A DNA stretch of 64,000 bases from Karstenula rhodostoma CBS 690.94 (taxonomy: Eukaryota > Ascomycota > Dothideomycetes > Pleosporales > Didymosphaeriaceae). The translations under genes and the position numbers were made by a program. The stretch lies in assembly GCA_010093485.1 (NCBI GenBank), contig MU001513.1, positions 75,696-139,695 on the forward strand. Reading direction: 5' to 3'. Positions 1-64,000 of this stretch are shown here, piece after piece. Every line of letters starts with the position of its first letter. Positions within the stretch are counted from its first letter, which is position 1. The notes under the pieces are model-generated. The model did no database searches. It was not told the origin of the DNA and saw nothing but the letters and a program-made list of their open reading frames with translations.

Positions 1-612
1 TGATACGGCAAACCCTGGGTTCCCGTACGGCGACTGCGGGATCGGCGACAGCTGTGGATTCTGTCGACGCGGTGGGAGCTGCGGATCGTCGGCAACATGG
101 CTGGGCCGGTAGCCGTTTGCGATGGGCATGCGCGATATCGTTGCCATGGAGTCAGCCCTCTGCAACGGCTGTATCATCTGTGGGGGCGGTGCATGTTGCT
201 GCTTGGGGAGCGGACGCCGTGGAATCATGAAGGATTGCGGCTGCGATGCATGACGAGCATTGTGCGGCCGATGCGGTGGTGGCTCAGTGGAAGGACGATG
301 CAGCGGAGGATAAGGTGGTTGAGGGCGACTGGGTGGCGCATGTGCTACATAGCCATACTTCTGCGGTGGGACGGCGTGCTGTGGATGCGATGGATGACAT
401 GGCTGCGGTTTTGCGCCGGGAAAGGTATTGTATCGTCGCTGCTGGGCCTCTTGCTCCAGTCGTTTCTTCTCGCTCTTGTTCCTTTGATAGCGGTGGAAAA
501 GATAGCCTCCCGCAACAATCTCCAGCCCGCCCAGGATGACCATGATGCCAGCGTGTCCCGGGACTGATGTCGCCACCTCGAGCGTGCGCGTACTGTGGGC
601 CGGACTTGAGAT
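1..612 (-). CDS. Single-span membrane protein with a Pro/Gln/His-rich cytoplasmic tail, partial at the window edge
   Basis: An open frame on the minus strand enters from an apparent 3' splice site (pyrimidine tract then CAG, next to base 612) and runs off the left edge without a stop. The translation shows one hydrophobic segment (around GIMVILGGLEIVAGGYLF), then a basic, coiled-coil-like stretch rich in K, R, E and Q (RNKSEKKRLEQEAQQRR), then a long low-complexity tail rich in Pro, Gln, His and Arg. The first in-frame ATG is at 543, just before the membrane segment; a more distal first exon is likely but I could not find it, because the frame upstream of the acceptor has stops and no convincing start. 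I recognise no family. The order span, charged stop-transfer segment, disordered tail suggests a small type I or III membrane protein with a cytosolic tail. The frame call is good; the 5' end and function are open. Confidence 0.55.
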   Translation of the reverse strand, partial: MSSPAHSTRTLEVATSVPGHAGIMVILGGLEIVAGGYLFHRYQRNKSEKKRLEQEAQQRRYNTFPGAKPQPCHPSHPQHAVPPQKYGYVAHAPPSRPQPPYPPLHRPSTEPPPHRPHNARHASQPQSFMIPRRPLPKQQHAPPPQMIQPLQRADSMATISRMPIANGYRPSHVADDPQLPPRRQNPQLSPIPQSPYGNPGFAVS

Positions 613-1150
613 CTGCGGAAAGTAGAGAGTGGGAACGGGAAGCTGAAGGGAAAACCTGGGATGTGAGGTGTTTTTCTGGCGTGGGCTCAGCCTCCTCAGC
701 GCTCACAAAGGGCCACAAAGCGGATAGGACGGGCGGTCAGGGTGGCGGAGCAGGGAGGGCGCACCCTGGCCGACCAATCACGATCCCTTGCTGCTGAGTG
801 AGCACCTGCGCTCAACTCAATGTATGTCATGGCACACCGGAGCCCATATTGTACGTGATCATTATGAGGGTAGGTATGAGGGTAGCCAAGTCGATTGTTC
901 TCATCCACCGTGTGGTGGTGTTGAGGGCATGCTTTGTAGGTGGGGCGTGCACGGAAGGTGCAAACGGGACGTCGGCTGTGCCTTCCGTCAGCAGCCCGCA
1001 AATGATTGGACGGCATCGAGCCTCTTGCCTAATTTGCCTAACCGGGTGTTGCTTGCGAGCTCCGACTTGCAGCACTATGGACACTGTGCATGTCCACGTC
1101 GATGAGTTCCTGCTCTGCATCCCCTACCCTCCTCTTCACTGTTCCCAAGC
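613..1150. other. Divergent intergenic region between the partial membrane protein and the MFS transporter
   Basis: No gene is supported here. The stretch separates two divergently transcribed genes and probably holds both promoters and an undetected first exon of the leftward gene. ORFs of about 100 codons occur in several frames on both strands but overlap each other and resemble no protein I know. Confidence 0.5.
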
Positions 1151-2527
1151 ATGTCGACCACGACCGTGGTTGAGACCGCCGACCTAGCACACATCGAGTT
1201 GCAGTCGATGCCGACGACTTCACGTCCCCCGATACGCGCAGTAGCAAGAACAGCACATGATGGCCTGGTGTTGGACAAGACGAACATCATCAGAATCTTA
1301 ACAGTGGGCTTCTCGTACATTTTCGCCGGACTGAACGACGGCAGCTTGGGGGCTCTAACTCCCTACATTCTCCGTACCTACCACGTGGGAACTGAGTACA
1401 TATCCTTAATCTACGCCGCTTCCTTTGTCGGCTGGCTACTCGCCGCAGCTACCAATACTCACTTAACTCACCATCTCCAACTTGGAGCCATCCTCACCAT
1501 CGGAGCAGTACTACAACTCGCGGCACATCTGCTTCGATTCTGGACTCCCCCCTTTGGGCTCTATGTATTCACCTTCTTCCTACAAGCCGCAGGCATGGGC
1601 TACCAAGACAGCCATTCCAACAGCTACGTTGCATCGATCCAGGGCAGTCATCGGTGGTTGGGCTTCATCCACGCCATGTATGCTCTCGGCTGCCTCGTTG
1701 CCCCGTTTGTCGCGACCGCACTTGCTGCCAGGGCTGGCGAACGATGGCCTCTCTTCTACCTCTTCCTTGTCGGTATTGGATCCATCAACATTATAGCCGT
1801 ACTAGTCTTCTTCCGCGATAGCCTGAAGGTTCAAGATGGTGTTTCCTCGTCAGATACAGTCCTAGAGGAGGGCCATGGTCGCGGCAACTCAGCATCTCGC
1901 GATATTCTTGACACGCTCAAGTCCCCACCTGTATACATTCTATCCACTTTTTACTTCTTCATGCTCGGCATGGGCATAACCGCTGGTGGTTGGATTGTCG
2001 AGTACCTCGTCTCAGCCCGAGACGGAAAACTTCCCGACGTTGGATACGTGCCTGCCGGTTTCTGGGGTGGTATCTTTCTCGGGAGAGTCCTCCTTGCTGA
2101 GCCCACGCACCGTTTTGGGGAACGAAGGATGGGCATCGGCTATTGTTGCATGATTCTCGTGTTCCACCTCATCTTTTGGCTGGTGCCCAATCTTGTCAGC
2201 AGTGCCGTGTCAGTTTCGCTAGTAGGGTTTTTCTACGGACCGTTATTTGCTACTGTAAGTTACGCCCTTGGTAAAAATTGTGCCGTACTCAATGAGATAC
2301 AGGGCATGTCTATTGCCTCGAAACTATTCGAGAAGCGGATACACGCAACTGCAATGGGATTGGTTTTTGTACTTGCCCAGGCCGGAGGGTCGTTGTTCCC
2401 TTCAATAACCGGTGCCATTGCGAGTCAAACTGGTGTCAAGGTCATGCAGCCGATTCTGGTTGGCTTAATTGTCGCGATGGGAATTTCCTGGGCGTTGATA
2501 CCAAAGGTGCCGAAGCGTGACGACTAG
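1151..2527 (+). CDS. Major facilitator superfamily transporter, BSC6-like
   Basis: This gene encodes a 442-residue plasma or organelle membrane permease of the fungal MFS group that includes yeast Bsc6; the substrate cannot be inferred. The N-terminus is hydrophilic for about 45 residues. About 12 membrane segments follow, starting near IIRILTVGFSYIFAGLNDGSLGA and ending at VGLIVAMGISWALIP, with a hydrophilic central loop around residues 225-255. The family motif SIASKLFEKRI and the glycine-rich QAGGSLFPSITG segment are present near the C-terminus. A 48-base intron at 2255-2302 (GTAAGT to ACAG) interrupts the segment FFYGPLFAT/GMSIASK. It has no stop and keeps the frame, so an unspliced message would insert 16 residues (VSYALGKNCAVLNEIQ) into a conserved membrane region, which argues that the intron is real. 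The start at 1151 is the first ATG of the open frame. Confidence 0.85.
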   Translation: MSTTTVVETADLAHIELQSMPTTSRPPIRAVARTAHDGLVLDKTNIIRILTVGFSYIFAGLNDGSLGALTPYILRTYHVGTEYISLIYAASFVGWLLAAATNTHLTHHLQLGAILTIGAVLQLAAHLLRFWTPPFGLYVFTFFLQAAGMGYQDSHSNSYVASIQGSHRWLGFIHAMYALGCLVAPFVATALAARAGERWPLFYLFLVGIGSINIIAVLVFFRDSLKVQDGVSSSDTVLEEGHGRGNSASRDILDTLKSPPVYILSTFYFFMLGMGITAGGWIVEYLVSARDGKLPDVGYVPAGFWGGIFLGRVLLAEPTHRFGERRMGIGYCCMILVFHLIFWLVPNLVSSAVSVSLVGFFYGPLFATVSYALGKNCAVLNEIQGMSIASKLFEKRIHATAMGLVFVLAQAGGSLFPSITGAIASQTGVKVMQPILVGLIVAMGISWALIPKVPKRDD

Positions 2528-4222
2528 CTATCCTCGTATGTTGTAAGTGTGCGGGCTCAAGTACTTGACATGAGCATTGGATCTTAGTTATGATTCTCTG
2601 TGCCGCTGATCAGACCATTTTTACCCTGCGAGTAGGTGCACACCGCCTCCAATACTATCATGCTTGTTTCGAGCTTGTAGTTAGTACCGAAATTATCATA
2701 GATGTGCGATATATTGCTCTCGTTAGTTACTCGATATGATGAGGTGTTTCTTATAGAGTGAAGTTACATAAAAATCGCGTAGACACCCACGTTCATAATT
2801 TTCAAACCCCATGATTCTTTTCCACGTTAGGTTTGCGTTGCATTTGAACGAACAGATAATGTCCTGCGACGGGTTAGGCCCAGCGAATACTTGCGGTGCA
2901 GTGATTTAGCGACAGCGTCCTCAGGCAGTCCAAACTGCCCACTCGTGTTGAGGAAAGAGGCCACCAGCTCTACTAACACTCGATAGTCAACATAACCAGT
3001 GCACAGATCAACCTGGGACATGAAAGGAGTCGATACCCCCAGATATTCTGATGTGAACGAGTGAGCCACCTCGCGGTGGTGTTGCTTGCAGTAGTTGGAA
3101 TGAGTCTGCTGATACTTAATGCAGTCTTAATCAAACAGGCACGTCAACACCCCGAGAGTTGCAACCGTATCAGTATTTCTTCTTCTGCATCGAAGTCGAT
3201 GGGATATTTCACGGGTCATTCCTCTCTCTCTCTCTCTCTTCCTCCTGCTTCGAGTGAAAACTCTATTGACAGAGAGAGGGCTGAGAACTTTGGAGGTCGG
3301 CGTTGTGGAGGGAGTTTTGATGCTCTTGGCTTTTTGTGAGAAACAAACAGTGCTCACCAAGCGCCGCGGCTCAGAACCAGAGCTTCGGCCTCACCCAGTG
3401 AGACGTAAATCTTCCACTGCATTCGAGGATGGTTATCTCCGGGAGTCGTGCACGGCGAGTATGGCCTGGTTACTACAAAAGTCCCGAAGCCCAGCATGAT
3501 CGGGGCCAGTAATACAGCCACGTCCCAGGTTTAAGTTGATTCACTACCTTCAAAGTGTGGCAAACACCGGATGATCGTGACGATGTTGTCTGTAAACCTA
3601 TTAAACGAACCAAACTGTTAGCGAGGGCAGGCTGCGCCAAGCTTGACAGGCAATGCACATTGTATGTTGCATGCTGTTTCAGACATCATGTGTGCGAACA
3701 AGGCACCGGTGCGTCCGAACTTCCTTATCCAGAAAATCAGTCAGGCGTCGATTATGGGAGGATTTAAAGGACCGCAACCGACGTAATAATTGGCTGGATA
3801 AACAGTCCGACTGTACACAGCTTGTATGCCCGTTCTAGCGCATCCAAGGCAGGTGGGGGCTTAGATGATTCATTAGCGGGTGATTCAACTGCAGGAAAAC
3901 CACCGCCCCGGATCGTCACGAGCAGCAACCGGACAAAGGTGTTCAAACTCGCAAAGAGTTGTCGCAAGGATGCGGTTGGGTAAAAAAAAAACGTACTTTT
4001 GATTGATACCTAGAGACCTAAAAAATGATTACCCCAGAGTCATGCAGCCATGCTAACTCCAGTGATGCCATGCCCTCACGCCAATCGTATACTATGCCTT
4101 GCCTGAGCACAAAACAGTCCGATGTGAGTCTTCGCCATACCGTGATAACCCATGCTAGTTGCCCAATGCTGTGCAAGGTCTCGCCCGACCGCAGCACACG
4201 TATATCATAACCTTGGTACGAC
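2528..4222. other. Intergenic region without a supported gene
   Basis: This 1.7 kb stretch holds the 3' flanks of two convergent genes. An 80-codon minus-strand ORF (2827-3069) and several shorter ones exist, but none has a recognisable domain or a convincing splice partner. It contains a CT microsatellite (3222-3239) and short homopolymer A runs near 3980-3990. It may include a decayed gene, but I cannot show that. Confidence 0.45.
3222..3239. repeat. CT dinucleotide microsatellite
   Basis: Nine consecutive CT units lie in a non-coding stretch. It is a simple repeat likely to vary in length between strains. Confidence 0.9.
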
Positions 4223-5751
4223 TCAATCACCGACGGCATTAAACGGCTTCTGACCCCAAACGACATAATAATTATGCTGCAGCAGCATCTTTGGATTCTT
4301 CAACTCCTTTCTCAACTCAGCACATAAAACCTTTACCTCCTCCGGGCTCCAGCCCCAGGCATTCTGGTAGATTCTCATCGTCAAGGCCTCGAGGTTGTCC
4401 AGGAACTGGACCAGGTTGAAGGCACCGATCTCTTTCAGCTTCTTGTCTTTGGGCCAGGTGCCGACGGGGAAAGGGAAGGTTCGCGCTTCGATATTCGTGA
4501 AGCCGGCTTCGTTGACCCATCCCTCAATCTGAGCGCTGTGCATTGTGTCAGTCAACGTGAATGAAACGAAAGGAAAATGATGTACCCTGGGTCTGGCTCT
4601 GTGCCAAACTTTCGCATTCCATCGGCGACTTTGTCGGCCCACTGGCTTAGTTTAGAGTCCTTTGTGTATTCGCCACCGCGTGTGTAGAATCGAGTGTCAA
4701 AATCTACATCATGTCAGCCGGTTCCGACTAGTGAAGGCCCTAACATACCTTGGAACTCAACCCAACCGCCTGGCTTTACGAACCTGTATCGCCTTAGTCA
4801 ACCCCCGGGAACCAGGACGGAGCACCAACTTGAAGCACTGTCGCATCAATCTAGGCCAGTCTCGGATAGAGCACGCGAGATACCGGACGTGGATATAATC
4901 GAACTTGGTAGAGTAGACCCACTCTTCCTCCAAATCATCGACTTCGAACTTGACGTTGGGCGGGACGAGGTTTGGTTGTATGGGGCTGATGTCGTTTCCA
5001 AGGATCTCTGCTGATGGGTACTTGTCTCCCATATCAATAGCCCAGCTATACTTACGGGTACGAAGTTAGTCAAGCGATCACAGTGGGGCTGGATACGAAG
5101 TGTCTCTGTCTTGGACAAAGCGACTTTGTACTGGAAAGTATCGTACATTCCGGTCCCCGTTCCAACATCCAGTATCCGCTGCGGGTGGTCGCCGATAGGT
5201 GCAAGGTGAAGTTCGCCGCCTAAGCTGAGTGTTTGTATGTGATGGTAGAGATCCAGCCTGTCGTTCTCTTCCTTGACCTAGTCAGTTTGAACTGGCGCCT
5301 CCACGACAGCAGACGTACTTCGTCGTTAGGCCAGAAGTACGTGGCTTCTTCCTTGTACCCATGGTAGCGGCGGCCATTTTCGAAGCGGTAGCTGCAAGCT
5401 GTCAACGAAACCGACGTGCGTGGTAGTGGATGAGAAGATGTACTTCAAGACGGTAGACTTCAGCGACGTTGTATAGCTCTCCCTGTCGAGCATCGACTAG
5501 TTAGGTCGTAGGGCTTTGGCAGCTCACTGTCGGAGACTCACAAGTCGTCTCCATATGCCGAATCACTATCATCGTCGACCTAGCAGCTCGTCAGGGCCGC
5601 TAAGCGCACAGACGGTCTCGGTGCTAACCTCAAGCGACTCGGCTTCGACATCGACGGCGGGAACATTCATTGCGCCATGCTGGCTGGTGGGGCTAGCAGG
5701 CGCCGGACTTCCTGAGGCGGACGGTGACTTTCGCGCTGGCGGCGACGCCAT
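4223..5751 (-). CDS. LaeA-like SAM-dependent methyltransferase (fungal TAM/Methyltransf_23 type), nine exons
   Basis: Hand splicing with eight introns gives a frame-consistent 362-residue class I methyltransferase. The order is an acidic, low-complexity N-terminus ending in DDDSDSAYGDD; the YRFENGRRYHGY block typical of LaeA-like proteins; the SAM-binding motif I DVGTGTGIWAIDMGD; the acidic turn SAEILGNDISPIQP; FEVDDLEEEW; the FDYIHVRYLACSIRDWP block; LRPGGWVEFQDFD; and a C-terminal domain ending QHNYYVVWGQKPF. Introns on plus coordinates are 4536-4585, 4704-4748, 4770-4812, 5046-5146, 5278-5318, 5392-5443, 5483-5541 and 5580-5628. Two are very short (43 and 41 bases). The 101-base intron is an introner-like element, annotated separately. 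The methyl acceptor is unknown; this family is large and most members are not LaeA itself, so a global regulatory role should not be assumed. No biosynthetic core gene lies nearby. Confidence 0.85.
5046..5146 (-). mobile_element. Introner-like element, copy A (intron 4 of the methyltransferase gene)
   Basis: This 101-base intron splits the codon for Ile in GTGTGIWAID. On the minus strand it starts GTACGATACTTTCCAGTACA and ends CTTCGTACCCGTAAGTATAG. Its ends are imperfect inverted repeats (ATACTTTCCAGTACAAAGTC against ATACTTACGGGTACGAAGTT), and a second small stem (TGTC..GACA) lies inside. The branch site CTAAC and the acceptor lie inside the right repeat. It aligns without gaps over all 101 positions with the intron at 32578-32678 in an unrelated gene; I count 72 identical positions. 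Confidence 0.8.
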
Positions 5752-7341
5752 GATCAGCGTGGTCGCGCTTCGAGCTCGAGACTTGCAGGCACTTTCAGAG
5801 TTGAGAAGAGGTTCCCGCGCGTCAGCAGGACATGCGAGGTGTTGTATATGTGATGTGTGGACAGGCTGGGCGCGCGGCCGCTCTCTCGGATCCTACACCG
5901 CAGCAGTGACACACGGCATAGCCTACACTGCGATCCGCTCTGCACGAGGGAAATGGGGCGGCGGCAGTCGCCGTTCGTGCGAGTATAGGCGCGCGTAAGC
6001 GGACAAATGTGCGCTCTGCGCGCTGCACAGTGGACATTGCCGCCGACGTCCCGGTGACTGTTGTATGGGCGGCGGTGAATTGCGAAAGCACCTGCATTTC
6101 TGATTCATGTGCACTAGCTCCGAGAGGCATGACTGCCGCGGCCCGAAAAGGCTGCGGCTGTCTCCGTGCTCCGTGCTCCGTGCGGGGCGTCATCGTGCTC
6201 GCAGGGCCCTGCATTCCTGCATTCCTGCCCACTGCCCACTGCCCACTGCCTCCTGCTGCTCAGTCTTCAGTCTTCAGTCTTCACCTTCACGCCGCCGTCT
6301 GTGTCTGCCATCCATGGGTGCGTCGTCAATCCTACCACGACCCTCGCATCGGGACAGCCACGCCCGCAAAGCGCCCACACGTACCACCGGTACATGCTGC
6401 GCGCCTGCCATCCGCCAGTACGGCTCTTCGCCGAACAATCTACGTCCATCAGAGCCGCGCCAATCGGTGCCGGGTGAGCATCGCTTTCTCCGTGGTTGCG
6501 CCTGTTCGCTGTGCGGTGATATGTGCGTCTTGTTACATTGTTACACCGCCATTCAACAACCATGCATCATATCTGCGCTGTTGGTGCAACGCCGGTTTAG
6601 CCTTTCTCAACACCGGCCTGGGATGCATCTAGCAGTCGCAGCGCCTGGATAATGTAGCCGGTCGACAAGGACGGCTGGTTATGAGGCACCACGCGAAGAC
6701 GCTGCGCCGACAGACTCCCACGTGCTTACGCGCCACTGTCGTCTACCCACACAGGACATGCAAAGGCTTGTTTCTTACCCGTCGGAAATATCCACCTCTC
6801 GCCAAGCATGCGTTGAACCTGGAAAGTCAGCGACAGGTCCACGGCTGAGTGTTAACCCCGATCATTGTATGGCCTGCCTCTCTGAATTACTCCCAACTTG
6901 GTGTCCTTTGCAAAGCTAGCACTATTTCTACATGTGAACAGATACGTGCCGCCAATGCTAATATATACCCCGCCTTCACGAACAGCCCAAGGCGTTAACA
7001 AACGAGGGCGGCTTTAAGCTGGCCATGGAGGGTGAGTGGCAGGGGAACAAGTTCACTCCAACATCAGCCAGATGGTCTAGCCAAAGGAATACGTCATGTG
7101 AACTTTGAAACGTGTTTTTTTTTTGTACCCAAGAGATACACTGCAAGCTAAATATACCATGCAGGCAAGAAACTAAGACACAAAGACCGAGTGACAGTGT
7201 CAATCTGATCTCTTCTTCTTCGCACCAGGAATAAATCGCATCCTATGCCATGCCAGACGTTCCGCACCTCACTCACACACATATCGTACCATCTTTCCGC
7301 CCAAAGGAGTTGCGAAGGCAGGGTTGGTCGACGGTGAAGCC
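5752..7341. other. Intergenic region upstream of the methyltransferase and downstream of the KH protein
   Basis: I see no gene in this 1.6 kb. The part near 5800-6650 is GC-rich with many overlapping short ORFs on both strands and short tandem repeats. The part near 7100-7340 probably contains the 3' untranslated region of the KH-domain gene. An 8- to 9-base T run lies near 7112. Confidence 0.45.
6211..6283. repeat. Cluster of short tandem repeats
   Basis: Three adjacent short tandem arrays are visible: CATTCCTG twice, CCCACTG three times and CAGTCTT three times. They lie in non-coding sequence and show no larger structure. Confidence 0.75.
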
Positions 7342-10300
7342 CTACTTCTGACCACCAGCACTGCCGCGAGACACGATTTCCAAAATCATGTCCCTGGCTT
7401 CCTCACATCCCTGCTTGGAACCAACAATCTCGATAGCTTCATCCTTGGCCTGGTCGCGCGGTACCTGCACTTTTGTGCCAGTCTTCTTGCGGATGCTGTT
7501 GATAGTGCTACCGCCAGGGCCCACAACGAGCCTATAGCTGCGCGGGTCCGGAAGGATCAAGTAACCGTAAGCAGAGGGCTTCGATGCAGCGTCAATGGCC
7601 TTCTCCAGCGCCTGGCGCGCCTTGGGGAGGCTATCAGCAGGCCCACGAAGTATCCATGGAATAGTAGCGGACGAGTCAGCTTCTCCGGCGGCGGGATTGT
7701 GCTCTACAATTTCCCAGGAGTGTGCGTCGGCTCCGGCGGTGGTGTCGTCGGTGATGAGAGGCAGATCACCGTTCGCCCCCTTGCGAGCCTTGCCGCCCTG
7801 CTCTTGCGCCGGCCTAGGAGGTACTTGCTGGCCAGCATGGTCAACTGTCACCTTGTGCTCGTTACGGAGACGGCGGAAGAACTGGCCGTTGTCGGAGATA
7901 GCATGGTGCAGGTGGCGTGGCACCTGTATAGTCTCGCCTTCCTGACCCTTGACCAAGTCGAGAATGTACTCCTTGGCCTGCTGCACCTGACCCGGCTCAC
8001 CCGAGATCTTGACTTGCGAGCGTGCGGCACCGGTGGTCGTTTGCTTGGGGACGTCAAGCTGAATGACGAACTTCTCTTCCAGAGATCGCCGAGTCTCACC
8101 GCCACGACCGATCAATAACCTATGCTTGTCGGGTGAAATCTCCACCGTTTCCGTGACTTGCTTTTCCAGTGTGGCCACTTGAGCCTGCAATGAGGCGACA
8201 ATTTTCTCTACCACATTCTTGGGTCCCTCAACACGGATCACAGATTCATCGGTTTCAGGACGTGGGAACCGGACCATCCGAGCCAACTCACGAGAGTTGT
8301 CGGGCCCGCCGGCAGCGGTAACGACTGAGCGGATATTGGAACCGCTACCGCCGATGAGGGTCCGATGGTGCTTTCTATCCACATCGAGGGTTTTCACGAT
8401 GGTGTCATCGAAGGCTTTGGCACGCTCCTGCAACAACTTCTTGGCCTCCTCGACTTGCTTCTTGGTACCCTTGAGCTTGATCTCAGCACGACCAGAAGGA
8501 TCAGCACCCTCGCGAGCACCAGGGACATCGATCTGACAGCCAGTTGCATATCGGAGGTTCTCCATCTCTCGGCCACCGGAACCAATCAGTTGAGGGACCT
8601 GACTCTGTGCAACGAAAACGCTATCGGCGTGGGAGTTGTCTATGGCATACTGCAATAGGCTGAGGATTTCGTCACGAGCGTCATCCGCACCCTTACGTGG
8701 ACCGCGAACAATGACCTCATCAGGTGCCTGAGCGCGGAAGTTGCGCTGCGATGCGCCCTCGCCTGTAGCCTCATCATCGGTTTTTCCACTTGATCGTGGG
8801 AAGTTGATGCGGACGTTGTAGCGCTCTTGCAAACGGTTTACAGTGCTTCCTTTGGCACCAATCAGATCGCGATGGTACTGAGGCTTAACCTTCAGAGTAT
8901 GAGTAGCCTCATCCGCAAGCCGTTTTCCCAAGGATTCAATATGGGCTTTGCAGGCGTGGGCTTTGGCCTGAGGACCTTTGAGCTCCACCTTCCCATCGTT
9001 GACTTGGATGTCAACGTCAAATTCTTCGCGCAGTTTTCGGATGTTCTCGCCGCCCTTGCCGATGAGGAAGTTGGCATATTTCTGTGGGAAGTCGAAGGAG
9101 GTTGTGTACCCGCGCTCAAGCTCATCCTTCTTTTCCTGCTCGATGAAAGCAAGGACCTTGGAGTACAGATCCTCGAGTGCATCAGCGGGTCCACGCATGC
9201 CGAAGTTGTTATTCGAAGCGCTAGCCTTGGGGCGACGGTCGCCGAAGAGCAGCTGAACGGGAACCTGATCTTGGCCAAGACCGTGCTGCTCCTTTTCGAC
9301 GAAACGCTGGATCTTTGGGTGGAATTTTGCATGCGCCTCGATGTCGCGAGAAGCAAGTTCTTGCTGCTTGCTTGTCAAACCTTGGATGAAAGCCTGAGCC
9401 TCTGATAGCGCCTTTTGATACGCCTGTACATCAGCAGAAGGCGGTGCACCACGAGGAATTATGTATTCCCCTTGAGGAGTGGGACCCTCATACACAAGGA
9501 CCAGCTCAGGTGACTCATCCGCTTCAATTGGGAAAACAATGTGCACGCCCATGTTGTCGCGCACGTGCTGTGCATTTCGCGCTTGCAGATGCCGATGATA
9601 GAACGGGTCGACGTTCACTGTCGAGAATCGCGACGGTGGGTGACTAGCAAAGATGCTCATGATGTCACTACGTGCCTTCTGGGTGTCCTTGGCCTCTTTG
9701 CCGTAGATTTCCCACGCGGTCGGTCCGTCTCGCTCCGTTGGAGCGACGATGCTCGTGTTGTGTGTACGCTCGAGCTCTTTGATGAGCTCGCGTTCCTGAA
9801 GATAGCGTGTCAGATTGCGGGCGTGCGCCTGGGCATTCGGTCCACGATGTTCGCGAGTGCTGTCAGCCATTGCGGATTGCATGCTGTACGCGATCTCATC
9901 AAGCTTATCCACACCAGCCTTGATCTTGTCGCTAGGCCCAACAACGTAGATATCCTCGCTCGGGTCAGTGCCGGGGGGCACAATGATGGTACAGCCGGTT
10001 TCCTCGAGGAAGTCATGCAGCGAATATCCACGCTCACCGGCAATGAACTGATGGCGACCGCGTTCTACATTTTGACGTTCGATAGCCAGCTGACTACGCA
10101 ACTGCCCCACACGGCGCTGGAGTTCAGCCTGAATCTGTTGTGCGGCCTCCCGATCACCAGAGATCTGGATAGGGTACTTCGCTTGTGGTATGAAGTTTCT
10201 AGGTGCCCGAGCAGGGGCGTGATCATCCCAGGTATGGTAATGCGGAATCTGAACACGGACATCACGATTTCCCTGGAGATCCTCGATATGGGCATTGCGA

Positions 10301-11331
10301 GGCCCAGCGAGGAAGGGGTAGTATTCGGCCGGAATGTCCTTGAGTCGCAGGTTTACGGTCGATGTACGCTCCTTCACAATGGCCATGATTTCCTGGCGAG
10401 CAATTCCAGCCGTAAGAGCGTTCCCCTCAATTATAACGTCGACTTCGTCATCCTCGTCTTGGACATCCTGCTTGGGAATCTGGACGCGTGCACCAGACCG
10501 GCTGCTGATTTCCTTGATCTTGTCGCCACCACGACCGATAATGAAGGGTCGGACCGAAGCAGGGACTGAGAGCTTGACGGATTGCTAAACTGTGTCAGCT
10601 ATGGCAAAATGATGGTGGGCGAGTAAACATACCTTGGCGAGCACCTCGTTGGCAATCTCCAACAAGGACTGGCGAACAGCGGGCGCAGGGCCAGTAGCTT
10701 CGAAGATAACGCCGTTTGGAGACTCTTTTCGCTCGAGCCTAGCCTTGGAACGCTTGTTGATGTCGTGGATGATCTGGGGGATAGGCTTCTTCAGCTCCTT
10801 CAGCGGCTTGAGGTCAGAGGTAAGGAAGGCGATCTGCTCTTTGTGTTTACCGGGAAGAGCCATGCTCGGAAGGGCGGGACCACGCGAGGTGGGAATAGAT
10901 GCGGGAGTAGCGGTTCCAGAGGCTGGGGTCGAGGCACGCGAAGCCGGACCGCTGCCGTTGACGGCATTCGTAGCCAGCGAGGCAGGCTTCTTGCCCCAAG
11001 TGGGTGCAACAGCGGCCTGAGCGCGAGGCTTGACGGGCCCAAGAGCCGGGAATGCTTCTTCAGAGGCAGTGTTAAGCCCAGGGGCCTTCTTGCTGGGCGC
11101 AGGGGCGTCGGCAGCCTTTTGCTTGCCAGCAGCCTTGTCGCTCAGGGGAGCAGCGGCAGTAGCGCTGTCGGCGGCGTCGGATTTGAGGGCGGCAGACGGC
11201 GGAAGATGAGCGAGATCCTCCTCGTCGACGACGTCCTCGACGGTGACATGGTGGTTGTGCTGCTCCATGAGCTTCTGGGCGGGGGTGAGACCCTCGCTAG
11301 AGCTGTCGGTAGCTACAGCCTCGGATGCCAT
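7342..11331 (-). CDS. Vigilin/Scp160-type multi-KH RNA-binding protein
   Basis: Two exons separated by a 48-base intron (10585-10632) encode a 1,313-residue protein, close to the size of yeast Scp160 and its fungal orthologues. The first about 160 residues are low-complexity and Ala/Pro/Ser-rich. An array of KH domains follows to the C-terminus. I count eight canonical GxxG loops: GRGG near residue 250, GERG near 418, GKGG near 745, then GAKG, GSGG, GGSG, GRGG and finally GPGG near 1260, with about five degenerate KH repeats between them. KH arrays of this type bind RNA and, in yeast Scp160, associate with ribosomes and the ER; that role is inferred here from the family. The start ATG at 11331 precedes an acidic segment (EDVVDEEDLAHLPPS) typical of these proteins. 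The ending, TTGTKVQVPRDQ-like KH then a Gly-rich tail, is complete. Confidence 0.92.
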
Positions 11332-12116
11332 TATCAGAGTGGACCGTTCGAGTTGACCAAGGGGTGATTCGTGTAGACGGTGGTGTGGGTGGGTTACGAG
11401 TGCAGCGCCAGAACGTGGGTTTTATAACAGGTGTGCGGGCGGGAAGCGGGGATCAGGTCTGCGGCACGAATAAGTAAGAGAAATTCGCAGGTGCCTCGTG
11501 CGTGTGGTCGCGGAGGTTGATGATAGGGTCTGTGGGTATTTCCGTACCAGATGGCAGAAAGCAGCCGTCGGTTGGTGAACTGGAGCTAAAGATTTGTTGT
11601 GGCAGGGTATGGCTTAGTATGCCATAGCGTGTTACGCAGGGAGATCAATTGTACGAGGGCGACGTGGCCAGGGAGTGGCAGGTTCAAGGAGCAGAGGGAT
11701 GGATGCTGCAGGCGAGCGAAGTTCACAGGTGTTACGATGTTCCAGCGGGAGCTTTGGGCCGTCGAGGTTAGCCAAGAGCGGATCCCTGCCTGCGCCTTCG
11801 GCTAATGGCATTGCGGAGACGGCGCATTGTAGCGCTTTCGCGCGCCTTCCACGACAAGACACCTGGGTAGCATGGAATCTTGGAATGCACGAATAATCTG
11901 CGCACATGGAAACATGGTGAACATGGTCTCGTATTGGCTTGCATCGTAGCCCGTCTATTTGGGCCATGGCCGTTCCTTTGGGCGGCTTCTGACCTCTCAG
12001 GCCGCCGTGGCTGGCCATGGATCCACGTCGGCGTCCGCCTCCCCAACGCCGCTATCCATGCAAAACCGGTGCTACTCTAACTACTGTGTACCTTCCACGT
12101 ACCATGTCATGCTGGC
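11332..12116. other. Intergenic region with the KH gene promoter
   Basis: This stretch lies upstream of the KH gene and downstream of the flavoprotein-ankyrin gene; both are leftward. Many overlapping short ORFs are present, none with recognisable content. No RNA gene is evident. Confidence 0.45.
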
Positions 12117-13844
12117 TTACGATCCAAGCACTTTGACCCTCATCCATTCGCTTGTGCCTACGCCGAGGTTCAGCCCGTTGCGAGCCCACCACTTCCTCAC
12201 GTCCTCGCCTGCCTCGCCCTCCACGCCATCTTCCAATGCCTCTTCGATGTCGCACGTCTTGTACTCCACTCGTAGGCCGCTACGCTTCCACCATTCCAGC
12301 ACTTCTGCGTGCCCCATTTTGGTGGGGCCTACGAGGACCTGGTTGTCGAACAACATCTTCTCCCCGCAATGCCGGTGCCAGTAATCGAGTATACGTGTGT
12401 GACCGTGCGCCGACGCAAGCTTCGCTATCGTATCCTCGTGAGAGAAGGGAATTCCGGATTCCACCCAGAAAACCACGGCGGGTAGGCAACCTGCCTGCGT
12501 AGCGTACGTGATGGACTTGCCAACCTTGAGTGACAGGAGTGGTCGCCTGCTCTGCTCCTCGTCTTTCTGCTCCGTTGGCGAGGGGGGCGGTGCGGGTTCC
12601 GAGTGATATCTACTGTGCTCCTTCCACCATTTCAAAACCTCGATGTGACCTTGTGAGCTGGCTGCCTCCAAAGCAGACTCGGTGAACTTGAGTGGCAGAC
12701 CCGAGTCGAACCACCAGTCCAGAGCTTGGATAGAACCGGAGCGACTTGCACTGTCCATGGCCTCGGTGGAATACTCTTTGGTAAGGAAGGTTGGCGAGGT
12801 TCTCCAGTACTCCAGGATCTCCGTCCTTCCGAACATGGACGCTTTGTGAGGCAGAAAGGCATGGCCAAATGTGCCCCAAAAGAGTTCCTTGTGTGCGTGT
12901 TGCAAGTGCGTTAGTACGGGTACCATGGCGAAGCGCATAATAAGCTCGATGCAAAGGCGCGATATGCGCGTTGGTGGTTCCGCATCCAGCAATGCTCTTA
13001 TGTCCGCGTATGTGCCTGTCAACAGCGTCCACTCCAGCCTCTGCATCTGGTTTTTTGGACCCTCCTCGCTGGCGGCCTGGCGCCACTCTGGGGGGACGGG
13101 GAGCGCCGTGCGAACGTCCAGCATGGCCGCAAGCTCCCAGTCCTCTGTGAATTCAAGGATGATAGACCACAACTCTGGGGGCAAGCGGGGTCCTTTGCTC
13201 TTTGTTGGAGTGAGCGTGGGCATATGGGCTACCGGCAATGCGATGCGGCCGTCACCCACAGCCATCAGGTCAATTTGGGTTTGGATGGATTCGTTGAAGG
13301 CCTTGTGGCCCTCCCAAAGCTGATACTTGCGGCCCATATGGTCAAATGTCCATAGATACGGTGGCAGCACGCGTATCCAGTTCCATTTCCTCCGGATCTT
13401 GCTAATCTGTTTCTTCGACATGGGATGCTCCCACATAAGCGTGGACATGGCCGGGATGAGCAGGATCTTCTTGGAGACGTCCCAGCTTCGCAGCACCTGG
13501 AGATGCAAGTTGCTAGTGAAGCCGTGCAGCATGCGGGCTATGTTTTCGGCGTCGAGGGGTGCCAGCACGAGCAGATGTGCCCACTGGCAGTATTCGGCCA
13601 CCTTGGTGTCGGCATAGTCTGCATGCTGCCACTCCGGCTTCGCGTTGCTCTCGACGTCGTATCGGTGCCACACCGGCTCGAGAGCGGGCGGCACTATGTG
13701 CGAGGAGGGTGGAAAATCATGGCCAGCGATGACCTGGAGCGAGACGTCGGGGATGCGGTGGAGGCGGGCAGCAATCCTGTGGCCGAATTCGTGGGTCGAG
13801 GCGTCAGGGAGGGCGAGGAGGACGTTTAGCGAGCGCGTCGTCAT
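12117..13844 (-). CDS. Flavoprotein (PPC decarboxylase-like) domain fused to WW-rich ankyrin-like repeats
   Basis: A single exon encodes 575 residues from the ATG at 13844 (MTTRSLNVLLALPDASTHEF); an in-frame ATG at 14006 would add 54 Arg-rich residues that look like untranslated leader. Residues about 1-200 match the flavin-binding HFCD fold of phosphopantothenoylcysteine decarboxylase and Hal3. Visible are the N-terminal beta strand, the block LLVLAPLDAENIARMLHG aligned with the family's APLSANTLAKI, and IPAMSTLMWEHP aligned with the hallmark PAMNxxMW. The catalytic Asn of that motif is Ser here, the usual His block (HIELRRWAD) reads VAEYCQWAH, and I see no substrate-clamp Cys motif, so decarboxylase activity is unlikely. 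From about residue 300, repeats of the form ALDWWFDSGLPLKF..A..ASSQGHIEVLKWW resemble the Trp-rich ankyrin repeats of fungi and oomycetes. The likely role is a non-enzymatic, flavin-binding or protein-binding scaffold; this is inference. Confidence 0.75.
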   Translation of the reverse strand: MTTRSLNVLLALPDASTHEFGHRIAARLHRIPDVSLQVIAGHDFPPSSHIVPPALEPVWHRYDVESNAKPEWQHADYADTKVAEYCQWAHLLVLAPLDAENIARMLHGFTSNLHLQVLRSWDVSKKILLIPAMSTLMWEHPMSKKQISKIRRKWNWIRVLPPYLWTFDHMGRKYQLWEGHKAFNESIQTQIDLMAVGDGRIALPVAHMPTLTPTKSKGPRLPPELWSIILEFTEDWELAAMLDVRTALPVPPEWRQAASEEGPKNQMQRLEWTLLTGTYADIRALLDAEPPTRISRLCIELIMRFAMVPVLTHLQHAHKELFWGTFGHAFLPHKASMFGRTEILEYWRTSPTFLTKEYSTEAMDSASRSGSIQALDWWFDSGLPLKFTESALEAASSQGHIEVLKWWKEHSRYHSEPAPPPSPTEQKDEEQSRRPLLSLKVGKSITYATQAGCLPAVVFWVESGIPFSHEDTIAKLASAHGHTRILDYWHRHCGEKMLFDNQVLVGPTKMGHAEVLEWWKRSGLRVEYKTCDIEEALEDGVEGEAGEDVRKWWARNGLNLGVGTSEWMRVKVLGS

Positions 13845-15644
13845 GAGGTCGAAAAGTTCAGTCGGAGGAGGAGGAGGAGCATGCCAACGTGTGCGCACTT
13901 TGTTTCGGCGGCGACAACGACGGCGACGGCTACGATCGGGGGCACGGCCGATTATGCGGAGCTTGATTGGCTCCCCGCGTCGCTGACATAACGAATCGTC
14001 ACTCATTGTACATCACACGTTTGACTGAAGAGAGTAACCTAGTATCGTGAGGTGCACAAGGCAAGTTGAGATATATTTGCATTGCAGTATGGTCTGATTC
14101 ACACGGCGCGATCAAGGCACTGTCGCCTTCCATTGAACTTGGTGTGGGGGATGCGAGAGCGATTCTCGCCATGCACTGCAGAGACAGACATCCGTCAAGA
14201 TAGCTGTATCATTTCAGGAAAAAGAGGGGCAGATCCGCAGAGCACGCAGAATTTGTTCTTGGATGCACTTCCGCGATGTGTAGAATCTGGAAGTTATCAT
14301 GTGCTCGTCTGAATGCTTCGTTTCGCACACACAAACGTCCATGTCGAGCCCGCGCGGAACTAGGCGAGTTACACGTATTCAGGTGATGCAATATGTTCCC
14401 GCCCTAGAGACAGCGTACAGGCCTTGGAAAGTCGACGACGACGACAAGACGCTGAGTCAGAGGCAAGTCTCGTGTGGGAACATAACGACTGGATGTAAGC
14501 TAAGGCCTTTGCTGGTTAGATATAGAATCGTCAGCCCTAGAATAGCTCAGGCTACTATACAAGTTTATAATCTTGATCTAATACTATATCGCCCGTGTTC
14601 CCCGTCCTATGAGGGACAAGTGTCGCATAGTGTGTACTTGAGAAACAGGTAGTCGGCAGCGTATGTAAGCACGGCGCCCCTGCGAGGTACCTTCTAGCAC
14701 GGGTTCTGAGTTTTCAGAGCGCCAGGCCTAGCGCTCTGCTAGGTAGCTACTAGTAGGGGAGGGTCGACGGGCAAATGTTCGTTGTAGGTATTGTTCAGGC
14801 TGCTGCTCGGCTCGCATGGCCCGCACAAACGTCACCGGGGGCTCCAGGGCGTGGCGTGATGCAGCGTCGCCACAGACGCCATCGCAGCCCACCCTTGAGC
14901 ATCTTGCCGGGCCGATCTGGGCGCGTGTGTGCTGAGAATTGCGCATGGCGCCCCTCGCGCTGTGCTGGTTGTGTACATGGGCTCCATGCAAATCCGCTTT
15001 CCCCAAACCCGCTTCCATCGGCGTCAATCTCCTGTTCGCTTCCATGATCTACGCTCTCGTCCACGGCATCTGCCCGCGTCGTCTGCCCACTGTGGCTCCG
15101 TGTGTCCCCATCTCCTCCACATCCACATTCCCGTCCGTGACTCTGCTCCTCTGTGCTGCCCTCGCCCCGCTTGTGCCTTAAACCCACGCTGCTGTGCGCT
15201 ACCAAGCCCATATCGACCGACCTGCGCTGTTGCCCACCTCCACTTCACTCCGCTGCTAGTGGGAATGTGTTTTGCCATTGAACATCGACCCCTTCCACCC
15301 ATCGCGTCCCCCACCGCTCCGTGCCCTCGAGCTCTCCTCCAGCACGCCGAACCGTCCCAACCACCCAGGGTCTCAGTCCCTGTTCCTTCAAGCCCTGCGT
15401 AAGCCAGCTTTCCGGAGGGCTGCCGTTCCGATTGCTGCTCAGAGGCGCCCAGACCAACGTCATACAGTGCGCTGCTGTTATCGTCCGATGGGCACCTGAG
15501 ACCTCTACGCAACAGGCGCGTCCAATTCTTTGTGCCGACAGGAGCGATCGAGAGGCCTCGAGCCTTGCCTTTTCACCACCCCGCCTGCCGCCGTCTCGCC
15601 TTCCTCGCCTTTCCCCTTGAGCTCGACAAGCACCCGCGGCGCCC
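13845..15644. other. Divergent intergenic region between the flavoprotein-ankyrin gene and the phytochrome
   Basis: This 1.8 kb region should hold both promoters. The part near 14480-14640 is noticeably AT-richer (many ATA and TAG words) and could be a decayed repeat. The part near 15100-15640 is C/T-rich like a fungal leader and probably includes the phytochrome 5' untranslated region. Several long overlapping ORFs on both strands here are compositional artefacts. Confidence 0.45.
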
Positions 15645-18600
15645 ATGTCTGAATCACCACCGCACCACCCACCTTCCGAGCCCGCTGCGGCGCCCGACAT
15701 CGAACCAACCGACTTTGCTGTGCCATCTCCAGGTACGGGCGAAAATCCATGTTCATCGCCACCCGACGACATTACCCCAACCCAGAGGGCACCGTCACCC
15801 TCGCCCGTCAATACTGCAATGTCTCCGTCCGAGCGCGTGGGCATGGACATGGGCATGGACATGGGCATAGGCGCCCTCAGCCCTAACGCAACCGATCGCG
15901 TTTTTCCAATCCGCAGGTGCGTTGCCAAATGCTGCTGCCTCTGTCGACGTCGACGCATGCTGACTCGCGTCTAGTGTTGTGTCCGTCGATCCCACCCCCA
16001 CGCCCACTCAGCGCGGGCTACCCGATTACTTCTCCCAGTATTCTCGACCCCACGAAGGGCGCGTACCAGTCAACGCGCGCCGACAATCGCAGGGGTCAAC
16101 CGTATCGCAGACGTCCCAGCCCTCTCAGCGGGGCCCTCCACCTCCCCAACCCACTTCCAGACAGACCTCCACGAACAGAGGACCCGCGGGCGCAACTCAA
16201 AATGAGACGTCGCGGAAACTGCCACCCCCGTTGCCTGCGCAGTTATTCAATGAGTTCGGCTCCGAAAGTGCACACGGCAACACGAGTCGTTCCCCGTCGC
16301 TGAAGCCTGAGCACCCCCATTCTGCTGATGCAGCTTCGACTAGGAGTGTTGTCAGCAGTCTAGGAGACATGGGCAATCTGGTCACACACCGCTTCAAACA
16401 TGTCGTCACGGAAGGCGGCCATGCAGTCATAACAGGCCGGGACGGGGATACATTACAGCGCTGCGAAGATGAGCCAATACACATTCCCGGCGCCGTGCAA
16501 GGCTTCGGACTTTTAATAGCGCTGCAGGAAGATCCTGGGGGAAGTGGCAGTCTTCCTGTGCGCATAGTTAGCGAGAACGTCAAGCGGATCCTTGGACGTT
16601 CACCACAGGAGCTTTTCGAGCTGGAGAGTTTTACCGACATATTGTCTGAAGAACAAGCAGATAACCTACTGGATCACATCGACTTTATCAAGGATGAGGA
16701 TGCAGATGTGCAAACCAATGGGCCTGAAGTTTTCACCTTATCCGTCAGGGCTCCGAATGCCCGACGCTCGCGCAAGTTGTGGTGCGCAATACACGTTAAT
16801 GATGCGAATCCGGGCTTGATAATCTGCGAATTTGAGCTCGAAGATGATGATGCCTATCCCCTGGTCCCATCGAACGAAATTACTCCAGAGCTTCCAGAAG
16901 ATACGCTGCAGAGCAACCCTACTGCTGAGGAATTCCAAGAAAGCACTGAACCTGGAAGTCGGCCCTTAAGAGTACTACGGAGTGCTCGAAAGCGCAAGGG
17001 AGAAGCTGCTGCTATGGAGGTTTTCAACATCATGTCGCAAGTCCAGGAACAGCTCGCAGCGGCACCCAGCCTGGAGAAATTTCTGAAGGTATTGGTCGGC
17101 GTAGTCAAAGAGCTTACAGGATTTCATCGCGTCATGATATATCAGTTCGATCAGTCCTTCAACGGCCGCGTCGTGACCGAGCTCGTGGACCCTCGCGCTA
17201 CGAAAGATCTCTACAAGGGCCTCAATTTTCCAGCATCCGACATTCCCAAACAGGCTAGAGAACTGTATAAGATCAACAAGGTTCGTATGCTATATGATCG
17301 CGATCTCGAAACGGCCCGCCTTGTCTGCCGTAGTGCAGATGATCTAGAGACTCCTCTTGATCTAACTCATTCTTATCTTCGCGCAATGTCACCGATCCAC
17401 CTGAAATATCTCGCCAATATGGCGGTCAGGTCTTCCATGTCCATCTCCATCAATGCTTTCGGCGAGCTATGGGGATTGATAGCCTGCCATTCGTACGGTG
17501 GGCGCGGCATGCGGGTTTCGTTTCCGATCCGAAAAATGTGTCGTCTAGTGGGTGACTCGGCATCGCGCAACATTGAGCGGCTTTCCTATGCATCGCGATT
17601 ACAAGCCAGAAAACTCATCAATACCGTTCCTACTCAGCACAATCCTTCTGGCTACATCATTGCTTCTTCCGATGATCTGTTGAAGCTATTCGATGCTGAC
17701 TACGGACTGTTGTCTATTAGGGACGAGACAAAGATTCTAGGTCAGTTGGAAAATTCACAGGAAGCCCTAGCATTACTGGAATATTTTCGCATGCGGAAGA
17801 TCTCGTCCGTAATGACATCGACGGATGTCAGTGAAGATTTCCCTGACCTCCGCTATCCTCCGGGTTTCCAAATCCTCGCAGGGATGTTGATCGTGCCGCT
17901 TTCCGTGGGAGGAACCGATTTCATCATTTTCTTCAGGAAAGGCCAGCATAGAGAGGTCAAATGGGCGGGAAATCCATACGAAAAGTTCGTTAAAGCGGGC
18001 ACAGAAGGGTACCTAGAACCCCGCAAGAGTTTCAGAATGTGGTCGGAAACCGTCGTTGGCAAATGTCGAGATTGGACAGAGGAAGAGGTAGAAACTGCCG
18101 CCGTGCTATGTCTAGTGTACGGAAAGTTCATTGAAGTTTGGCGTCAAAAAGAGGCTGCACTGCAGAGCAGCCAACTAACAAAATTGTTATTGGCGAACTC
18201 TGCGCACGAAGTTCGAACGCCTTTGAACGCGATTATCAACTACCTAGAGATCGCTCTAGAAGGCTCACTGGACCATGAGACTAGGGAAAATCTTTCCCGG
18301 TCACATTCAGCTTCCAAATCTTTGATCTACGTTATCAATGATCTGCTTGATCTGACCAAAACCGAAGAAGGTGGCCCGCTGATCAAGGGCGAGTCTTTTG
18401 ACCTCAGAGCGACTCTTACCGAAGCCACCAACATGTTTGTCGGAGACGCAAAGCGCAAGAACATTTCATACGATGTCGTGGAGCAACCTGGGTTGCCTCA
18501 GCACTGCATAGGGGACCAGCAACGAGTGCGCCAGGCAATATCAAACATCACCGCAAACGCCATACAAAATACCACCCAAGGCGGGGTGAAGGTCGAAATG

Positions 18601-20295
18601 TATGTTGCGGCAAGACGCAGCAATACTCAGGTGGATGTAGAAGTGGCAGTCACCGATTCTGGAGTCGGGATGAGCTCGAAGAAACTCGATCAATTGTTCA
18701 ACGATCTGGAACAGGTTCAGTCTGAACCTGCGGTATTGCTCGAAGACGCTCTCCTTCCTGATACTGATCAGTTACTGCAAAAGAGCGAGAAGACAACGCT
18801 TGGCCTTGGCCTTGCTGTCGTTGCGCGCATTATCAAGAACATGGAAGGTCAATTGCGATTGAAATCGGAAGAAGGAAAAGGCTCGCGTTTTGTCATTCAG
18901 TTTCCTTTCGAGTTGCCAGATTCCGAGCTGCAAATGCCAGCTGTTGTTGGGTCGCCAGAAGGGTGCATAACTCCTCTGCCCGGCACTTCCTCACCAATCG
19001 GCGAAGCCGGCGAGCGCACGCTTGTCGCACCAAGTCTTTCACGGAATGGCTCTGCGGAAAGCGAGGCTGTGGCCAGAAAGCCGAGTGCAGAGAGTATGAA
19101 TAGTGCTACGAGTCTTCGAAGCTTCAGGAGCGCCTCTAGTACCAGGAGTCAGCGCAGCGACGTTGACCGACTGATTGAGGCCATACAAGAACCCCAAATG
19201 GTCGACAGACGACCCAGAGGCGAACGTAGTGCGAGCACAAAATCCACACGACCTACTATCTCGAAAAGGAACAGCGTAGACAGTGCGATGGCCTCTTCGC
19301 CCCGCAAGACCCGATCGAAAAGTTTAGAGCAGGATGTACAGGCTGTGATCCCACCCCACCAAAGGTCCATGGATGTTCGACCCCCCGGTGAAGAGGCTAT
19401 CAATTCTTCTGGAACCGCACTCAAGGCTATCAGGATGCCGGACGACTTAGGATCTCCTATTGATCCGCGTCCCAGCTCTGGTACCGTCCTTGGAGAACTA
19501 TCTGACGAACCAGAGAAAATATCTAAGAGTTCAAGAGAGCTGTCTTCCGAGCACATGCGTGTACTAGTTGCCGAAGATGATCCAGTCAACAACAGGATCG
19601 TGCAGAAACGTCTTAAGAAATTAGGGCATGAGGTATATCTCACGGTCAATGGTGAAGAATGTGCCAGCGCATACTGCGACAAACCTCAGGACTTTGACGT
19701 TGTCCTGATGGATATGCAGGTAAGTAATCCACCATACCGACCCAACGCGTGCTCACAAGTTCAGATGCCTATCGTTGACGGTCTCACCTCCACGAAGATG
19801 ATCAGGTCCTTCGAGAAATCTCACAAAGACATTTACTCTTCCCGTGCTGCACTCAATGGCAGGGTTCCGATTATCGCCGTCTCCGCCTCCCTTATCGAGA
19901 AAAATCGTGAAAGGTATATGGACGCCGGTTTCGATGCCTGGATCCTGAAACCAATTTCCTTTCCTCGGTTGAATGAGCTCATGGCCGCTAGCGTGGATCG
20001 AAACCTCCGGAAGTCGTGTATATATCAACCCGGCGAATGGGAAAGAGGAGGCTGGTTTCATGTTGAACAGAGCAGTGCGGACGAGGTGTCGACGATGCCC
20101 TCGGGAGAGGCACCGATTGAGGATCCCTCGGAAGGCACGGAAGAAGCGAACCAAAACCCAGGAGATCTTACAGCAGGCGATGAACCAGACCGAATTCCCG
20201 ACGAACAGGACCGATTGCTTCGTGCGCAAGAACAGGAACGGAAGAGTCTTGGCCTTGACAATGAGACTGCGCCGGCACATGGCGAGAGCGTGTAA
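15645..20295 (+). CDS. fphA: Fungal phytochrome, hybrid histidine kinase with receiver domain
   Basis: Three exons (introns 15917-15974 and 19720-19764) encode 1,515 residues. The order is a disordered Pro/Ser-rich N-terminus with a 12-base tandem repeat (GMDMGMDMG); a PAS domain whose RCEDEPIHIPGAVQGFG carries the Cys (about residue 254) that attaches biliverdin in fungal and bacterial phytochromes; a GAF domain with FPASDIPKQARELY and RAMSPIHLKYL, whose His contacts the chromophore; a PHY domain with the EPRKSF tongue motif; a histidine kinase with H-box SAHEVRTPLNAI (His about 835), N-box, DSGVGM and GLGL; a long Ser-rich linker; and a receiver starting RVLVAEDDPVNNR with phospho-acceptor VVLMDMQ. 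The open frame of exon 2 begins with GTG only, which makes the upstream exon necessary. It is a red-light sensor by family; all key residues are present. The second intron is 45 bases, in frame and stop-free, directly after the receiver Asp. Confidence 0.93.
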
Positions 20296-21134
20296 ATCCT
20301 TGCCTGCTCGTACATCGGACGTGTTTGGAATTGCGATTGACGTTGCAGCACCGGCGCTCTGGACTGTTTGAATCTCGAGATATCGATAAATTCGCTCTGG
20401 ATATTTTTTTTTCATCGATTTAGCATACTCCAAGCTGTTCTCACCTGTCGCGCAACATTGTACACATATTATGGCATAGCGCAGGCTACGTTCACAAGAG
20501 CGCATTCTTTCTGCAACAAGAGGCGTACACACATAGGTTCTGCCGTTGGGAAAGTCATTGGATTTGTTGTTTTGTTTGGGAGGCTCTTTGAACGAGCTGG
20601 ATACTCGTGCTGTTCGATTCTAATACTGGGCTCTGGACGGGCTTCTCTAGTTGCGTTAAGTTTCATGGTGCAAGGGGGATTCGTGCTAGAGTACTTATAG
20701 ATACGCGGCCCATCTCAAGCCGGCGTGAAAGCCTGGAAAGGGCTGCGCAACGATGGCTGATGCTGGGGAGCACGAGCAAGGAAACGAGCGAAGAAGTGGG
20801 AGCAGCTGATGGGCTGGTGGTAGAGCGAGATTAAGCACAAATCGAAACTTCCGTGAATGGATGCACACCAGTCTTTTTCCGTCTCAGTTGTGTTGATCCG
20901 ATCCTTGCATAATGCCGACTGAGCCGCTGGATCGAACGGCCTCCCCTGCCCTCGCTACCCATTTTAGCTCCCACACCCAGTATGGTTAGCCCACACTCGA
21001 GAAATTCCCTGGGACTGACATGTACCGAGTATGTCAGCAACATCGCTGTGCAACGTCTGTATTGCAGCAGTTATATATTAAAAATGTGGACCATTTCACA
21101 TTGAAAATCACCAAGCGCGCCATTGCGCGCACTC
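20296..21134. other. Intergenic region downstream of the phytochrome
   Basis: This stretch contains the phytochrome 3' flank and sequence leading to the tRNA gene. I see no further gene. Confidence 0.45.
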
Positions 21135-21220
21135 CTCCGCTTGGTGTAGTTGGTTTATCACGTTCGACTGTAATATTTGTTGTAATCGAAAGGTCTCCAG
21201 TTCGACTCTGGAAGCGGAGA
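21135..21220 (+). tRNA. tRNA-Tyr (GUA) with an 11-base intron
   Basis: The cloverleaf is complete. The acceptor stem CTCCGCT pairs with AGCGGAG over seven pairs, with discriminator A. T8 is present, and the D-arm GTG..CAC encloses AGTTGGTTT. The anticodon stem is TTCGA with TCGAA, the variable loop is AGGTC, and the T-arm is TCCAG-TTCGACT-CTGGA. The 18-base anticodon loop holds an intron at the canonical position after base 37 (21174-21184), leaving C-U-GUA-A-A, so the anticodon is GUA. The C1:G72 pair and A73 are identity marks of eukaryotic tRNA-Tyr, and nuclear tRNA-Tyr genes typically have introns. Reading the loop as tRNA-Thr(UGU) would need a non-canonical insertion. Confidence 0.88.
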
Positions 21221-21416
21221 AAGCTATTCTTTTTGCCTATTTATTTTTTCTTATTTAACAATATCACTCCTAGAACTAAAAAAGTTGACTGGGGCAAGGT
21301 CTCCAGTTCGATTCTGGAAGCGGAGAAAGCTATTCTTTTTGCTTTTTTTCTTTTCTTATCCAATAATATTACAGTTAACCTCGTTGCTCCCAGAACTAAA
21401 AAAAGTTGACTGGGGC
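21190..21416 (+). repeat. Tandem duplication of the tRNA-Tyr 3' half and its downstream flank
   Basis: The unit starts in the tRNA variable loop (AAGGTCTCCAGTTCGA) and ends in GTTGACTGGGGC. Unit 1 spans 21190-21295 and unit 2 spans 21296-21416. The second copy has one change in the T-loop (C to T), a perfect T-arm and acceptor 3' strand, and about 15 extra bases near its end. Each copy carries the T-run terminator. Unit 2 is a 3' tRNA fragment without a 5' half, so it is a tRNA pseudogene fragment. Confidence 0.85.
21230..21234 (+). terminator. RNA polymerase III T-run terminator of tRNA-Tyr
   Basis: A run of five T residues starts ten bases after the tRNA discriminator base, the normal position and form for a Pol III terminator. 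Confidence 0.75.
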
Positions 21417-21649
21417 AGGGTATGCGCTAGCCCAGAAGACTTGGCTGGCGCAGAGATCAAATATTAAGTTACTTCCAACTCCAGGCCTTGCTCTTTCTCC
21501 ACTTCTTCTCCCATCTACTTTTCCCTCTTTCCACTTCCATTCATAGGGCTCTTCCTACACTCGTTGTTGGTGCACATCACGCTTCCACAACTCGAAAATC
21601 TTAGTACCGAACACGACTGCGGCTAACAACACACCTTACCTGTTCTGCC

Positions 21650-22987
21650 ATGGCAGACCAACAAGTGGAGCCCTTTCGACTGTTAGACCTTCCTGGTGAA
21701 ATTAGGGATGCTATTTATCGGGAGATCCTATGCTGCTTCAACCTTGTAGAACCAACCTCGGTGAAATTTGGGTTTTACAACCAAGGGGTAGTCCCTGCTA
21801 CACACTCCGTCGACACGTCGATTCTACGTACATGTCGCCAAGTCCATCGAGAGGCCTACGATGTCATGGTGAAGACCAATCAGTTCATCCAGATTTCCAG
21901 CATTGACATTGACCTCGCACGCTTGCTCCTCTCCTCGGAACTACCCATTGTCACCATGGATCGCGGGATTGCCAGGCAATTTCAAGGTTGTGTTATGAGT
22001 GTTGACCTAAGTGTAGTGTCAGGGGATTGGGTAGACCAACCATGGGATGGTGAAGAGGGGGAGGAGGAATTCGATGAGGATATTCATACGCGACCTGCTG
22101 GAACTGGACCACGATTCGATTTCCTCATCCTAGGGCGCGATTGGAGTAGCTTTTGTCAGATGCTTGGCGAAGGAGCAGCTTTCTTCGGAGGATTTGAAAA
22201 GAATGTCAAGATTGACCTCAAGATGAACGCCTACCCTGAGCATATTCCGGATTATAAGGCCCCGGTAGCACACTACTTCACAGCGGAAAGGCAAGCCAGT
22301 CTGTTGGGGAGCTTTGGCACCGTTCTTCGCAACTTCAGGAATGTGGTCATTGGTGGCACTATTGACGAGCAGCTCGCCGCTTCCACGATGCAGGCGGTCT
22401 CCAGTCGGCAATGGACCTCACCTGAAGACGTGATTCGCGAACTGGGGATCCGTAAAGATATCGCGAAGACGGCAATCAGCCGCCAAGACTCATTGCGGAT
22501 GTACATGGACGCCGTCGTACTCATGCGCCGTATCTATGGATCTGCCGATTTTTCCAGACTCGTAGACGAAGGTGACGTCGCGTTCATCAGCTCGTTTGCA
22601 GAACTCTACTTCAACATCCTACTCGACGCGTGCCAGCCCATCCTGGAAACAATGCGTACCACCCTGGAGTTGGTTCGCGTCCAAGCCTGGAGCAATGTCA
22701 TTCATGAACATGTCTCGCTTGCTCAAGAGTCCTTGGGTGATTTCGACGAGGCAGGCTCCAACTATGAACCCACCCCTGTGGTAATGGCGCAGCTTGCGTA
22801 TACCATAGCAGTCTCTAGCAGGATTCTAGGCCAGGCATTGCCACAAGGTCAACCCGCCCAAATAACACAATGGAAAAGGCAGGCGGTAGATACTATCCTG
22901 TCAGCGGTTCGACTGAATCCGACGGATGCAACGATTCTGGCTGAAAGGGACAGGATACTGGAATGGAGATCGGGTCGGTCAAGGTAA
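21650..22987 (+). CDS. 2EXR/F-box-like fungal hypothetical protein
   Basis: A single open frame encodes 445 residues. The N-terminus LLDLPGEIRDAIYREIL followed by LRTCRQVHREAYDVM has the form of the fungal 2EXR/F-box-like module found in many lineage-specific ascomycete proteins. The rest is mixed alpha/beta with an acidic patch (EEGEEEFDED) near residue 145 and a predicted helical C-terminus with TPR-like spacing (AVRLNPTDATILAERDRIL). No enzyme motif is visible and there is no signal peptide. The function is unknown; members are often assumed to be substrate adaptors, which remains unproven. The start follows a pyrimidine-rich leader, and the ATG sits in a good context (GCCATGG). Confidence 0.75.
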   Translation: MADQQVEPFRLLDLPGEIRDAIYREILCCFNLVEPTSVKFGFYNQGVVPATHSVDTSILRTCRQVHREAYDVMVKTNQFIQISSIDIDLARLLLSSELPIVTMDRGIARQFQGCVMSVDLSVVSGDWVDQPWDGEEGEEEFDEDIHTRPAGTGPRFDFLILGRDWSSFCQMLGEGAAFFGGFEKNVKIDLKMNAYPEHIPDYKAPVAHYFTAERQASLLGSFGTVLRNFRNVVIGGTIDEQLAASTMQAVSSRQWTSPEDVIRELGIRKDIAKTAISRQDSLRMYMDAVVLMRRIYGSADFSRLVDEGDVAFISSFAELYFNILLDACQPILETMRTTLELVRVQAWSNVIHEHVSLAQESLGDFDEAGSNYEPTPVVMAQLAYTIAVSSRILGQALPQGQPAQITQWKRQAVDTILSAVRLNPTDATILAERDRILEWRSGRSR

Positions 22988-23266
22988 GTTAGCAGTAGCC
23001 AGTCCAGCAACAATGGATAGAACTTGGGAAGGTACGATCCATTTAGATGTATTATGAGTACCTACGACGGAGATTATTATTCTGTGATGTACTCTTCGCG
23101 ACTTGAATATCTCCGCGGCAGGTGAACTAATTGTACGTAGACACGGTGTCACGTGAGAGACGCGTCCACTGCACGGACCAGTTCGCGCTGCGGTGGCTTC
23201 CAGGGCACCTTCACAAACACGTGCCCTTGCTACCCTGTCCAGCTTTTGACTCCCCTCCTCGCCGTC

Positions 23267-24747
23267 ATGTCGTCTCGTCACCGCCAATCGGGCGTCCGGC
23301 CAACGCCTAGCCGCTCCTCCATAGTTCCCTCGCAAACGCCCGTACGTCGCCCCGCAGTCGAAGAAGAACTACCGCCGTACAAGAAGCCATCCCACCCGCT
23401 GAACGAACACGCCCTAACAAAACTCCGCGCTTTAAATGGCCCTTCAGTCACTCAGCTGAAGGATCATAATAAGAAAGCAGGTGATCGGATCACAAATGCA
23501 GCCGCCCTCGTTCTGGACACTCTGTATGAGCGGCAAGCGGCTGTGGCCAAGCAGCGCACGAAGTGGGATAAGAACATTGGCACGGAGAGTCGGGAGCAAG
23601 ATGAAGCAAGGCTTGCAGAACTGCAAGCCCAGGTAGACGAGTACAGCAAGAAACTCGAGGAGAGCATGAGAGCTGTGATAGATAATGGCGTAGCCGCACA
23701 GCGAATCGAGGAATCTCTTGCGTGGTTGCAGACGCATGCCCCAGGACGACTCCAGCAAGAATACGCGACACAAAGGTCTCAGCAGCAGTCGCAAGGGGCA
23801 TCACAGCGACTGTCGCACTCACAGAGGCGGCGCACGCAGAACAGAGACGACGACGACGATGAGGATATGCAAGACGAACATGAAACTCAGGAATCAATGG
23901 GACCCACGCCCGGCCCTACACCCCTTGATGGCTCACGACCTAGCCTTACTGGTGTGAGCGAGATGTACACGGAGCGTGTTGAGCGCGAGAAGAGAGACTA
24001 CACTTCCATTTCTTACATTGGTCGTTACTCTAAGAACAAAGAATACTCGACCTTCAAGAAAATGGTGCACGACGCGCAATACAGGGACGATCGCCCGCTT
24101 CCAAATCCGGAAATGTGGTTCACCGAGACGGGCTCGCCTGCTCTGGGGGTCACCGGTCATGGGGAGGATCACGACGACGACGACGATGATATTGTCATGG
24201 AGCGCGCTACCATCAGTATCAAATGCCCCTTGACGTTCCTGCCGTACAAGGATCCTTACACAAGCTTGAAGTGCCCTCATACGTTCGAGCGAGTTGCCAT
24301 AATGGAGATGATCAGGAAGAGCAATGTAAGGGTCGGAGGTGGATCCGCAAGTAGTGGAGAAAAGGCCGTGAAATGCCCGGTGACCGGCTGCGATCAGGTA
24401 CGGATTTGCCCGCTTCAAATCTTCGTTTACAACACTTGCTACTTTGCACACCGGCCCTTGGATATCAAAGGCTGACTTGACTCCAGATGCTAAGAGCAAA
24501 TGATCTCAATCACGATCCGGTGCTTGCGCGCAGAATCAAACGCCTACAAGAAGACAAAGCTCGGGAAGCAGAGCAGAGCGACGCAGAAGAGGAAAGGCAG
24601 GTATCGGTCTCACAGCAACCAACGCCATCCGCCCAGCCGCGAATCAAAGTTTCATCGTCATCGAGACTTCAGGTTCCTTCAATCCAGGAGCTGCCAAGGA
24701 GCTCCATTGTTGATGATTTGGGCAGCTCTGGTGACGAGGATGAATAG
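23267..24747 (+). CDS. nse2: SMC5-SMC6 complex SUMO E3 ligase Nse2/Mms21
   Basis: Two exons (intron 24398-24486, 89 bases) encode 463 residues. A long helical, Glu/Gln-rich segment (about residues 60-190) would pack on Smc5. An acidic low-complexity stretch follows. The C-terminal SP-RING has the form IKCPLTFLPYKDPYTSLKCPHTFE..AVKCPVTGCDQ, with the Cys/His zinc ligands of the Siz/PIAS type, followed by a short tail of charged residues. Nse2 attaches SUMO to substrates during DNA repair and recombination; this is family knowledge. The upstream in-frame ATG at 23153 would add 38 residues with no conserved features, so I prefer 23267. The intron lies just after the last zinc ligand region, so retention would truncate the C-terminal tail. 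Confidence 0.87.
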
Positions 24748-26463
24748 CCTTCGTTCAGGCCGAAATTTTGAAAGGAGGCTTGCGATGAATGGAAGGCCAG
24801 CTCAAAGTCCAACTCCCTGATAGCTGAATGTTCTGAAGCCGCGAAACGAGGTTAGCATACAGTTCATATGCAAGATAGCTCACGAGTCTACGCATGCATG
24901 ATCCAAACCATACCATCAGAAGTCTGGCAACTGATGCTCGGTTCGAAAGCGTAGTATCGCTTGCACAACCATGTTTGCGCAGGCAACTATCCCGGATCAT
25001 GTAGTGAAGCCAAACATTGCAATGAGAATCTCCCCCTCTCACCCGGGCGCCTCCTCGGTTCGGTTCGGTTCGGGGTCTTTCTTTGGTTCAAGACGTGCAT
25101 CCATCGCTCTTTCTTTCTTTTGATCTCCGACTCCAGTTGTTTTGCCGTACGCGCCTCCCGTTGTCGCAGATAGCTCTCGGCCGCGGCGCGGATGCGCCTA
25201 GGATATCAGCGGTTCAAGCGGCGCAGCCTCACATGCAAGCTCCTATGCAGCTCAAGCCCTGCATGAGATGAGGGTTAGGTCCCTCTGTTGGTAGCCCAAC
25301 GGCGAGCGATTGCGCAGTCAAATGAGCGGTCGTCTCGTAAATATGGCGTCCAAAGCCACTTGAAGCTAACGACTCGGGCTCGGGAGGTGGTGGAAGGGAG
25401 CCTATACACTGTGGTTACGTTGCATTCGGCCAGCTATTGCAGGGCATCGGAAGCCTTATCGAGCTGCAGGCGGGCGTCTCGATGCTGTGGTGAGATGAGA
25501 TGCTTCGCCAACATGGTGGTCTTCGGAGGGATGGAAGGCTACGTCATGGTCGGCGGGCACAAGGGCGGCAGCATTCCACACGCGGAGTCGCAGGCAGTGC
25601 GCGGGCGCGAGCACCCATGGAAATGCTGCCGTACCTGACGATCTTGTCACAGCTTCGTTGTCGAGGTATGTGGGGATGGGTCTCCTAGGCAGTCGACGGT
25701 CGGCCGTGGCCATTGGCTGGGAGCGCGTTGCACCGCCGTCGCTGTTCACGTCACGGAAGCTGTCCCCGCGACACTGCGCACCTCTTTGTAGTGCGGGGTG
25801 CGGCCAACCACAGTGAGGGGAGCATCGGACGAGGGGACAGTCCGCTCTGTCGTCTGGTCTTGAGCCTCCATTTCTCTGCCATTCCACCCCTTCACGAGTG
25901 GCATCGTTGACGCGCAATCCATCCTCCCATCCATACCTCGCGGCCCTGCAGTGTGGTGTAGCCAGGCGGGCTCCACGGCCATCGCTCGTCGAGCCAGTCT
26001 AACCCTTCCCAACGCCCGACCCACCCGGCGCACCTCCAAACTGCGACTTGGCGTGGACTTACCGCCACAGGTGCGTTCACTCTTCTTCTTGTGCACCTTT
26101 GGACCGACACCAACCTTCTCGGTTCGCACATCCGGACACTTTCGGAGAGAGCAGTCGATGCGGAGCGGTACTCGGGCCTCCACAGCTTTCACGGCCCTGG
26201 TCCCCGAGCAGCCTGTCCGCCCGTTCACACCCTGCCGTTACGGCCGCGGCTGTACGCTGCAACACAGCTGCCGTCATGGTGCTGGACAAGAGCATTCACA
26301 CACCTGGGCCATGGCCTTCATAGACCGCGCGTCGTCCTGCTCAATTCAAGGCCCGTCTCTCAAGCTTCAACACAAGTGTTTTGTCTGCTAGCCGAAGCCA
26401 CCAACCTTCACATACTCGTCTCTCTGCGTCATCCTTTCTCGTACCGAGCTTCACCTGACCGAC
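24748..26463. other. Intergenic region upstream of the mitochondrial carrier
   Basis: I see no gene in this 1.7 kb. A short GGTTC pentanucleotide array occurs at 25057-25072. The 3' part (from about 26040) is C/T-rich and probably includes a long leader of the carrier gene. Long ORFs here overlap on both strands and have no recognisable content. Confidence 0.45.
25057..25072. repeat. GGTTC pentanucleotide repeat
   Basis: Three tandem GGTTC units are followed by a variant unit. It is a minor simple repeat in non-coding sequence. Confidence 0.7.
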
Positions 26464-27551
26464 ATGTCAACAGCAACTCTTAACATGCCCCCCTCTCGTG
26501 CCATCGACAGCGCCAAGCAAACCTCAGAAGCAGCTCTCGCAGACGCGTCCGCTGCCATGAAGAACGTAGCAGAGAACCCCAAACAAGCAACACAGAGCTT
26601 CCTCCACACACCCTTCGTACGTGCAGCACTGCCGTTCATCAATGGAGGCTTAGCAGGCATGACCGCCACCACTGTCATCCAGCCGGTAGACATGGTCAAA
26701 GTAAGACTACAACTCGCAGGAGAAGGCGTCAAGACAGGCCCGAAGCCCACCCCGGTGTCCGTGTTCAAGGACATAGTCTCCAGCGGAAAAGTACTCGATC
26801 TCTACACGGGCCTCAGTGCTGGCCTTCTCCGCCAAGCTGTTTACACAACAGCCCGTATCGGTTTTTTCGACACCTTCATGAAATCCCTGTCCGCGTCTGC
26901 AGAAACCAAGGGCCAGGAAATCGGGTTCAAGGAACGTGCAGGTGCGGGTCTCGCTGCAGGCGGTCTTGCAGCTGTTGTTGGGAACCCGGCGGACTTGGCC
27001 CTAATCCGAATGCAATCCGACGGACTGAAGCCCCTCGCCCAACGTGCAAATTACACATCCGTTATCGACGCCCTGGTCCGCATCTCCAAGGCAGAAGGTG
27101 TGACACGGTTATGGGCCGGTTGCTATCCTACGGTTGTCCGCGCCATGGCGCTCAACTTCGGGCAACTGGCTTTCTTTTCCGAGGCGAAGAACCAGCTCAA
27201 GTCTACGTCTCTTTCGCCGAATACACAGACGCTTACTGCGTCGGCGGTGGCTGGCTTCTTTGCGAGCTTCTTCAGCTTGCCTTTCGACTTTGTGAAGACA
27301 AGGCTCCAGAAGCAGACTAGGACGGCCGATGGAAGCCTTCCGTACAAGGGCATGTTCGATTGCTTCAAACAAGTCGCAAGAGATGAGGGCCTTCTGCGAT
27401 TCTATAGAGGGTTCGGCACATACTATGTGCGTATCGCACCGCATGCGTAAGTTCTCCCCGAAGCATCATACGGAAGTGATGAACAGTCCTGACATTGGAT
27501 AGCATGGTGACGCTCGTTGTTGCGGAGTACTTAGGCTTCATCACCAAGTAA
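26464..27551 (+). CDS. Mitochondrial 2-oxoglutarate/malate-type carrier (SLC25 family)
   Basis: Two exons (intron 27447-27502) encode 343 residues. The three-fold repeat of the mitochondrial carrier family is clear, with signature motifs QPVDMVKVRLQ (repeat 1), NPADLALIRMQ (repeat 2) and LPFDFVKTRLQ (repeat 3), six membrane helices and the C-terminal HAMVTLVVAEYLGFI. The RLQ/RMQ context and overall pattern fit the oxoglutarate/malate carrier subfamily, which exchanges 2-oxoglutarate for malate across the inner membrane; a dicarboxylate carrier is the main alternative. The N-terminus is extended by about 50 residues (MSTATLNMPPSRAIDS...), longer than the animal protein. The last 16 residues come from exon 2; without splicing the protein would stop right after the last helix begins. 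Confidence 0.9.
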
Positions 27552-30126
27552 ATTGGACGCCGGCGCATGTACACGTTACGGGAGTAATGAATTCTTCTTA
27601 CAACTAGGATGGAGTTCAGGAAGTTGTATATGTGCGCTTTTCTATACCTTTGAGTGCATTTAGGACATTTTGAGTTTGGATTTGGCGCTCGCGGCGCAGC
27701 ATCTTTTTTGTCTTTAGCCAAGGAACGGTCACCGGGCGACTCAGCCGTAGCGCTCTTATGAGTCGAGTGTGGATATAGGCATGGGCGCTTGTAAGTGTAT
27801 TTTGATGGGACGCGGAATGGAAAGAATTCGCGATTTGAAGAAAGTGCATGAAAGAATATATGTCATGCAGTCGATTTTGGTTTTGTGTGACGCGTTGCGT
27901 TTGGGTTCAGGCTTCGACAATCGGCTGCCGAAGCTATGCAGCGAGCGAAGAAGATGGTTCTTGGTTGCAGGCGAAATCATGTAGCACGTGCCTAAATAGG
28001 CAGCACTCGTGGGAGTTGGCAAATCCATAGCAAGGGCGTAGCTGAGAGAGATGGGGCTGATGGTACCCTTGTGTCTCAGTGCCTGAATTGCAGCTAAAGA
28101 CATGACAACTGTCTCGACGATAGGCATCCGGCTTTGCAGGTAATCAAGATGCAAACATCCAGCTAAGAGAACCTCTTTTGGTGGACGAACGTGACCCTGC
28201 AACCGGAGGGGCCGTGTTCGTATTACGTGGTCTCACCCAGGCAGTGCACCTTGAGCTATGCCGCAATCACCACAACGAAGAAAGATTCATTTCCACGGTT
28301 CCATTCAAAGTATCAGTGCTACAACTAACCGTGCTCCTCCGTTGTAGAACGTCAAAAGCTAGGATCTGCGGTGTCTTTCTTGGCTTCTTAAGTGCGCAGA
28401 TATAGTTCTCACCAAAACCTTACAGCCCCGCCTTCGTCAGACAAGATTCTGTGGACCAATACGATTTCTCTTACAAGAACTCGCATGTGCTCTTTTTTTT
28501 TTTTTTTAGAACACTCGGGAATGAAGGCAGACAAATCAGACAAATTCGGAAAAATATAGTGTCACTTGCTGCTTGACAGAGATCCAATGACGGGGCTAGG
28601 CCACCGTTTTGAAGAGGCAATGCTTTCGATATCTCATCCCCAGCATGCATGTGCTCTGATTAGATGAGATAATCAAGAGGTATTATTGCGGACTGTCTGA
28701 AAAGAGGGCGCAGCAAAGTAAAAAGAAGACGCCGCCCAGGCTACGGCAAAGGTTTGTGCAAACAAAATCCCGCTACAAGCGTGGGCAGGTGAGTACAGTG
28801 GCGCTTGGCCCATTGGAGGCCTGCATGCACTGTTCTACAGCTCACAGTCTGTAGAGTGGCGGAAACTATCACTAAGAGATGAGCCAACACATCTCTAGTG
28901 TCTTTCACCCCAACCCTTGCGTACAGGAAGTTGAAGAGTCTAACATACCACGTCCTATCTACAGCAAGTGGTACTCCAGCAGCCGCGCCGCACATTAATT
29001 CTCGGCGCGTGATAAGGCGAAATCCTTCCGTAATTATCAGAACAAGGTTGCCTTAAAGAACTTACCGGCCAGATACCTGGTTTTGGGGGGAGCACAGAGT
29101 TGCTTGTCAGGGTCGCATTGCGGCCGCCCTGCAACAAGCCCAAAGACTAGGTCTAGTCATGGAGACAAAGGGGCTGCAGCTAGACGGGGTCTGAGCAGCG
29201 AAGGTAGAGGGTAAATGGCAGAAAATATTATTAAAGGATTCATGGCTGTGGAGCAATGTTGTCGTCCAATGAGTCTTACAGATACTCTAGAAACTTTGCG
29301 CGAGCGGCCTAACTGCGGGGTCTGTATGTAGATAGAAAGGAGCGATTACTGCTCTCCACCAATGAAACTATCGTGAACTGATCTCTGTGACAGTGCCTAC
29401 ATATATATGTGAGCGTAACTGCGAGCCGGGATGAGGGGAGTTTGTCAATAATCATTCCTCAGAACAGGTTCTCAATGACCTGGAGCCGAACTGCTATGCA
29501 GGACCAAGAAAAGAGAAACAAGCCTAGAAGTCCTGCAGAAAGCATGCTTGCCTCGGCTCAGCAGTCAAAGCTTCGAAGCTTGTGATTGTGATTGTACTGC
29601 GGGGCCCCGCGTTAATCCTCGTAGTCTTGCCTCAACGTAGTCAGGAACACTAAATGATCTTCAAGGAAACAATCACGTCTTTAGAATTATCTCCTCGGTG
29701 ACTGTATTTCACATTGATGTGCTTCGAGTTCCACAGCTCGACTCTCATGCCGACTGGCTACGGGACTCGGGCTGCGTGCAGTTATATGCACGTGCTGATC
29801 TCGTCATCCCTTGTATCCCGTATTGAATCCCATTGCTAGTCATGATGCTCTCTGAGAAGCGGTGTAATGGGCAGGGTACCCTGGTATTGTTCAATTCTAC
29901 AAAGTACATCTAATCTACCATTCACGGTCATCACTTTCTCGAAATCGACACACGGCCGGCCCTAGCAGAACCGTAGACATCCCTCCATATGTCAATTGAT
30001 TCCTTCATGACTATAAGTTCAACCGCAACACCAGCTTGTAGAATCTGCTTCTTGAGTCGTTCCACAGGCTCGCCAAAAACACTACTCCTCATCTCATCTT
30101 CCTGGAACCCGGATTGCTAATCCACG
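27552..30126. other. Gene-poor region without a supported gene
   Basis: This 2.6 kb shows no convincing coding pattern. It has a 15-base T run (28493-28507) and moderately AT-rich composition around 28500-28700 and 29220-29400. Short minus-strand ORFs at 28741-29143 have no recognisable domains. A decayed transposon is possible, but I found no terminal repeats. Confidence 0.4.
28493..28507. repeat. Homopolymer T run (15 bases)
   Basis: An uninterrupted T run lies in non-coding sequence. It could be a leftward poly-A trace of a retroposed sequence, but I recognise nothing next to it. Confidence 0.8.
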
Positions 30127-30568
30127 ATGCGCTTCGCACCTATTCTCAGCCTTCTCCCACTCGTGATTTCCCTCCCCTCCCTCGACGCCGCCTTACTGAA
30201 GACGACCTTCATCACTAAGAAAAGTGGCAACTTCCCTCAGACAGAGAGCAACAGTGTGGTCGGTGGGTTGGCGGGATTGATCGCGCCCATTCAGACGAGT
30301 TTGACGGCGTTGAGCGCAAGAGTACGTATTTTTGTGGTTTGGATAAACAAAAGGGAACTGACGCGTGGTTTAGTACGAGGTCTTCAAGAGGACCTTGGAG
30401 TTGCCGATCGTTCTGTTTGATCTGAAGATCCTGAAGGCGTATACGGATGACTTGATCGATGCGGTGACGGCCAAAGTGGTACCAGAGAGCGCAAGATTAC
30501 TTGGGTTGGGCAATGGTATCATTGACACAGCTTTTGATGATGTCATTGCAGTGTACAAGGGAAGCTAG
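30127..30568 (+). CDS. Small secreted protein, cysteine-free
   Basis: Two exons of equal coding length (195 bases each, intron 30322-30373) give a 129-residue protein. It starts with a clear signal peptide (MRFAPILSLLPLVISLPSLDA). The mature part has no cysteine and is predicted to be helical, with repeated Leu/Ile/Val spacing (YEVFKRTLELPIVLFDLKILKAYTDDLIDAV and GLGNGIIDTAFDDVIAVYKG). The pattern recalls the helical HsbA/cell-wall galactomannoprotein family, but the protein is shorter and I cannot confirm that. The size, secretion and isolation between two non-coding regions would place it among candidate effectors or surface proteins. No duplicate lies in the window. Confidence 0.75.
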
Positions 30569-31154
30569 GCGTGATAGGGTAGGAAATCGAATGAGCATAC
30601 ATGATCAATAACATGTGAACCATTGGGTACAAACCTTGGGGGATAGATAGGAAATTACTCTGCTTCCAAGTTGTTCCTGCTTCAGCTTGAGTCTCAGACG
30701 GCGTATTCTCAAAGGTTTTCATGAGCTGTTATAGAAACATCTGCATGAGGTTGGATCATCGTTTCGGGAGTTGCGCAAGGTAAGAGGACAGCAGTAATAG
30801 ACTCGTCGCCGCGCTCAATATTTGCGCTCGAAAGGTCGTCCTCAAGCGTGTCTTCCGTGGGTATCCGATTGTAATTATGACTGTCACATGCGTCTGACAT
30901 GGCTATAAGACTTGAGCTGAAGCATGCCGTTACAAAAACCGAAGGCGGTAAATCTCGAGCCTAGAAAGGGAGAGTAATCGGATCTAAAGAGAAGGTATGA
31001 GGGGTGGCCACTAATATCGAGTACAGGGCGCAATGCGGTGCATCGACGCTGTACCGTTGTTATCACTTGACGGTGGGATGTATTGTGCCCAAAATCGTGC
31101 AATCTTGATTCATTACACATGCGTTCACCGGTTGCCGTTGCTATCAATCTGGCC
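30569..31154. other. Convergent intergenic region
   Basis: This stretch lies between the 3' ends of the small secreted protein gene and the leftward MFS gene. I see no gene or repeat. Confidence 0.45.
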
Positions 31155-33294
31155 TCATTTGAAACGTCGCACAACCCCGTCTTGGCCCTTGACTTCCCCA
31201 TCAAGCAATATCTCATGCCCGTCTCCTTCTCTTACAAACTGCGCCGCGATTCTCCCAATAACGGCCACGCACGCAAGACTCCACCATCCCAATGCGACAA
31301 TACCCATGTCTAAACCTTTTCCAAATAGCCAGCCGAACACAATCGGGCCAAGTGTTCTCGTAAAGCTAGACACAGACTGGCCAATACCATGCATCGTGCC
31401 CAGGACTGACGGATGTGGACAACAATTGTTAACGAGAATCGCAGTACACGGTAAGGCGAACGTTCTGGCCAGCACCTGAACGAACAGTACGACGGTTATC
31501 GCTACCCAGATAAGCCCGCCGGACACGCCTTCTGGAGGCTTCGATGTGCTTGGCACAAGGCTAAGTACCGGCGCGATAAAATGCGCAACAGGGAACAATA
31601 GGAGGAAGATCCGGTAGCTTCGCGCTGTACCCAGCCGGGAGCTAAGTCCTGGATACAAAAACAATTGGAGCGCTATGCCGCTGACGCCAAAAATCGAAAG
31701 AGCCAAACCAATACGCGGAGGCGGGAGTGCCATGCCGCCAGTGAAGTGTAACCCGTGAGGTTTGAAGCCCGGTGGATAAGGGTGCTTTGGATCATATCGT
31801 GGAGCAGAAAGGTAAGTGAACCATAGAGAGTTGAAAGTGCCAACATGCATAGCCATCAGCCCATGAGACAATAAAGTGACGAGCACATTAGGTGTCCACA
31901 TCCGCCGGAAGGGCAACTTCGGTCTACCCAAGACAGGCTCCATGGTCTGAGGATACGATGACTCCGGTAGCGCAGATGTCGGAGTAGTTTGCATCTCAAC
32001 AGCCGACACTGCAGCAAACTCATCACCCGGGATTGCGGTATAAGCATGATCTTCTGCGGATCTTTTTCGGAAGATTCTGCGCTGGATCCAACGTCCTATG
32101 CGCAACCCGGGGTCGGGCTTGTCTTTACAGAGCTCGCTTGTTTCTTCGAGAAACAAAACGATACCCAAGGCGGCCATAAAAAGAAAGACAGCACTCATCA
32201 AGTTTGGTAGAGCATATGGCGACTTAACCATCCATTGAACACCTTTTGCACCACCAAATAATGATCCAGGTCCAAAGATAGACGGATAGCTGCCGACAGG
32301 ATCGGCCAGAATACCACCTGGCTCTCGTCAGTACATCGAACAGTCAACACCCTGGAGAATAGCTTACCAAGGATTGGACCGATAATTACGCCAATATTGA
32401 AAGTCATGGGCAACAAAAGGAAGGCTCTGCTTTGATATTTCTTCTCTTTGATAATCTCGGAAATCATCGTTCTCATGACCCCAACGTTGCCATTCAATAC
32501 TCCACCAAGGCAGCGAAAGAAGAGCGCCGTTAGGAAGCTGTGGGAGAACCCGAATCCTATGATAGACACCATCGTGCCTATACTCGCGGGTACAAAGTCA
32601 GCTGGGTCACAAAAGTGGGTTTATGTACGAAGTGTACATGTCTAAGACATAGCGACTTTGTACCGGGGAGTATCTCACCCAACAAGCCAATCGAGATGGC
32701 ACGCTTGCGACCTCCAAACTCAGCGTCCGCAAAGCGACCCCAAGCTATTGCGGTCAAAAATTGCGCGCCAGGAAATGCAGCATGTAGGATCCCGGCCTGG
32801 TAAGCAATGGTCGAATCTGGGAGGCTAGGATCGAAGGATCTGAGTTGGTAGAAGATGTATGATCCGAGCGAGGTCTGAGTGAGAGGTTCACTGAGGCGAG
32901 CGAGCGTAAGAACGGCCAGTTGGTCTTTTCGGGGCAGCGATAGCCATGTCACAGGCTTCTCTTCCACTGCTTCGGTCTGTTCTGTTTCATCGGCTAAAGG
33001 CAGAGCAGTTCCACCTTCAGCATTGGTCTGGATGATGAGGTCACGCGGGCGTTCATTTCGTTCGCTATCGAGATTTGTTCTCTCAAATGCACCGCGTTTG
33101 TGTGAGGGAGTGCCGATGGAAGATTTGTTCTGTTTCAACAAATGATGATCTTCCTCACTCTGTTCGACCAGACTTTTACTCTGTGATGAGGCTGATTGAT
33201 GTCTTATCCCCGAAGTCGCCGCGAACGCAACAGATGACGATTCTGCTGTAGACGACTTGGGAGATTGATCTGCGAAAGTAGGTTTGCCACTCAT
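31155..33294 (-). CDS. MFS transporter, YCR023C/Zrg-like tetracycline-resistance-type group
   Basis: Three exons encode 662 residues from the ATG at 33294; a further in-frame ATG at 33414 adds 40 residues with no conserved feature. The N-terminal about 150 residues are hydrophilic. The first half has LARLSEPLTQTSLGSYIFYQL, motif A GRFADAEFGGRKRAI, and GPILGGILADPV. A cytoplasmic loop of about 100 residues follows, then the second half starting TPNVLVTLLSHGLMAMHVGTF. This loop arrangement and the ILGG..ADP segment match fungal vacuolar or plasma membrane MFS proteins like yeast YCR023C, whose substrates are unknown. Introns on plus coordinates are 32318-32367 (50 bases) and 32578-32678 (101 bases). 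The second splits the Gly codon of LLGTMVS inside motif A and is an introner-like element. Confidence 0.87.
32578..32678 (-). mobile_element. Introner-like element, copy B (intron 1 of the MFS gene)
   Basis: This 101-base intron starts GTGAGATACTCCCCGGTACA on the minus strand and ends CTTTGTACCCGCGAGTATAG. The ends are nearly perfect inverted repeats: ATACTCCCCGGTACAAAGTC against ATACTCGCGGGTACAAAGTC. A perfect inner stem ATGTC..GACAT lies near base 35. The branch site CTGAC and acceptor fall inside the right repeat. It matches copy A at 5046-5146 in length and at about 72 of 101 positions without gaps. Confidence 0.82.
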
Positions 33295-33891
33295 GGGTAG
33301 CTTATTTTGAATGCTATAGCACCTAAGCAGACCGGATAGTGTCTGCTTGACAACAATAAAAGGCACGAAAAATTGGTGAGAGTGAGAGAACAAAGACTGA
33401 GGGGAATTACTCATTCGCTAGGAGCTAGACAAAGGTCCGCATCGGAGTAAAACAGTTCGGATTAAAATCAGCATGCATGTCACTGGTGTGTGGCGGTAGG
33501 CGAGGCCCTGGTTCGTCACCTGCAACATTGGTATGGGGTGCTCTGCGGATATGCAACGAATTCCGATGACCCCGGGAATAATCAGGTCACGTGATGGGAT
33601 AATTGGATCTACGGCTCCACGCTCGGAGTTCAAAGCTAACCTATGGGTAGTCAGAGCAAGTTTCGATACTAGCACAATAGAATGAGAATGTAAACCCATG
33701 TTTCAGGGAGTCCTGTGCGATATTGCTTCAGAAAAGTAATGTCGGAAGGAGGACGCTCGCTTTCAGCAAATCATGACGCCATTCCAAATCGCGAGACTCC
33801 CCCCGCCCCAAAGATTCCATAATCACCGTCCACACAACACAAAGACCAATTCCACATAGCCTCAGCCTTCAGTCTATATCTCTCGCTCTTG
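33295..33891. other. Divergent intergenic region
   Basis: This is the shared upstream region of the leftward MFS gene and the rightward msrB gene. No other gene is seen; short ORFs are not supported. Confidence 0.45.
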
Positions 33892-34552
33892 ATGCGCTTC
33901 CCGTCCTTCCCAACACTTATCCGCACCTTCCACGCCTTCACGAATAGCACTTTCCGAGTCGCGAATCCCACTCGCGCCATCTACAGCGTCCCGCAGCGCG
34001 CAACGCTCATTCGGCCCATGCCCAATATCCCCTTTCTCGGCGCGCTTTTCGGCACAAAGATGGCAGATAACACAGACTACCCAGTCCAGAAGCCCGAGGG
34101 GGAGTGGCAGGCCCAGCTTTCGCCAGGTACGTCGTGATGTGTTCGCCACCATTGCCTCCGCCAAATCGCATAGCTAACGCGCACCGCCCCCAGAGCAGTT
34201 CCGCGTCCTCCGCAAAAAAGGAACCGAGGCGCCAGGCTCTAGCAAGCTCGACAAGCACTACCCCGACGCCGGCGTGTACACGTGCGGAGGCTGCAACGCG
34301 CCGCTCTACAAAGCCAACCATAAGTTTGACTCCGGGTGTGGATGGCCTGCCTTTTGGGACGCGTTCCCGGACGCTGTCGGCCAGCGGGCGGATCCAGGTC
34401 TTGGCATGATGAGAACGGAAATCGTATGCAACAACTGTGGAGGACACCTAGGGCACATTTTCAAAGGCGAGAGGTTCGGCAACCCCAAGGACGAAAGACA
34501 TTGTGTGAATGGTGTATCCATCAACTTCAGTCCCGAGGAAAAGAAAGAATGA
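33892..34552 (+). CDS. msrB: Peptide methionine-R-sulfoxide reductase B
   Basis: Two exons (intron 34127-34193) encode 197 residues. The enzyme reduces methionine-R-sulfoxide in proteins. Two CxxC zinc motifs are visible (CGGC in VYTCGGCNAPLY, and CNNC in VCNNCGGHLGHIF), together with FDSGCGWPAFW and the catalytic Cys in RHCVNGVSINF. The first about 45 residues are rich in Arg, Ser, Thr and Phe without acids and look like a mitochondrial presequence. A second ATG within MPNIPFLGALFGTKMADN would give a form without it, so dual localisation by leaky scanning is plausible. The ATG at 33892 is preceded by an in-frame TTG only, so it is the natural first start. Confidence 0.93.
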
Positions 34553-35700
34553 CTCGCTGAGGCAGGGCTAAAGACGATGCGAGAGAGGCTGTAGAACTTT
34601 GGGCGATGAAGCTATATCATAGGTTTGCTTGACGAAGGCGACGCGATGACGAGACGACAAGATGATGATCTGTAGACTTGTGTGTATAACAGGAGGACAC
34701 TCTCATTGATATGTGGTTAGTCCTTGGTGCCCTGGGAATTTGCTAGCTGAAGGCTACTAGGATTGTTTAATTTGACTTCAGTAGCTTATGTACAAGTTCA
34801 CGGGATTGCAAGAGTATATTCATCTTTTTGGTCTGCGTCCGGAGTACTTGTTCAACGGCAAAGAACACAGGGTAAAGTTGTAAACCCACTGCAAGAACAA
34901 ATATCGCTCATGGAAGCGTATTAGGCTACCCAGTCAGGAAAGCATGTCATCTTTTCTCCATGGACGCCATGGAAGTGCTGCAGCAGCGACGTTCACGAAC
35001 CCCCAGTGTCTCTCCACCCCACGCAGCACGAATGTCAAGATCCCAAAACAGGACTTGCGATCGCTCCGCAGGCACTCATCGAGCGTGATGATGAGCTATC
35101 GTCATAGTTAAAGTAGATTTCTGTCAGTGCGAGAGAATGATTGGGCTCGAAGATAATGGTCCAGTATGACATCGTGGCATTGCTGCACTGTCATGGCTGA
35201 CCCGACACATGTGTCCTAATCCTTTCCACACGCAAGCAGTAGGATAAAGAAGGTGTCGCGTGGGGTATGGCGCAACACATACTGATGAAGAGAGGTGGCT
35301 TGCCCGAGAATGAAGATGCCGAAAAGAAGAGGTTGTGATCGCGACAGTTATCCTGTCAGCCAATCACATGCCATCCACGCTCAACTAGCCCCAACATCAG
35401 GGCCAAACATCATCCTCACGCTCGTACACGGCGCCCAGGCGCCATTCGACTCGTGACATTAGTCCGTTGTTGACATCCAACGGACGTGGGACCCCTCTTC
35501 AGCCTTAGCGGAGGTCCGTCGACTTGACGGTAGCTCCGTATCGAGATCCCCCACACGCACACTAAGTATCATCGAACTCTCGCGCAGCTGGAACGTCTTC
35601 TTGCTCGACCCGCACTTCACATCGATCTTCTTTCTACAGAGCCGCTGCGGTTACTTCTTCAACAGAGAGTAACTGTGAACGTTCAGTGAAATAGTCCCTC
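34553..35700. other. Intergenic region
   Basis: I see no gene in this 1.1 kb. Its last 300 bases are C/T-rich, as expected of a fungal promoter and leader. Confidence 0.45.
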
Positions 35701-37237
35701 ATGGAGCTCCTGGAGCTGTACTACGATGTCCTCATTCAAATACTTGAAGAGGTGGGACCTGAAGATTTGGCTGCCGTGGCGCAGACGTCGATTGGCTTCA
35801 ATCACTTTGTTAAAGGCAATGAAAGGTTGTACAAGGCCCATTATTTGAAGAACTTCGTAAGCTGCAGAACTCCAGGCCTGGTATAACGTTCGGTAACGCG
35901 TTGTAGGATGATCCCCGACGGCGACCAACAGACCCGGAGCCGGACTGGATCACAGAACTCCAACGACTCGTCAAACTTCGCAAGATTCTTCAGTCCCAGA
36001 GCTCAGATGTCAAGGTCAGCTCCAGTCCCACATGCACGCAATGTTAAGTCCACTGACACCTACATAGTCTGAGAACTTCGATTTCGCGCTCGAAACAATC
36101 AACACTTTAATAAGGACCGGCGCAGAGAGTGAAGGCCTATCGCTCAACAAGAAAGAACTCTCAAGGCTTTTTTCCAACCCTCAAACTGCTGATATGTTTC
36201 TCTACAAATCCTCCCTTTACGGCAGAGCGGGCACAGGGATTCAATTCCAAGCACAAAACCTAGAAGACCGTCAGCGGAGCGCAAGACTTCATTCCATCTA
36301 CGGCATACCCAACGACATTACTGGCCGCCGCACGCTCTCCACACACCCGTTCGCTCGGTCACGTGTCTACGATCTGCGCAATTTCTCCAAGCGCTCGCGC
36401 TGGGGACCATTTCGCAACGATGGTAGCATGCGTGTTGACTGGGAGCTTATTGAAAGTATTATGGTGGTTTTAGGATACAACAACGGGCTCTGCTCACGCC
36501 GCTACATGGACCGATTCATCCTCCCCTGGTCTGCACCCTTCGCCAACATCTTCCAAGATCGATTCGCGCACCTGCCCTTCACAAACATGCAGCCTCTGTT
36601 ACCAAGCCTGACGAGGGAACCAAGTCTGCCTCTTGGCTTACAGGATCCTTACAACGTCTCCGGGATCTGGGCGCGGATGGTCTGTTTCCTTGATTACGAC
36701 GACTTGTACGACTTCAACTTCAACACCACGGCTATGAGGACACCGGACGACCAGCCCTTTGCACCGACCACGATGGAGGAGGCCATCCGTCATATCATAA
36801 TGCACCTGGAAGTGACGGCCGTCACTGCGCCGGGCAAAAATGACGACCAGACGATGCCAGTGATACACTTCGACGGAAAAGCGCGCGCAGTGGATACGAA
36901 CATGGATGCGAATGCTAATTCGAGTATAAGAGGGTGCGTGAGGATGACATCCGAGGGTGAAGTACGATGGAGCACAGTCTGGATCTTTAACGGGTAAGCG
37001 ACATTCTCATCGAGAAACATTTGTAAATACTCATGCTGTGGCAGTCATGAAGAACGCTGGCGCAGCGAGGCAATTCAAGTGGGCGGATTGCGGTCCAAGC
37101 GCGGGGTCGTGGGCGTGTGGTACGACAAGAGTTTTGACCCCCATGGACCGGCTGGACCCACGGCGTTCTGGAAAGTGAAAGAACTCCCTGATGGGAACGA
37201 GAATGGAAACGATTTGGATGACTGGATGGAGCATTGA
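35701..37237 (+). CDS. F-box domain protein
   Basis: Four exons (introns 35857-35906, 36015-36067 and 36994-37044) give 460 residues. The N-terminus YYDVLIQILEEVGPEDLAAVAQTSIGFNHFVKGNERLYKAHYLKNF is an F-box, the adaptor that binds Skp1 in SCF ubiquitin ligases. The central part contains conserved blocks shared by a large family of ascomycete F-box proteins: ADMFLYKSSLYGR, RVYDLRNFSKRSRWGPFRNDGSMRVDWELIESIMVVLGYN and VRWSTVWIFNG. The end, GGLRSKRGVVGVWYDKSFDPHGPAGPTAFWKV, is a strong family signature. The substrate cannot be inferred. All junctions keep the frame and the C-terminal signature confirms the third intron. Confidence 0.88.
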
Positions 37238-38442
37238 ACGCATGTCTCTCGATAGCAGCGGGGATGAAGTGTCAATCTTTCTTAGGGGAGTTCTTTCGGT
37301 ACGTCACAAACTTTGCTTATCAAGTTGCGTTTTACATTCTACTCATGTAATTAAACGAGCGGATACAAACTATGCGACCCAGTTCACGCCATCGTTGTCA
37401 TATTTTCTGGATGTTCATCTTGCATTGATATTGCCATTACATGTTCCTGAACCGGTAGATAGGTACACCGCGTGGAGGCTGCTACAACACGTGAGAAGAG
37501 TCTCGATATGGAGAAGTCTGGATACATTGCCCAGAATCGTAGTGCAATCTTCATGAACAAAGATCACTCCAACCTCAGCGGGAGGCCAGAGGCGCCCCGA
37601 GCGGAACAAGCTAGCGCATTGCCGTGTATGGTTGGTACCGTCCAGCCTCAAACTCAGGATCCCCGGACAGCGGCCCTGATTGGCGCCCCGCACGAAACGC
37701 CCGAGATGGCGAGCCGCCCAGCGCAAGCATTCGCGACGGCCAGGAGAGCGACAGTGCCGTCCGCCGTGCGTGCCTTATCACCACTCAATCCCTCGTTGCG
37801 CCCGCCGCCCGCCGCCAGCACGCAGACGCCAGCCTTGCAGCCGTCTGCGGCACCCGAGCCCCTCCAGTGTCTCCTTTGCGCCTTCTGCGATACCCCTCCA
37901 GCGCGCCCTCCACACGCTCCTTCGCGCCTGCCGCTCTTGGTCCTTCACCCAGCCCAATTGACCACCGGCTTCCACTCTCTTTGTATTCACCGCGCCTCCG
38001 CCACAGGAGCACACGCCGCCCACTGCGGGCCGCAGACACTGTTATAAGTCATAACCCGTCTTTGTCCTCGGCAGCGCCCCTTCCGTTTTCGAAACATCTC
38101 AAGCATTGCGCGCCTCAGACAGCAGCCCCCGTCGCATCATGCGCAGCACGCTCGCCTAGCCGCGCCCGAACCCCGTTGCAACCGCACCCAGCACCCAGCT
38201 CTACACGCTCGCTCTGTCTCCACCCCCAACGACTCCCTTCCCTGTCGCTCATTTCTCCGCGTCAAGTGGTGTACAGCCGGCCTGTCACCACACACACACC
38301 TCAACGGCTCCCTCCGCCCACCATTCCTTCCTCTCTTGAGCTCATCTAGTCTAGCATTCGATGCTGGCGTAGCTCTCGCCACTCATTACACAGCTGGACT
38401 GCCCCGTTGAGCGGATATAACATAATAATACAAGCAGCAGTC
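37238..38442. other. Intergenic region and C-rich leader of the potassium channel gene
   Basis: The first 350 bases are AT-neutral with no gene. From about 37640 to 38440 the plus strand is strongly C-rich with few G runs, which is typical of promoters and long 5' leaders of well-expressed fungal genes. ORFs of up to 241 codons here exist in several overlapping frames and reflect composition. Confidence 0.5.
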
Positions 38443-40443
38443 ATGGGCTGCTGCGGCGACCGCGAAAAGGGCATCACTGTCACCGAGGAGCAGAAGTGGG
38501 ACTACATCACCCTCTCTGACTTCAAGTCGACCTCCTGTCTCACGCCCTTTTCCTACGTTTGGTTGTGGATCCTCGTCATCATCTCGGGCGCTGTCTACGC
38601 TGCCGATGCCTTCACCGCCGTCAATCTCCTCGCCTTCGACAAATGGTCGAGCCAGGTCAAACCCAAGATCGACTTCAACATCACAAAGTGGATTTTCGCC
38701 GTCTGCATCATCGTCTCCTACGTCTTCTTGGCCTACCGATGGATTCGCGCAATCCGCGTCATACGCTCTGGCGGCGTTGCCGAGTGCTATCTCGAACCTC
38801 TGGCTGCTATCTTCCAGAGTATGCGCCTGACCAAGGAGGGCCAAGGATGGCGCCGCTTCTTGGTCTTCGCCGAATTGACCAAGAGCAGGAAGGGCGTTGA
38901 CTACATTGCCCTCTTCGTCTACTTCCAGTTCAAAGGTGCTTTGATCGTCATCCTGGCACAAGGCCCGCGCATCGTCGTCAACGCCTTGACGCTGTGGGCC
39001 GTCGTGCAGGCCCAGCTCATACCCGAAGGAGACCACGCAACGCCCAAAGGAAAATCACCCGTCGCCCAATTCTTTGTCAACATTGAAACCATGATCCAGC
39101 AAGGAAACAAACAAGAGACAGTCATCTACTTCACTATGTTGTTCTCCTTGGTTATCTGGGTCATCGCGTTCCTGTCACTCTTCTTCTCCGTTCTTTTCTA
39201 CGTATTCTTCCTCTGGCACTATGTTCCCAAGGCCGACGGAAGCCTGACGCAATACTGCCGCAGAAAGATCGAAAGCCGTCTCGAGCGCATTGTGAGCAAG
39301 AAGATCAAGAAGGCCCTAGAGAAGCAGGACCTGAAGCGCAAGAAGGAGGAACGCGATGCATTGAAGAATGGAGGCGTAGAGGCGCGCATGCCCACACTGC
39401 CCAAGCTTGGTGAAATTGATAATGACACCTCGTCCATTTACTCTGGCGTCACAGGCGTCACACGCTCGGACACCATCAGCACATCAACCACACTTCCACC
39501 GTACTCCTCCAACGCACCGTCCCGAACAAATACGATGAGCACAACGAGAACCGCCGCTATGAAGCCATCTTTGCCATCTTTGCCATCATTATACGAGAGG
39601 CCTGTACCCGCTCGTACTGATACCCAGGGTACTACGACGAGCTTTGGTTCAAATGCTCCACTCCTAGGCCAAGCTAGCGACATGGGAATGACCTCCCCAC
39701 TGCCTCCCATGCCTGCGCTTGGCCCACATGCCGAATACTTCTCTGGACCGACTGGCCCTCGACCACCCCCTAGCGGCATGTCTGGAAGGCCATTCTCACC
39801 AATGTCGCAAGATCGCGCGTCGCCATATCCACCGCGAAACATGCTCCCACCTGTGGACACCAGTGTTGGAGGACGAGGCTCTCCTGCGCCTCAAACAATG
39901 TCGTACACTGGTTATGGCAACCGCGGCATATCACCACCCCAAGGCAATGCACCCTACCCTGACCCGAGACCCGGTGCTTCGCCTCTCGGCGGGCCAACCT
40001 TCTCCCCCTACAACAATCCTGGTCCGGCCATGGGTCCAGCTTATGAGATGTCGCCAGTAGATCTTAACGCTTCCGACAACACTTTGGATTATTATATTCA
40101 GGCTGGCAGTTCAAACGACTACCAGCCGCCCCAGCTTCCCAGTACTCTCCGTTCCGGTTCAACGGCACAGTTGCAGAGCGCTGGACCACCTCGGACAGGC
40201 ACGGCTCCACCCCCGCGATCGGGCACTGCTCCGCCTTCAAACCCTCGCGCTGGACTGCCGGCCACATTGCAATCAGCCATTCAGCGACGCGAAGCGTCCC
40301 AGCCTCTCCCTAACCGAGGCATGCCCATGCAACAGCAGCAACGCAGTGCTACCGCGCCTCTGGGACAACCACGATGGGAACCGCAGTCCGACGCTAGGAG
40401 TAACACGACTGGACCAGGACCCCAGGGCTACTACCCCTACTAG
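38443..40443 (+). CDS. Kch1/Prm6-type low-affinity potassium channel
   Basis: A single exon encodes 666 residues from the ATG in a MGCCGDREKG context; the upstream in-frame ATG at 38407 would lose the N-terminal MGCC, which looks like an N-myristoylation and palmitoylation signal. Four hydrophobic regions follow: SYVWLWILVIISGAVYAADA, WIFAVCIIVSYVFLAYRW, the block FQFKGALIVILAQGPRIVVNALTLWAV, and FTMLFSLVIWVIAFLSLFFSVLFYVFF. These blocks match the fungal Kch family, which mediates K+ influx and membrane depolarisation linked to calcium signalling in yeast mating. The segment YCRRKIESRLERIVSKKIKKALEKQDLKRKKEERD is a basic coiled coil. The remaining about 330 residues are Pro/Ser/Gly-rich and disordered, with a nine-base tandem repeat near 39570 (SLPSLPSL). 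Confidence 0.88.
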   Translation: MGCCGDREKGITVTEEQKWDYITLSDFKSTSCLTPFSYVWLWILVIISGAVYAADAFTAVNLLAFDKWSSQVKPKIDFNITKWIFAVCIIVSYVFLAYRWIRAIRVIRSGGVAECYLEPLAAIFQSMRLTKEGQGWRRFLVFAELTKSRKGVDYIALFVYFQFKGALIVILAQGPRIVVNALTLWAVVQAQLIPEGDHATPKGKSPVAQFFVNIETMIQQGNKQETVIYFTMLFSLVIWVIAFLSLFFSVLFYVFFLWHYVPKADGSLTQYCRRKIESRLERIVSKKIKKALEKQDLKRKKEERDALKNGGVEARMPTLPKLGEIDNDTSSIYSGVTGVTRSDTISTSTTLPPYSSNAPSRTNTMSTTRTAAMKPSLPSLPSLYERPVPARTDTQGTTTSFGSNAPLLGQASDMGMTSPLPPMPALGPHAEYFSGPTGPRPPPSGMSGRPFSPMSQDRASPYPPRNMLPPVDTSVGGRGSPAPQTMSYTGYGNRGISPPQGNAPYPDPRPGASPLGGPTFSPYNNPGPAMGPAYEMSPVDLNASDNTLDYYIQAGSSNDYQPPQLPSTLRSGSTAQLQSAGPPRTGTAPPPRSGTAPPSNPRAGLPATLQSAIQRREASQPLPNRGMPMQQQQRSATAPLGQPRWEPQSDARSNTTGPGPQGYYPY

Positions 40444-42629
40444 GCAGCATCCCTCTTTTCCGCCTTACTGCATCGATTGAAAGCATTGTCTATTGATGAT
40501 CGAGATACCACAAAAGCTGCTTGTTATGCAGCTGATTCTTTTTGTATGCATTTCTGTGCATTGCCTGGCGTTCGATTCTCATCCTCGATGGAAAACCCCC
40601 ACTTTTTATTCGCGACCACCTACCTTTACATATGCTGCGATGATACCTTTTTGACGAGACAACGGGAGGTTTGACGATTAGCTGCTACTTGTTCGAGATA
40701 CCCTTCGCCGCTGGCTTCGAGCGTCCATTCGCTTTGCCACTGGTTGGGGAAACACATTTTTCGGTATGGAACGATGGTTTGGGATGGGCCGAGGAGTAGC
40801 TCGCATGTAAGGCTTTCACATGGCGAGTGAGTTATGTAGAAGGGTTTGGAAAGCAATCTAAATTTTCATGCAATTTCGTGTGTTGGTCAAATTCGAGTCT
40901 CTACACGAGGTGATGCGGTGTTGCGCCTTTATTGACCTACCTTCGCTCTCCTTGTGCCTAAGCTGCGACATACTGACCATTACAAGGCACAATGGTGTGC
41001 ATTCGTGTTCACTGCGTACAGTGGACAAGCCTTCCATACACAGCCTGCAAACTATGGTCGGGACTCATCTCATGATGTAGAGATAATGAGTAAATTCAGA
41101 TTTACGTGTATGGACGTCAGCACGAAGCGAGATCATCCGCCACCCGCGAAAAGTGCGGTTGGTAACTTCGAGACTACAGAATTGTAGGAACGAATACACA
41201 ATAGAATGCCATATACTCAATAGCCCTACAGCGCTCGTCCCGCTGCCGCACCGACGCCTCCCCGTCCTGACTCCAGCATCCGACCCGGTTCGCCCTGTTC
41301 ACAGCACTCTTCTTCAACCCAAGGAAGGAAGGCCCAATCCCACACACGTTTCAAACAGTCTACATACCGCATTCTAGAAACACCGCGGAACGAGGCACCC
41401 TACAAGCCTGCACATTATGCTGCTCTCTTGAGAGCAGTAGGCTTATAGCGGTCACTGAGCGTGGCGCAGTTTCCAAAATAGGCAGTCGTGCTCCAAGTGT
41501 GTGTAAGAAGTAGGTGGTACATTGAACATGGTGGTGTGTCGGAGTTCCGGGGAGAGACATCGGGAGGCTTGGGCTTAGGGCGGCGGAAAGAGCTTGAAGG
41601 AAGGAGGGTGCATTGCATGTTTTGCTTTTACTTTTGAGACGGACGGAGATTGTGCGGTAAACGCGAGGCTGATCGGGATGGAAGCGCCGTGGATGAAGGG
41701 AAGCGCTGATGAGGTGTAATGGGCTAGTGTTGGTGCTGCTTGGGTAGCGGTGGAGAGGATTGGTTTGGGTTGGGGAGGTGGAGTTGAGAGGCCCGTCTAG
41801 AATGTAGTGCTGTTCGTGGGCGGATCATAGCGAGCCGTGTAGCTCCTCCCAACACGTCGAGGCACATATTTTGGGTGGTTGACAATGCCAGTAGTAACAG
41901 AAGGGTGTACGTACCCTCGCGGCGGACCCCTCACACCCAAGTCCCGTCACAACCCACTAACAGTCTGGTAACCACCACTTCAAACACTCGTAAATTTTAC
42001 CTTTCCAGCTGGTGATACTCCGAAAATAGTACACGGCCCCATACCTTCAACCTCAGCTCCGACAACACACAACGGACTTCGCTCGCACATCTATGTTTCG
42101 AAACACCAATGCACGCCGCAGATCATCCGCACCATACATGCGCGACCTGCTTGAACCAGTGTTCGCGCCAAACACAGCAGCGCGTCGCGGCATGTCACTG
42201 TACCCCGCGTCGAGTCGCGCAAACACATCCTCTTTCATGTGTGGGCAGTGCGTTGGTTAGACGGACACCGTTGGATTCGTTTCGTTCCTCGTTTTGGACG
42301 GAACGTAGTGATCCTTCGAAGAGTTCAAGCGAGCAAGCAAGGTTCCGACCGATCGTCGCAGAGCCTCAGGCTTGAAACGAGATGTTCGTGAACGAAAACG
42401 AAACATCACACGGCACCAGACAACTGTCTGGAGATGAATAGCCGGCCAAGTGCAAGCCCAACGTTACACGCAGATGAGCACGAAACACACTCCGTACTGT
42501 ACAACCGATGGCGCCCTGTTGGTGCATCGAAGCGAGCAGACTTGCGCTCAACCTGAGTAGCATCGAAGCGATCTTCGTATACTGTGTACTCGAGGGTTGG
42601 ATTGCGCGTTCGCGTACTCAACAAGCGTA

Positions 42630-42782
42630 CCGTAGAGTTTTTCTTCTCCCGGTTGAGCTAGTTGGCACCTTGAACCAATGAAAGAAGCTATTTATGACGT
42701 CTGACCCGCTTTTACGACCTATCCTGTTTTGTGATTAGATCGCTAAACACCCTGGTCAACCGGCAGTAGAAAAACTCTACGG
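42630..42782. mobile_element. MITE-like element with TA target duplication (Tc1/mariner-like)
   Basis: The two ends form a 27-base inverted repeat with 25 matches. The left end reads CCGTAGAGTTTTTCTTCTCC and continues GGTTGA; the right end, read on the minus strand, starts CCGTAGAGTTTTTCTACTGC and continues CGGTTGA. Both ends are directly flanked by TA (42628-42629 and 42783-42784), the target duplication of Tc1/mariner transposons. The element has no coding capacity and is therefore non-autonomous. No second copy is visible in the window. Confidence 0.72.
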
Positions 42783-44153
42783 TAGTACTGACGTGCCATC
42801 TCACGTAGGAGAGCCCTCCGCGCTCGGAGTGAAGCGCCATGACTGCAGTAAGCCGGCGGAAGAGTGTCCACCGCTTTGCAAATGGCTCTGACCTGGCACA
42901 TCCCAGCTCCCGTCGGGATGTCGGAGCCATGGCTTCTCACGTAGACTTCATTTCCTTTCCCCCAGGCAACCCACAGTGTACCATCTCGGCCCTGTGGAGT
43001 CGCATTACACACAGAGTATTGCATGACATCATGCTGCGGTCAATCACTGTTGTCGCATCGCTCATATCGATAGGAGGCAGATGGATGGATAAGCCGGGAC
43101 ATGGGTTGCTGGGTATTCGGAGAGAGGCTGACGCTTGTCGAACGGTGGCTTGTCGGGCGTTGGTTGATATGCCGCCGTGCCGTGCGGCTTCGGGAAGAAG
43201 GTTCACGGCACTTCGCCACGCCTCTTCAGATGGCAACGTTTTCGCTCTTGGAAGACGGCAGAAGGGTGAACCAGGTCGGTCAACATGTTCGGGTGGAGCG
43301 TAGATGAAGGCCCAGAATGTCGCGTGGGCGACTTTCCCACGACGGCACAACGTGCAACCCACATTTCTACAGACTCTAATGCAGTAAAAGAAATTCATGA
43401 TGGCGCATGCTGCATTCGAGGTTGCAGTCACCGTGCCGTCTGCCAGTGAGGATGCGAGAAAAGTCTTAAGCAGATCTTGTTCAAGGGCTTGCGAGGTAGC
43501 GTACCGTCCGTCTTACATGCACATTTCGGTCCTGCTCTAATAAGCAATGCGCCAACGACCAACGGGCGCACTCCACGTTTTGATCGGCCTGCAGCGTGGT
43601 GTACACAGTACCGTTGTAGTTGTTAGTCTGGCTCTGTTGGAGCCCGACTGGACGGTGGACTGCGCCGTCCCTTGCAGCGACCCGCAAAGCGGCGTGAGCC
43701 CACGTTGCGATAGCGATCGGCTGGGTTCCCGGGAGGCAGGGCTGCATCTGCTCACCGAGTTGTGATGTAAGATGTAAAGGAAATAGCTCACCTGCATATG
43801 TACGGGCTGCAGCGCGCAAGCGTGGTGGGCAAAGGCGAATGCAAGCTGTGCGCGTCACAATTTGTTGGGTGAAGGTTGGCAGAGGGTCTGGTTTCACCAA
43901 CACGGGCGCAAAAGGCAAAGGGGGCGTCGTTGCTTCACACGCACGCACATTGCGAGGTTCGCCGAGCGCTTCAGTGTCGCGAGGTCGTGTTCTGGAAGTC
44001 GCCGCGTCTCCACCCGTCTTCGCGGCGAGCAGACAGGCACCCAATTGCAAGGCCAGGCTCCCCACAAAAGCGCACATGTGCATTGCGCGGCCAGAGAAAC
44101 CGCTGGCCCGAGTGCTATTAGACGACAAAGGAGGTGGGTCGGGCGACTGCGCT

Positions 44154-44219
44154 GGTGAGTGGTGGTGGGTGGTGGGTGGTGGGTGGTTAGTGGTGAGTGG
44201 TGAGTGGTGACAGGTGACA
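44154..44219. repeat. GTGGTGG-type minisatellite
   Basis: A G/T-rich degenerate tandem array made of GGTGGGT and GGTGAGT units lies in non-coding sequence. Confidence 0.8.
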
Positions 44220-44250
44220 GGCGCCGCGCTGCGTTGTACGCCGTTGTCGA

Positions 44251-44289
44251 TGGCAGCGGTGGCAGCGCTGGCAGCGGTGGCAGCAGCGA
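44251..44289. repeat. GGCAGCGGT-type short tandem repeat
   Basis: Four imperfect 9- to 10-base units with a GGCAGCG core lie just downstream of the GTGG minisatellite. Confidence 0.7.
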
Positions 44290-44835
44290 CGGATCCCCAC
44301 GGCGTCGGCGGTGAGAGCGACAGCCGGACGACGACGCCGCTGTGACCTTGGCAAGTGGGAGGCGCACACCTGGTCGTGGTGGTGTCTGCGGTGGGTGGGA
44401 GGAGGCGAAACGTCGGACGCCGCTCAGGTACACCAATGGCGGCCCAGTCCACAGGCGAGGCCAAGGCCAGGCACACGATCCCATTCGCCCGACGCCAGAT
44501 GACTGCGGTGATTGCCAGGCTGTTTCGGGCAGCGCGCAAGACACGGGAGATGAGAAGCCACGGCTGCGACAGGGCCCCCAGTCCGTCTCTGTCGGTCCAC
44601 CCAAGCCTCACACAGACCACGGCTCCTGAGTCCAGCCGGCTGAGTGCGTCTCGCCGCTCTTTGCGTCCCTTTCTCCCCTTCCCCAGAAGCTTCTTATTGT
44701 GACCTAGCCCCCCTCGTTTTGACAACCCAACAATCGCGCGTTCACTCATTCACGCAGCGATCCGCCCATTCACCCCAGTCACTCTTTGAAGTCGCTCGCA
44801 CACACTTCTCGACGACCTGCAACCACGACTAACGA

Positions 44836-44871
44836 CCGCACACCGCACACCACACACCACACACCACACAC
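44836..44871. repeat. CACACACC tandem repeat in the leader of the Asp f 4-like gene
   Basis: Four units based on ACACACC occur about 35 to 70 bases upstream of the ATG at 44905. The array is probably within the 5' untranslated region. Confidence 0.8.
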
Positions 44872-44904
44872 GTCCAGAACCCAGTCTCCCTCCCCATCAA
44901 CAGC

Positions 44905-46028
44905 ATGCGCTACCAATCTGCTTTGGCGCTGGGCGCTCTCGCCGCCGGACAGGCCGCCGCCTCTGGCAACCACGGCCATGCCAACTTCCACAAGCGACAG
45001 TGAGTCTTGCCTTTCGTGGCGACATGCCGGCGCATACTGACACACCTTTTAGCGACGTAAAGGCTCGTGGCGCCGATGCCGTCAACTGGGACAACGTTGC
45101 CTACGACCTTGGTGCCGTTGACTGGAGCAAGGTCGAATACGGCAACAGTGCCGCTTCCACCCCGGCCGCCACCCCTACTCCCGCTGCTGAGACTCCTGCT
45201 GCTGCGACTCCTGCTGCTGCGACTCCTGCTGCTGAGACGCCCGCCTCTTCCCAGCCCGAGGTCGTCGCTACACCCGCCTCTGAGCCTTCCAGCTCCGCTG
45301 CTGAGGCTCCCTCGTCCACCAAGGCCGCTGCCCCTGCCGAGACCTCGTCTTCCTCCGACCCAATCGGAGACCTCATCGGTGACGTCCTCAGCGGCATCGA
45401 GAGCTTCGCCACCAAGCTCGGAGCCCAGCTCGGCGTCAACTCCAAGACCGAGAACGGCCAGATCTGGATCGGTGGTAACGGCAAGCACTCTGCCACCTTC
45501 ACCAACAGCGCTGATAAGGACGCCATGGTCTGGTGCTGGGGCAAGTCCACCATGTGGATCAACGCCAACCAGCCCCTCATCTCCATCAAGCTCGCCGCTG
45601 GCGAGACCCAGAAGCTCTCGGTCGCTGATGGCTTCTCCGGCGGCTGTGGCGCTTCCTTCGACGACTCCGACCTGTTCATGGGTCTCCTGAACGAATCCAT
45701 CCTCGAGTTCACCTTCGGCTCCGGCGCCAACGGCTGCTTCGACATTTCTCGCGAGATCAACATGAAGGGCATCCAGCTCACCGCAAAGGGCGCCAAGTGC
45801 ACCAGCGGTCTGGACGGAGGTTCGCAGGCTTGCACCTTCATCTGCACCGACTCTAGCGCCTCCCGATGCGGCGAGGGCGGTGGTGACTACGCTATCGATG
45901 TCGGTACCTCTACCGACGGCCCCTGCATGGTCGGCAAGGACCCTTTCACTGGCGACGCCGCTGGTGGATGCCAGATGGCCGACGACGGCGAGCACCTTGA
46001 GGTCACCATCCATGGCGCCCGATGGTAA
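44905..46028 (+). CDS. Secreted Asp f 4-like allergen-family protein
   Basis: Two exons (intron 45000-45052) encode 356 residues. The N-terminus MRYQSALALGALAAGQAAA is a signal peptide, followed by HANFHKR, a likely Kex2 dibasic site. A linker rich in Ala, Pro and Thr with a 12-base tandem repeat (TPAAETPAAATPAA) leads to a cysteine-containing C-terminal domain with NGQIWIGGNGKHSATFTNSADKDAMVWCWG, DISREINMKGI and KCTSGLDGGSQACTFICTD, the block structure of the Asp f 4-like family of ascomycete secreted proteins. Family members are extracellular or wall-associated; their biochemical role is not established. The first exon holds the signal peptide and propeptide, so splicing is essential; codon use in the mature domain (strong C-ending bias) suggests high expression. 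Confidence 0.87.
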
Positions 46029-46935
46029 TCGTGTTGCTCTTGTACCGTCCCCGCTGTTGCCTGGTTCGTCTTTTTTTGTATCATGCTGCTCTTTCTTGAG
46101 ATACCCCTGCGCAAACCTCTTTGGGTATCTCTTAAGAAACACGTTAGGATACAGGCTTCCTTCTGTACTATCCTTCGATCATATTTCGCACACCAATGTA
46201 TATCTGTTTAACTGTCATGGAATGTTAGTATTGGAACATGAAAACTAGAACACCATCTGCGTGCCTACTTGGTTGTGACGTCTTGCCCATCGCTGGTAAG
46301 ACTGCTGTCCCGACAAGCCGCTGTTCCTCCAACTGGCTGAATACGCGATGCGTCTCTAGTCTGCCGAACCGCATGCCATCTGTCGGTATCGTGTCGTGTG
46401 ACCCCTCCCCTCTCTGTCTGTACGTAGCGGATGCTGAGACGAGACGGCCGTAACTGATCCATGTTGGCGTCCTGTGACTCTTTGGGGCAATCACTAAATA
46501 CCGCTGCGGTGAATGTTGCGAACGAAGAGCCGTCCAGTGAAAACACATCAGCGCACGGTGCGAGAGTCGTGGGCGAGAGGAATGCACGAGAGAGCGTGAA
46601 GAGTGGGCAAGTGGGTAGGTGGGTGGGGGAGGGACGATGGAATTTGGCAGCCACGACCAACCAACCATGCGCAACCGAAAGCACATGCTGTGCGTTCGAG
46701 AGCCAGCCAGCGCTGGAGAGCATCGAGCAATCCATACCCGTCACAGTGTCAAAGTACAGATACGTTCATTTCAGTTTTTCATTGAGATGATTCCTTGAAG
46801 AAACAACCTGAATACTCCACATAAAACCTGAGGCGTCTATACTGGACGACCGCTGTAAGTTTGCTATTCGTACACGGCCAAAGCCGAAAGCTAGCTCCTT
46901 AACCGCAAATCATGCATGTAACAAACTTTTATCAT
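46029..46935. other. Convergent intergenic region
   Basis: This region separates the 3' ends of the Asp f 4-like gene and BiP. Several overlapping ORFs of 60 to 160 codons occur without recognisable content. No gene is supported. Confidence 0.45.
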
Positions 46936-49091
46936 CTACAACTCGTCGTGGCCAGCATCCTCGTCGCCACCCTCGCCACCAGCTCCGCCGTAAAGCTTCG
47001 AGGTGATGGGGTAGGCAACGTTGGAGAGCTTCTCGAACTGCTCGTCAAAGTCTTCCGTGACAGCCGAGGCGGCGTTCTCCTCAAGCCAATCCTGAGTCTC
47101 CTTGATGGCCTCGGTGATGGTCTCCTTGTCCTCGTCGTCGATCTTGCCGCCAAGACCATCGTCATCATTGACCTGGTTCTTGAGGTTGTAGGCGTAGTTC
47201 TCGAGCTTGTTGCGAGACTCAATGCGCTCGCGGGTGGCCTTGTCCTCATCGGCGTACTTCTCAGCCTCCTCAACCATGCGATCAATTTCCTCAGCGGAGA
47301 GACGGCCCTTGTCGTTTGTGATGGTGATGCTCTCGGCCTTGCCGGTGCCCTTGTCAACAGCGGAAACCTTGAGGATACCGTTGGCATCGAGCTCGAAGGT
47401 GACCTCGATCTGAGGAACGCCGCGAGGAGCGGGACTATATTCTCTTAGTGTCTGTTTGAAGCTGATTAAATGCGATGAGACAACTTACGGAATATTGGTG
47501 AGCTCGAACTTGCCAAGCTGGTTACTGTTGAGAAAAGTTAGCAACACGGGCTTTGTGGCGAGCACTCGATTGATGACGGTGAAGAACGTTTCGGTCTTTG
47601 GCCTGGTAGTTGCACGGTTCGCAGAATAGTCCACACCCATCGGCGACCACAGACTTGTGACGATTTATGGCAAGGTGTCTACCAAGGAGGGAGTTGGTGC
47701 CAAAACTCTTATCACAAGGGGTGCAGTGAAACCACTTGACTTTAACAGCCCGCTGTCGCTTCGCAAGAGTGTCGGGAATTTGCCTCCTAGAATTGGCACG
47801 GATCCTGGCGATGTACTGAGGAGTTTTGTTTACACGCTGCTTCTCATCGTAGGCTCTCTTCCATGCACGGCGATGTTCGAGGGCGAGCCTAGCCATTTCT
47901 TCCAGCTGCTCGGCGGTGAATTCAATGTTGTCTTTGCCGTTGATGACACCCTCAGTAAGGGGGTTGTGGGTGCAACAACCACTATGATTGTATGCGTTTC
48001 GAGGCCATGGTGCATCCGGGAACCCATAACGTGTGGTGACGTTGAGCATAGGCCAGAAGATAAGATGCATAGCAGCTTCCATAGCGACTATGGCAGTGCG
48101 GAATACCGGGACATCCTTTGCAGCAGGCTTGGGACACCAGGCCAGCAAGCATTCGTGGATTTGCACATAGCCGGCATTCTTTACAGCGCGAAGCCCTTCG
48201 GGTTCGACTTGGCGGCCTTTGTGTTGCAGGATACGGGAGCGAACACCACTCCTGGATGTTAAGGTCCCAGAGCCGACGTGGAGCTTGTACTGTTCACCCT
48301 TCTGGAGGACAAGCACGTACAGACCCCAACAGCGTGATGGTATATCAGAGGGAAGAGAGAGCAGCCATTCGATGGTAGGTGGTGTGCCAGATTGGATGAC
48401 GTCGAAAAGGCCGTCCACAAAGGTGAGACCGAGCTTGGGAAGGAGACCAGCGACATGATCAAATGAAGGGAAAAGAACGCGAAAGCGAGGAGCAATCCAG
48501 TACGTGACATTGATGCAAGCCCAGGTAAGGTGCACGATGAGTGCGTTGATGTTGGCGGCATCGTAGTTGGCCATACTCGCCCAGGTTGAGTGATTGAAGG
48601 TCGGAGGGAGAGAGTCGAGTGACTCGGTTTTGATGACATCGTGCCGGCAAGTGAGGAAGTCGCAATGGTTGTGGGTGTGACTTCCTCAACTCCGGGAGGG
48701 AAGGTGCGGCCATGCACCGACCAAAGACCGTCATGTTCGGGGGGAAACAGAAAACAGAAAAAAGAAAAAGTACTCACTTGTTTGAAGTCATGGAGCGTTC
48801 GCCTTCAAAGACCTGGATCAAGACCACGGGCTGGTTATCGGCAGCGGTAGAGAAGATCTGGCTCTTCTTGGTAGGGATAGTCGTACCACGCTTGATGAGG
48901 TGGGTCATGACACCACCAGTGGTCTCGATACCAAGGGTAAGCGGGTTGACGTCCATGAGAATGATATTACCAGTAGCCTCGTCACCAGCGAGAACACCAC
49001 CCTGAACGGCAGCACCGAAAGCGACAGCCTCATCGGGGTTAACGTCTTTGCGAGCCTTCTTTCCGAAGAACTCCTCGAGCATCGCCTGGAC

Positions 49092-49124
<33 letters not shown>

Positions 49125-50427
49125 GATGTCATCGATGTCGCTCTTCTTGAGCTTGGCGTCCTTGAGGACCTGCTCAACTGGCTTGAGGGTCTTCTTGAAT
49201 AGATCGGCGTTGAGCTCTTCGAACTTGGCGCGGGTGAGAGTCTCGGAGAAGTCCTCGCCCTTGTGGAAAGATTCGATCTCAATCTTGGTGGTCTTCTGGG
49301 AAGAAAGCGTGCGCTTGGCCTTCTCGACTTCGCGCTTCAGCTTCCCCATGGTCTTCGCATCCTTGGTGATGTCAACACCCTTGTCCTTGTTGTACTTCTT
49401 GACGAAATGGCTGATGACACGGTTGTCAAAGTCTTCACCACCAAGATGGGTGTCACCAGCGGTAGACTGGACCTCGAAAACGCCCTCCTCAATGGCTAAG
49501 ATAGACACATCGAAAGTACCACCACCAAGATCGTAGACAAGGACCTGGCGTTCCTTCTTATCGTCCTGCTTGTCAAGGCCGTAGGCGAGAGCGGCGGCGG
49601 TAGGTTCGTTGACCACGCGGAGAACATTGAGACCGGCGATGGTACCAGCGTCCTTGGTGGCGGCACGCTGAGCATCGTTGAAGTAGGCGGGGACAGTGAC
49701 AACAGCGTTCTTAACAGTCTCGCCAAGGTAGCTCTCAGCAACCTCTTTCATCTTGCCCAGAACCATGGCGGAGACTTCCTCGGGGGTGAAGGTCTTCTCC
49801 TCGCCTTGAACTTCGACCTGGACGCGGGGCTGGCCACTCTGCGGATAGCGTTAGCAGCTGGATTTTGAGAAGCAAGGCAGATTGCGTACCTTGGAGACAA
49901 CCTTGAAGGGGAAGTGCTTGATGTCGTTCTGGACATCCTTCTCGTTGAACTTGCGACCGATGAGACGTTTCTACCACGTCAGCTTCTACCCCGCGTGCAG
50001 GCCACAGACGGTACTCACGATATCGAAGATGGTTCGGTGGGGGTTGCTCGCGTACTGGTTCTTCGCGGCATCACCAACGAGGCGCTCCTCGTCGGTAAAG
50101 GCCACCCAGGAAGGCGTGATACGGTTACCTGTGGCCAAGTGGTCAGCTCCGTCCCATGATGCTCGGGCGAGATGTGTGCTTACCCTGGTCGTTGACCATG
50201 ATCTCGACCTTGCCGTTCTTCATGATACCAACACAAGAGTAGGTAGTGCCCAGATCGATACCAATGACAGGCCCAGTAATGCTGGTCGAGTCGTCGTCCT
50301 TGACGGGGACCTGGTCCTCAGCGCAGGCTGTCCGCGCCATCATCAGACCGCCCACGAGGACGAGGAGGAGGTAGAAGGCGATGCTCCATGTGGAGCGCCG
50401 GTCGGCGCCCCGCGATCGCCGCGCCAT
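46936..50427 (-). CDS. kar2: ER lumenal Hsp70 chaperone BiP/Kar2
   Basis: Six exons encode 676 residues, the normal length. The ATG at 50427 starts a signal peptide ([23 protein letters not shown]); an in-frame upstream ATG at 50508 adds 27 residues and is not needed. The ATPase domain shows [25 protein letters not shown] and [13 protein letters not shown]. The substrate-binding domain has [12 protein letters not shown] and [20 protein letters not shown]. The protein ends in the ER retention signal HDEL. BiP folds secretory proteins and regulates the unfolded protein response. Introns on plus coordinates are 47435-47488 (54 bases), 47525-48777 (1,253 bases), 49839-49889, 49971-50018 and 50129-50183. 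The giant intron splits an Asn codon in SMTSNNNQLGKF and contains a complete gene on the same strand. Exon 5, between it and the 54-base intron, is only 36 bases. Confidence 0.95.
47522..48574 (-). CDS. GIY-YIG nuclease-like protein with two C2H2 zinc fingers, nested in a BiP intron
   Basis: An intact 350-codon ORF lies inside the 1,253-base BiP intron in the same orientation. Residues 1-75 are a conserved-looking N-terminal region. Residues 82-175 form a GIY-YIG-like domain: GLYVLVL (GIY), KLHVGSGT (YIG, with His-Val for Tyr-Ile), Arg residues in [11 protein letters not shown] and a candidate catalytic Glu in [14 protein letters not shown] basic region (about 235-280) leads to two fingers: C284-x2-C287-x12-H300-x5-H306 and C318-x2-C321-x12-H334-x5-H340. 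The stop TAA is the first three bases of BiP exon 5, and the codons for the last residues contain the intron's branch site (CTAAC) and acceptor CAG. Similar GIY-YIG/C2H2 proteins occur as uncharacterised fungal nuclear genes (recollection, not searched). A homing endonuclease role is inference. It needs its own initiation, because exon 4 reads into a stop immediately. Confidence 0.82.
   Translation of the reverse strand: MANYDAANINALIVHLTWACINVTYWIAPRFRVLFPSFDHVAGLLPKLGLTFVDGLFDVIQSGTPPTIEWLLSLPSDIPSRCWGLYVLVLQKGEQYKLHVGSGTLTSRSGVRSRILQHKGRQVEPEGLRAVKNAGYVQIHECLLAWCPKPAAKDVPVFRTAIVAMEAAMHLIFWPMLNVTTRYGFPDAPWPRNAYNHSGCCTHNPLTEGVINGKDNIEFTAEQLEEMARLALEHRRAWKRAYDEKQRVNKTPQYIARIRANSRRQIPDTLAKRQRAVKVKWFHCTPCDKSFGTNSLLGRHLAINRHKSVVADGCGLFCEPCNYQAKDRNVLHRHQSSARHKARVANFSQQ
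47525..48777 (-). other. Giant ORF-bearing spliceosomal intron of BiP
   Basis: The donor AACAA/GTGAGT and acceptor TCTCAACAG/TAACCAG are ordinary spliceosomal signals, with branch site GCTAAC 17 bases before the acceptor. Joining them restores the highly conserved BiP reading [15 protein letters not shown]. The intron has about 203 bases of non-ORF sequence at its 5' end and none at its 3' end. All other BiP introns are 48 to 55 bases. Confidence 0.9.
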
Positions 50428-52838
50428 TGTGGTGCTGTGTGTGTGGGCGAAGAACAATTGAAAAAGGTTCCTGCTCGTGAAGAGCGCTGGCGTGGTGTGG
50501 TGAAGCAAGCAGATGCTCCGGGTATCTCAAGAACGAAAAGAGAAGGAGAGACAACTGGCGGTGAGGCGAGTTGGGAGTGGAGTGGAGGTCGGAGACAGAG
50601 CAGAGCCAGTCGTCGCGGCGTTATAAGGCGTTGGCGCTGGACTTTTAGTAGAGGCCATGTATGTGTAGCAGCACAGAGCCCCGGGAAGCAGCTCACCGCC
50701 TTCCGCAAGCGGGCAAGCGCGGGCAGAGAAAAGGTGCCACCTTGCCTGTTGGTGAGGCCCGAGAGCGCTCGTCAGCCTCCATGGCACCTATTTTCATGAA
50801 CTGCTACAGGACACGTGTAGCGAGGCCCGCTACTAGAATCTTCCGCGCCTGGACAAGCAGTCTGCAGCCGCTCGGCCATGAGCTGCTCGGGGACGCAGGA
50901 ATCCCGGGCCTGCGCCCTGCGGTGCGGAACTCTCACTCCTGTACCCCAGGAGACAGGAGAGCTGCGTACACGTTGGCCTCCCAACCCCCCTCCGCCTTTC
51001 TCTTCTCTTCTCCCATCCCAACTCATCGCAATTCCCCAACAGTTATCGACCATCGCCGCAGCCATCGCCGCCAAGCGCCCCGCCACAGGCCCCTCCGATC
51101 TTTGAAACCGTGTCCTTTCCACCGCGGCGCCAGGCGGTCAAGGCGTCTCCTTAGTCATCTCCCCTTCGCTCTCCCACCAATAGCCAATAGCCCGCACCTT
51201 CATCTGCAACGTCGCCGTAAGTTTTTGCCGCCGTTGACAGCTGTCTGTCCGCATGGACCGAACCGATGACTCTGCCTCGAGGCAGCAACAAAGCAGTCCA
51301 CGGATGCTCGTGTGCGCGTGCCGCATGGTTTCGAGGCAATCTGGACACATAGTCATTCCGGTGCCGCTTTGAGCCGTATCCAAGACATCGGGGTTTTCTC
51401 ATCATTGTTCGATACGAGCATTGCTTGTTGAATAGGTACCAAGCTTTGTAGAGCCTCCATTTCAGACCTTGTCGCGCCGCTACCGTCTTTCCTTGCTCGA
51501 AACAGAAGATTTTTGAACCCATCGATCGCGGCACTAAATATTGGCATTGATGAGAAACCAATGACGCTGGCTTCAAGCCTCGCCAGGAAACCACCGAGGC
51601 CGCAAAAACCCGATATCCTGCACGGTATTCGACCGCCTTCGCAGACACAAAGCCACCATTATCGCAATGGCCTCAGATGCGCCTTCATACAGTAGCTATT
51701 CGCGAAATTTCCAGTGGCGGATGCAATCTTACATATGATGGTAGTGGTGTCGCTTAATGTAACGATACATTCCTGTCATTTCAGTCTACTGATTCCTTGA
51801 ATCGAGATCTCAGAAGTCCATTAGAAGGTGAAAAGAGGGTTCATGGTGCTGCCATACCTTCATTACTATGCTCAACATTGCGACTACATATATGCTGCCT
51901 CTGGTATACTCTTCGACCGTCGATCGCAGTACTAAAGGCTTGGACGGCGAGCATCGGCGAAAGTTGACGCTGTGCTGTCATCATGGCCATGTTCTAGGTG
52001 TTGAGAGTTATGCATAATGCGTGTGCTCATACGTATCTGGGATTCTTTCGAAGGTTTTCATCAGATGAGCTGCGGGGGTGGAAACTAGCTATGCTCGGGC
52101 CGAACGAGAGGAAGTGCTTACACAGTAGTAGACCTGATACACGACAAGCAAACATGCTCTGATCAGCCGATGCTTTCGAGTATTGCCAGGTAGATCCGCT
52201 AATGCGTCCCCAGATTTCCGCATCGTATCCGGAATTATCGGTGGAGAGCCCGACAGTTTTAATTGACTCTTGCTGACAGAATCGGGGCGAAGGTTCGGAG
52301 CGGGTGCAATGCCGACACCACCGACTGCTCGTCACAGCCAAGCGCTTAGAAACACAGCAACGCCACTCACTCATTGGATGCCAGGACTGCTTAATGTGAA
52401 TTATCGTATCAGTGTACAGCTGATAGATGGTAGGTAAGCACGTAAGATTGCGCACAGGCACCCTGGGGTCTGGTCCTTACAGCAGCAGTTTTTGCATTAC
52501 ACGGTTCCATTTCGGGAAGTGCACCTCCGGGAGCTTGGTTTTCGCATTCTATGCACGAGATCCACGTCAAGTAGAACCCACAGAGAGAAACACCGCCTTA
52601 CAAATCAAGACAGGAACCGTGACGCGATTTCCTCTTTTGGGTTCGCGGGCATATTCTCACTTGTCAATGGCTCCAACAGCACGTCACTGCCCGCCGCCCT
52701 TGCCGAAGAGTGGGATAACTATAAATCTTGCGGGCGCTCCTCAACGCGTCCCACCCATCCCTGCACTGCCAATTCAGTTTATAGCCGAGACATTTTCAGT
52801 CTTTCGTGAAATTTTGCAACATAAAATTGTCCAGAATC
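50428..52838. other. Divergent intergenic region between BiP and the OYE reductase
   Basis: This 2.4 kb contains the BiP promoter at its left end and the reductase promoter at its right end. The left 700 bases are GC-rich with overlapping ORFs on both strands. I see no further gene, and I could not pick out a convincing heat-shock or unfolded-protein element by eye. Confidence 0.45.
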
Positions 52839-54266
52839 ATGACGACTACACAACACGCTCACCATGGACTTGCAAAGACTGTCGAGGGAGAAGACCACCT
52901 TATAAACAGACCTGCACCTGGTGTATGTATGATCAGATTATGTTGTGGAATTTTAGTTGACATCCACAGATATCCTACTTCACACCGCTCCAAGACCCTC
53001 CCGCAGGAACGGCACTGGGCATGAAAGATGGCAGCGAGAAGATTCCTAAGATTTTCCAGCCGCTCAAGATCCGCGGACTCGAGCTCCAGAACCGCATTTT
53101 TGTACGTCTTGTTAGACTCACGAGCAGAAGGGAAATTTTTCTAATGCTTGCAGGTCTCTCCTCTCTGCCAGTACTCCTCTGAATACGGACACATGACGGA
53201 TTGGCACCTCGCCCACATCGGCGGCATTGTTCAACGCGGGCCCGGTCTAACATTTATCGAGGCCACCGCCGTCGTCCCCGAAGGCCGCATTACTCCCCAG
53301 GACGCCGGTCTCTGGCAAGATTCTCAGATAAAACCGATGGCCCGTGTTGTTGAATTTGCCCATTCTCAGAACCAGAAGATCGCCATTCAGCTCGCACACG
53401 CCGGCCGCAAAGCCAGCACAGTTGCGCCGTGGCTCAGCATGGGTGACATCGCCACGGAGTCAATGGATGGCTGGCCTAACAACGTATATGGCCCCAGCGC
53501 CCTTGCCTACAACGACAGGCACCCGCAGCCCAAGGAAATGACGAAACAGGATATCGAGACCTTCAAGGCTGCTTTCAAGGGTGCTGTTGAACGTTCGGTA
53601 AAGGCCGGCTTCGATGCCATTGAGATCCACAATGCTCACGGCTATCTCCTGCACTCTTTCCTCTCGCCCGCGTCCAACAAGCGCACCGACGAGTATGGCG
53701 GCTCGTTCGAAAACCGCATCCGACTCACACTCGAGGTGGTCGAGGTTGTCCGTGCCACTATGCCGGACACCATGCCCTTATTCCTCCGAGTTAGCGCTGA
53801 TGACTGGCTGCAGGAGGCTGGGATTGAGGGCTGGACCATCGACCAGACCGTCCGTCTCGCTGAGATCCTGGCCACCAAGGGCGTTGACGTGCTTGACGTC
53901 TCCTCTGCTGGTCTCCACGAGAAGCAAAAGATCAAGGGCGGCCCAGGCTACCAGGAGCCGTTCGCCAAGGCAGTCAAGGACAAGGTCGGCGACAAGTTGC
54001 TTGTTTCTACCGTGGGTTCTATTACGAATGGAGAACAGGCAAACGGATTCCTCGAGAAGGACAACCTAGATGTCGTCTTCGCCGGACGCATGTTCCAGAA
54101 GAATCCCGCACTTGTCTGGGCGTGGGCTGATGACCTCGGTGTGGAGGGCCGATGGGCTAACCAGATCCGATGGGGTTTTGGCGGACGGGGATCCAAGAGT
54201 GGACCGAAGACGAAGACAAGCAACGAGGCGGAGTTCCAGGAACACAAGAAGCAGTCTTCGCTATAG
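52839..54266 (+). CDS. Old Yellow Enzyme family NADPH dehydrogenase (YqjM-like ene-reductase)
   Basis: Three exons (introns 52923-52969 and 53102-53153) encode 442 residues. The protein is an FMN-dependent TIM barrel that reduces activated C=C bonds with NADPH. Visible motifs are LFEPLKIR-type (here IFQPLKIRGLELQNRIFVSPLCQYSS, with the Cys typical of the YqjM class), QLAHAGRKAS, FDAIEIHNAHGYLLHSFLSP (the His-x2-His substrate-binding pair as HNAHG), SNKRTDEYGGSFENRIR and the FMN phosphate site VGSITNGEQAN..DVVFAGRMFQKNP. The first exon encodes 28 residues and the reading NRPAPGISYFTPLQDPPAG across intron 1 is a strong family match that confirms the upstream exons. The natural substrate is unknown. 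It points toward the DHA-type transporter gene across a 270-base gap, but co-function is not shown. Confidence 0.92.
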
Positions 54267-54532
54267 ATTTCGTTTACGCATAGCAGTATAGACTAGTAAA
54301 GAAGGTGTCGGCGTTGGCAGCGCATGTGTATAAGTTTACTCGCATTTACTAAGGTTCTTGCTTGAGTTTGAATGACATTACGATACATATCTACTGAAAG
54401 CAAATCATTTGTGATTGTGTGCGGGGCGGATGAACCAATCGATCTAACAATATTCAAAACGAAAAATGGAAGATGAACTTTTAACGACGGCATAGCAATC
54501 CAAGAGATATACAGCATCCCTATTTTGCAACC

Positions 54533-56509
54533 TTAGACCGGAGTAAAACGCCCATCAGACTCCACCGCCTCTTCAGGTCCTTCCGGCCCCTGATCCACGT
54601 CCTCGAAACTCTTCTCTGCCATCGGTATCAATGCCGGGCTGCCCGGGACAGTCGACGTGGGCGTCTGCCCCGCGCTCTTCAGAGTCTTCAAACCATATGC
54701 AGTATTTAGCGTCTTTCGCATCTTGTGTTCTTGCTCGCACCACGCCATGACGGACCCTACCCCAGCCAGCACGCAGAATATGACCCAAACGCACTTCAAG
54801 CTTTCGGTGAAGCTGTAAACGATCTCAGCCTGCACGGCTGGCTCAAATTTCTTTACGAAGCTGGCTGTGGCGTGCTGGTACGCTTGCCCTTTGTCAAGCT
54901 GTGCCCGTGCGGTCGTGGAGGAGATGCCGGGCAGCAGCGACGCGAAGCGCACGTTGAACACCGCACCGGGGATTGCCACGCCGAACAAAGACCCCGTGCC
55001 GCGCAAGAACGCCCAGGAGCCGGACGACTGGCCTGTGGTGGTATCCGGAAGTTTGACCTGGACTGCGGGCAGCATGCTTGAGATAACAATACCGGACCCG
55101 GTGGCAACGACCAGCTGGAACATGAGCCATTCTTGTACTGGGGTCTTTTTCGCGAGCATAATACAGAGCCCTAGTCCGAGTGTCATGCATCCGAACCCGA
55201 TGATGTGGATGGGCTTGTAGCGTCCCCAGCGGGAAAGCAAGGGGCCACCTGCGGCAGCGAGGACGACGATAACGATGGTTGTGGGGAGCACCTCGAGACC
55301 GGACTGTGTGGGCGTGGAGCCCTTGACGGCTTGGAAGAAGGGTGGGAGATAAAACTGGAAACCATAGGTTATGAAGCCGTGGATGGTGGTCAGCGCGAAG
55401 GCGATGTTCGTGGTGCGATTCGAGAAGACCTCCTTCGGCATGACGGGGTGGGCGCAGTATTTGGAGCGCTGGTAGATGGCAAAGCCAATGAAGCTTCCGA
55501 TGCTAAAGAGTAGCGGTATGATGATGGCAGGATGGTCCCAAGGGTGAGAGGCGCCGCCCATGCTAAGGGCGACAAGCAGCATGATGACGGACGCGGTGAG
55601 GATAGCGGTTCCCAACATATCGACCTTCCTGATCTCTTCCTTGATGTTGACGTTCCTGATCTTGGGGCCGCCGCCGACGTGCAGCCAAAAATACATGATG
55701 ATCATGGAGATGACGCACACAGGAATATTGATGATGAAGCACCAGCGCCATCCGTGCTCAGCGAAGACACCTCCCATAAGCGGCCCCAAAGTCGTCCCGA
55801 TGGCGAAAATGGCGTGTTTGATGGCCAGGTAAGGACCCCTATGCCGGAGCGGAACTATGTCGCAAAGTATCATCTCAGCGAAGAGATCAACGCCACCAGT
55901 GCCTAGGCCTTGCACAATGCGACCGAATATCAGCACTCCGCCTGAGTTAGCACCACCGCAGATGGCACTGCCTATAGCAAATACGCCCACTGCCACCATC
56001 ATGGGATATTTGCGACCCCACATGTCCCCGAATTGGCCGTATAGAGGCTGCAGGATTGTGCTAGCGAGCAGAAATGCTGTAGCGACCCATGAGAATGAGG
56101 TGCCGAGATTGAGAGCATCCGATATGGTTGGGAGCGCGGTATTTGTTACGCTCCCTTCGAGCGCGGAGAGCAGGAGCGGGACACAGATGGCGATAAAGGA
56201 GCGCCAAAAACCCTCTTCGCGTCGCCATTTTAGGCTAGGGGTCTGTGAGGGTAACGAGGGTAACGTCGGACGGTGCAGGCTTCTTCCTTGTGCGTCGTGC
56301 TTGGTAGGTAGAGATGTTTGTGTATTCTCAGCGTCTCGCTCCCGACTTGATGTCAAAGACAGAGGTGTTGTTGAGCCAGAAACATGCACGCTGGGTGCTA
56401 TAGGAGGCAGGTCGCATTCTGTTGGGTCCGGGCGGTCGTGGACTCCACGTGCACTAAGCAAAGCTGGAGCAGGCGTGTTCATTGTGAAGTGGTGTGTAGT
56501 ATACTGCAA
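54533..56509 (-). CDS. DHA-type MFS multidrug efflux transporter, 14 membrane spans
   Basis: A single exon encodes 658 residues (649 from the ATG at 56482). The N-terminal about 105 residues are hydrophilic. About 14 membrane segments follow, starting FIAICVPLLLSALEGSVTNTALPTI, which contains the DHA2-like motif (LLSALEGSVTNTALP in place of LDxTIVNVALP). Then come GQFGDMWGRKYPMM (motif A), VIFGRIVQGLGTGGVDLFAEMILCDIVP and GPLMGGVFAEHGWRWCFIINIP (motif C and the WRW block). The architecture is that of fungal toxin and drug efflux pumps, which act as proton antiporters in the plasma membrane. The substrate is unknown. It converges on the OYE reductase gene. The C-terminal about 60 residues are hydrophilic and acidic. 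Confidence 0.92.
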   Translation of the reverse strand: MQYTTHHFTMNTPAPALLSARGVHDRPDPTECDLPPIAPSVHVSGSTTPLSLTSSRERDAENTQTSLPTKHDAQGRSLHRPTLPSLPSQTPSLKWRREEGFWRSFIAICVPLLLSALEGSVTNTALPTISDALNLGTSFSWVATAFLLASTILQPLYGQFGDMWGRKYPMMVAVGVFAIGSAICGGANSGGVLIFGRIVQGLGTGGVDLFAEMILCDIVPLRHRGPYLAIKHAIFAIGTTLGPLMGGVFAEHGWRWCFIINIPVCVISMIIMYFWLHVGGGPKIRNVNIKEEIRKVDMLGTAILTASVIMLLVALSMGGASHPWDHPAIIIPLLFSIGSFIGFAIYQRSKYCAHPVMPKEVFSNRTTNIAFALTTIHGFITYGFQFYLPPFFQAVKGSTPTQSGLEVLPTTIVIVVLAAAGGPLLSRWGRYKPIHIIGFGCMTLGLGLCIMLAKKTPVQEWLMFQLVVATGSGIVISSMLPAVQVKLPDTTTGQSSGSWAFLRGTGSLFGVAIPGAVFNVRFASLLPGISSTTARAQLDKGQAYQHATASFVKKFEPAVQAEIVYSFTESLKCVWVIFCVLAGVGSVMAWCEQEHKMRKTLNTAYGLKTLKSAGQTPTSTVPGSPALIPMAEKSFEDVDQGPEGPEEAVESDGRFTPV

Positions 56510-57843
56510 AGATTGCGAGAGAAAGACTGTGACTGCAGCCGTTTATATGTATATGTCAGGGGAAAATCGATAACGAATTATGGCTAAGATGGATATGTGT
56601 GGGAGGGGGATGGATTGCGCAGGCGGGCAACTTTTGCGTCATAGGGTCTGGACAGTCTGCATGAAGGTGTGATGTTGGCCGACTAACAGATCCAATAGAA
56701 CGAAGTAGTAATGTCAAGACTGTTGGGGAAGAGAAAACTGTGGAATGAGCCGTCGGCGGGCTTGCGAGATATTGATGGGATACAAGTGCTGCTGGGAACA
56801 CTGCACCCTACCTGCGCGCTGGTTCCAGAACACGGTGCCGCTCAACTTTGTTGGGAGCGGGGCCAACGGCGACATATGAACAGGAGGATGGAACAGTGAC
56901 TGAGGCACGGTCTCGTGCCTGCATATTACATTTAAGATGCCCGAATAACGCCTCGAATAGGAGTTCAGCTGCGTTGACTGTAAGTGACGGCCCAAGATGA
57001 TTCGTATCAACTGCAGCTTCTAATATTCGGGCATAGACATTGACAGCGCGGCAATCTTATGGGATGCGTCTTCGATTGTAGCATATTGACGTAGAAGGGA
57101 AAGCAGAAGCAAGGCGTAGGCGTATAAACGATGAGGTATTGGCTGGGGCCAGAGTGAAGCTAGAACAGATGGGGAAATAATCAGTAGAACCGCCCGCGAT
57201 GCGCACTAATCTTTCCAAGAAGCTTGTGTGGTGTATTGTACAAGATACCTTGAAGACAGGATACGGGGAATGAGTGTCAAGATCAGGACGCAAGAGACGC
57301 GGTAACTCGCTAGCCGTTCGAAGCCTAGCTCACGCACGTGGTAGCTGCGTCATTTCCTTCGGACTCGACTCGCGAGACTGCGTACCGCCATTGCGATCGC
57401 TCCCGTGCCCATGTCTTCTGTCAAAACAACCCGTTCTCTAATTTTCTGGACCTGAAATGTCCACGTAGCCTCGTACTCTCGCCGCACAGCGTAAACGCGT
57501 CCTTTCCTTGCCATGGAGTGGCGCCGAACCGCATCCGCTTACCGCGGCTTTCGGTACTTGCCATACGGCAAAAGGTTCACGTGTGCCTACTAGACAGAAA
57601 CATCCAACAATAAGGTCCACTCAAAGCTGGAGCCTCGGTTCAAAGTCCCTACCTGTCTCTTTGACTGGACTGTGGCCACATCTGAAGAAGCTAACCCTCC
57701 ACACTGGATCGCATGTTGCTTAGCCCGATCGACCCAGTGCGGGCTGTGGAGAGACGCGTTACGGCAAGCGGTATTAATGTAGAGCAGTGCCCGTACATAC
57801 TCGGATGTACCCAAAAGCCCGCCAAATCGAAGTCGAAACCGCA
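56510..57843. other. Intergenic region between the efflux pump and the SET protein
   Basis: I see no gene. The region should contain both divergent promoters. Short ORFs on both strands have no recognisable content. Confidence 0.45.
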
Positions 57844-58431
57844 ATGTCTCCTGCCGCAATCACCACCAGCGCTCCGCCTCCCACGAACGGAAAGGCTGCT
57901 GCAGCCAAATACTCCGCGGAACTGCCGAATGGGCCGAGCGACGTTGTGCCCGCCTGGGTCGAGCCCGACCTCACTCGCCTACTCCGCGTCGAGCACCTGG
58001 AGGGCGATTTTGCAGCCCGTTCAGTCTCACTTGTAGACTTGCCCGCCGGTGCCACATTTGCGCGCATATCGAACCCAACGCCTACGAAATGCGCCTACAC
58101 TTCTGTCCAAGCCTCGCGAGATCTACACATTGAGTTGAACTGCGATCTGGTGTACACAAACCACTCCTGTCGGCCTACGCTGATATTCGACATGCAAAGA
58201 TGGGAGGTCCGCGTCAACCCGGATTTAAAAGAAGGCTTGAAGACGGGCGACGAACTTACATTCTTCTATCCGAGTACAGAATTTGACATGGCGCAGCCTT
58301 TTGCCTGCCGCTGCAACGAAAAGGAGTGTCGGGGAACCATCTCGGGTGCAAAGGATACGTCGCCGGAAATTTTGCGCCAGTACTGGTTGAACTCGCATAT
58401 CGAGGAGCTACTCGAAGAGAGGATATCGTAG
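57844..58431 (+). CDS. Compact SET-domain protein with post-SET cysteines
   Basis: A single exon from the ATG at 57844 gives 195 residues; an upstream in-frame ATG at 57787 adds 19. After an Ala/Pro-rich N-terminus the SET fold is visible: GDFAARSVSLVDLPAGATF, DLHIELNCDLVYTNHSCRPTLIFDM with the SAM- and lysine-site NHSC, GDELTFFYPS in place of the usual ELTxDY, and a post-SET CRCNEKECRGTISGA with three cysteines. This is much shorter than histone methyltransferases, which carry pre-SET domains. It resembles a family of small fungal SET proteins of unknown substrate. A protein lysine methyltransferase activity is possible, but the replacement of the motif Asp (D) by Phe may weaken it. Confidence 0.82.
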   Translation: MSPAAITTSAPPPTNGKAAAAKYSAELPNGPSDVVPAWVEPDLTRLLRVEHLEGDFAARSVSLVDLPAGATFARISNPTPTKCAYTSVQASRDLHIELNCDLVYTNHSCRPTLIFDMQRWEVRVNPDLKEGLKTGDELTFFYPSTEFDMAQPFACRCNEKECRGTISGAKDTSPEILRQYWLNSHIEELLEERIS

Positions 58432-59473
58432 GGAATAGATATATCGAAATTCAACCGATAGCTATGCTGGTGACAAAAATATTATGTTTTCCTGCAAATT
58501 CGCCCTGATTCCAATTGGAAGCGAATCGTCTGATGAAGAATTCTCACTGCATCATACATACTGTCTCAACCCATCCGTCCTGGCGGATTTGTTCCCGAAA
58601 GAGATTTCAAGTCCACTCCTGGGCTCTAACGCAACGCCTACCAAGTCTTCACCTGCTCACGATGTCAATTGTTCTGATTGCTTCAAACACCTCAAACCAC
58701 CAAGCTGAATTAGCATTCAGTAACCCAAAACTTCCTTTAACCATATTTGGAGAGTTAAGGAGAGCTAGGAGGCATATACTACAAAGATAGGGCAGAAACA
58801 TGACGCACTGCTATTCTTTCGACATTCTCAATTCTCAGTCTAGTGTCACAACAGGAAACGCGTCATGGGGGGCACTTTCATGGCCACCAACCGTTACGGT
58901 AAGGGGTATGTTCATGGCACCAATCGTCGCTATGTGGGTCTATCACTCACATACAACCGCACAATTAGATTTTGTGTAAGTAGCCAAGGGGGGATATCGT
59001 GATTAGAATCGTTTCTTGATAAACCAGCTGAAATTTTCAGTGCCATGGGTCATACAATATATCTTTATCTACAGGATGTGCTTGGGCAGAATGCACCGGT
59101 CATATCTTCTGTGGCGGCTTTTTCGTGACAACATTGCAAACAGACCGAGTAGTCACGCATTATCCATACCTTGAGCGCAAGCGCTGATTTGTTTAGCTGA
59201 TCTATTTTGGGAACATCCTGAGTTTGGTGTGCGTTCAGGTCAGTGCAGCATACATATGCTGTCCGGATACCGTCAGTCGCTGTATGTAGATGCGGAAATG
59301 ATTCGGTCTTTCTTCATTTCTTCACTAATTACGTGAAGTTTATGGAACTGTAAGCGGTGTTTTCGAACGATTCTTGTCATGAAGTGATATTGTTTCTTTT
59401 CTATTGGGGCCAAAGGTAAGATACAGCAAATAGTCTGGTTCCGATCCCTTTCAGTGTCGCATTCATCTCGACC
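58432..59473. other. Convergent intergenic region
   Basis: This 1 kb separates the 3' ends of the SET gene and the leftward acidic protein gene. I see no gene, RNA or repeat beyond small ORFs. Confidence 0.45.
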
Positions 59474-60382
59474 CTAGTCATCATTCCCGGCATCTTCTTT
59501 GCTTTCGTTCTCATGGAGTGGGATCCCATAGTTGCGCTCGAATTCACGCCGTACATAAACCTCCACTTTGTCGTCATTATCTTCAGCCTCGCTCCTGAGC
59601 ATCTCTATCACCCAAGAACGATCGAACTACAAGTGAAAATTGAGTCAGCGCATGAGGAAAGGATACATGCAAAAGGCGTTACTCACATGGTCAAAGCCAC
59701 GCCGGAAAGTCCGAGGGCTTGTGGATTTATTGGAGCCCCGGCCTTCGCTTTCAGTAGAGTCTGCATCGCCTTCACCCGTGATCTCAGCGTTCGGTTGAGA
59801 TGGCTGTTCTGAATCCGATTCGGGCCTTGCTGACGGCTCCTCGGCAGCTCTGGCAAGGGCAATATTGTGACGTGTTGTCATCAGCACGGCATCAATCATG
59901 AAGCGAGATTCGGTGACCGCGATAGTGGGTGAATAGAATTCGGAGTCTCGTAGGACAAGGCGCACCATCAGATCGACCCTACCGACCCAGATCTTCCTGC
60001 GAATCGACGGATGTGACCCGAAGCGATCAGAGCTATCTGCGAGTAGTTGGAAAACCCGCTCAAAATCGTAAGAGTCGTCCAGTTCCGAAGGAAGCACCAC
60101 TGGGTCCCCTTGTTCGTCTCGGTATATAACTCGTTCCCTATTCACTCCATGTAGGCAAGCCCATATTCCCGCTCCATCCCCGCGCTGTCGGCCCACCAGC
60201 ACTTCCCCGCAGGGCAGACGCTCACCGCGATAGTAGCCAAATGACCCAGTATTACGTAATCTGAAGTTGTGTTCGGGGGGAAGCACGCTACTAAGTGCTT
60301 CCTGGTAAAGTTGGAAATGATCCGGAGCACGGTCCTCGTCACTTATCTCGTTGCTGGAGTGATCATGGTCGCTGCTGCCCAC
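59474..60382 (-). CDS. Hypothetical acidic protein, 5' end unresolved
   Basis: Two exons (intron 59627-59686, 60 bases) give 282 residues. Residues about 25-165 have a mixed-residue domain (FQLYQEALSSVLPPEHNFRL, then RGERLPCGEVLVGRQRGDGAGIWACLHG and FMIDAVLMTTRHNIAL) that I do not recognise. A Ser/Glu-rich linker and a short acidic C-terminal tail (ESKEDAGNDD) follow. The apparent start codon at 60382 is GTG, not ATG, and no in-frame ATG exists upstream before a stop, so a first exon with its own ATG is probably missing; I could not place it. The 3' exon is supported by a good donor (GTGAGT), acceptor (TTGTAG) and continuity of charge pattern. Function unknown. Confidence 0.55.
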
Positions 60383-61126
60383 GGAAGAACTGCCCTTAAT
60401 TGTAACAGAAGATTGGATCTGGCGATGCGGCTCACAATAGTACGGCTTGTTGGAGGGGAAGCATTATTATTGATTGCTTCCTGCTTCCTGCTTAGCTTAG
60501 GCTTCTCTGGGTCCCGCAGCTGTATACCTTGCAAGTATACAATTGAACGGGCGAGAGAGTAAAGAGCTGATGAGTAGTCTGCACTAGACGTGCGAGAGAG
60601 TGATGGGCATGCGGTTACGCTAGAAAGGGAAGGATACTAACCACATATTTGTTAGTGTGGGCTTTGCTCCTTCCCCCAACATTTGTAAAAGTGACAGGGC
60701 GAAGCATCTTCAGGTGCAAACAGAAGTGCAAACCCGAGCACAAGTGGTAATAATTTCAGAGCTTGTCCCCACATCGGTATTAAAGAAATCGGGGTTCACA
60801 TTTCACGATTGGCTGTATCGCGTCACACCTTGTCTCGCAAAAGCACTCGAAGACACCTTAGCTAAACTGCTTGACAGATAGCTCATCTAAATTGAAGTTC
60901 GACAGTCTAGTCGAAGACACCATGGATAGATATTTACCGGAAGCGGAAGTACAGTTGGCCAAACACACTTTCAAAGATTGACTGAGTGCATGCCGTCCCG
61001 GTTGCGACATCACAAGCACAAACTAGGAAAAACGGATCGCACGTGGCAGCCCAAATTACTCTCTCCTTTTAATTTTCACCTCTATTACCCGTAGAAGTCG
61101 AGCCCCGCACAGAGGGACCACCCGCA
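60383..61126. other. Intergenic region, possibly with a missing first exon
   Basis: This stretch may contain the unplaced first exon of the leftward acidic protein gene. An 11-base direct repeat (TCGAAGACACC) occurs at about 60848 and 60913. Nothing else is evident. Confidence 0.4.
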
Positions 61127-61378
61127 CTAGAAGCTGCAAGGGAGGATAGTGTAGTTTCCACCGGCGGACTTGACGTCTTCGATGGCCTTTTTAACGATGG
61201 TACCGTAGACGTTTTGCTCTATGAGATTGGTGTCTGTCGGGGTGTTAGTATGTGAGTGGTGTAGAATGCACGGCAATTTGGGAAGGGTCTTACCCATCCC
61301 GTAGGCATTGGGCATAATCCATTGGACGCCTGCCTTTGTTTGACAATACGTGAGAGTTCGTCTGTCTAGCTCGATCAA
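61127..61378 (-). pseudogene. NmrA-like oxidoreductase remnant
   Basis: A short spliced fragment (intron 61234-61293) reads AGVQWIMPNAYGM then DTNLIEQNVYGTIVKKAIEDVKSAGGNYTILPCSF. This pattern matches the middle of fungal NmrA-like NAD(P)-binding Rossmann proteins (form GVxWIxPN.YG...). The fragment ends in a stop right after CSF, where relatives continue, and there is no N-terminal dinucleotide-binding motif (GxxGxxG) or C-terminal half. It sits 110 bases downstream of the amidase stop codon on the same strand. It is best read as a truncated gene copy; the intron signals are still intact, suggesting recent loss. Confidence 0.6.
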
Positions 61379-61491
61379 CGAGTTGGAAATTCAAAGACCA
61401 TGTCACCAAGACCGCATCTTTGACCGGCGAGTTCTCGCCCTCAGATGTTAAACTACCTCAGATATGATATCCCAGGCCCATGTATCATAAT

Positions 61492-63324
61492 CTAGTACCC
61501 GCCAATAACATCCGCCAACTCCGTTTTCGGGACCAAATACGGCTTCACCTGCTTCCTCACCTTCGTCCTCTGCTCAAATGCATACGCAAAACCCACCAAA
61601 CTCTCCTCACTCCACAACTCACCCGAGAAACTGATGCCAAAGGGGATGTTCGGGGCAGTCACAACCAGGTTTCCTCGCCTGTTATACTCCACCGTCGTGT
61701 TCCTAGGATACGATCCAAGCGGTACCGTCACTATGGGCGCGCCAATGATGGCTGAGATACCCGATGAGACACTTGATGGCGTGACAACAGCGTCCAACGA
61801 GTGGTTTGTGAGAGCACCGAGGATGCCGCCTATGCCGCCGAGGTACTGGTTGTATTGGTATGTAGCCCACGCCTCGGCCGAACCGTACGTGACGTTGAGG
61901 GTGAGCGATTCGTCCCAGGTTGCTGTGTTGCGGCTAGGAAACTCCTCGGGGCCAAAAGATTGCGTAAAGTTCCTTACATCAGCCAGGGACTTGACACCTG
62001 TAGGATCGTAGGTCAGTTGCTTCAGATAGCTCGCGAGATTTTCGACGAAATCGGAATCGAGGACAACGGTTTCAGCATTGCTTCGTGCCCACTCGGCGTA
62101 CGCGGTGTAGTTCGTGTTGTCGACGACGATGGCCCCGGCATCTCTAAGGACGTCGAGCGCGGCTTCGAAAGCATCGTAAACGGGTGCAGGTTGGGTCCCG
62201 ATGTAGTTGCGTGGAACACCAATGCGTTTTCCTTTGAGGGCGCCGAGCTTGCATGCTTCAAGATAATTAGGGAGCTTGCCTTTGTGAGGAATCGCAGATG
62301 TGTAGTTGTCAGCAGGGTCGGGGCCGGCGATCGCTTGTAGTAGGATCGCAGCATCCTTTACAGTGCGTGCCATAGGGCCGACGGTGTCCTGATGCTCTGA
62401 GATTGGGATCACAAGAGCGCGAGAGGTCAGTCCAACAGTCGGCTTGATGCCAACGAGGTTGTTCACGTCGCTTGGAGAGATGATGGATCCGTCAGTCTCC
62501 GATCCCAGACTTGCAACTGCCAGGCCTAAGCTGCTCGCAACACCTGAACCAGACGAAGAACCCGATGGGTCTTGCTTAGGGTAATAGGCACCATAAGTCT
62601 GACCGCCGTATGCGGACCATCCATTCGAACTGTTGGATGATCGGAAGTTGGCCCACTGTGAGAGGTTGGACTTCCCCAGGATGATGGCCCCAGCTTTGCG
62701 GAGCTTTGCTGCTACAGTGGCATCTCGGGGTACTTTTGCACCGAGGAGAGCATATGAGCCAGCAGTAGTGTTCATAAAATCGTCCGTAGCGATGTTGCCT
62801 TTGATCAGGATAGGGAGACCATGGAGAGGTCTGCGCACATTAGCTATGCATTAGAGAACGTTTGGCTCGAACGACTTACCCTCTGCATTTGCCAGCTTTC
62901 CTCTCGGCATCGAGAACCTGGGCAATCTTCAAGGCATCTGGGTTCAACTCCGTTACCATGTGCAGCGTAGAGTTGACTTCCAGGATTCGAGCGGTGTATG
63001 CCTTAGCGGGGTTAGCGTAGTTTTTCTTGATCGCAAAGGTTCCCCTCAACCCACCTTGACAAGGTCTACGCTAGAGAAATAACCTTTTTCAAGCCCCGCG
63101 GTCAATTCACTTGCCGTCGCATCAACCAGCTTCGGGGTTCTACCGCCGGACGGCGCCGCAGACGTGAGTGGCGCGACAACCGTGGTGGCCAGGAAAGCCT
63201 TCCACATGTACGCCAGTAGGACCATAGTGACGGCTGTAGCGATAATGAACCACCTGCTGGTACGGTAAGCCGTCCTGTCAGTCTTGGGAACAGGCGTGCT
63301 GGCTTTATAAGTTCTTGATGTCAT
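61492..63324 (-). CDS. Membrane-anchored amidase (amidase signature family)
   Basis: Three exons (introns 62831-62879 and 63002-63054) encode 576 residues. A basic N-terminus precedes one membrane segment (RWFIIATAVTMVLLAYMW, about residues 26-43), giving a type II anchor or uncleaved signal. The amidase signature domain contains the Ser-cisSer-Lys triad region: Lys in GLPILIKGN (about residue 141), the Gly/Ser motif DPSGSSSGSGVA and the nucleophile Ser in GSETDGSIISPS. Further blocks are GPMARTVKDAAILLQAIAGPD and the C-terminal IPFGISFSGELWSEESLVGFAYAFEQ. Members hydrolyse amide bonds of diverse substrates; many fungal ones of this form are secreted or vacuolar, substrate unknown. All catalytic residues are present. 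The C-terminus is complete. Confidence 0.93.
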
Positions 63325-64000
63325 TGCTGCATCCCGGATTGACTAGGATAGTCTACCAGGATAGAGACAGTCGATCAATTCGCAACAAGCGTACAGGGAC
63401 GATAAGAGACCAAGGGTTTGGCGCTGCCAGGTACGAAGTCCAAGTCCTCGCTACAACGGTTTGGCAGTAGTACAAGCCGTTGCGCTGTACCAGCCATGCT
63501 GAAACAGTATCACCAGACTTCCTTACTCATAGTAGAAGGTAGAGCTGACGGGGTTAAACAAGTGGGCACATTACACATGGGTTCATTTCGCGTTGTGAAT
63601 GATGATGTTCGCGAGGTTGGACCTGCATGCGGAGAAGTCGATAGACGACAGCAGTCTAACGGAATTAGGCAGGTGCGAAAGCAGAGGACAAGAGATCTGG
63701 GGCGAGACAGTTTGTCGGTTTGACGCGTTGCCCTCTGCGGGCGCGGGATAGCGGCCGCTAGCATTGAGTGCATATCGCAATACGGGAGCTCGATGGCTGG
63801 CTGGGACACGGTTTTTTGGGCAATTGTTGACCTTCCTTTTTGGGCGGTCTGGTGGCATGTGGTAGGGTAAGAAGCATGCTCAACATCAAGATATCCTTTG
63901 GGTCGCGCTCTTGAACGTCGTAGCCGTTACCGGCCAGATACTGTGCTCTACGCGGGTAGTTGAGACCCATTCTACATGCGATAAGGACTTTTCGGCAGTT
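63325..64000. other. Right edge, no supported gene
   Basis: A 70-codon minus-strand ORF (63758-63970, starting MGLNYPRRAQYLAGNGYDVQ) could belong to a gene that starts beyond the window, but no family is recognisable. Otherwise I see only overlapping short ORFs; the amidase promoter should lie here. Confidence 0.35.

Follow-up and report, generated by a model that had tools for sequence, protein, structure and literature searches.

Spliceosomal intron gain, and the presence of introns at the same site in related species, is a long-standing question. Introners and introner-like elements are examples of intron gain by mobile DNA. In 2025, spliceosomal homing introns (shintrons) were named in mirusviruses, where 132 of 334 intron-borne endonuclease genes are of the GIY-YIG type; the available text of that report also mentions introners, and presents such an association as one for which there was no earlier observation (PMC12768974). 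Introns of rDNA that lack an endonuclease are described in the available part of PMC11889510.

Here we analyse a 64,000-nucleotide stretch of the genome of Karstenula rhodostoma CBS 690.94 (the window), in which an initial annotation had proposed a candidate nuclear homing intron within the BiP gene and had regarded a spliceosomal carrier as a different kind of mobile element. The idea itself is no longer wholly new, given its naming in mirusviruses (PMC12768974, available part), whereas the cellular case appears not to have been reported. Among the matches listed in our literature search, which worked at the level of titles and abstracts and left most subscription papers and all bioRxiv preprints outside, none described a homing endonuclease residing in a spliceosomal intron of a cellular genome. 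A search of the same scope found no paper that brings spliceosomal twin introns (stwintrons) together with homing endonucleases, and none of relevance on the term 'shintron' besides PMC12768974.

Once all five introns are removed, BiP is one complete reading frame down to its terminal HDEL (Table 1). As initially annotated, one intron of 1,253 nt stands among short ones. The others had been put at 48-55 bases, which holds for those of 55, 48 and 54 nt; the third measures 51 nt, or 60 or 72 nt with alternative acceptors. The large intron starts with GTGAGT and ends with GCTAAC-N6-CAACAG, in which we take GCTAAC to be branch-point-like from its consensus. An Rfam scan of positions 47400-48900 returned no intron family, and hence no group I or II ribozyme core, at E values up to 5. 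A group I or II intron was therefore rejected, the sole Rfam match being a snoRNA below its gathering score (E 1.5). The intron thus joins the predicted splicing signals GTGAGT, GCTAAC and CAG to the lack of any group I/II signature, as is characteristic of spliceosomal homing introns.

Table 1. Features of the BiP locus and of two related introns elsewhere in the genome (window positions unless stated otherwise).
Feature	Position	Strand	Remarks
Host gene BiP, ends in HDEL	46936..50427	minus	Exons 50427-50184, 50128-50019, 49970-49890, 49838-48778, 47524-47489, 47434-46936
ORF-bearing spliceosomal intron of BiP, candidate homing intron	47525..48777	minus	GT-AG; BiP frame restored on removal; no group I/II match in Rfam
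5' splice site GTGAGT	48772..48777	minus	Alignable to the SSA intron from its first base
Intron leader block, nt 1-154, common to SSA intron	48624..48777	minus	126 matches in 164 columns, 14 gapped
350-codon ORF, predicted GIY-YIG nuclease with C2H2 fingers	47522..48574	minus	Codons 48574..47525; stop TAA (47522-47524) in downstream exon
GIY-YIG domain, about residues 79-203	47966..48340	minus	Y86, H99, G101, R114, H118, E166; fold comparison, I-TevI match made with relative P0033
Codon 99, CAC (His)	48278..48280	minus	YIG tyrosine in 90 of 92 ungapped rows
C2H2 finger 1	47657..47725	minus	C284 C287 H300 H306; below Pfam cut-off, residues 282-303
C2H2 finger 2	47555..47623	minus	C318 C321 H334 H340; PF12171 over cut-off
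Last 63 nt of BiP intron and ORF, kept in SSA intron	47525..47587	minus	46/63 identical, ungapped, in register
Candidate branch point GCTAAC, inside ORF	47537..47542	minus	Read from sequence
SSA intron, twin-intron-like	Contig 3 near 955793-956018; extracted locus 1228-1501	minus	Outer intron is the ORF-deleted BiP intron homologue
CPS intron	nt 1087-1509, reverse complement of extracted locus		Carries a decayed zinc-finger stretch that stems from a different branch of the family; best-matching relative P0092

The intact same-strand ORF of 350 codons noted initially is longer than any that arose when the intron was shuffled 2,000 times at first order (longest same-strand ATG ORF: mean 100 codons, maximum 327), and 92 relatives of its product were found. 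The ORF ends in codons for V A N F S Q Q, which cover the candidate branch point and the 3' splice site, and its stop codon is made up of the first three bases of the next exon. Fold comparison places residues of about 80-205 in the beta-beta-alpha-alpha-beta-alpha fold of GIY-YIG enzymes, including the stretch (82-175) on which the suggestion of a GIY-YIG-like domain had depended, so that the intron holds a predicted endonuclease gene of a homing superfamily. Pfam was silent here: its GIY-YIG family was not reported in the ORF, nor did it occur among the matches listed for the 93 rows (25 of the 73 matching families). Foldseek alone gave no match below E 0.001 against the PDB; against viral models, E values of 0.02-0.8 were reached by several endonucleases of GIY-YIG or intron-associated type, and values of 0.001 or less by none. 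The best 60 of 327 matches in a profile search of PDB sequences were zinc fingers only. The active-site residues are conserved across the family, P0001 being one relative in which the site is intact, and the window protein has Y86, R114, H118 and E166, with His in place of Tyr99. Both of the C2H2 fingers originally described were recovered, residues 316-341 scoring above the Pfam cut-offs (PF12171/PF12874) and the first finger having all four ligands despite its lower score. Nine protein queries revealed no second nuclease copy, leaving a single protein copy in the genome. The sole Pfam GIY-YIG match over the cut-off lies at C4:1900566-1900793, presumably the repair nuclease SLX1, and there is one more weak match; neither is the window ORF.

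In the cytosolic Hsp70 gene (SSA) on contig 3, an intron interrupts the residue that corresponds to the BiP site (TKDN^NLLGKF, phase 2). At its donor it resembles a spliceosomal twin intron, presumably of subclass [D1,2]: an inner intron of 48 nt sits behind the initial G of the outer GTGAGT. PMC5639578 describes this class in its available part. The outer intron, of 226 nt, aligns to the BiP intron from the first base, with 84% identity over ungapped columns and a local score of 131, compared with a maximum of 30 in 500 shuffles. Its last 63 nt translate as VLHLHQSRERHKERLANLTQ followed by a stop, against 21 residues of the BiP intron ORF, and over the 40 nt of this shared 3' end that are free of splice signals, 30 positions match in register versus 20 at the next best placement. 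Since the SSA intron keeps both the leader and the end of the ORF, it is a deletion derivative of a BiP-type intron. Searches of the genome (44.3 Mb) with the DNA of either intron found only the other, these counts being lower bounds. The Hsp70 genes that we term mitochondrial-type and SSB-type have no intron at this site, and their DNA there is more divergent. The two leaders fold to a common hairpin with 28 consensus pairs, 7 of which differ yet all pair, a kind of pair that a two-sequence consensus favours; folding z scores were -3.6 for the SSA block, -1.8 for the whole SSA intron and only -0.5 to -1 for the BiP leader.

The 92 distinct relatives came from three protein searches (31, 67 and 27 matches). 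It had been asked initially whether such relatives fall inside introns of conserved genes. In 12 of the 92 the gene model joins the nuclease to a conserved host, with seven host genes and eight sites in all, as read from the protein models of these 12. The third search, with a 749-residue query, was restricted to long proteins (about 412-1311 residues) and so is enriched for fused models; the share of fusions is therefore not a frequency. The joined models are annotation artefacts. Five relatives are joined to BiP: P0002 and P0005 (Alternaria), P0023 (Cladosporium), and P0027 and P0028 (Elsinoe). The remaining hosts are cytosolic Hsp70 (P0034, Fusarium lateritium), aconitase at two different sites (P0047, Zymoseptoria; P0069, Meristemomyces), arginine carbamoyl-phosphate synthetase (CPS; P0070, Neonectria), GCN1 (P0077, Lachnellula), pyruvate carboxylase (PYC; P0084, Oculimacula) and a DEAD-box helicase (P0078, F. 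nematophilum), whose model retains helicase motif flanks on both sides of the nuclease. P0036 is linked to cpa2 by name only. P0005 and P0027 cross the 3' junction as SNQLGKFEL, which is the site in the window, and the models of P0023 and P0028 would fit this site; in P0002, BiP is picked up again only with the following exon (PAPRG), which leaves the insertion site unreadable. Two pattern-based scans of IMG/VR viral contigs confirmed no viral relatives.

In a tree of 87 rows, with six short rows left out and the bootstrap not fully settled, the window protein and all five BiP-joined relatives fall into a 29-row clade with support of 100/100, in which none is joined to another gene. The six BiP-linked rows thus share one clade and one target gene, the host having been read for these 6 of its 29 rows only. 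They span three orders of Dothideomycetes (Pleosporales, Cladosporiales and Myriangiales), and the clade is old, so that recent homing at the BiP site is not supported. This distribution also fits long vertical residence or domestication, in which a once-mobile nuclease would now live in the BiP intron as a nested gene with a cellular role and vertical inheritance. The single protein copy, the His at position 99 and an ORF still open in so old a lineage agree with that account. It has difficulty, however, with relatives in seven unrelated host genes, with the loss of the ORF from the SSA copy, and with P0025, P0026 and P0027 of the BiP clade itself, which look frameshifted, perhaps through model errors. 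We consider domestication unlikely, while giving it more weight than the other alternatives.

At the other host sites, the K. rhodostoma genome presents two states. No intron occurs at the insertion point, and the host is contiguous, in the arginine CPS gene CPA2 (MIN^YNPE), at aconitase site 1 (EYH^GPG), in PYC (GF^AG, with an ordinary intron a few codons further on) and in GCN1. SSA (EFKRK^HKKDL), aconitase site 2 (GPCIG^QW) and the DEAD-box helicase each have an intron at the point or close to it, in which no ORF could be recognised. The comparison therefore contains both insertion into exons that lack an intron and residence at intron positions that are shared; the ORF-less introns at these three sites mean that ORFs may have entered existing introns, which counts against a homing-intron reading. 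The helicase gene has, from nt 2847 of the extracted locus onward, an oddly bounded intron region of some 300 nt at the motif that bears the nuclease in Fusarium nematophilum, and a tblastn scan of the relatives against this locus recognised no clear nuclease remnant there. CPA2 contains a 423-nt intron at a different point (TNYCY^TTYN), detected by tblastn of the 92 relatives against nine loci, with an open stretch that matches the zinc fingers of P0092 (31/53, E 2e-15). As the nine protein queries of the genome had missed this relic, other decayed relics may be missed as well.

The coding nucleotides of BiP and SSA are 64% identical over 364 codons and 46% identical at 113 fourfold sites. 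The introns are thus more alike than the exons around them, and the comparison of these two intron-bearing paralogues of one genome places the same intron in both genes after their divergence: on the sequences, it was transferred between them, unless structure alone held the leader. The two junctions have the DNA ACAA^TAAC..GCTTGG.AAGTTCGAGCTCAC in common, which is a plausible shared target. Passive gene conversion, with the nuclease gene as passenger rather than driver, would need no nuclease and could exploit the similar exon DNA of the paralogues at the site. With exon identity so far below the 84% of the intron leader, however, no long conversion tract is visible, and the seven further sites, in six further genes, at which relatives lie are left unexplained, making this account quite improbable. 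A co-conversion tract adjoining the site was looked for and none was clear: same-residue codons had a third-position identity of 0.43 upstream (14 such codons among 20) and of 0.70 downstream (10 among 12). An introner- or DNA-transposon-like intron with the nuclease as transposase would account for the homologous intron ends and the 12-bp inverted repeat of the SSA copy, but is hardly credible: the search of 44.3 Mb gave just two copies, which share the homologous site, the repeat is internal and not kept in BiP, and the fold is that of a homing nuclease. Many dispersed similar introns, as expected of introners, were not seen, the two same-site copies being a lower bound, and a multi-copy transposon was rejected, since a second nuclease copy came up in none of nine protein queries and the two queries with DNA led to no introns other than those of BiP and SSA.

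We therefore favour, at roughly three chances in four, a cellular spliceosomal homing intron in BiP that spread by its nuclease and whose ORF then decays. The initial proposal is supported by two of the checks that it had itself named as able to refute it, on the GIY-YIG fold and on relatives in conserved hosts, and also by the ORF-deleted homologue at the paralogous SSA site; it is the presence of relatives inside several other essential fungal genes that makes the BiP intron look like a mobile homing intron. We infer expression, splicing, cleavage, break-driven homing and the direction of transfer. In outline, the host spliceosome would remove the intron from BiP RNA, so that BiP would be unharmed and the insertion neutral to the host. 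The intron gene would yield a GIY-YIG nuclease with C2H2 DNA-binding fingers. The cut made by this nuclease would fall at the conserved exon junction of an allele that lacks the intron, or of a paralogue sharing the target, and repair templated by the copy that has the intron would then spread intron and gene together, different branches of the family aiming at different conserved genes. After spread, the ORF would decay by internal deletion to a short ordinary intron, as observed in SSA and CPA2. Three observations suggest that the window copy is late in this cycle: the BiP lineage is old, no co-conversion tract is clear, and residue 99 is His. It is doubtful, if far from implausible, that this copy still cuts.

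With somewhat less assurance, we think it probable that filamentous fungi carry a large, old family of such introns, in which GIY-YIG/C2H2 branches each aim at a motif of a different essential gene, and which cross paralogues and species before losing the ORF and staying as short introns. A cellular homing intron offers a testable route of intron gain, from nuclease cut through repair copying to ORF decay, and homing, if this is true, would go on supplying cells with spliceosomal introns. One and the same genome presents a copy with its ORF, a clean deletion derivative at the site in the paralogue and, in a third gene, a decayed relic. The family also points to nucleases of natural origin that would target specific sites in conserved genes of eukaryotes, and it poses an annotation problem: in public protein sets, 12 of the 92 relatives found are fused to models of Hsp70, aconitase, CPS, PYC, GCN1 or a helicase.

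Among known systems, the group I introns of nuclear rDNA that bear His-Cys homing endonucleases (PMC9548176) likewise carry homing genes inside nuclear introns; unlike the BiP intron, they are ribozyme introns in rDNA with another nuclease superfamily. I-TevI and the other GIY-YIG homing endonucleases of group I introns have a self-splicing rather than a spliceosomal carrier; the fungal family differs further in its C2H2 fingers, the likely targeting part, and the window copy in its His for the YIG tyrosine. Introners and, on our reading, the BiP intron are both mobile DNA that adds introns, the former in many dispersed copies, the latter in two same-site copies and encoding its own predicted nuclease. 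The closest likeness is to the mirusvirus shintrons, which, in the available text, share with the fungal family spliceosomal signals without a group I/II signature, intron-borne endonuclease genes including GIY-YIG and a preference for conserved target genes (PMC12768974). By the same source, shintrons reside in viral genes, whereas the fungal family occupies nuclear housekeeping genes and adds C2H2 fingers, ORF-deleted relics and transfer between paralogues. On the favoured reading, the BiP intron belongs with these elements but resides in a cellular genome, and would extend spliceosomal homing introns from giant viruses to cellular housekeeping genes.
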